Source of the DNA: a virus
IMG/VR virus record: IMGVR_UViG_3300030385_001015
Location: 1-28,239 of that record
Length of the DNA: 28,239 nucleotides
Reading direction: 5' to 3' (one strand)
Shown piece by piece: positions 1 to 28,239 of this stretch. The notes below the pieces were generated by a model. It was not told where the DNA came from and did no database searches. It saw only the letters and a program-made list of their open reading frames with translations. How positions within the stretch are numbered: the stretch's first letter is position 1; each line of letters starts with the position of its first letter. The translations under genes were made by a program, and so were the position numbers.

Positions 1-180
1 CCAGTCTTCAACACCGATTGCCTACAATCCCAATCGTAGGACTTGGTACTACTTACTTCCACTCACGCAGGAAGCTCTCGTTATGTTTGCCTGAGTCATT
101 GACTTACTCAGGTCTTTGTTTGCAGCACTCAAGTAGCTTACTCACTCGATCCAATAAAAGGACAATAGTTATTATCAGAT
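1..180 (-). ncRNA. candidate structured RNA (leftward)
   Basis: No ORF is convincing here. The stretch contains four inverted repeats that fit together. CCTGAGT at 90-96 pairs with ACTCAGG at 106-112. CTTCC at 56-60 pairs with GGAAG at 70-74. Both lie inside CTACTT (49-54) paired with AAGTAG (131-136), giving a three-way junction. A further stem pairs CCTAC (21-25) with GTAGG (36-40). A minus-strand TATATTTG box at 187-194 would start a transcript near 180 running leftward through all of these. The direction is inferred from that box. The 3' end lies beyond base 1, or across the junction if the molecule is circular. No known RNA family was recognised; a packaging or origin structure is an alternative. 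Confidence 0.35.
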
Positions 181-186
181 TCTAAG

Positions 187-204
187 CAAATATAAACAAT
201 TGTT
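187..204 (-). promoter_or_regulatory. leftward Bacteroidota-type -7 box in an 18-bp shared element
   Basis: On the minus strand the bases read AACAATTGTTTATATTTG, ending in a TATATTTG box that fits the TAnnTTTG consensus of Bacteroidota housekeeping promoters. The same 18 bases occur on the plus strand at 25761-25778. A good -33 TTTG is not seen, so promoter activity is inferred. It would drive the structured stretch 1-180. Confidence 0.45.
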
Positions 205-208
205 ATTT

Positions 209-223
209 AATAATCCTAATTTA
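209..223. repeat. 15-bp element shared in inverted orientation with 25685-25699
   Basis: The bases are the reverse complement of TAAATTAGGATTATT at 25685-25699. Together with 187-204 and 298-311 this forms a set of three elements that recur in reversed order in the divergent control region. Function is unknown; regulator or origin binding is possible. Confidence 0.5.
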
Positions 224-262
224 TTTTAAGTTTTTAATAAGTAAAGTTTAATAAATCTTACA

Positions 263-278
263 TAGGTGAAATCACCTA
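263..278. promoter_or_regulatory. perfect inverted repeat, operator-like
   Basis: TAGGTGA, two A residues, then TCACCTA: a perfect 7+2+7 palindrome in non-coding DNA about 250 bases before the small terminase gene. This is the size and symmetry expected for a dimeric regulator site. No second copy was noticed. Confidence 0.45.
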
Positions 279-297
279 GAAAAACAGCTAAAATTTA

Positions 298-311
298 CAA
301 TGCGTGCATTG
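298..311. promoter_or_regulatory. CAATGC-GT-GCATTG inverted repeat, copy 1
   Basis: A 6+2+6 inverted repeat, identical over all 14 bases to 25546-25559. The core ATGCnnGCAT also appears at 25636-25647. Being present in both control regions, it is a good candidate for the site of a phage-encoded or host regulator, or of a replication protein. Confidence 0.5.
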
Positions 312-350
312 GACTTGTTATAACTATCTGGTTTATAATAATTTAACCTT

Positions 351-394
351 TAGACCTCAACTTGACCCCATCTTGACCTCAATTAGACCCCAAG
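351..394. repeat. four tandem 11-bp repeats upstream of terS
   Basis: Four consecutive 11-base units: TAGACCTCAAC, TTGACCCCATC, TTGACCTCAAT, TAGACCCCAAG. The consensus is TWGACCYCAAN and the period is one helical turn, so all copies face the same side of the helix. They lie 130 bases before the small terminase gene, where cosB/pac-type sites bound by small terminase are often found. Replication iterons or activator sites are alternatives. Confidence 0.6.
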
Positions 395-524
395 CAAGGG
401 GCTATAGATAAGGATAAAGATATATAGTGAATAGTAATATTACTTACTCGGAAAAAAAACAACTAACATAATTAGGTAATTATATATTTAATTATTATAT
501 TGCCCCTAAATAAAAAAATAACTT
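395..524. other. AT-rich leader of the late operon
   Basis: Very AT-rich. It holds a perfect 12-bp palindrome AGTAATATTACT at 433-444. No good TAnnTTTG box was found directly upstream of the terminase genes, so the late promoter is not identified; it may lie elsewhere or use other specificity. Confidence 0.4.
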
Positions 525-998
525 TTGACTAGATTGCCCTCAGAACTTAAAAAACAAAGAGGAACTTACCGTAAGGATAGGGAAAACGCTAATGAACCTA
601 ACTTACCTTCAGTTGATTTACCGATTCCAAATTGGCTAAATGAAGATGGTAAGAAGGTTTTTATGGAATTGAGTTGCTTGCTACACGATATGTCCGTGTT
701 GACTCAGGCAGATTCAATAGCCTTAGAAATGCTTTGCGATGCTTATAGCGAATATAAGATAGCCAAAGAAGTTGTTAATAGCCTTGGTGCTACTATGGAG
801 ATAGTATCAAGAGAGGGTAATGTCAAATCCATTATACGACCAGAAGTTCAGATAGCCAATCAAGCTTTCGTTAGAGTATTTCAGCTTCTTAAAGAGTTTG
901 GTCTTACTCCATCGAGTAGAGCTAAAGTAAATGCTATAGAACGAGGCGATGGTAATACAGATGTTAAAATAGAAAACTTCTTCAACGGTGGCGAGTAA
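525..998 (+). CDS. terS: terminase small subunit, P27-like
   Basis: A 157-residue protein with the look of P27-type small terminases: a basic, disordered start followed by PIPNWLNEDGKKVF, a helical middle (DSIALEMLCDAYSEYKIA) and the closing stretch VFQLLKEFGLTPSSRAK, which is characteristic of the family. Small terminase binds phage DNA near its own gene and loads the large subunit for packaging. The reading frame starts at a TTG codon at 525; a second in-frame TTG lies at 534, and no ATG is available upstream. It overlaps the large terminase gene by 11 bases, which supports co-translation. The tandem 11-bp repeats at 351-394 are candidate binding sites. The family assignment is by motif recognition. 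Confidence 0.85.
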   Translation: MTRLPSELKKQRGTYRKDRENANEPNLPSVDLPIPNWLNEDGKKVFMELSCLLHDMSVLTQADSIALEMLCDAYSEYKIAKEVVNSLGATMEIVSREGNVKSIIRPEVQIANQAFVRVFQLLKEFGLTPSSRAKVNAIERGDGNTDVKIENFFNGGE

Positions 999-2574
999 TC
1001 TTAAAAACATAGATACCACTAAATTCTATTTCGATCCTAAATCGGCAGATAGATGTGTTGACTTTATCGAGAGATTTTGTAAGCACGTTAAAGGTGATTT
1101 AGCAGGGCAACCGTTTATCCTTGAAGAATGGCAGAAGGAAGATATTATCCGACCTTTATTTGGTTGGAAATCTAAGGAAACAGGATTAAGGAAGTTTAGA
1201 CAATGTTTCGTATTCATACCTCGCAAGAATGGTAAGACCAATTTAATGGTTGGTATTGCTCTCTATATGCTTTATTCTGATGGAGAGAAAGGTGCGGAAA
1301 TCGTGAGCGCAGCAGCAGATAAAGAACAAGCTCGTTTATCATTCTCTATAGCCAAGCAAATGGTTCTTCAAGAGCCTGAATTACTTAAACGCTCTGGTAC
1401 TTTTAGAGATTCTATTACCTACGATAAAGTTGGATCGTACTACAAAGTTATTTCTGCTGATGCTGACACTAAGCACGGATTAAATTTATCTTGTTGCTTG
1501 TTAGATGAAATTCATTCTCATAAGAATCGTGACCTCTATGATGTGTTACTTACATCTATGGGAGCGAGGAAAGAGCCTCTGATGCTCGGAATCACGACAG
1601 CAGGAGCAGGTCATCAGAAAGACCACATTTGTAAAGAGCTTTATGACTATTCGAAAAAACTTATCGAAGGAGTAATTAAGGATGATTCATTTTTAGGGGT
1701 TGTTTACGAAGCTGATAAGGATGATGATATATTCGATGAAGAGGTATGGAAGAAAGCCAATCCAGGCTATGGAACTATCATCACCAAAGAGTATATGCAC
1801 CAACAATCTATTAAGGCAAAAAATGAACCTTCATTTGAAAACACTTGGAGGCGATTACACCTAAATCAATGGGTGGCTAACGAAACTAGGTGGATCAGCG
1901 ATGAAAAATGGATGGAATGTGGTGATACAGTAGATGAGAAATATTTAAAAGGGAAACCGTGTTACGCAGGTTTAGATTTAGCATCAACTCGTGATGTAAC
2001 ATCTTTAGCTCTGATATTCCCTGATGAAGAAGGTGGATATGATATTATTTCTTATAATTTTATACCTGAAGATAATGCTCACCAAAGGTCGCAACGAGAT
2101 AAGGTAAACTATTCTAAGTGGGCTAGAGAGGGTCATATTATTTTAACTCCTGGAGATGTTTGTGATTACAATTACATTAAGCAAAAGATAAGAGATTTAT
2201 CTGAATTGTACGATATTCGTATGATAGCTTATGATAGATGGAATGCTTCTCAGATTGTAATTGACCTTACAGAAGAAGGTTGTCCAATGATTCCTGTAGG
2301 TCAAGGTTATAGAACAATGTCACCTGCCACTAAAGAATTTGAAACTTTAATTCTTGGAGGTAAAATTCGTCACGGAGGTAATCCTGTGCTTAGATGGATG
2401 ATGTCGAACATCGTGCTAACTTATGATGCAGCAGGGAATGTGAAGCCCGATAAATCCAAATCAAATGAAAAGATTGATGGTGTAATTTCTTGTATAATGG
2501 CACTATCAGAGGCAATGCAAAACAAAAACAAAGGAGGTTCAGCTTACGATGACAAAGAAATATTCTTTATCTAA
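988..2574 (+). CDS. terL: terminase large subunit (ATPase and nuclease)
   Basis: A 528-residue packaging motor protein of the Terminase_1 type. The ATPase domain shows the Walker A-like FIPRKNGKT near residues 76-84 and Walker B LLDEIH near 171-176, followed by the coupling motif GITTAG near 201-206. The C-terminal nuclease begins with GLDLASTRDVTSL near 327, whose first Asp is the usual metal ligand; another acidic site is the AYDRWN segment near residue 416. The length is normal for the family and nothing is missing. The start is GTG at 988, inside the end of the small terminase gene. It cuts concatemeric DNA and pumps it through the portal encoded just downstream. Confidence 0.95.
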   Translation: MASNLKNIDTTKFYFDPKSADRCVDFIERFCKHVKGDLAGQPFILEEWQKEDIIRPLFGWKSKETGLRKFRQCFVFIPRKNGKTNLMVGIALYMLYSDGEKGAEIVSAAADKEQARLSFSIAKQMVLQEPELLKRSGTFRDSITYDKVGSYYKVISADADTKHGLNLSCCLLDEIHSHKNRDLYDVLLTSMGARKEPLMLGITTAGAGHQKDHICKELYDYSKKLIEGVIKDDSFLGVVYEADKDDDIFDEEVWKKANPGYGTIITKEYMHQQSIKAKNEPSFENTWRRLHLNQWVANETRWISDEKWMECGDTVDEKYLKGKPCYAGLDLASTRDVTSLALIFPDEEGGYDIISYNFIPEDNAHQRSQRDKVNYSKWAREGHIILTPGDVCDYNYIKQKIRDLSELYDIRMIAYDRWNASQIVIDLTEEGCPMIPVGQGYRTMSPATKEFETLILGGKIRHGGNPVLRWMMSNIVLTYDAAGNVKPDKSKSNEKIDGVISCIMALSEAMQNKNKGGSAYDDKEIFFI

Positions 2575-3043
2575 AAACGAAATTATAGTCGAAGAGATGA
2601 GTACGATCCGTGAGGTTTGTGCTAACATCTTATCGGCTAATATGGATTTACACCTGATAGATGACTTAGTTCAGGATGTAACTCTAATTTTACTTTCACA
2701 AAATGAGATAACTATTCAATCGCTCCACGAAACAAATCAGTTTTGCTTTTATGTAGCTCGTATAGTCACTAATCAAGTTTTATCTACCACTAGCCCATTT
2801 CATAAGACTTATCGCCTTAGACTGCCTAAAAACAGTCTTAAACAGGATGATTACGAACCTCTAGCAGATGAGATTTGGGTAAAAGCTATGAATTTACCTG
2901 ATGATAGGGCTAAAAGTATAGTTCATTTACGCTACGAATATGGTTTGAAAATTCACGAAATAGCTAAGATACATAAGATTTCAACTAGATATGTACACGG
3001 TATTATAGCCTCAGTACATAGTTATTTGGAAAAAAATCACTAA
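2549..3043 (+). CDS. sigma-70-family (ECF-like) sigma factor
   Basis: A 164-residue protein resembling a minimal sigma factor. The segment around LIDDLVQDVTLILL (residues 37-50) looks like sigma region 2, and residues 112-160 (DDRAKSIVHLRYEYGLKIHEIAKIHKIST and after) look like the region 4 helix-turn-helix, with a linker between. It would recruit host RNA polymerase to particular promoters. The gene overlaps the end of the large terminase gene by 26 bases if the first ATG is used; an ATG at 2597 would avoid the overlap. AGGAGG at 2531-2536 is one of few Shine-Dalgarno-like sequences here. Its place between terminase and portal is unusual. A DNA-binding regulator without sigma activity is an alternative. 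Confidence 0.65.
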   Translation: MTKKYSLSKNEIIVEEMSTIREVCANILSANMDLHLIDDLVQDVTLILLSQNEITIQSLHETNQFCFYVARIVTNQVLSTTSPFHKTYRLRLPKNSLKQDDYEPLADEIWVKAMNLPDDRAKSIVHLRYEYGLKIHEIAKIHKISTRYVHGIIASVHSYLEKNH

Positions 3044-3047
3044 AAAC

Positions 3048-3083
3048 TGTTCACATTTATAGCTATATGACTATTTATCTTTG
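3048..3083 (+). promoter_or_regulatory. promoter upstream of portal gene
   Basis: The -7 box TATCTTTG at 3076-3083 matches TAnnTTTG; a weak TGTTC lies about 23 bases upstream, at the -33 position. Transcription would begin near 3090, giving a very short leader before the TTG start at 3105. It follows directly after the sigma-like gene and could give extra expression of head genes. Confidence 0.5.
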
Positions 3084-3104
3084 TAATTACATTATACACA
3101 CACT

Positions 3105-4358
3105 TTGGGGATATTTGATTTTTTAAAATTTAACGGTAATAAGAAATTAGAAGAACGAGCGCAAGAATCTGCGTATGGTTCTACTATTATTAATTCCTTA
3201 TTCGCTACCTCTGCAGCAGGTGAGACTGTATCTAAAGACCAAGCTATTCGAATAGCTACAGTATGGTCGTGTATTCGGGTTCTTTCCGAAACAATAGCCT
3301 CTCTACCCATCAGTCTATATGAAAAAGATGATGATAATAGAAAGATTGTGTTAACTAATGATAAATTAAATCGCTTAGTCGGTGAGAAACCTTCACCACT
3401 ATATAATTCTTTTATGTTCATTGAGCGTATACTAACTGAACTTTGTTTGGGTGGTAATTTCTATGCTATTATTGAGCGTAATGCAGGTGGAGAACCTATT
3501 AATCTTCACCCTGTAGCAGAAAAAGATGTACAAGTTTTTATATCTCCTGATGGTAGAGGGCTTTATTACGAAGTCGAAAATTCAGATACTATACACTATC
3601 CAATGAGTGGAACGATCCAATCAATGAATATGATCCATATAAAAGGTTTATCCTTTGATGGAATTGTTGGTAAATCTCCAATTGTTGCTGCTGCTGAGAC
3701 TTTAGGTATTTCAATTGCCTTAGATAAACACGCAGGTTCATTCTTTAAAAATGGAGCTGCCGTAGGTGGTATTCTTAAACACCCTGGAACTCTTAAACCA
3801 GAAACAGCTAAGAGACTTAGAGAGTCTTGGAATACTAATCACGCAGGTAGTTTGAATGTAGGTAAGACAGCTATTTTGGAAGAAGGAATGGAATTTCAAG
3901 CTCGTTCAATTCCAAATAATCAAGCACAATTTTTAGAGACGAGACAGTATCAGATTTCTGACATTTGCCGTATATTTAGAGTACCAAATCATCTCGTCAA
4001 CGATTTAACAAATGCCACATATTCAAATATTGAAGCACAGCAGATAGATTTTGTGGTTCACACCATAACTCCTTGGATTAAGCGAATTGAGAGTGAGTTT
4101 AATGACAAACTAATTCCTTCTAATAAGAAAGGAAAACAATATTTTAAATTTAATCTAACAGCTATTTTAAGAGGTGACTCTAAAGCTAGAGCAGATTATT
4201 ACAGGACATTAGTAAACATAGGTGTAATGTCTCCTAATGAAGTTAGAAGTTTAGAGGATATGAATGCAGCAGGCGAAGTTTCTGATGAGTTCTATATGCA
4301 ATCTAATATGCTTCCTTTGAGTAAATTAGGCGAATCTACAACACGAAAAGATTTATAA
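3105..4358 (+). CDS. portal protein, HK97 family
   Basis: A 417-residue portal protein. The early segment IATVWSCIRVLSETIASLPISLYEKDDD is typical of the HK97 portal family, as is the helical stretch ISDICRIFRVPNHLVNDLTNATYSNIEAQQIDFV and the C-terminal MSPNEVRSLEDM. Twelve copies form the ring at the capsid vertex through which DNA passes and to which connectors attach. The start is a TTG codon at 3105 giving MGIFDFLKF, a common N-terminus for this family; the upstream region is non-coding and carries a promoter. It lies nine bases before the next gene. Confidence 0.92.
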   Translation: MGIFDFLKFNGNKKLEERAQESAYGSTIINSLFATSAAGETVSKDQAIRIATVWSCIRVLSETIASLPISLYEKDDDNRKIVLTNDKLNRLVGEKPSPLYNSFMFIERILTELCLGGNFYAIIERNAGGEPINLHPVAEKDVQVFISPDGRGLYYEVENSDTIHYPMSGTIQSMNMIHIKGLSFDGIVGKSPIVAAAETLGISIALDKHAGSFFKNGAAVGGILKHPGTLKPETAKRLRESWNTNHAGSLNVGKTAILEEGMEFQARSIPNNQAQFLETRQYQISDICRIFRVPNHLVNDLTNATYSNIEAQQIDFVVHTITPWIKRIESEFNDKLIPSNKKGKQYFKFNLTAILRGDSKARADYYRTLVNIGVMSPNEVRSLEDMNAAGEVSDEFYMQSNMLPLSKLGESTTRKDL

Positions 4359-4367
4359 AAAACAATA

Positions 4368-4670
4368 ATGGCAGGTAAAAAGAAAACAATCGTTGGTTTG
4401 ACTGATGGAGAAAAACTAAAAAGAAAAGACCATTGGTTTCAGAATAAAGGATATTTAGCTGGTGAAGTTGAAGGTTCAGATGTAGATAATTTAAGCGATT
4501 CAAAAGCTGAATTATTTATCGGTACTAAAGGAGACATAAAGATTCAATTACACGGAGGAAGTGTGGTTACTCTTAAAAATGTTCCTAGTGGTACTTACCT
4601 TAGAGGTGTCTTCGTAAATAAAGTTTTTGCTACAGGAACTACGGCTAAAGATATTGTTGCTATATACTAA
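4368..4670 (+). CDS. small beta-rich head or spike-like protein
   Basis: A 100-residue protein between portal and protease. Predicted beta-rich, with repeated short strands (GDIKIQLHGGSVVTLKNVPSG) and a C-terminal VFATGTTAKDIVAIY. The pattern GTTAxxIVA(L/I)Y recurs in small phage proteins described as spike or head accessory proteins; this is recalled, not searched. The starting stretch is very basic (MAGKKKTIVGLTDGEKLKRKDHWFQ). It probably belongs to the particle because of its position. A capsid decoration protein is an alternative. Confidence 0.5.
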   Translation: MAGKKKTIVGLTDGEKLKRKDHWFQNKGYLAGEVEGSDVDNLSDSKAELFIGTKGDIKIQLHGGSVVTLKNVPSGTYLRGVFVNKVFATGTTAKDIVAIY

Positions 4671-4681
4671 CAAATAAGACT

Positions 4682-5290
4682 ATGGAACAAAAGAAAGAGA
4701 TAAGAGTATTTAACGCTGACTATGAAGTTCGTTTACTTGAGGGAGAAAACGGAGATGTTCAAGTTAGTGGTTATGCTGCTTTATTTGACCACGAAAGTCG
4801 GGATTTAGGTTTCTTTGAGACTATAGATACACGAGCTTTTGAAGGTCGTTTAGATGATAATGTTATTTTAACATTCAACCACGATGGTAATCTAATTTTA
4901 GATCGTAACCAAGGTGGTACACTTAAACTCTCGGTAGATGAACGAGGTTTAAAATATGATGCTACACTACCTGATACTACAACAGGTAGAGATGTTGCCG
5001 AATTAATGCGTAGAGGCTTACTTTATGAGTCTAGCTTTGCATTCACCGTAGAAGACGATGAATGGTCGCAAGAAGATGGTAAAACAAAAAGAACTATCAA
5101 TAAAATCGGAAGATTGTACGATGTTTCTATTGTAGGTGTAGGTGCTTATGCAAATACAGATGTTGCACTTCGTTCAATGGAGGAGTTCGAGAAGAATATC
5201 GAAATTGAAATGAAAAGCAATGAGAAGGAGAAAGACCTTCACCAAATCAATTTATTAAAAAACGAATTAACTTTAAAAAGCAAAATTTAA
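4682..5290 (+). CDS. prohead protease, HK97 family (U35-type)
   Basis: A 202-residue serine protease that trims the scaffold domain of the capsid protein during head maturation. Visible features are the N-terminal SGYAALFDHES, the catalytic His in LTFNHDGN (His67), the catalytic Ser in ESSFAF (Ser118), and the conserved LYDVSIVGVGAYANT near 145-159. The C-terminal tail after residue 165 is rich in Glu and Lys and probably flexible. It ends one base before the capsid gene, the usual protease-capsid pair. Confidence 0.92.
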   Translation: MEQKKEIRVFNADYEVRLLEGENGDVQVSGYAALFDHESRDLGFFETIDTRAFEGRLDDNVILTFNHDGNLILDRNQGGTLKLSVDERGLKYDATLPDTTTGRDVAELMRRGLLYESSFAFTVEDDEWSQEDGKTKRTINKIGRLYDVSIVGVGAYANTDVALRSMEEFEKNIEIEMKSNEKEKDLHQINLLKNELTLKSKI

Positions 5291-5291
5291 A

Positions 5292-6572
5292 ATGAAAAAT
5301 TCTGTTGAATTAAGACAAGATCGTGCTGACCTGATTAAAAAAGCAGGTGAGTTGTTAGATACTTGCAAATCAGAAGCTCGTGACTTCAATACTGAAGAAC
5401 AAGCTAGTTATGACACAATGATGTCATCTATCGATAAGATGGGAAAAGATGTTAATACTGTTGAGAGACAAGAAAAATTGAACGCTGAGATTGCTTCTAA
5501 ATCTACTTCTGTTTCTGCTTTAGGTGAAGAAAAGAGCGATGTTCGTTCTTACTCTATCTTCAAGGCTATTTCAGGCTTTATGAATAACACTCTTGATGGT
5601 GTTGAAAAAGAATTACACGATGAAGCTGTAGCAGAAGCTAGAGCAAATGGTCGTGTTGTTCAAGGTTTAGGAATCCCTGCTCGTTATTTCGAGGAGAGAA
5701 CTGATATAACTCAAGCTGGTTCAGCAATCGCCCCAAAAGCAATAATGAGTTATGCTGATGCACTTCGTGAGGCTACTGTATTTGATAAAGTAGGTGCTAA
5801 TGTATTAACTGGACTTGCAGGTGACTCTGTTTTACCAATCGTTGGTAAGCAAGGTGTATCTTGGAAAGGTGAGATTACTACAGGTACAGACCAAGGCGCA
5901 CAGTTTACTAAATTAACTTTATCACCAAAAAGATTAACTTCTTTTGTTGATATTTCTAAGCAACTTTTATTGCAAAACGGTATGGGAGCGCAAAATGCTA
6001 TCCTTAGTGACTTAGGTCGTGCTGCAGGTGCATTAATTGATACAGCTATGTTTGCATCAGCCGATGTTTCGGATGCTCCAGAAGCTATTGCTGATGGTGG
6101 TGGTGCTGCTGACTTTACTGAAGTTGCTACTTACGAAGCTAATGTATCAATATATTCTGATTTCGTGGCTGCTGAACAAGAGTTAGCTGTGAATGAAGGT
6201 CTTTCTGGAAACTTAGCTTATGTAGCTAATCCAGTTCTTATGAAAGACTTGAAGCAATCTGCCGCTGTTGCTGCTGTAAATGTAGGAATGCAAGGTAGTT
6301 TAGTGAATGGTTATCCAACTTATTTCTCTAACGCACCTGCTAAAGCTGCTCAAGTTCCAGGAACAAGCGCAGGAAGTGGAGACTTTTTGTTCGGTGATTT
6401 CTCTAAATTATACATCGGAATGTTCGGTGGTTTAGATATTATCGTAGACCCATATACGCAAGCTGCCTTGGGTGAAGTAAGATTGGTTGTTAACCAATAT
6501 ATCGATTGGGGTGTTGCTCACGGTAATTCATTCGTTAAAGGTACATCTTTAACTACTGAAGTAGGTTCATAA
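5292..6572 (+). CDS. major capsid protein, HK97 fold
   Basis: A 426-residue capsid protein. Residues 1 to about 110 are charged and helical and look like the delta (scaffolding) domain removed by the neighbouring protease. The shell domain begins near the TQAGSAIAPKAIMSYADALRE segment and contains the expected VLPIVGKQGVSWKGE and LSPKRLTSFVDISKQLLLQN strands and helix. Its end, ALGEVRLVVNQYIDWGVAHGNSFVKG, resembles the A-domain closing strand of HK97-like capsids. Codon use is Ala-rich relative to neighbours, as expected for an abundant structural protein. A terminator-like hairpin follows. Confidence 0.95.
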   Translation: MKNSVELRQDRADLIKKAGELLDTCKSEARDFNTEEQASYDTMMSSIDKMGKDVNTVERQEKLNAEIASKSTSVSALGEEKSDVRSYSIFKAISGFMNNTLDGVEKELHDEAVAEARANGRVVQGLGIPARYFEERTDITQAGSAIAPKAIMSYADALREATVFDKVGANVLTGLAGDSVLPIVGKQGVSWKGEITTGTDQGAQFTKLTLSPKRLTSFVDISKQLLLQNGMGAQNAILSDLGRAAGALIDTAMFASADVSDAPEAIADGGGAADFTEVATYEANVSIYSDFVAAEQELAVNEGLSGNLAYVANPVLMKDLKQSAAVAAVNVGMQGSLVNGYPTYFSNAPAKAAQVPGTSAGSGDFLFGDFSKLYIGMFGGLDIIVDPYTQAALGEVRLVVNQYIDWGVAHGNSFVKGTSLTTEVGS

Positions 6573-6593
6573 TAATAATCAATATAAACTAAG

Positions 6594-6620
6594 GAAGGGA
6601 GGATAAAACCTCTCTTCTTT
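6594..6620 (+). terminator. terminator-like hairpin after the capsid gene
   Basis: GAAGGGAGG (6594-6602), a six-base loop ATAAAA, then CCTCTCTTC (6609-6617) gives a 9-bp stem with one G-U pair, followed by TTTATAT. The short U tail suggests partial termination, which would raise capsid mRNA over downstream genes; it may also protect the 3' end. Confidence 0.55.
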
Positions 6621-6638
6621 ATATATCTATTTAACTAT

Positions 6639-7226
6639 ATGTATCTTAATCCAAACATCCATATTCAAGGAGATTTAAAATTGGTTACTGATCCTGCCAC
6701 ATTGGTAGTTTCTGTATCTGAAATTAAATCACAATTGCGTATAGACACTTCAGATGAAGATACGCTGTTAAGTGCTTATATTGAGGCTGCGACTGAAATG
6801 GCTGAAAACTATTGCAATCGTAATTTCATTGAACACGAATACGAACTCTATTTTAATGATGTCCGTAATCAAGCGACTTTATTGTTTCCTGATTGCACAT
6901 TAGATGCTACAGCTCCTTTGAGTTATAAAGATGCAGATGGGGCTACTCAAATATCTACTGATGTATATGTAGATACTTATTCAAATCCATCTATAGTTTA
7001 TACTAATTCCGATTTTAGCAGTCCAACATTAGAGGCTAACGCTTCTAACACATATTGGTTCAAGTTTAAGACAGGAATGGGTTCAGCAGCTTCCGATGTT
7101 CCGAATGCTGTAAAGCAAGCAATCAAATTGATTGTATCTGATATGTATTATTTCAGAGAGGACAGAAAGCGTAGATTCCCAATGGCATCAGAAATCTTAT
7201 TGCAACCTTATAAATGTTATCACTAG
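6639..7226 (+). CDS. head-tail connector (gp6-like adaptor)
   Basis: A 195-residue protein with the family signature SEIKSQLRIDTSDEDTLLSAYIEAATEMAENYCNR near residues 28-62, as in HK97 gp6/SPP1 gp15 adaptors that form a ring under the portal. The C-terminal part (AVKQAIKLIVSDMYYFREDR) provides the second conserved helix. A middle loop of about 50 residues rich in Thr, Asp and Ser is longer than in the smallest family members. The ORF runs directly into the next gene, with the stop at 7224-7226 and the next ATG at 7227. Confidence 0.85.
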   Translation: MYLNPNIHIQGDLKLVTDPATLVVSVSEIKSQLRIDTSDEDTLLSAYIEAATEMAENYCNRNFIEHEYELYFNDVRNQATLLFPDCTLDATAPLSYKDADGATQISTDVYVDTYSNPSIVYTNSDFSSPTLEANASNTYWFKFKTGMGSAASDVPNAVKQAIKLIVSDMYYFREDRKRRFPMASEILLQPYKCYH

Positions 7227-7601
7227 ATGGCAGCGTTCATAAGTAAAATAAAGGCAGGGGATTTCAACGAGAGAATCAAGTTACAAGAACCTAACTTTAC
7301 TCAAGACCCTTTTGGGGGGATTACAGAGACTTATACAGATGTTGTTACCGTTTGGGCTAACAAAAATGTAAAGACTCTTAGAGATGTAAAGGAGAAGTTT
7401 GAAGGTAACGAGCTTCTATCGTATTCAAGGTTTGTATTTACGATCCGATATAGTTCCGATACTAAGGCTATCAAGTCTAATTGGAGATTACAGGATTCGT
7501 ATGGTGAAAACTATGATATTCTAGGATGGGTATTAGACCCACGGAAAGAGTTTATTGAAGTATTCGTTAAACAAGATTTAGATGTCGAAAACCCAGTCTA
7601 A
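7227..7601 (+). CDS. head closure / head-tail joining protein
   Basis: A 124-residue protein of the Phage_H_T_join (SPP1 gp16) type: KIKAGDFNERIKLQEP, then DPFGGITETYTDVVTVWANKNVKTLRD, and a C-terminal strand pair ending LDPRKEFIEVFVKQDL. The segment of short strands with a central WA and R(D/E) is typical. It forms the ring that closes the head after DNA packaging and meets the tail. It overlaps the next gene by 20 bases. Confidence 0.85.
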   Translation: MAAFISKIKAGDFNERIKLQEPNFTQDPFGGITETYTDVVTVWANKNVKTLRDVKEKFEGNELLSYSRFVFTIRYSSDTKAIKSNWRLQDSYGENYDILGWVLDPRKEFIEVFVKQDLDVENPV

Positions 7602-8076
7602 AAATGACAAGAGATTTAGAATATCTATTGAGGGTATTCAGGATATTCAAAGAAGTTTTAAAAAACTTGGAATGTCGGCAAAAAACTCTAGGTCAAATAT
7701 TAACAAAGCTATCAGACCTTCAGGTGAAAAACTCGCTAAAGGGATGCAAAAAGCTTACAAGAAGGAGTTCAACGCTACGGTTGGAAAACCTAACAGAACA
7801 AGAACTTGGCAAACAATTGGTGTATACACATCTAGGAGGTCACGACAACCAGGTTTGTTTGTTGGACCACTATTAAAGAAAACTACACCTATTACTGTTA
7901 AGGGTAAGCCTAGTTTGAATTTACCTGCTATGCAAATTAAAGGTAACGCTAGGCAAGAGCCAACTAAGGATATATTTGAAGAGACAGCCAAAAAAATGGA
8001 ATCTCAAATTTATGTATCTGTAGAAAAGGCTTTGGATCGTTTGTTGGTAAAAATGCTTAAAAACGCAGGTTTATAA
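7582..8076 (+). CDS. tail completion / HK97 gp10-like protein
   Basis: A 164-residue basic protein. The N-terminal pattern RISIEGIQDIQRSFKKLGMSAKNSRSNINKAIRPSGEKLAKGMQKAYKKE is typical of HK97 gp10-like minor tail components that act in head-tail joining or tail completion. The C-terminal helix VSVEKALDRLLVKML is also usual. The gene starts with ATG at 7582, inside the previous gene, and ends one base before the next. A central loop holds many Lys and Pro residues. Confidence 0.8.
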   Translation: MSKTQSKNDKRFRISIEGIQDIQRSFKKLGMSAKNSRSNINKAIRPSGEKLAKGMQKAYKKEFNATVGKPNRTRTWQTIGVYTSRRSRQPGLFVGPLLKKTTPITVKGKPSLNLPAMQIKGNARQEPTKDIFEETAKKMESQIYVSVEKALDRLLVKMLKNAGL

Positions 8077-8077
8077 T

Positions 8078-8488
8078 ATGTTCGCTGTAATAGGTCAAAA
8101 AATAGTCACACAGCTAAATGCTACAGAATCTTTTACTACTGCTAATGGTAGTAATAAGGTGTTTCCTGTTATTATACCTCAAGGAGCGAATTATCCTTGT
8201 ACAACCTTCGAAATAATGAATGTTAGTAATTTCTTGTCAAAAGGAAATTCTTTAAATTCTTGTGATGTATCGATCCGAATTATTGCTTTCGCTGACGATT
8301 ACAACACAACATATAACCAAGCTAAAGCCGTTGTAGAAGCTTTAGATTTATACTCAGTAACTTATACTGAGGATTCAGTAGATTATACAGCTAAATTTCG
8401 TTTTGAAACATTAGACGATAATTACTTTAAGTCTGCTGAAAAATTCTACAAAGAGATAATTTTCAACTGTTTAATAATTAAAAACTAA
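8078..8488 (+). CDS. tail terminator (DUF3168-like)
   Basis: A 136-residue protein in the position of the tail terminator. It begins with a helix (MFAVIGQKIVTQLN), has PVIIPQGANYPCTTFEIMN, a paired strand in DVSIRIIAFADDY, then a helix TTYNQAKAVVEALDLY and closing strands; this order fits DUF3168/gpU-like terminators that cap the tail tube and limit its length. Spacing to the next gene is six bases. Sequence identity within this family is always low, so the call leans partly on gene order. Confidence 0.7.
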   Translation: MFAVIGQKIVTQLNATESFTTANGSNKVFPVIIPQGANYPCTTFEIMNVSNFLSKGNSLNSCDVSIRIIAFADDYNTTYNQAKAVVEALDLYSVTYTEDSVDYTAKFRFETLDDNYFKSAEKFYKEIIFNCLIIKN

Positions 8489-8494
8489 AATAAA

Positions 8495-8881
8495 ATGGCA
8501 ATTCAAAATGCAACAGGAGTTACGCTGAGTATAGGTAGCGAAGTGATGGCACACGCAACTTCGTGTAGCTTATCAGTAAATATGGACTTAAGAGATTCAA
8601 CAACTAAATCTAGTGCAGGTTGGTCTGAAGCACTTGGAGGATTAAGGTCTTGGGAAATGAGTGGGGATGCTTTCGTTGACATCGCAGCTACAGATGCTTC
8701 TCTAGGAGATTGTTTCGATTTTATAGTAGCAGGTGCAGCGACTACTGTTGTATTTACTGTTGATAGTCAAACTTATACTGGTTCTGCTTTCATTACAAGT
8801 GTATCAACAGATGCAGGTGTAGAAGAAAACTCTACATTCTCTGTTTCTATTACAGGTACAGGTGTTTTAACTAAAGCGTAA
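8495..8881 (+). CDS. major tail tube protein
   Basis: A 128-residue protein rich in Ser, Thr and Ala, with alternating strands: ATGVTLSIGSEVMAHATSCSLSVNMDLRDSTTKSSAGWSEALGGLRSWEMSGDAF and the C-terminal TGSAFITSVSTDAGVEENSTFSVSITGTGVL. This is the pattern of TP901-1-like major tail proteins, which stack as hexamers into the tube. Its position after the terminator and before the tail chaperones fits. A short poly-A tract and a spacer separate it from the next gene. Confidence 0.88.
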   Translation: MAIQNATGVTLSIGSEVMAHATSCSLSVNMDLRDSTTKSSAGWSEALGGLRSWEMSGDAFVDIAATDASLGDCFDFIVAGAATTVVFTVDSQTYTGSAFITSVSTDAGVEENSTFSVSITGTGVLTKA

Positions 8882-8905
8882 TAATTAACATCTAAAAAAA
8901 AAGGT

Positions 8906-9205
8906 ATGAAAAAGGTAGAGTTAGGTGGTAAGGAAAGACCGATTAGGTTTTCCTACTTATGTTTAAAAGAGATTTGTGGAAAATGCAAGTTAAAGTTAAA
9001 CGAATTAAACAAGTTAGGTAGCGAGATTGACCATATTGGTATAATCGCTTTCTACGGCTTGAAATATGGTGCTAAGAAGATTGGTGAAAGTTTTAATTAC
9101 AAAATCAAGGACATTGAAGAATGGATTGACAACGAAGACTTTTCTAAAATCAACGAGATTTTCGATGCGTTTCAATTAGATCAACCTCAAGAAGAGGGAA
9201 AGTAG
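8906..9205 (+). CDS. tail assembly chaperone (gpG-like)
   Basis: A 99-residue protein located exactly where lambda gpG-like chaperones lie, between tail tube and tape measure. It starts MKKVELGGKERPIRFSYLCLKEICGKCKL, a pattern common in Bacteroidota phage chaperones. It coats the tape measure during tail assembly. Near its end the mRNA has the slippery heptamer G GGA AAG at 9196-9202, directly before the stop TAG at 9203-9205, so some ribosomes are expected to shift into the -1 frame and make a longer fusion. Confidence 0.8.
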   Translation: MKKVELGGKERPIRFSYLCLKEICGKCKLKLNELNKLGSEIDHIGIIAFYGLKYGAKKIGESFNYKIKDIEEWIDNEDFSKINEIFDAFQLDQPQEEGK

Positions 9206-9570
9206 TTGAGGGTGAGGAAATAGACTCTGACTCTGGTGAGGTAGATTGGGATAAGTTAGAGAAAATAGGATTAGGAATGTTGGGGTTGGCTTATGATGAA
9301 TTATATAGCTTAACCCCTCGTTCTTTTAATAATAGGTTACTAGGCTTTAGTGAACACCAAGAGCAAATCAATCAGAATAATTGGGAGCAAACTAGGTTAA
9401 TTATACACGCTTGTTTGAGTCCTCACTCTAAAAAACGATTAAAGCCAAAAGACATTTTACCTCTTCCGTGGGATTCAAAAAATAGCCCTAAGAAGATTAT
9501 CGCATCGCCTGAACAGATAAAGGCAGATGTGGAAAGACATAAGAAAATACTTAAAAAAATGCAAAAATAA
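8906..9570 (+). CDS. tail assembly chaperone -1 frameshift product (gpGT-like)
   Basis: If ribosomes slip one base back at GGGAAAG (9196-9202), reading continues from base 9202 as VVEGEEIDSDSG and on into the downstream open frame (MLGLAYDELYSLTPRSFNN), ending at the TAA of 9568-9570. The predicted fusion is 221 residues: 99 from the first frame and 122 from the second. This is the lambda G/GT arrangement, using the same heptamer as lambda. The downstream part alone has no good start, so it should not be annotated as an independent gene from 9277. The stop overlaps the tape-measure ATG by one base. Confidence 0.8.
9196..9202 (+). other. programmed -1 ribosomal frameshift site
   Basis: GGGAAAG in the phase G GGA AAG, immediately followed by a stop codon in frame 0. 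Identical in sequence and phase to the lambda G/GT slippery site. The -1 frame stays open for 122 codons. Confidence 0.8.
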
Positions 9571-11933
9571 TGGGTTCGATTAAAACCATATCGATAATTG
9601 TTGCAGCGAATATCAAGGGCTTAGAGGCAGGGTTAGGTAAAGCTAATAAGTCTTTAGCTAAGTTCGCTTCGGGTGCAGCAAGAATGGGTTCAATGATGTC
9701 CTTTGGGATTACTGCACCTCTCGTAGCTTTAGGTAAATCAGCTTTTGATACATTCGCTAAGTTTGAGAATGGAATGATGAAGGTGAAAACGGTCACAGGA
9801 GCATCTATAGGCGAATTTAAGATGCTTACTGAAGAGGCAAAGAGATTAGGTAGGACTACTCAGTTTACAGCGTTACAAGTTGCCGACCTACAATTAGTTC
9901 TTGGTAGAAAAGGTTTCGATCCAACGGCTATTAAAAATATGGAGGAGTCTATATTAGACTTAGCTCTAGCAACAGGTGAAGATTTATCTCTAGCAGCTAA
10001 TACTGTAGCAACCTCAATAAACGCATTTGGATTAGAGTCAAACGAGGCAGCTCGTGTTGCTAATACTTTAGCTTCGGCAGCAGCAAACTCATCCATACAA
10101 CTTAGCACATTTAGCACAGCGTTTGGTCACGCAGGGGCTTCAGCAAGTGCTGTAGGGGTTGATTTAGAAGAACTATCAGCGATGATGGGTGTTCTAATGG
10201 ATAATGGTATTAAAGCATCAAAATCAGGTACAGGACTCCGTAAAGTATTTATGAAACTTCACCAAGAAGGTCGTAATTTTACAGAGGTATTAGATTTAGT
10301 TACTCAAGGAGAGGTAGGTCTTCAAAAAGCGCAAAAATTAGTAGGAGTTACAGCAGCTAATCAATTACTTATACTTGCTAAAAATAAAGATAAAATAGCC
10401 GAACTGACTCAGGAGTATAGAACCAATACAGGTCGTTTGAAAGAAATGGCTGCTTTAATGGGAGGAACAACTCACGCTAAAGTCCTAAAAATGCAATCGG
10501 CTATCGAGTCGATGAAGATTGAAATTGGAGCTTTAATTTCCGATGCTATTTTACCTTTGATTAAAAAAATAACAGGATGGGCTACTGCATTTGGAAATCT
10601 TAACAAATCAACTAAAAAAACAATATTAGTTTTTGCAGGTATATTAGCTGCAATTGGACCAGTATTATTACTACTAGCAGCAGGGTCTTCTATAATTGGT
10701 ATAATGGGTGTTGGTTTCACCATTCTAAAAGGTGCTGTGGTGGCTTTTGGTGGAGCTTTAAAAGTAGCTTTACTACCTATGATTAAAATTATAGCTATAG
10801 GAGCAGCTATTGGTGCTATAGTTATGTACATAATTGGAAATTGGGATGCGTTTAAAGAGAGGCTTACAGATGTAAGTTGGTGGAAGAATATGTTTATAGA
10901 AATGGCAATTCTAGCCATAAAGTACAATCCTATAAATGGATTAATAATTTTAATAAATAAAGGATTAGAAGCGTTAGGTCAAAAGCAATTTAAAAATCCA
11001 TTTGATAATTTAACCGATGCGCTTGAGGGTAAAAAAGACCCTGAGAAAAAATACGAACATCAATTTACAGGTGTAGTGGATGGTATTATGAAGGGTTTAG
11101 CAAAAACTAAAATTGCCTTACAACCTGCCTTAGATGCTTTCAAAAATATGTTTGACTTCTCAGGAAGCTCTATTGAACCTGAGCTTAAAATCGAGGTGGA
11201 TGAATTAGATTTTGAAGACCCTGAAGAAGATGAGGAAGATGTATTCATTGAAAAGAAAATAGGATTTACATTCCCATCGATGCAAGAAATTAAAGATAAA
11301 GTATCTGATATTTCGGGAGTTATAGGTGAATTTGCAGATGCTTGGGGAACTCAAATATCGGCAGCGTTTGATGTTATAGGTAAAGCCTTAGATAATCAAA
11401 TGATTATAGTCGAAAATAGCCACAAAAAAGAAGCTGAGTTAATAGAAGCATCTTCTATGACTGAATCGGCTAAAGCAGAGGCTATGGTGGCTTTAGAAGA
11501 AAAGACAGCCGAAGCTAAAGCTAAGATACAAAGAAAACAAGCTATAGCACAGAAAGCTGCAGCTTTAGTAGCAGCAGTAATTAATGGCGCACAAGCTATA
11601 ACTAAAGTTGCAGGTCAAACAGGTATAGGAGCGATAGCTGCTGCCCCTATGATGGCGGCTTTAGTAGGAGCGCAAATAGCATTAATAGCATCTTCACCGA
11701 TACCTGCATTCGCAGATGGAGGTATAGTGTCTGGTCCAACATTAGGATTAATTGGTGAATATTCAGGTGCAAGAAGTAATCCTGAGATAATAGCTCCATT
11801 AGATAAATTACAAGGAATGTTGGGTAATTCAAACGAAAATGCAAATATTATCCCTGATGTACGAATCTCAGGTAGTGACTTATTAATTGTATTCAATAAA
11901 GCCCGAAAGCAAGAGGGTGGGGTAAACGCATAA
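9570..11933 (+). CDS. tape measure protein
   Basis: A 787-residue protein that sets tail length. The N-terminal half shows the TP901 core pattern: KFENGMMKVKTVTGASIGEFKMLTEEAKRLGRTTQFTALQVADLQ and the later AFGLESNEAARVANTLASAAANSS. A long hydrophobic stretch lies near residues 348-423, as in many tape measures that may insert in the host membrane. A short acidic segment (DELDFEDPEEDEEDVF) near 545-560 is followed by a helical, Ala-rich region. The end FADGGIVSGPTLGLIGEYSGARSNPEIIAPLDKL is the common tape-measure C-terminus. It starts at ATG 9570, overlapping the chaperone stop (TAATG). Confidence 0.92.
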   Translation: MGSIKTISIIVAANIKGLEAGLGKANKSLAKFASGAARMGSMMSFGITAPLVALGKSAFDTFAKFENGMMKVKTVTGASIGEFKMLTEEAKRLGRTTQFTALQVADLQLVLGRKGFDPTAIKNMEESILDLALATGEDLSLAANTVATSINAFGLESNEAARVANTLASAAANSSIQLSTFSTAFGHAGASASAVGVDLEELSAMMGVLMDNGIKASKSGTGLRKVFMKLHQEGRNFTEVLDLVTQGEVGLQKAQKLVGVTAANQLLILAKNKDKIAELTQEYRTNTGRLKEMAALMGGTTHAKVLKMQSAIESMKIEIGALISDAILPLIKKITGWATAFGNLNKSTKKTILVFAGILAAIGPVLLLLAAGSSIIGIMGVGFTILKGAVVAFGGALKVALLPMIKIIAIGAAIGAIVMYIIGNWDAFKERLTDVSWWKNMFIEMAILAIKYNPINGLIILINKGLEALGQKQFKNPFDNLTDALEGKKDPEKKYEHQFTGVVDGIMKGLAKTKIALQPALDAFKNMFDFSGSSIEPELKIEVDELDFEDPEEDEEDVFIEKKIGFTFPSMQEIKDKVSDISGVIGEFADAWGTQISAAFDVIGKALDNQMIIVENSHKKEAELIEASSMTESAKAEAMVALEEKTAEAKAKIQRKQAIAQKAAALVAAVINGAQAITKVAGQTGIGAIAAAPMMAALVGAQIALIASSPIPAFADGGIVSGPTLGLIGEYSGARSNPEIIAPLDKLQGMLGNSNENANIIPDVRISGSDLLIVFNKARKQEGGVNA

Positions 11934-11938
11934 GCAAT

Positions 11939-14900
11939 ATGAGTAAATTACACTACAAAGCTAGTTTTAAATCCGAATTAGGTAAAGATTGGACTATATA
12001 TATATGGAGTAAATCTGACGATACAGGAACGGAACAAGATTTCTTGTTAAGTTCTACAGGATTTAAGTTGAAGTATAAAAAAGGAAAAGACTTACGATCT
12101 GCAGGTATAATGCCAAGTGATGTTACATTTGCCTTTAGTGTTGGCAACGACACGGATAGAGACTTTATCCACGCAATGCTAACAGATGATAATCAAGATT
12201 GGTATATAAAGATTCATAACACTCTTGATAGTCCAATAGATGGTAATCTATATTGGGCAGGTTGGTCAAGTCAATCTTTTGACACTTATGAGAATATGCC
12301 TTACCCATATTTCGTTAATATAAAAGCAAACGATAGTCTAGGAAGGTTGGTAGATAAATACAATAATACTGTTGAAACAAATGGTGTTGATGATTATCAA
12401 AACTTATTATATCCACTACAATTCTTTAACGATTTATATGATATAGATACTATAATGGGTACTAGCCATTATAAGTACTATACCAAACTCAATTGGTGGA
12501 ACTCTGAAACAACTTATAATTTTAATACTAATTCTGCTAGAGAGACATTCTATAATCGCTCTGCGTTTGTAAGGGATAATGATAATTTCCCTCTTATTAT
12601 TGGTAACTATCTCGATGAGATGAAAGGTGTTTTCAAAACCTTCGGAACTAGGTGTCTTATGTCAAATGGGAGATATTATCTCCAACAGGACAATAACTTA
12701 GATGCTGATAATGCTGATTATTTTGCGTGTACTGAGCCATCTGCATCGGGAACTGAATTTCACCTTACAGGTGTACCATCAACTGTTGATATTGATAATT
12801 CTACTACAACAACTATTGAATCAGGTGCAGATATAATGGAGGGAGGTACATATACATTCGATCCAGAGTTGAATAGTATTAGAGCTAAATATATCCACGG
12901 TGATTCAGGAGTATTATTCGATATAAGTAATGACTATTCATCACTCGCTACGGTTGGTATAATAGGTCAAGGTACAAGTGATTATCTTCTAAACTTGAAT
13001 CTACACGCATCAGAAACTTGGGATAACACCGTTGTAGTACCAATTACAGGAGGCTACCCTTCTCAAACATCTTTAATTAGTGTTGTTTGGGAGATGAAAT
13101 TAAAAGTTGGTAATTACTACTTGAGCGATTCAGGTTCTTGGACTTTAGACTCTTCAAATACTTTTAAAGTGTTCTCTGGATGTGGTGTAGGAGAAATGGT
13201 GGTAGGTGGGATGAATCCTATATCTTTTGTAGACCCTAATGCAACTGCAGCTTACATACCTAATAGCACTACAGGTTATGATAAAGCAATAGCTAAATTT
13301 ACTCAACAAATTAATATACCTACCTTACCATCATACGGAGAGGTTCAATTTCAAGTAACACCAACATTCTATTATTGGTCGGACACATTTGCTACACAAA
13401 TATCTATTAATAACTTAATAACTCCCGAAGGAGTTGCAGCCGAAAACGCAACTTTCGGAGGCTCACCATATTCTACCAATCAATGGATAGGTACGATACC
13501 TAATCCTATGAGTCTCGTAACTAATAGTCAAAATTCATCTCAACAAAATGATGATAATGGAGTTATTGGTAGTAGTTTTATTTCGTCTCAAAATCCAGCA
13601 ACACAAAATGCTGATTTCGATTTTGGAACGATAGCCTTGGGTGAACCTTTACAAAGCTCAGATAATACCCTATTTACATTGGCTTATTTGGATGGCTCTA
13701 CTTATACACCGACTGAAGGATTCAGAGTGGGTAATAGTGGCGATTATATTAACTCAACTCAGCTTTTATTAAACGAATATTTGAAGGGGCAAGATAAACC
13801 TGTAACTATATTACAAGCTACAATAAGGTCGGGTCAATATTCACCTCATATGACCTTAAAATATGATGCGAAGATCGGTGGGGATTTAGAGTATTGGGTA
13901 TTTATTAGGGGTACTTTTTCGGCTAATCTTGATGAATGGAATGGCGAATGGTATATGTTAGACTTAACAGAAACACCATCCTTTATAAATACAGATGATG
14001 TCATAACTGTTTTTGACCCACCAATAGATGGAGGTGATTCAGACGATTCTCCAGGGGGCGGTGGTACGACATCACCTGGTCCATTCCCACCAAAACACGG
14101 TGGTGGTTTAAATACGCAATTCAGACAAGCTTCATCGACTACTTTAAGGGGTAATGTAATTGGAGTTATAACGAGTGATGTAGCTTCGGGTTCGGCTATT
14201 ACGAGCATAACTATCACAGACTCTAAATGTCTATTAAAAGATGGACAGATTGTAACGATGTGTGATAGTAGTGGAGGTAACCCTTTAGAATTAATAATTG
14301 ATGGTGATATATCTAAATCTACTAAATTGATAGATATAGAGAGTATTACTCCACAGACACCATATTTCGCAGGTGGATATTTGACAGTCAATCCTTCTGA
14401 TTTAATGAATCATTCATCAGGTGGTTCTCCTGCAGGCAATACAAGTACTGTACAATTTAACGATGGAGGTTCTTTTGGTGGGGCAGATTTCTTAGAAATA
14501 GATAAAACATCTAAGAACTTAAATATATTAGGTGGAGGTGATATTGTATTAGATTCTGATGTAGATGGAGGTTCGGGAGTGTCGGTGATAATGTACCCTG
14601 ATGACTACGATGGTACTAATAGAGCTATATTAACAATCCATAATCCTGATATAGTAGCTTTATCAAATAGAGCTAGAAATGGAACAGTTCAGATTAGAGC
14701 GAATGGTTCTAGTGCAGGTAGTGGCGATGAAGAGATTGTAGCTATATTTACAGATACGGCATTAAATGCTGAAAAACCAATAGTGTTAAGACCTGAATCA
14801 ATTCACCCTATTTCTACTACTAATACATTATATAACCTTGATGGTTTTCCTTACTTCGATAAAGATGGATTAACAAGGACAAAGAAGATTGGAATAACTA

Positions 14901-15265
14901 TAGCTCAATACAAAGCTTTGGAAACTACATCCATAGAATTAATAGCAGCTCCAGGTTCGGGATATAAGATATGTGTATCGGGTATTATGATTTTCGCAGA
15001 CAGAACATCAACCGAGACATCAAGTAATAATCTATATATAGGTCAGAGTAGTCCTAGTACAACAGGAGGTAATTACACAGGGTATCTTAGAGACTTTATG
15101 AATAATGAAACTGGAGATAGAACTTATAATTGCCCTCTTTATACAGGTGAAATATCTCAGGGTAATACCGATAATAGAGCGTTACAAGTTTACGCAGGTG
15201 GTTCAGGTTTTAATGGGGATGTAGAATTAGATATATATGTAACCTATTCTATAATAGAAAGTTAA
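11939..15265 (+). CDS. large tail protein: baseplate and fibre/receptor-binding fusion
   Basis: An 1108-residue protein, the only large tail gene after the tape measure. The N-terminal 150 residues (KASFKSELGKDWTIYIWSK, then FVNIKANDSLGRLVDKYNN) fit the tail-tip proteins of Bacteroidota phages. The middle is strand-rich and Ser/Thr/Asn-rich. A Gly/Pro hinge (DGGDSDDSPGGGGTTSPGPF and after) near 695-730 divides it from a fibre-like end, which includes GNTSTVQFNDGGSFGGADFLEIDKTSKNL near 832-860, a pattern common in fibre shafts. The last 150 residues form a compact strand-rich domain, a candidate receptor-binding tip. One gene therefore probably covers distal tail, hub-like and fibre tasks. Confidence 0.75.
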   Translation: MSKLHYKASFKSELGKDWTIYIWSKSDDTGTEQDFLLSSTGFKLKYKKGKDLRSAGIMPSDVTFAFSVGNDTDRDFIHAMLTDDNQDWYIKIHNTLDSPIDGNLYWAGWSSQSFDTYENMPYPYFVNIKANDSLGRLVDKYNNTVETNGVDDYQNLLYPLQFFNDLYDIDTIMGTSHYKYYTKLNWWNSETTYNFNTNSARETFYNRSAFVRDNDNFPLIIGNYLDEMKGVFKTFGTRCLMSNGRYYLQQDNNLDADNADYFACTEPSASGTEFHLTGVPSTVDIDNSTTTTIESGADIMEGGTYTFDPELNSIRAKYIHGDSGVLFDISNDYSSLATVGIIGQGTSDYLLNLNLHASETWDNTVVVPITGGYPSQTSLISVVWEMKLKVGNYYLSDSGSWTLDSSNTFKVFSGCGVGEMVVGGMNPISFVDPNATAAYIPNSTTGYDKAIAKFTQQINIPTLPSYGEVQFQVTPTFYYWSDTFATQISINNLITPEGVAAENATFGGSPYSTNQWIGTIPNPMSLVTNSQNSSQQNDDNGVIGSSFISSQNPATQNADFDFGTIALGEPLQSSDNTLFTLAYLDGSTYTPTEGFRVGNSGDYINSTQLLLNEYLKGQDKPVTILQATIRSGQYSPHMTLKYDAKIGGDLEYWVFIRGTFSANLDEWNGEWYMLDLTETPSFINTDDVITVFDPPIDGGDSDDSPGGGGTTSPGPFPPKHGGGLNTQFRQASSTTLRGNVIGVITSDVASGSAITSITITDSKCLLKDGQIVTMCDSSGGNPLELIIDGDISKSTKLIDIESITPQTPYFAGGYLTVNPSDLMNHSSGGSPAGNTSTVQFNDGGSFGGADFLEIDKTSKNLNILGGGDIVLDSDVDGGSGVSVIMYPDDYDGTNRAILTIHNPDIVALSNRARNGTVQIRANGSSAGSGDEEIVAIFTDTALNAEKPIVLRPESIHPISTTNTLYNLDGFPYFDKDGLTRTKKIGITIAQYKALETTSIELIAAPGSGYKICVSGIMIFADRTSTETSSNNLYIGQSSPSTTGGNYTGYLRDFMNNETGDRTYNCPLYTGEISQGNTDNRALQVYAGGSGFNGDVELDIYVTYSIIES

Positions 15266-15273
15266 TTTTGAAA

Positions 15274-15441
15274 ATGAACAAAGACATAACGGAAATAGCA
15301 ATAGCCCAAGTCGCAGCTATTAGCATAAGCATATCAGATGCAGAACAATGGTTACAAATGACCTCACTAATATTAGCCGTTACATTCGGTATGTATAAGT
15401 GGTATCAAGAAATAAGAAAAATTAGAAAAAAGAAATTGTAG
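15274..15441 (+). CDS. small membrane protein, possible holin-like
   Basis: A 55-residue ORF (MNKDITEIAIAQVAAISISI...), found by reading the frame. It has one hydrophobic segment, WLQMTSLILAVTFGMYKWY, followed by a strongly basic tail ending KIRKIRKKKL-like (IRKIRKKKL), which predicts one membrane span with the C-terminus in the cytoplasm. It starts eight bases after the fibre gene and opens the lysis cassette. Single-span phage proteins with a basic tail can be holins or lysis accessories; no family was recognised. Confidence 0.6.
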   Translation: MNKDITEIAIAQVAAISISISDAEQWLQMTSLILAVTFGMYKWYQEIRKIRKKKL

Positions 15442-15444
15442 AGG

Positions 15445-15497
15445 TTTTGAAAAAATGGGATTTTACTACCTTTTCTCCTGTTTTTTCATTACCTTTA
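15445..15497 (+). promoter_or_regulatory. weak promoter candidate before lysis genes
   Basis: TTTTG at 15445-15449 is followed after 17 bases by TACCTTTT (15467-15474), and TACCTTTA lies at 15490-15497. Both resemble TAnnTTTG but lack the final G. The 84-base gap between two small genes in an otherwise tight operon makes some regulatory role likely. Confidence 0.25.
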
Positions 15498-15525
15498 CAT
15501 AAATTAAGTTAAACAAACAAGTATT

Positions 15526-15705
15526 ATGAGAGAAGTTTTAGATTTTTTATTAGCTAACGGAGCTGAGTTGTTATTGGCAATTTTAGCAGTAGCTCGTATC
15601 ATAGTAAGGTTAACTCCTACTATTAAAGATAACAAAGTATTTGGTTACTTAGATGACCTTATTGCTTTCTTTATAAAAAATAATGGCGATCCAAAAGAAA
15701 AGTAA
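15526..15705 (+). CDS. small membrane protein of the lysis cassette
   Basis: A 59-residue ORF starting MREVLDFLLANGAELLLAILAVARIIVRL, with one hydrophobic segment around residues 13-28, then TPTIKDNKVFGYLDDLIAFFIKNN. Small proteins with this LTPT..D......LD..I.FFI.N pattern are frequent next to lysis genes in Bacteroidota phages (recalled, not searched). Its end overlaps the 15683 start of the next frame by 23 bases. Role unknown; holin or a partner of the following membrane protein is possible. Confidence 0.65.
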   Translation: MREVLDFLLANGAELLLAILAVARIIVRLTPTIKDNKVFGYLDDLIAFFIKNNGDPKEK

Positions 15706-15976
15706 GATGGCTATCATACCTAAAATAATAGCAAAAAGCATTATAGCTATTATTCCTGAGATGTTCAAAGACAATAAAGGAAAATGGTCTTCTAAACGAA
15801 CAGTATCAGGTGTACTTGCTGTAGCTTCAGTCGCTAATATAGATTCTAGTGGTATAACCTGGCAAGTATTATGCCTAGCTGCTATTGCTGTATTACCTCT
15901 GTGCTTTTTAAGTAACGAAAAATGTTCTAAGTGTGATAAAAAAAAGCTGAAAAATATATTTAAAAAGGATGTATAA
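15683..15976 (+). CDS. putative holin
   Basis: A 97-residue membrane protein. After a basic start come an amphipathic stretch IIPKIIAKSIIAIIPEMF, the loop DNKGKWSSKRTVSG and two closely spaced hydrophobic segments (GVLAVASVANI and WQVLCLAAIAVLPLCFL), then a Lys/Cys-rich tail CSKCDKKKLKNIFKK. The NKGKWSSKR loop before the spans is typical of phage holins in this group. Two in-frame starts exist: ATG 15683 and ATG 15707. The longer form adds MAIQKKSK, with three more positive charges, and resembles the dual-start holin/antiholin scheme of lambda. It overlaps the DUF5675 gene by eight bases. Confidence 0.65.
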   Translation: MAIQKKSKMAIIPKIIAKSIIAIIPEMFKDNKGKWSSKRTVSGVLAVASVANIDSSGITWQVLCLAAIAVLPLCFLSNEKCSKCDKKKLKNIFKKDV

Positions 15977-16376
15977 AGCTTTCCTAACAAGGTTGGAAGA
16001 TGATAGTCATCAAACTCTAGGTCATCTTACATTGTTCGATGGCTTAGAGAAAATTTTTGAATGTGTCACTTTAGAGTTACCTTGGAAAGCTAATATGCGT
16101 AATATATCTTGTATTCCTAAAGGTGTTTATAAATGTAAGCACAGAAGTTCGGAGAAGTATAAAAATCATATTATATTACAGGATGTTCCCAATCGAAGAT
16201 ACATACTTATTCATTACGGAAACTATAACACCGACACAAGAGGGTGTATTCTTGTTGGCTCTAGGTTTGGAAAAATCAACAGGGATTCCTTGTTGGATAT
16301 TACAGCATCACGAAGAACTCTCAATGAGTTATTGGAGTCCACCGAAGCTGAAGGATTTGAATTAAATATCAGTTGA
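15969..16376 (+). CDS. DUF5675 lysis-associated protein (possible L,D-transpeptidase-like or endolysin)
   Basis: A 135-residue protein with clear DUF5675 signatures: VTLELPWKANMRNISCIPKGVYKC near residues 33-56, and RYILIHYGNYNTDTRGCILVGS near 77-98, where the His and Cys are arranged as in L,D-transpeptidase-like folds (HxGN...GCI). In Bacteroidota phages this family sits beside holins and is the best lysis-enzyme candidate here, since no lysozyme, amidase or transglycosylase is visible elsewhere. Enzymatic activity on peptidoglycan is inference. It lies three bases before the HNH gene. Confidence 0.75.
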   Translation: MYKAFLTRLEDDSHQTLGHLTLFDGLEKIFECVTLELPWKANMRNISCIPKGVYKCKHRSSEKYKNHIILQDVPNRRYILIHYGNYNTDTRGCILVGSRFGKINRDSLLDITASRRTLNELLESTEAEGFELNIS

Positions 16377-16379
16377 TAT

Positions 16380-16688
16380 ATGCCAAAGTTACCCAAAGAA
16401 AGACCTCCTCACTACTTAAAGAAGAATCAATCTTGGGGTGGTGATACTTCATTCTATCGAACTACTAAGTGGCGCAAGCTACGAGGATATGTATTAAGAC
16501 AGAATCCGTTATGCGTTCATTGTGAGGATAAAGGTATAGTAACTGAAGCACAAATGGTGGATCACATTAATCCCATAAAAAACGGAGGTTCTGAATTAGA
16601 AATTTCCAATCTTCAAGGGCTTTGCCACAAATGCCATAATAAGAAAACATACTATGAGAATAACCCCCACCATAAGATTCCGAAGTAA
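16380..16688 (+). CDS. HNH endonuclease
   Basis: A 102-residue HNH nuclease. It has a basic N-terminus, the segment FYRTTKWRKLRGYVLRQNPLCVHC, the HNH core MVDHINPIKNGG near 59-70, ISNLQGLCHKCHNKKT near 75-90, and two CxxC pairs (Cys45/48 and Cys82/85) forming a zinc knuckle. This size and arrangement match the HNH proteins of HK97-like phages that work with terminase in end cleavage, although those usually sit next to terS. Here the gene is at the far end of the late operon. A free-standing homing nuclease is the alternative. Confidence 0.88.
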   Translation: MPKLPKERPPHYLKKNQSWGGDTSFYRTTKWRKLRGYVLRQNPLCVHCEDKGIVTEAQMVDHINPIKNGGSELEISNLQGLCHKCHNKKTYYENNPHHKIPK

Positions 16689-17052
16689 TTATGAGAGAGA
16701 AGTCTGTTCACTATTGGATGACCAAGGTGTACCATTTGAGTACGAATCTCTCAATCTCTTTTACGAGGTATCAGAACAGCGCAAATATACTCCCGATGTT
16801 ATACTCCCAAACGGAATTGTTTGTGAGCTAAAAGGTCGGTTTACTTCAGCAGACAGAAAAAAGATGCTGTTAGTTATCAAGCAACATCCTGATAAAGATA
16901 TTAGGATGGTTTTTCAACGACATAAGAATAAGATTTTCAAAGGCTCTCTAACCACATACAGCCAATGGTGTGAGAAGCATAATATTAAATGGGCTGATAA
17001 AACTATACCTATAGAATGGATAAAAGAAAAGACAAAACACCCGAAGAAGTAG
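16654..17052 (+). CDS. T7 endonuclease I-like Holliday junction resolvase
   Basis: A 132-residue PD-(D/E)XK nuclease of the phage endonuclease I family. The pattern is clear: FRSNYEREVCSLLDDQGVPFEYES, then YTPDVILPNGIVCELKGRF with Asp48, Glu58 and Lys60 as the catalytic residues, Glu14 as the upstream ligand, and the conserved SLTTYSQWCEKHNIKW at the end. Spacing of the acidic residues resembles T7 gp3 (Glu20, Asp55, Glu65, Lys67). It removes branches from DNA before packaging. It overlaps the HNH gene by 35 bases; the ATG at 16691 is in another frame and is not its start. Confidence 0.92.
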   Translation: MRITPTIRFRSNYEREVCSLLDDQGVPFEYESLNLFYEVSEQRKYTPDVILPNGIVCELKGRFTSADRKKMLLVIKQHPDKDIRMVFQRHKNKIFKGSLTTYSQWCEKHNIKWADKTIPIEWIKEKTKHPKK

Positions 17053-17153
17053 CAGAAGATGTATTTGGTAGTTGGATAGATGATTTGACAGACCAAGAGC
17101 AACCTGAAACCTGCGGCATTGAAGATGAAGATTGTGAAGCTTGTGGGAGTTGA
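17016..17153 (+). CDS. 45-residue acidic Cys-rich protein
   Basis: A small frame starting MDKRKDKTPEEVAEDVFGSW and ending with TCGIEDEDCEACGS. It overlaps the resolvase gene by 37 bases and ends directly before the convergent terminator. The last 13 residues hold three Cys among acidic residues, suggesting metal binding. The pattern resembles the Cys/acidic end of the PP-loop protein at 17418-18251 (DEDFDECDSGFCGI), whose gene lies convergently 0.3 kb away. Function unknown; it may be a chance frame, but the start, length and position are reasonable. Confidence 0.5.
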   Translation: MDKRKDKTPEEVAEDVFGSWIDDLTDQEQPETCGIEDEDCEACGS

Positions 17154-17186
17154 AAAAAAAAGAGGAGCTAATTAAAGCTCCTTTTT
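17153..17186. terminator. bidirectional terminator between convergent operons
   Basis: AGGAGCT (17163-17169), a six-base loop AATTAA, then AGCTCCT (17176-17182). A run of A precedes and TTTTT follows, so the hairpin has a U tail in both directions. It separates the late operon (stop at 17153) from the end of the leftward operon (stop at 17187). On the minus strand the loop reads TTAATT, as in other terminators of this window. Confidence 0.85.
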
Positions 17187-17405
17187 CTATTTAGTTATAT
17201 TCCACTCGTACTTGAACGGCTTACTTTCTTCTTCTTTAATACACTTCTCCAGGTACACAGTTAAATCCATTGCCTCTTCCTGTGCGTGTTTAAGCCACTC
17301 TAAGCGACTTAAATCGGTTCTCTCCATCGTAGTGCCATATTTAGATTTACCTACTTCAGCTCGCTCTAATATCTTTTCACAGACTTTATCTTCTATCTTA
17401 CTCAT
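17187..17405 (-). CDS. MazG-like / DUF550-like nucleotide hydrolase-related protein
   Basis: A 72-residue protein, last in the leftward operon. The pattern ILERAEVGKSKYGTTMERTDLSRLEWLKHAQEEAMDLTVYLEKCI is a familiar phage motif: KYG..M.R.DLS..EWL.H..EE..D...YLE. The EExxD unit is the metal-binding helix of all-alpha NTP pyrophosphohydrolases (MazG, dUTPase-2 group). It is shorter than a full MazG domain, so it may act as a multimer. It would adjust nucleotide pools or hydrolyse unusual nucleotides. It starts 12 bases after the upstream PP-loop gene. Confidence 0.65.
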   Translation of the reverse strand: MSKIEDKVCEKILERAEVGKSKYGTTMERTDLSRLEWLKHAQEEAMDLTVYLEKCIKEEESKPFKYEWNITK

Positions 17406-17417
17406 AACATATATTTT

Positions 17418-18251
17418 TTAAATTCCACAAAAACCACTATCGCATTCGTCAAAATCTTCATCGAATAAAGTAGTTTGATTTAAACTTTTTTTAATATTCT
17501 TGTAGCTAGTTTCAGTTTTAAATTGTGCTACATCTGTTTCAGCGTTCATAAACCAATCAAATTTATTCTCGTTTGTGTTACTTAAATGCTTTAATAGCAC
17601 AGGATTTCTATGAAAACATCCTACGCAATTATTCATATAAGCAAACCTAACTGGTTTTTCTTTCCAATATTCTTCTATTTTATCCTTAAAGACACTATCC
17701 ATAATTAAAGGAAATGAAGGTACTCTCCAGGCTAACTCTTTCCATTTGTTTCGCCCATTCTTTGAGCCTACAACAAATTTATCATATTGCACTCCATCCC
17801 TTAACCTTTCAATCATTGACTTACTTCTTCGCATTTCATTGGCTCTATAACCTATACGCATATCAACAACTTCATTTATGGTTTTATACCACCATTCTTG
17901 AATCGGTTTTAATTTCATTTCAACCGTGCAAAATCTTTGAGCTTTATTAGGTAAGTAAACCTTATCACCTCTCTTTATTATCTCGTCAAACGATTTACCT
18001 GTAACCCAAGTGATTTCCCTTCCTATATACTGCTCTAAATCAAGCATAGTATATATTATTTCATCCATCTCTAAAGTACCTATAAACTCTTTTCCAATTT
18101 TATCTGATACGATTTGTCTTAATTTTGCATCAGGGAATAAGCAACTTTTATCATCTGTCCTAACTAATGAGAATATATTGTAATCTGCAGGGTAGTTGGC
18201 TGCAATATAACTTGATGTCTTACCACCACTTAAAGAATTAACAGTTTTCAT
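17418..18251 (-). CDS. PP-loop PAPS reductase-like protein
   Basis: A 277-residue protein of the adenine nucleotide alpha-hydrolase superfamily. The PP-loop is SLSGGKTSSYIA near residues 6-17. The segment RFCTVEMKLKPIQEWW near 106-121 corresponds to the CT..LK.P region of the PAPS-reductase family, and FAYMNNCVGCFHRNP (Cys209, Cys212) looks like a metal or Fe-S site. The C-terminus has further Cys (270, 275) in an acidic tail. Family members adenylate substrates for sulfur chemistry, as in PAPS reduction, DndC DNA phosphorothioation and tRNA thiolation; the substrate here cannot be read from sequence. Its start overlaps the stop of the upstream gene as ATGA. No DndA/D/E partners are visible. 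Confidence 0.78.
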   Translation of the reverse strand: MKTVNSLSGGKTSSYIAANYPADYNIFSLVRTDDKSCLFPDAKLRQIVSDKIGKEFIGTLEMDEIIYTMLDLEQYIGREITWVTGKSFDEIIKRGDKVYLPNKAQRFCTVEMKLKPIQEWWYKTINEVVDMRIGYRANEMRRSKSMIERLRDGVQYDKFVVGSKNGRNKWKELAWRVPSFPLIMDSVFKDKIEEYWKEKPVRFAYMNNCVGCFHRNPVLLKHLSNTNENKFDWFMNAETDVAQFKTETSYKNIKKSLNQTTLFDEDFDECDSGFCGI

Positions 18252-18463
18252 CTCGACTTAATTATCTCGTAAAACATCGGATCGAGTTCCTTTATCTTAT
18301 TCTGAATTTCCATCCAAGCTTCCTGTACAAGTTCCTTACTACCTAAATCATTTTTACTACCCGTACTCTCGTTAGACACATTCCGAGCATTCAACTCTAA
18401 CAATCTATCTATCTTAGTTCTGATAGCTTTATTCGTGTAGTACTTAGACTTTTCTTTTACCAT
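18248..18463 (-). CDS. small protein of unknown function
   Basis: A 71-residue, charged, probably helical protein (MVKEKSKYYTNKAIRTKIDRLLELNARN...). The C-terminal half, ELVQEAWMEIQNKIKELDPMFYEIIKS, looks like a single amphipathic helix. It is the first gene after an internal terminator and promoter and is translationally coupled (ATGA) to the PP-loop protein, so a role as its partner is possible. No family recognised. Confidence 0.65.
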   Translation of the reverse strand: MVKEKSKYYTNKAIRTKIDRLLELNARNVSNESTGSKNDLGSKELVQEAWMEIQNKIKELDPMFYEIIKSR

Positions 18464-18490
18464 CTCTCAATTAGTTTAGTTAATATATAC

Positions 18491-18498
18491 CAAATATA
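18491..18498 (-). promoter_or_regulatory. internal leftward promoter (-7 box)
   Basis: The minus strand reads TATATTTG here, a full match to TAnnTTTG, about 30 bases before the ATG at 18463. It lies just downstream of a terminator, so the last three genes of the leftward block form their own unit. The -33 box is T-rich but not TTTG. Confidence 0.55.
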
Positions 18499-18513
18499 CA
18501 AAATATATCCTAT

Positions 18514-18548
18514 AAAAAAAGAGCGACCCTAAATTAATAGAATCGCTC
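18514..18548 (-). terminator. rho-independent terminator within the leftward block
   Basis: On the minus strand, GAGCGATTCTA, loop TTAATT, TAGGGTCGCTC gives an 11-bp stem with two G-U pairs, followed by seven U residues (18520-18514). It ends transcription of the genes to the right (18595 onward). Confidence 0.85.
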
Positions 18549-18594
18549 CCCTCCGTTACTAACCTAAAACTTAATGAGAAACACTTATTATACC

Positions 18595-19026
18595 TCAAAT
18601 ATAAAACAATTTTCCCTTATCGTAATCAACAAAAGTGACATACTTATACACAAATCTCTTTTTACCAAATTCAGTAGATTCAGGCATCGTTCTCCATTGC
18701 CATTTATCTACCTTTAACTTATTCAAATTGAACACTAGAGCTTTATTATCGCTGAAGAAATTGAAGTAAAGACCCTGTGCGCTTTTTTCATTCTTAGTCC
18801 TTCTCAGGATTCGCTCATACTTGTGCATCTCCAGGAGTAATCCTTCAGGATATTTATCCATCGCTTCATCTAAAGTGAAGTTTCGTTGCTTCATCTCGCA
18901 ATAGAACTTCCTATCATCCCACTCGTAAGTGAAATCCCAAAAAGCCGTTTCGCTTTTAGTCGGTTTGCAATCAACATTATATTTCGATGCGAATCTATTT
19001 AATAAATCAAGTTCTTTTTTATTCAT
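18595..19026 (-). CDS. possible PD-(D/E)XK nuclease-like protein
   Basis: A 143-residue protein. Residues 27-50, ETAFWDFTYEWDDRKFYCEMKQRNF, show Glu/Asp residues followed by a strand ending EMK, which resembles the (D/E)-x-K centre of restriction-type nucleases; the next helix (GLLLEMHKYERILRRTK) is basic, as often seen. The rest is strand-rich with many aromatic residues. It is the last gene before the internal terminator. The nuclease idea is inference from a short motif; otherwise unknown. Confidence 0.5.
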   Translation of the reverse strand: MNKKELDLLNRFASKYNVDCKPTKSETAFWDFTYEWDDRKFYCEMKQRNFTLDEAMDKYPEGLLLEMHKYERILRRTKNEKSAQGLYFNFFSDNKALVFNLNKLKVDKWQWRTMPESTEFGKKRFVYKYVTFVDYDKGKLFYI

Positions 19027-19028
19027 CC

Positions 19029-19232
19029 TTATTCAATTTTTTGTAAATCTTCTATAAAATTCTGAATCGATAACAGCGTATTAATATGATCCTCTAATTC
19101 TTCTGAACCATCTAAACTATGAATAACCCATTCCAACTTGCAATACATTATTTCGGTTACCTTCCATCCTTCAAAATTATCAGAAGCCCATTCCGATTCT
19201 TTAGATTTAATTATGTCTTTAAACTTAGTCAT
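19029..19232 (-). CDS. small protein of unknown function
   Basis: A 67-residue acidic protein, MTKFKDIIKSKESEWASDNFEGWKVTEIM..., probably helical, with a C-terminal helix LEDHINTLLSIQNFIEDLQKIE. It overlaps the upstream gene by eight bases and precedes the next by two, so it is co-translated with them. No family recognised. Confidence 0.6.
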   Translation of the reverse strand: MTKFKDIIKSKESEWASDNFEGWKVTEIMYCKLEWVIHSLDGSEELEDHINTLLSIQNFIEDLQKIE

Positions 19233-19569
19233 CCTTATTCAATTTAGTTAATATATTCAACTCGTTCTTTAACTCTATAACAGCATTCGCCATCTCTAAC
19301 TCATTCGCATTAGCTAATACCTTCTCACGCTTATATTGAAGCATCATAAAGTAAACCCAAGTAAAAGCTTGGCTACTCTCCTCAAACACCTCTAATCGCT
19401 TCTTCATCTTCTCAGCTTGTGGATGGTTAGAGTAACTTACATATTGGTCACGCATCCTCGCTAACTCGAACTGATGCTCTAAGAATTTATCCATACTACC
19501 CATCTCGTCTAAATTCGGGTCGGCTTCTCTTAATAAGTTAATCGCTTTTATTGTGATTTCATCAGGCAT
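19225..19569 (-). CDS. helical protein of unknown function
   Basis: A 114-residue protein predicted to be almost entirely helical: LREADPNLDEMGSMDKFLEHQFELARMRDQY, then KKRLEVFEESSQAFTWVYFMMLQYKREKVL and ELEMANAVIELKNELNILTKL, the last with coiled-coil character. It lies eight bases after the methyltransferase gene. No catalytic motif is seen. It may be a structural or regulatory partner of neighbouring proteins. Confidence 0.6.
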   Translation of the reverse strand: MPDEITIKAINLLREADPNLDEMGSMDKFLEHQFELARMRDQYVSYSNHPQAEKMKKRLEVFEESSQAFTWVYFMMLQYKREKVLANANELEMANAVIELKNELNILTKLNKDD

Positions 19570-19577
19570 AATATAAT

Positions 19578-20804
19578 CTATTTTAGGTAAATTTTCTTTA
19601 ATAACTCTACCATTACATTAACCGTAATCGAGTTACCTGCTTGCTTGTAAAGTTGGCTGTTCGAATTAGTCATCTCAGCCTTATGAAATTCTTCATCTGT
19701 AAATCCTTGAAGCCTCCAACACTCTAAAGGAGTTAACCTCCTTATTCGTTTGTTTAACACAAATTGGTCGGTATTACCTCCATTACCTGTAGATGTATGA
19801 ATAGTATTAGCTTCACTCTTTAAATGCCTACTTGACACTTTCCCATCTGAATCTCTCGTATAACCTATTATAGTAGGAAGCTCCACAGCCTGAGTATTAG
19901 CTGAGTCTAAACAGTAAACAGTTCCATCCGATTTACTTAGGTGACCTGTTCCACCTGCGTTTTTATCCTTCTTTATAGAAGGTCTATCTGCACTTCTTCG
20001 TTGTAGATTGTGAACAGTTATAGTATTATCGGTTGGGCAAAGAGCAGCGTTAGCCCTAAGACAATTAGCTATATCATCACCATCTTTTGGTTGCCATTGG
20101 AATCCAGTACCTTTATCTATATGTCTATCTTTGTGCGCTAAGAATCCATTTATCATCTTATCGCTAAGATAATACTTCTCATCAACGCTATCTTCAAGAA
20201 TATCTTTAAGCTTTAATTTAAGAGGAAATTCTTTCGGAAAATTAAACACCCGAGAATGCTTGAATCCTACAATAAATATACGCTCACGATTTTGAGGTAT
20301 ACCAAAATTCTTAGTATTAAGAACTTTATAATGAATGTGATAACCCAATCCATTATCAATAGAGTCTAAACCCATTTGATTATTAACCGTTCCACCTCCA
20401 TTACTTAATACATCTATAATCGTTTGAAAAGTACGACCATTATCGTGTGACATCAATCCACGAACATTTTCTAATATAAAGCAATTCGGTTGATTCTCTT
20501 TAATGAACTCAGCTACATTATAGAAAAGCGTTCCTCTTGTATCATCGAATCCTCTACGACTACCTGCCATAGAAAAAGTTTGACAAGGGAAACCTGCTAC
20601 ATATAAATCGAGCTGTGGTACTTCTGAATGGTTACGAGTAGTAATGTCTTCGTAGAATGTTACAGGTGAGTGTAAAGCTTCATAACTCTTACGAGCATAT
20701 TTATCTATTTCACAAGCGAACACCTCTTCTATAGGAATCCCTAATCGTTTCAAAGCAGTTTCGGGTGATCCGATTCCACTAAAATCTGTTCCAATTTTTA
20801 ACAT
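19578..20804 (-). CDS. DNA (cytosine-5) methyltransferase
   Basis: A 408-residue C5 cytosine methyltransferase with all main motifs: I DFSGIGS (8-14), IV GFPCQTFS with catalytic Cys74, VI ENV (112-114), VIII QNRERIFIVG (171-180), a target-recognition region of about 170 residues, IX RRLTPLECWRLQGF (355-368), and X KQAGNSITVNV (387-397). It transfers a methyl group from S-adenosylmethionine to cytosine. No cognate restriction enzyme is seen next to it, so it probably protects phage DNA from host restriction. The recognition sequence cannot be deduced. It lies downstream of the helicase with a 54-base gap. Confidence 0.95.
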   Translation of the reverse strand: MLKIGTDFSGIGSPETALKRLGIPIEEVFACEIDKYARKSYEALHSPVTFYEDITTRNHSEVPQLDLYVAGFPCQTFSMAGSRRGFDDTRGTLFYNVAEFIKENQPNCFILENVRGLMSHDNGRTFQTIIDVLSNGGGTVNNQMGLDSIDNGLGYHIHYKVLNTKNFGIPQNRERIFIVGFKHSRVFNFPKEFPLKLKLKDILEDSVDEKYYLSDKMINGFLAHKDRHIDKGTGFQWQPKDGDDIANCLRANAALCPTDNTITVHNLQRRSADRPSIKKDKNAGGTGHLSKSDGTVYCLDSANTQAVELPTIIGYTRDSDGKVSSRHLKSEANTIHTSTGNGGNTDQFVLNKRIRRLTPLECWRLQGFTDEEFHKAEMTNSNSQLYKQAGNSITVNVMVELLKKIYLK

Positions 20805-20858
20805 CTCAATAATAGGTTTTAGTTAATAACAATCCGAATGTAGTAAATTTAACCCGAA

Positions 20859-21800
20859 CTACCAAGGGCAATTCGGGTCATCAACTATTTTCTTATCTAT
20901 CATTTCTATTGGGTCAACTAAACTACCGTTCTCATTTAGGTACTGAAATCTCCTCTTTTGATACGAGTAGAACAAACAAATAGGAGTAGTTTCAGGAGTC
21001 GGTACACCTACCAATTTTTGGAACTTTACCTTCTGTAGATGTATCTCAGTAACATTCCACTTGTCACTCTGAGGATTCCTGTGAAACACAATAAAGTTAT
21101 CAGCTCTATTCCCAAACATAGCACCATATTCTACATCGCTCATATTCGGAGCAGGTCGAGTGCCATCTTCATTTCTTCTTCTATTGGCTGCTGTACCTGG
21201 ATGAACCACAAGGTAGAAAGCTAACTTATTCCGCTTGATAAACCTTCTAATATCGCTCAAGGCATCGTAGTAGTAATCGTACTTAGATTGCTTGTCAGCA
21301 GAACGCAAATCGTTAAGAGGGTCGATAGAACATCCATCTATCTCAGCTACTTGCATATAATCCTCGAAAGCATCTAACACTTCATTAACTGTTGGAGTCT
21401 CATCGAATGTAAGCACCGTAAAGTGGTCGTAAGCCCATTGGATAGCTCTAAGGTATTCATCCTGATTAACTCTACTAGAGAAATCTTTGTCGGCTGTATT
21501 GCCACAATACATCTCAGCAATGTCTATCATCAGATCACCCACAGGTTCGTTCTCAGGACAGTACATTAACCATTTCCAATTGTACAGCTTCGCTGCCATT
21601 ATCATTAGAAATAATTGAGATGTGGTTTTACCAATATTAGCAAATCCAGTCATTATTGTAAGCTCACCTTTACGGAAGGTATAGTGAGGGTCTAAAGGCT
21701 TTATTCCTGTAGTTAATCCTTTGGTATATCCTTTTGTATAAATCTTCTTACAATAGTCCGTAACCTCTTGATTAGAGGTAACTCTATAGCCCGAAGCCAT
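20859..21800 (-). CDS. DnaB/RecA-like replicative helicase ATPase
   Basis: A 313-residue RecA-fold ATPase. It starts with a helical piece, then GLTTGIKPLDPHYTFRKGELTIMTG, Walker A GFANIGKTT (52-60), the CPENEP segment (81-86) and the Walker B-like EIDGCSIDPLNDL (153-165). A later VVHPGT (198-203) and GNRADNF (230-236) match sensor and loop elements of DnaB-type C-terminal domains. There is no DnaB N-terminal domain, so the protein is a compact phage helicase or a RepA-like relative. Its ATG overlaps the stop of the upstream initiator gene (TAATG), indicating coupling. Confidence 0.85.
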   Translation of the reverse strand: MASGYRVTSNQEVTDYCKKIYTKGYTKGLTTGIKPLDPHYTFRKGELTIMTGFANIGKTTSQLFLMIMAAKLYNWKWLMYCPENEPVGDLMIDIAEMYCGNTADKDFSSRVNQDEYLRAIQWAYDHFTVLTFDETPTVNEVLDAFEDYMQVAEIDGCSIDPLNDLRSADKQSKYDYYYDALSDIRRFIKRNKLAFYLVVHPGTAANRRRNEDGTRPAPNMSDVEYGAMFGNRADNFIVFHRNPQSDKWNVTEIHLQKVKFQKLVGVPTPETTPICLFYSYQKRRFQYLNENGSLVDPIEMIDKKIVDDPNCPW

Positions 21801-22450
21801 TATGATTTCATCTGCTTGAGTTGGCTACCTAAGTAATCCGAACTTGGTTGTGCTTGTGTGTTTCTTCCAATCCAATTAGTAGCAGCTAATCTCCAATTCT
21901 TCATAGGGGATGTACCTACCTTCCATCCTTTAGAGCCATAGAAATTGTAGAACTTCTCACCCTCTCTCTTAGTGCTACCCTTTTCAATAAAGAAGGCTAC
22001 TGCTTCCTTAATGGATTGTGGTGTTGCCTTATTAGTCGGTGACTTATCTGTTGACTTAGTAGTGTCAGATTCAATAGATAGCTGTACTTCTTTATCCTCC
22101 CAAACTATATCGTTTTTTAATAGAATCTCTAATATAGACTTGTGTACCCTATTCTTATCGTTAAGTTTCGTTCCGTACTGAAATAAGATGAATCCTGTTA
22201 GATACCATCTACCATTACTCAATACTAATACTCTATGTTTATCTTTGTTTACATCGGATAAGAACTGATCCGTGTCAATCTTTACTCCTACAAGAAGTTC
22301 GAACATCCTCTTGTTAGGTTTGAATATACCTGCGTGACAGCAATTGTCACAGATGTAATTCCAGAATAATTTATGTGGGTTAGTCAGGTCAAGAAACCAA
22401 TCTTCATTCCACTTCGTAGTGTCGGTGAATCTTTTAGCCATCGTTATCAA
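21800..22450 (-). CDS. replication initiator / DnaD-like protein
   Basis: A 216-residue protein. The N-terminus KRFTDTTKWNEDWFLDLTNPHKLFWNYICDNCCHAGIF is typical of Bacteroidota phage replication proteins with a winged-helix-like domain. A low-complexity linker (STDKSPTNKATPQ) follows. The C-terminal EKFYNFYGSKGWKVGTSPMKNWRLAATNWIGRN is the conserved module shared with DnaD-like and helicase-loader-like phage proteins. It lies directly upstream of the helicase, which it probably loads. A second start, ATG at 22441 (MAKRF), is about equally good. Confidence 0.75.
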   Translation of the reverse strand: MITMAKRFTDTTKWNEDWFLDLTNPHKLFWNYICDNCCHAGIFKPNKRMFELLVGVKIDTDQFLSDVNKDKHRVLVLSNGRWYLTGFILFQYGTKLNDKNRVHKSILEILLKNDIVWEDKEVQLSIESDTTKSTDKSPTNKATPQSIKEAVAFFIEKGSTKREGEKFYNFYGSKGWKVGTSPMKNWRLAATNWIGRNTQAQPSSDYLGSQLKQMKS

Positions 22451-22527
22451 ATCGTTTTAGGTTAGGTAGTAGTGGTGGTATAAAAGGGGCTATAAGAGAA
22501 TATTCCCTTACAACCCCTTTATATATC

Positions 22528-22917
22528 TTAGAACGGTAAGTCGCTTGCTTTACTGAATCCGTTTGATTCGGCAGCCGCAGGTTCTTTACCACTCTCATCA
22601 GTAGAAGTAAATATCTTCCAAGCTTGAAGGTCGGTATAGTACCTTTCGTTAAACTCTCTCGACTCAGCATTAAAGCTAACATCTACAGATTGACCAACTT
22701 TGTTAAACTTTAGAAAGTTATCCACCTTCTCTTCTCCGAACACGGTGAAAGCTACATCTTTCGAATACTCTCCTCCAGTTTCAATTACGAAGGTTAACTT
22801 CTTCCAAGCGTTACCTGAACTCTTAGCTGTTCCTTCTTGTACTTCTGAAACAACCTTAATTGTTCCTTTCATCTCTAAATTTCCCATAACTCTTTTAGTT
22901 TGGTTTTTGGATTTCAT
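22528..22917 (-). CDS. single-stranded DNA-binding protein, DUF3127-like
   Basis: A 129-residue protein. The central part, MKGTIKVVSEVQEGTAKSSGNAWKKLTFVIETGGEYSKDVAFTVFG, and VDVSFNAESREFNERYYTDLQAWKI fit the OB-fold DUF3127 family of Bacteroidota. After a flexible segment the protein ends in SKASDLPF, very like the acidic DIPF tip by which bacterial SSBs recruit partners. It should coat single strands during phage replication and recombination. An internal ATG at 22887 (MGNLEMKG) avoids overlap with the upstream gene and may be the real start. Confidence 0.85.
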   Translation of the reverse strand: MKSKNQTKRVMGNLEMKGTIKVVSEVQEGTAKSSGNAWKKLTFVIETGGEYSKDVAFTVFGEEKVDNFLKFNKVGQSVDVSFNAESREFNERYYTDLQAWKIFTSTDESGKEPAAAESNGFSKASDLPF

Positions 22918-23146
22918 AATCTCGGACTGTTTTTATTAGGAAGTCCGCTAACTCCTCACTTAATAACATCTCTTCTACGAGGGCTTCACTTAATATCTCT
23001 CCATCTGTACTAACATTCGCCCTTGTAACATACTCATCATCCTTATTAAACTCACAGGAGATGATTAAATACTCATCACAGTTTTCTACGATTTCCTCCG
23101 TAGCTACATCAATTCTATCTATTTTCATATTGCTTGAATAAATCAA
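22895..23146 (-). CDS. small acidic protein of unknown function
   Basis: An 83-residue, strongly acidic protein (IDRIDVATEEIVENCDEYLIISCEFNKDDEYVTRANVSTDGEILSEALVEEMLLSEELADFLIKTVRDYEIQ). The first half is strand-like and the second helical. The Met at 23128 (MKIDRID) is a more likely start than 23146, reducing overlap with the upstream gene. It lies between the DnaA-domain gene and SSB. No family recognised; a DNA-mimic or replication accessory could be proposed only from its charge. Confidence 0.55.
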   Translation of the reverse strand: MIYSSNMKIDRIDVATEEIVENCDEYLIISCEFNKDDEYVTRANVSTDGEILSEALVEEMLLSEELADFLIKTVRDYEIQKPN

Positions 23147-23558
23147 TCATCGCTTCTGTCTTAGCATCAATCGATAATTTGGTTGTGATTATTGTTTGGA
23201 TTTCAGTAAATAGAGTCTTGGTAATCCCTTCTAATTCATTCTTATCCTTACGAACAACTAATCTCCTCTTTAATATAGCAAAATCAGATTCGCTGTAGGT
23301 TAAATCTTCAAAGGTATCTCTGGAATGAATAACAGAAGAATGGTCACACTCTGTTAACTGAGCTATCTTAGGAAGGGATAGATTCTTGTGTAGATAGGTA
23401 AGGTAGTATTTAGCTGAATGTCGAGCATAAACTAATCGTCTTGCTCTGTCCTTACTAAATATCATTGATGGATCAACCATCCAATAATCGCAAGAAAACT
23501 CAACAGCATCTCGTAGTGCTAACTTTTCTTTGTCTGTTATTGTTGAAGTATCTCTCAT
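23115..23558 (-). CDS. stand-alone DnaA domain IV-like DNA-binding protein
   Basis: A 147-residue protein whose residues 38-85 read like the DNA-binding domain of DnaA: RARRLVYARHSAKYYLTYLHKNLSLPKIAQLTECDHSSVIHSRDTFED. This contains the DnaA signature helix-turn-helix with DHSSVIHS. The AAA+ domain is absent. It may bind DnaA-box-like sites at the phage origin or at host oriC. It is coupled to the upstream exonuclease by an ATGA overlap. The C-terminal third is helical without recognised motif. Confidence 0.85.
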   Translation of the reverse strand: MRDTSTITDKEKLALRDAVEFSCDYWMVDPSMIFSKDRARRLVYARHSAKYYLTYLHKNLSLPKIAQLTECDHSSVIHSRDTFEDLTYSESDFAILKRRLVVRKDKNELEGITKTLFTEIQTIITTKLSIDAKTEAMIDLFKQYENR

Positions 23559-24328
23559 AATTCTTCGTGTATAATGTGGTTAGTAGCTTGTGTATTACTT
23601 TCGCAATATCGCTTTTTTGTTTCTAATAAACTAATATATTCCTCTCTTCCTCTTGAAAGGAAATCTTCTGAAGCCCTAAACACCCCTATCTGATGTGGGG
23701 CTTTTGTTTCTATCACTACGAATATAAACTCTTTCGCCTCAAAGCCATCAAGATAAAAAGCAGCCTGTCGATGATAACCGTAGTTGTAAGCTTTCCTTCT
23801 GAAATCTTTGATGTCTGTTCCTGTGGTCTTAATATCCACAATCACATCACCATCGATAATCATATCACATTTACCTTTACACTTACTCATTGTGTTGAAA
23901 TCCACCCAAGTCTTTGGAACTTCCTTCTCAGAAGCATCCAATAAAGACTTAATCTCCTGGACTCCCTCCATCTTATTACGAAGCCTTAGAGCTAACTCGT
24001 AATCATCAAGGCTCATTAGTAATTTACCCTCCTCCTTACAAGTCTCTTCTAATCGGGCTTTCCAAGCTTTATTAAACTTAGATGTCATACCCTTTAACTT
24101 ATCAGGTCTATCTTCAGGATTAAAGATCACGAATCTCTCAGCGTACTCTTGTGGCTCCAGGACTAAAGTGTGAAACAGATTACCGAACCTTAAAGCTGGA
24201 CCATCTATCTTGCCTCCATTACGCATCATCCAATAGAATGATGGAGACTTCTGTACATAACCTAATTGAGAATTAGTAGTCCACTCCCAATCACCGTAGT
24301 ACTCGCTGTCATCGTTAAAATTCTTCAT
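23555..24328 (-). CDS. RecE-like exonuclease (PDDEXK, exodeoxyribonuclease VIII type)
   Basis: A 257-residue nuclease. The N-terminal region has SPSFYWMMRNG and ALRFGNLFHTLVLEP, with the His53 typical of RecE/Cas4-like nucleases. Catalytic residues are Asp155 in KCDMI, then Asp165 and Lys167 in VDIKTT, and the helix QAAFY (Gln188, Tyr192). The enzyme digests one strand from double-stranded ends to give 3' tails for annealing. It sits with SSB and an OB-like candidate annealing protein in the same operon. The start is ATG at 24328, inside a small upstream membrane gene. Confidence 0.9.
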   Translation of the reverse strand: MKNFNDDSEYYGDWEWTTNSQLGYVQKSPSFYWMMRNGGKIDGPALRFGNLFHTLVLEPQEYAERFVIFNPEDRPDKLKGMTSKFNKAWKARLEETCKEEGKLLMSLDDYELALRLRNKMEGVQEIKSLLDASEKEVPKTWVDFNTMSKCKGKCDMIIDGDVIVDIKTTGTDIKDFRRKAYNYGYHRQAAFYLDGFEAKEFIFVVIETKAPHQIGVFRASEDFLSRGREEYISLLETKKRYCESNTQATNHIIHEEL

Positions 24329-24488
24329 CTCTTCCTATGTCTTTCAGATTTATGCTGTCGGATTTTCCTTTGAAAAAGCTACCCAAAAATTGAAACATAC
24401 TACCAACTAAGTGTAACCAAAATGCAATCCATATAAAGATAGGTGCATCAGCAATAGATAAAATCCAATATAATATAATGTGAATCAT
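24315..24488 (-). CDS. 57-residue membrane protein, coupled to neighbours
   Basis: A short gene read directly from the minus strand. The product starts MIHIILYWILSIADAPIFIW and continues IAFWLHLVGSMFQFLGSFF, giving one or two membrane segments, then a charged tail (KGKSDSINLKDIGRDEEF). Its ATG (24488-24486) overlaps the stop of the upstream gene as ATGA, and its end overlaps the exonuclease start by 14 bases. Such double overlap is good evidence that it is real. A membrane protein between an OB-like protein and an exonuclease is unexpected; superinfection exclusion or membrane anchoring is possible. Confidence 0.7.
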   Translation of the reverse strand: MIHIILYWILSIADAPIFIWIAFWLHLVGSMFQFLGSFFKGKSDSINLKDIGRDEEF

Positions 24489-24973
24489 CCTTTAGCCTCC
24501 TTTAATGCGTTCATAATAGCTTGCTCTTGAGTGTTATTCATTGTGTACTTTGATACAGCTAATTCTACCTTGCCTACTTGACCACTCTTAATAGCATCTA
24601 ACATAGCAGTTTCAACTTCCTTAGTCATCTTATTCTGACTAGGCTTCTTATCTCTAATCCTAAGAGCATCTACAACATCACCAAAAGCCTTAACTCCCTT
24701 CTCTACATACAGAGTAACCCTAACAGTAACCCAATCCTCTACTAACCCACTACCAGCTACCTTCTCGATTGCCTTTGCGTTAGTTCGATTGAGTATCATC
24801 GGCTTATCCATCTCGTTGAAATATACAACAAAACAATCCTCTTTTCTTCCGTTCTGACCTGTTACTTTAGCCGAACCGACTCCCTTAATACTTACTACAA
24901 TCTCTCGTTTCCCTTCTAACGAGTACGATCCTAGATACTCATAGTTAAACTGTTTCTTCCAATGTCCGTTCAT
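24485..24973 (-). CDS. conserved phage protein, possible ssDNA-binding or annealing partner
   Basis: A 162-residue protein that I recognise as a family often found beside RecE-like nucleases in Bacteroidota phages. Its centre reads DKPMILNRTNAKAIEKVAGSGLVEDWVTVRVTLYVEKGVKAFGDVVDALRIRDKKP, which is strand-rich and OB-like, with a flexible, Lys-rich end and a C-terminal helical piece (NNTQEQAIMNALKEAKG). Position suggests that it works with the exonuclease as the annealing or SSB-like partner; this is inference. No RecT, Erf or Red-beta gene is visible elsewhere. Confidence 0.6.
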   Translation of the reverse strand: MNGHWKKQFNYEYLGSYSLEGKREIVVSIKGVGSAKVTGQNGRKEDCFVVYFNEMDKPMILNRTNAKAIEKVAGSGLVEDWVTVRVTLYVEKGVKAFGDVVDALRIRDKKPSQNKMTKEVETAMLDAIKSGQVGKVELAVSKYTMNNTQEQAIMNALKEAKG

Positions 24974-25071
24974 AATTTATTTTTAATTTAATTTACTCTT
25001 GTTAATAGGGTGGGGTGGTATGTTTTCTTAAATCCTACACCCTCCAAAATGGAACTTTCACTATTGACACC

Positions 25072-25344
25072 TTACGCTTCTGGGTCTAACCCACCTATCT
25101 TATTATATAGCTGATTAGATATACATTGAATCATATCGACAAATGGTTTTGCACAATGAAAATTGTCTTGTGTTTGACCATTCATCAATATAATATCAAA
25201 TCTAATCCTAGGGTAATTAGAACCGTTGAAATCTTGGGGAAAATTAGCAAAACTTACTTTGCAATCGTAAGCTTCAATTTCGTTATTAGCATTCCAACCT
25301 TCTATTATATAAGGTCGAACCGTTTTAGTTAATTCTTTTCTCAT
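25072..25344 (-). CDS. first gene of the leftward operon, unknown function
   Basis: A 90-residue protein (MRKELTKTVRPYIIEGWNANNEIEAYDCKVSFANFPQDFNGSNYPRIRFDI...). It looks like a small mixed alpha/beta protein; PYIIEGWNANNEIEAYDCKVSF and RIRFDIILMNG are strand-like. It is the first gene behind the strong leftward promoter at 25379-25410 and so likely an early-expressed protein. Family not recognised. Confidence 0.65.
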   Translation of the reverse strand: MRKELTKTVRPYIIEGWNANNEIEAYDCKVSFANFPQDFNGSNYPRIRFDIILMNGQTQDNFHCAKPFVDMIQCISNQLYNKIGGLDPEA

Positions 25345-25378
25345 CTCTCAAAATGATTTTTGGTTTGTAATTCTTTAA

Positions 25379-25410
25379 CAAATGTAAGAAACTTTATTTT
25401 ATAAAACAAA
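25379..25410 (-). promoter_or_regulatory. strong leftward early promoter
   Basis: On the minus strand TTTG (25410-25407), exactly 20 bases, then TACATTTG (25386-25379): a full match to the Bacteroidota housekeeping promoter. Transcription would start about seven bases downstream, near 25372, giving a leader of about 28 bases before the ATG at 25344. It should drive the early replication operon using host RNA polymerase. Confidence 0.85.
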
Positions 25411-25545
25411 AACTAAGTTGTTTTTTTTCGAATCTGTTTAGTTTCTGTTCAATTAATATTATATCCAGGATTTTAATTAATAATAGTAAATAGAAAAAAA
25501 AAAACGATCCAAACAGCTCCAGGCGGTAGGGGAGGAGGGAGGTTT

Positions 25546-25559
25546 CAATGCGTGCATTG
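25546..25559. promoter_or_regulatory. CAATGC-GT-GCATTG inverted repeat, copy 2
   Basis: Identical to 298-311. It lies about 135 bases upstream of the leftward promoter. Candidate operator or replication-protein site. Confidence 0.5.
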
Positions 25560-25635
25560 CTTTTTTATGTATCGAGTGATCTATATATCTTGCTTTGTCT
25601 ATATGTTTTTTTGTGGTGTTTTATTTTGCTTATAG

Positions 25636-25647
25636 TATGCAAGCATA
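25636..25647. promoter_or_regulatory. TATGC-AA-GCATA inverted repeat
   Basis: A 5+2+5 palindrome sharing the ATGCnnGCAT core of the two 14-bp repeats, 77 bases from the copy at 25546-25559. Probably bound by the same factor. Confidence 0.4.
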
Positions 25648-25684
25648 ACAAAATTAAATTAACTTAATTTGAGAAAACCAGTTT

Positions 25685-25699
25685 TAAATTAGGATTATT
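25685..25699. repeat. 15-bp element shared in inverted orientation with 209-223
   Basis: TAAATTAGGATTATT; its reverse complement is at 209-223. Here it lies about 60 bases upstream of the rightward promoter, whereas near the left end the element directly adjoins the matching promoter box. Confidence 0.5.
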
Positions 25700-25746
25700 G
25701 AATTATTTTTATATACGCGTGTTCCTTATCTTATTTTCGTTTTTTG

Positions 25747-25778
25747 CTTGTACGGTTGTGAACAATTGTTTATATTTG
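25747..25778 (+). promoter_or_regulatory. rightward promoter of the accessory operon
   Basis: CTTG at 25747-25750, 20 bases, then TATATTTG at 25771-25778. The last 18 bases (25761-25778) are identical to the minus strand at 187-204. Transcription would start near 25785, with a 35-base leader to the first ATG at 25820. Confidence 0.65.
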
Positions 25779-25819
25779 GCTGTTCTTAATTACTAACTAA
25801 CTACCTAAATTTTCAAACT

Positions 25820-25972
25820 ATGAGATATTTCGCACCTTTAAAACAGACTAAATTTGAATTAGCTTTAAGAGCTGAAGAAATAGAAAATTTTGTTTTTGTT
25901 TATAAATACAAAGTTTTATACCGATCTTTTTTTATGCCTTTTTACAAAAATTATTTTAACTCTAAAAATTAA
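25820..25972 (+). CDS. 50-residue basic protein, first gene of accessory operon
   Basis: A short frame, MRYFAPLKQTKFELALRAEE and onward, rich in Phe, Tyr and Lys, ending FYKNYFNSKN. It begins with AACTATG, the start context also seen before the other genes of this operon, and lies directly behind the promoter. No membrane span or family recognised. A longer frame that starts at 25890 overlaps it and is less likely. Confidence 0.5.
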   Translation: MRYFAPLKQTKFELALRAEEIENFVFVYKYKVLYRSFFMPFYKNYFNSKN

Positions 25973-25976
25973 TCTT

Positions 25977-26153
25977 ATGAAAACTATTTTTATTCACTTA
26001 CTACATTTCGCAGCTTGTATTTTATTTGTGGGCTTATTTTGTTCAATTGTATTGATTACAATTTTTTACTTTTTAGATTTGCCTATAGCAATGCTTTTTT
26101 GTGTATCGATAGAGTTCGCAATAGCTAAAATTATTTTAACTGGTAAACTATAA
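25977..26153 (+). CDS. 58-residue membrane protein
   Basis: Starts MKTIFIHLLHFAACILFVGL and continues with FCSIVLITIFYFLDLPIAMLFCVSIEFAIAKIIL, predicting two membrane segments with a short loop. The ATG at 25977 follows the previous stop by four bases; an in-frame ATG at 25890 would add 29 residues but overlaps the upstream gene. Function unknown; it lies four bases before the Gp88-family gene. Confidence 0.6.
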   Translation: MKTIFIHLLHFAACILFVGLFCSIVLITIFYFLDLPIAMLFCVSIEFAIAKIILTGKL

Positions 26154-26157
26154 AACT

Positions 26158-26808
26158 ATGGAATTCACTACACAAGATTTGATTGATTTGAAGCATTCGC
26201 AAATTTTGACGCAAAATGATAAGATGCGCAAAACATCAAAAGAAAATAATATCCGATTATACAATTTTGGTATTACTGCGCTTCGAAGCCATACAACAGG
26301 AAAGGTAACCTGTCCCTTTGCAGGCGCTTGTGCTAAATTTTGCTACGCTCGAAAAGGTTCGTTTATATGGACGAACACGAAAAAAGCGTATGAAAAGCGT
26401 TATTTGTTGACTAAAGAAAAAAGCCTGTTCATTGAAAAAATGTCAAACGCAATAGAGCGAAGAAAAGCTTCGCACATAAGAATTCACGACAGCGGAGACT
26501 TTTATAATTTTGAGTATATAAATTCTTGGTTCGAAATTATAAACAAATTTTCGAAGGTTCAATTTTACGCTTATACAAAAAGCAAAATTTTGTTCGATAA
26601 ATTAACTGACTCAACACCTGAAAATTTAACGCTTATTTTTTCGTTAGGTTCTAAGAATGACAATTTAATTAATGAGTCAAAAGATAGGCATTCGAAAATT
26701 TTTGAGAGCGAATTAGAGCTTTTGAATGCAGGCTATTTGAACGCTTCAAAAAATGATTTAATAGCCATATCAAAAGAGAGCCATAAAATAGGGCTTGTAA
26801 TACACTAG
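26158..26808 (+). CDS. Gp88-family protein, possible radical-SAM-like
   Basis: A 216-residue protein with clear features of the mycobacteriophage Gp88 family: TCPFAGACAKFCYARKG (residues 51-67), with Cys52, Cys58 and Cys62, then IRIHDSGDFYNFEYINSWFEI (108-128), FYAYTKSK (136-143) and SHKIGLVIH at the end. The Cys cluster followed by aromatic residues recalls phage proteins related to radical SAM enzymes (Gp37/Gp68, DUF5131), but the Cys spacing is not the canonical CxxxCxxC. The substrate is unknown. It is the largest gene of the accessory operon and is shorter than actinophage homologues as I recall them. Family membership is fairly sure, chemistry is inference. Confidence 0.8.
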   Translation: MEFTTQDLIDLKHSQILTQNDKMRKTSKENNIRLYNFGITALRSHTTGKVTCPFAGACAKFCYARKGSFIWTNTKKAYEKRYLLTKEKSLFIEKMSNAIERRKASHIRIHDSGDFYNFEYINSWFEIINKFSKVQFYAYTKSKILFDKLTDSTPENLTLIFSLGSKNDNLINESKDRHSKIFESELELLNAGYLNASKNDLIAISKESHKIGLVIH

Positions 26809-26841
26809 ATTAAAATATCATTAACTTAACACCTGGGAAAT

Positions 26842-27219
26842 ATGAACGAAGTACAATTTAATGCAAATAATAATTTAGTAGTAATCAATACACTAAATTT
26901 GCAGCTCAACAATTTAGACTATCTATTTAATTTGGGATTGAAAAGAACTAATCCCGAAACAATAGAAAAAATTAATTTACAATTTGAAAAAATAAGCAAA
27001 GAATTCTATAGTAATTTTGAGGCTAATTATGGCATTCAAAAAGTAGCAACACACAAAAAAGATAGAATATCTTTGTTGATTTACTATTCCAATATACTTT
27101 GCCGTGAGTCTGAAAACTGCGCCAATAAAGTTTATTTTTATGATATAAGTTTATACCGTGAATTTATGCAGATTAACAATAACGCTTTAGAAATTCGTAA
27201 ATATTTACTTAACTACTAA
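26842..27219 (+). CDS. protein of unknown function in the accessory operon
   Basis: A 125-residue protein, MNEVQFNANNNLVVINTLNLQLNNLDYLFNLGLKRTNPE..., mostly helical with many Asn and Tyr residues; two Cys in ILCRESENCANKVYFYD. It follows the Gp88-family gene after 33 bases and precedes the next by 11. No family recognised. Codon use is AT-rich like the rest of this operon. Confidence 0.6.
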   Translation: MNEVQFNANNNLVVINTLNLQLNNLDYLFNLGLKRTNPETIEKINLQFEKISKEFYSNFEANYGIQKVATHKKDRISLLIYYSNILCRESENCANKVYFYDISLYREFMQINNNALEIRKYLLNY

Positions 27220-27230
27220 AAGAAAAGACT

Positions 27231-27563
27231 ATGTATAAAATAACCCAAGTAACTACAGAAAAGCGCCTATTTTTTGGCACAAAAGAAATTGAAACGGTTT
27301 ATAAATTTGAAGAATACAATAGCGCCTTACTATTCGCATTGAACGAACAAATACCAAATTTTAAGCACATTGTAAGTGATTCAATACAAAGTAACCGTAA
27401 AACATTCGATAGACTCTACACCTGCAAACAATGGTTAAAATTAGCGCGCAAAAATCCGATTCATTATATAGGGCTGCAAAGTTCGAACGGTGTAAATTTA
27501 GAGCGGTTATACTATTACTACATCAATAGTAATAAACTTTATTATATCCAAAAACATATATAA
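27231..27563 (+). CDS. basic protein of unknown function
   Basis: A 110-residue protein, starting MYKITQVTTEKRLFFGTKEIETVYKFEEYNSALLFALNE. The first third is strand-like and the rest helical, with KTFDRLYTCKQWLKLARKN and many Tyr at the end. Start context AAAGAAAAGACTATG matches that of the next gene. Family unknown. Confidence 0.6.
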   Translation: MYKITQVTTEKRLFFGTKEIETVYKFEEYNSALLFALNEQIPNFKHIVSDSIQSNRKTFDRLYTCKQWLKLARKNPIHYIGLQSSNGVNLERLYYYYINSNKLYYIQKHI

Positions 27564-27582
27564 ACAACTAAAAGAAAATACT

Positions 27583-27810
27583 ATGAAAGCAAATCTAAAA
27601 GAAATTAACGCAGCGAAACAGCTACTAAAAAAAGAAGGTTATTATATAAGTGATCTTTGGCACGTTTTGGATGTTAACTATATAAACGAAAATCAATATT
27701 TTAATTGTACTAATGAAAAGGCTTATAGTATACTGAACACAGTTTTAAGTAGTGAACATATTATTGAAATAATAAGAAATAAAATACGCTTCGAAGTGCA
27801 CCAAGAATAG
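27583..27810 (+). CDS. small helical protein, LW.V.DV family of mobile elements
   Basis: A 75-residue protein with NAAKQLLKKEGYYISDLWHVLDVNYI, then FNCTNEKAYSILNTVLSSEHIIEIIRNKI. The pattern GY....LW.V.DV followed by F.CT.EEAY..L is a small family I recall from Bacteroidota phages, plasmids and conjugative elements, of unknown function. It is the last gene before the terminator at 27833. Confidence 0.65.
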   Translation: MKANLKEINAAKQLLKKEGYYISDLWHVLDVNYINENQYFNCTNEKAYSILNTVLSSEHIIEIIRNKIRFEVHQE

Positions 27811-27832
27811 ATTGTATATATAGCTACTGTTT

Positions 27833-27868
27833 GAAACCCTTTACATTAATTTGTAGAGGGTTTCTTTA
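27833..27868 (+). terminator. strong terminator of the accessory operon
   Basis: GAAACCCTTTACA (27833-27845), loop TTAATT, TGTAGAGGGTTTC (27852-27864) makes a 13-bp stem with one G-U pair, followed by a short T-rich stretch. It lies 23 bases after the last stop codon. Confidence 0.85.
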
Positions 27869-27900
27869 TTGGTACACAATAATAATATACATTTTTTTTT

Positions 27901-27952
27901 CAGCCCACAAACTAAACAGCTTATTTGCAGCCTATTTAAGGGCTGTTTTTTT
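27901..27952 (+). terminator. second terminator with a competing upstream arm
   Basis: CAGCC (27928-27932) pairs with GGCTG (27941-27945), followed by seven T. The arm GGGCTG (27940-27945) can instead pair perfectly with CAGCCC at 27901-27906. The two structures exclude each other, an attenuator-like arrangement, though no gene between terminators is evident. Confidence 0.6.
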
Positions 27953-27980
27953 GTGCTTGTATACTTGTGTATATATAATG

Positions 27981-28031
27981 CATTCGGAACGCTTAGAGTA
28001 CACTCTAATTGCCTGGGATCGCTAGTAATCG
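27981..28031 (+). other. hairpin plus 16S-rRNA-like motif
   Basis: TTAGAGT-AC-ACTCTAA (27993-28008) is a perfect inverted repeat. It is followed by ATCGCTAGTAATCG (28018-28031), identical to 14 bases of the conserved 3' region of bacterial 16S rRNA. TTCGGA upstream (27983-27988) also matches the bases before a helix in that region. No rRNA gene is present; the match may be chance. Confidence 0.3.
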
Positions 28032-28042
28032 AATAGAACTAT

Positions 28043-28071
28043 AGTACTACTTAATTAGTACTGTTTTTTTT
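28043..28071 (+). terminator. rho-independent terminator near the right end
   Basis: AGTACTA (28043-28049), loop CTTAAT, TAGTACT (28056-28062), a G, then eight T. A perfect 7-bp stem. Together with the hairpins at 27833 and 27928 it makes three terminator-like elements within 240 bases, which suggests one or two short transcripts between them. Confidence 0.7.
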
Positions 28072-28120
28072 ATGCCTTGTTTATCCTATTAGAACCAATA
28101 TAAATTAAGCCATCAATATA

Positions 28121-28164
28121 ATAGTATGTAATGAATACTATCATATAGTATGTAATGAATACTA
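28121..28164. repeat. tandem 20-bp palindromic repeats, operator-like
   Basis: The 20 bases ATAGTATGTAATGAATACTA occur twice (28121-28140 and 28145-28164) with a period of 24. Each contains TAGTAT and ATACTA separated by seven bases, so each copy is an inverted repeat suited to a dimeric protein. The surrounding 170 bases (28072-28239) are AT-rich and hold no gene that I can support. Confidence 0.65.
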
Positions 28165-28239
28165 CTATAACATATCGATATAATTATATATATACATAGG
28201 TAGGGGTGTCCAGATCACTAGCAAAAAATGCCTCAGAAC

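Follow-up and report, generated by a model that had tools for sequence, protein, structure and literature searches.

A lineage-specific promoter, present in two inverted copies, probably drives the accessory gene slots of a cos-type phage

Short elements that recur in inverted orientation near both ends of the window (the whole stretch of DNA analysed here, 28,239 bases long and recorded in IMG/VR as a linear virus contig) are very probably two copies of one lineage-specific promoter driving accessory gene slots of a cos-type phage. This shared-promoter reading is well supported by the relatives of the phage, although some of them, as described below, speak against it.

The window probably represents most of the genome of a marine cos-type phage with a Bacteroidetes host, the host being assigned from the promoter type alone. 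A rightward late operon begins with terS and terL (525..2574, plus strand) and continues with portal and tail-type genes; it is followed by an HNH protein, by a leftward replication operon (methyltransferase, DnaB-like helicase, SSB, exonuclease and, at 23115-23558, a DnaA-C-domain protein; Pfam Bac_DnaA_C, 3.6e-11), and then by a rightward operon with gp88. Directly downstream of terL, in the window as in relatives, lies a small protein (2549-3043) with weak similarity to sigma-70 region 4. When the entire window was compared by megablast with 50,697 deposited phages, there was no match, and the relatives found among these phages were at most about 46% identical in TerL and about 32% identical in gp88. 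IMG/VR, on the other hand, holds many relatives, the nearest being a 29,371-base contig (L064 and L003; G001) with a TerL 99-100% identical to that of the window.

The three repeats are found exactly as the original prediction described them, in mirrored order and inverted orientation. The 18-mer AACAATTGTTTATATTTG lies at 187-204 (minus) and 25761-25778 (plus), and the 15-mer TAAATTAGGATTATT at 209-223 (minus) and 25685-25699 (plus), extending to the 16-mer AATTAGGATTATTRAA at 206-221 and 25687-25702; in both pairs the copies are exact. The palindrome CAATGCGTGCATTG, which has no strand, is found at 298-311 and 25546-25559. The 18-mer is the sole exact inverted 18-mer of the window, where shuffled sequences lead one to expect 0.13, and two matches with at most three mismatches were reached in 2 of 100 shuffles; taken alone, it is thus statistically marginal. 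The 15-mer alone is within chance, as shuffled sequences contained a mean of 2.4 inverted 15-mers. Gapped alignment of the left and right regions, however, scored 53, against a mean of 22.5 in shuffles (sd 3.5, maximum 41, n = 300), and therefore the repeats, taken together and in order, exceed chance. The palindrome seems to be a weaker element than the other two, its support being limited to the window, one relative and L009: among the 20 records searched it occurs in two copies in the window, in the left copy only in the nearest relative and in two variant copies in L009, with none in the remaining 17.

Compared across relatives, the 15-mer and the 18-mer are two parts of one putative lineage promoter, AATTAGG-N4-TTAACAAATGTT-N3/4-TATATTTG. 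The unit is of the Bacteroidetes -33/-7 type with a near-palindromic site, AACAAWTGTT, inside the spacer; the 16-mer forms its upstream part, while the 18-mer comprises the spacer site and the -7 box. The repeats had been proposed to be control elements, and the occurrence of this -33/-7 unit in relatives bears that out. In the left promoter (187..221, minus) AATTAGG occupies the -33 region at 215-221, followed by AACAATTGTT at 195-204 and the -7 box TATATTTG at 187-194. The same architecture, [AATTAGG or TTTGG]-N4-[TTAACAAATGTT or near forms]-N-[TATATTTG], occupies this position in the contigs of about 19 relatives, leftward and about 700-800 bp upstream of terL (1.4 kb in one of them). The right promoter (25685..25778, plus) consists of the upstream part (25685-25702), an insertion, a new -33 TTG (25748-25750), AACAATTGTT (25761-25770) and the -7 box TATATTTG (25771-25778). 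The gap between the 16-mer and the 18-mer is thus not conserved, with 1 bp in the left promoter and 58 bp in the right one, and in the nearest relative, where the right promoter is kept (L003), the insertion has grown to a 141-bp GT-rich repeat. Such a strong difference in spacer length between two close phages could mean a change in promoter strength. As an observation in its own right, a long GT/GC-rich microsatellite lies inside the right promoter region of L003 (9475-9570).

The published Bacteroidetes consensus has TTTG at -33 and TAnnTTTG at -7 (PMC7366714). Both copies conform to the latter with TATATTTG. When TTTG or TTG was sought about 17-22 bp upstream, the right copy had a standard TTG 20 bp ahead of its -7 box; the left copy has TTAGG, in place of which several relatives have TTTGG or TTGG. 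The upstream half of the right copy may be a relic, given its displacement by 58-141 bp. Compared with known Bacteroidetes sigma-A promoters (PMC7366714), the two copies are alike in the -7 box and, on the right, in TTG-N20, and differ in the extra AACAAWTGTT near-palindrome in the spacer and in TTAGG at the left -33. Not every promoter of the phage includes this site: that of the replication operon (25379..25409, minus; TTG-N20-TACATTTG), which diverges from the right accessory promoter, has a -7 box without it.

In the fetched loci, 2.64 Mb in all, there are 25 distinct cases of the site with a -7 box within the next 8 bp, where about 0.4 would be expected; within the window, only the left and right copies qualify. 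One relative (G018) carries both the left and the right version, and two others (G001, G017) have a third copy, in front of a 90-aa ORF; it points rightward, and its place is flanked by the HNH region and the end of the replication operon. The commoner form, TTAACAAATGTTN{1,4}TATATTTG, when used to scan 2.9 million viral contigs, gave 32 matches, 20 of them in relatives, where mostly a small ORF begins 28-40 nt downstream and the ORF products are varied; this argues that the putative promoter marks slots for interchangeable accessory genes. Exact 18-mer matches in the other viral contigs L300, L301, L303, L304 and L306 were set aside, as these showed no kinship with the window phage. Several findings stand against a shared promoter: the left -33 reads TTAGG instead of TTTG, the upstream half of the right copy is displaced, many relatives with the gp88 operon have a right promoter without AACAAWTGTT, the L075/L082 clade has a degenerate site only, and the palindrome CAATGCGTGCATTG is narrowly distributed. 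Our literature search, largely confined to papers outside subscription journals, found no description of either this promoter or the RNA discussed below.

Terminase-bearing contigs of 27 relatives start at one identical nucleotide of a conserved block (CCTTTCTGTACACCCTGTCA..), and the window, L003, L008 and G021 all terminate at ..AAC. Contigs crossing the join read AAC-CATCGCCCSC-CCTTWC or close variants, with 9-10 nt resembling CATCGCCCSC between the ends in L072, L007, L086 and L115; about 10 nt are therefore missing at both contig ends and present at joined sites. It is known that assemblies of cos phages often come without the overhang (PMC5000459), and HK97 has 10-nt 3' overhangs (PMC9410871). 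The simplest reading is that these are cos ends with a 3' overhang of about 10 nt lost in library preparation, the 3' type being judged from the loss at contig ends. Resemblance to HK97-type 3' cos systems (PMC9410871) extends to the large terminase, the HNH protein and the presumed overhang of about 10 nt; the differences are that the HNH gene (16380-16688) lies far from terS and that the overhang type comes from contig ends only.

On the cos reading, the right end of the window (28230..28239, plus; ..CTCAGAAC), which stops just before the CATCGCCCSC of about 10 nt in the junction contigs, is taken as the true virion end, and the left end lacks 943 bp that the nearest relative has in L064. 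Across cos, the right end would join on as ..CTCAGAAC-CATCGCCC(S)C-CCTTTCTCTCCACC.. and would adjoin CCTTTCTCTCCACCCTGTC. A circular molecule had been put forward as a condition: relatives' contigs do cross the join, but the ends of the window are not directly joined, owing to the missing 943 bp. The same piece makes the arm between the two promoters about 3.6 kb long instead of the 3 kb originally estimated. The arm is contiguous in relatives, where the gp88 operon and terS share one contig with cos between them. The order is right promoter, gp88 operon, cos, small ORFs, RNA and left promoter, and the gene order around cos is identical in all relatives read. The promoter copies, both facing outward to the window ends, hence do point into the arm, as predicted, and face each other across it.

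Other repeats lie near these ends. Between the left promoter and terS there are four TWGACCYCAA repeats with exact 11-bp spacing (351..394, plus), a block conserved in relatives in the opposite orientation; they are candidates for terminase-binding (cosB) sites, replication repeats or an origin. Purine-rich GATAARGATA repeats are found just ahead of terS (407-422) and also in L009 and L010, and a tandem imperfect palindrome, TAGTAT-GTAATGA-ATACTA, conserved in L003, lies near the right cos end (28117-28165).

Behind the right promoter lies the gp88 operon (25820..27810, plus), with ORFs at 25820-25972 (50 aa), in the 25890-26153 frame, at 26158-26808 (gp88, PF17338), 26842-27219, 27231-27563 and 27583-27810. 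The 943 bp of L064 contain the remainder of the leftward operon, with ORFs of 29, 29, 85 and 28 aa. An accessory cassette of about 415 bp (L003 1636-2050), consisting of the promoter and a 90-aa ORF (1684-2028; MQTTLLNTIIESTKGKFFGVTF..), is present in G001 and G017 and cleanly missing from the window at about 17152. It is thus a promoter with its gene that one relative has and another cleanly lacks, as would be expected of a moron. Morons usually have unrelated promoters. The small extra genes of this lineage resemble them in having their own promoter and in being gained and lost between near relatives, and differ in that one composite promoter with a spacer site serves several slots, with different cargo here. 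In some mycobacteriophages start-associated sequences are repeated before several genes, at translation starts; the likeness is that a short conserved signal recurs before several genes of one phage, and the difference that the repeats of the window are promoters with a -7 box. There was some truth in the suggestion of a captured mobile module, since cassettes of small ORFs, interchangeable ones, accompany the promoter where it recurs. The arrangement is no inverted module, however, since one palindrome has been lost in a relative, the left operon is missing in others and a third promoter copy lies elsewhere.

The left promoter appears to drive a family of RNA that is common in phage contigs and has no Rfam entry. 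Two tandem structured units (18..147, minus) match a model built from relatives, L064 included, at 147-87 (E 3e-4) and 81-18 (E 2e-8). The RNA begins about 40 nt downstream of the -7 box and runs past the left end of the window; in L064 it spans 880-1090 (minus), its 3' domain lying at about 880-960. Each unit, and units are often tandem, consists of ACGAGA, a hairpin G-Y-(bulge)-NNN-[UGCGUGAGU]-NNN-R-C with a 5' bulge and the 9-nt loop UGCGUGAGU, and a second hairpin with CCUAN/NUAGG as its closing sequence. Across the 20 relatives that were aligned, all cells of ten named pairs are standard pairs, and 29 cells show changes on both sides, against 8.5 in shuffles. Among the matches listed, the inner three pairs, which the search pattern leaves unconstrained, are kept in 128 of 134 distinct copies (UCC/GGA, AGC/GCU, ACC/GGU, GGC/GCU, CCA/UGG). 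Some paired changes also occur in the 3' domain with its loop GUGGGAAC, while a kissing interaction of the hairpin loop with that domain, judged by eye, was dropped as not conserved.

The hairpin pattern occurs in at least 120 viral contigs, and the same pattern read backwards had no match. It is effectively missing from genomes of bacteria and archaea, of which 84,980 were covered: the one match (L157) fails both the stem and the model and was therefore regarded as chance. Rfam gave no RNA match at or near the gathering score, nor did any stand out by E-value, and deposited phages gave chance-like short matches only. The RNA is seen in records of up to 91 kb, ahead of different genes, and in most of these records TerL or DnaB relatives of the window phage were not found; among the matches listed, 8 of the 134 copies start only 0-3 nt behind a tRNA. 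It is missing from the long relatives G018, G020 and G022. Because its genome neighbours change, the RNA probably acts in trans.

If both promoters are active, the left copy would transcribe leftward, first the structured RNA and after it the tiny ORFs that extend as far as the left cos end, and the right copy, split by the insertion and provided with a new -33, would transcribe the gp88 operon to the right cos end. Once the cos ends anneal, the two accessory operons would thus converge on cos. The promoter parts in this scheme are the -33 region (AATTAGG or TTTGG), the AACAAWTGTT spacer site and the -7 box TATATTTG. We infer that the spacer site may bind one regulator, of phage or host origin, which would switch the accessory operons together; the sigma-like protein at 2549-3043, a weak match, and the DnaA-C-domain protein at 23115-23558 are candidates only. 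That the left promoter transcribes an undescribed, modular and probably trans-acting phage RNA family, switched jointly with the gp88 operon through the shared promoter, is a combined proposal towards which we incline only slightly.

That one control region was recently duplicated in inverted orientation within the lineage, with no common regulator, is a possible but rather doubtful explanation of the repeats. The alignment of the two copies does extend weakly past the elements, and the 18-mers are identical and closer to each other than to most other relatives' copies. However, the spacings differ between the copies, G018 carries a pair of its own, left and right, with the same site, and G001 and G017 have a third copy elsewhere, which makes the promoter repeats a feature of the lineage. 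The earlier proposal of an inverted regulatory duplication of a unit fails likewise, as the palindrome varies alone and the left operon can be missing on its own. The control regions do not vary together, an outcome that the original prediction had named as its refutation: of the two palindromes, the closest relative has lost the right one and kept the left one, and the L010/L123 clade lacks the left operon with its promoter and retains the right-hand operon.

It had also been suggested that the elements are parts of an origin or partition system split over two sides, and in favour of this are the palindromes, the iteron-like repeats at 351-394 and the DnaA-C-domain protein (3.6e-11). We consider this very improbable, as in relatives the elements fit a -33/-7 promoter and stand a constant distance ahead of ORFs, the copies are not kept together there, and no partition protein was noticed. 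Even less credible are sites of recombination or site-specific inversion flipping the arm: identical short elements do stand inverted around one arm, but all relatives read share one gene order around cos, the identical stretches are just 18 bp long and no recombinase was noticed. Moreover, the arm includes cos, and its flipping would therefore shift the genome ends.

Two copies of one promoter thus remain our preferred reading, and it offers a testable consensus which would mark accessory slots in an uncultured, probably marine phage group, so that sequence alone would suffice for listing accessory genes. On the cos reading, the physical genome ends of this group are fixed as well. Finally, the analysis points to a covarying RNA family outside Rfam which is frequent in phage contigs and effectively missing from bacterial and archaeal genomes.
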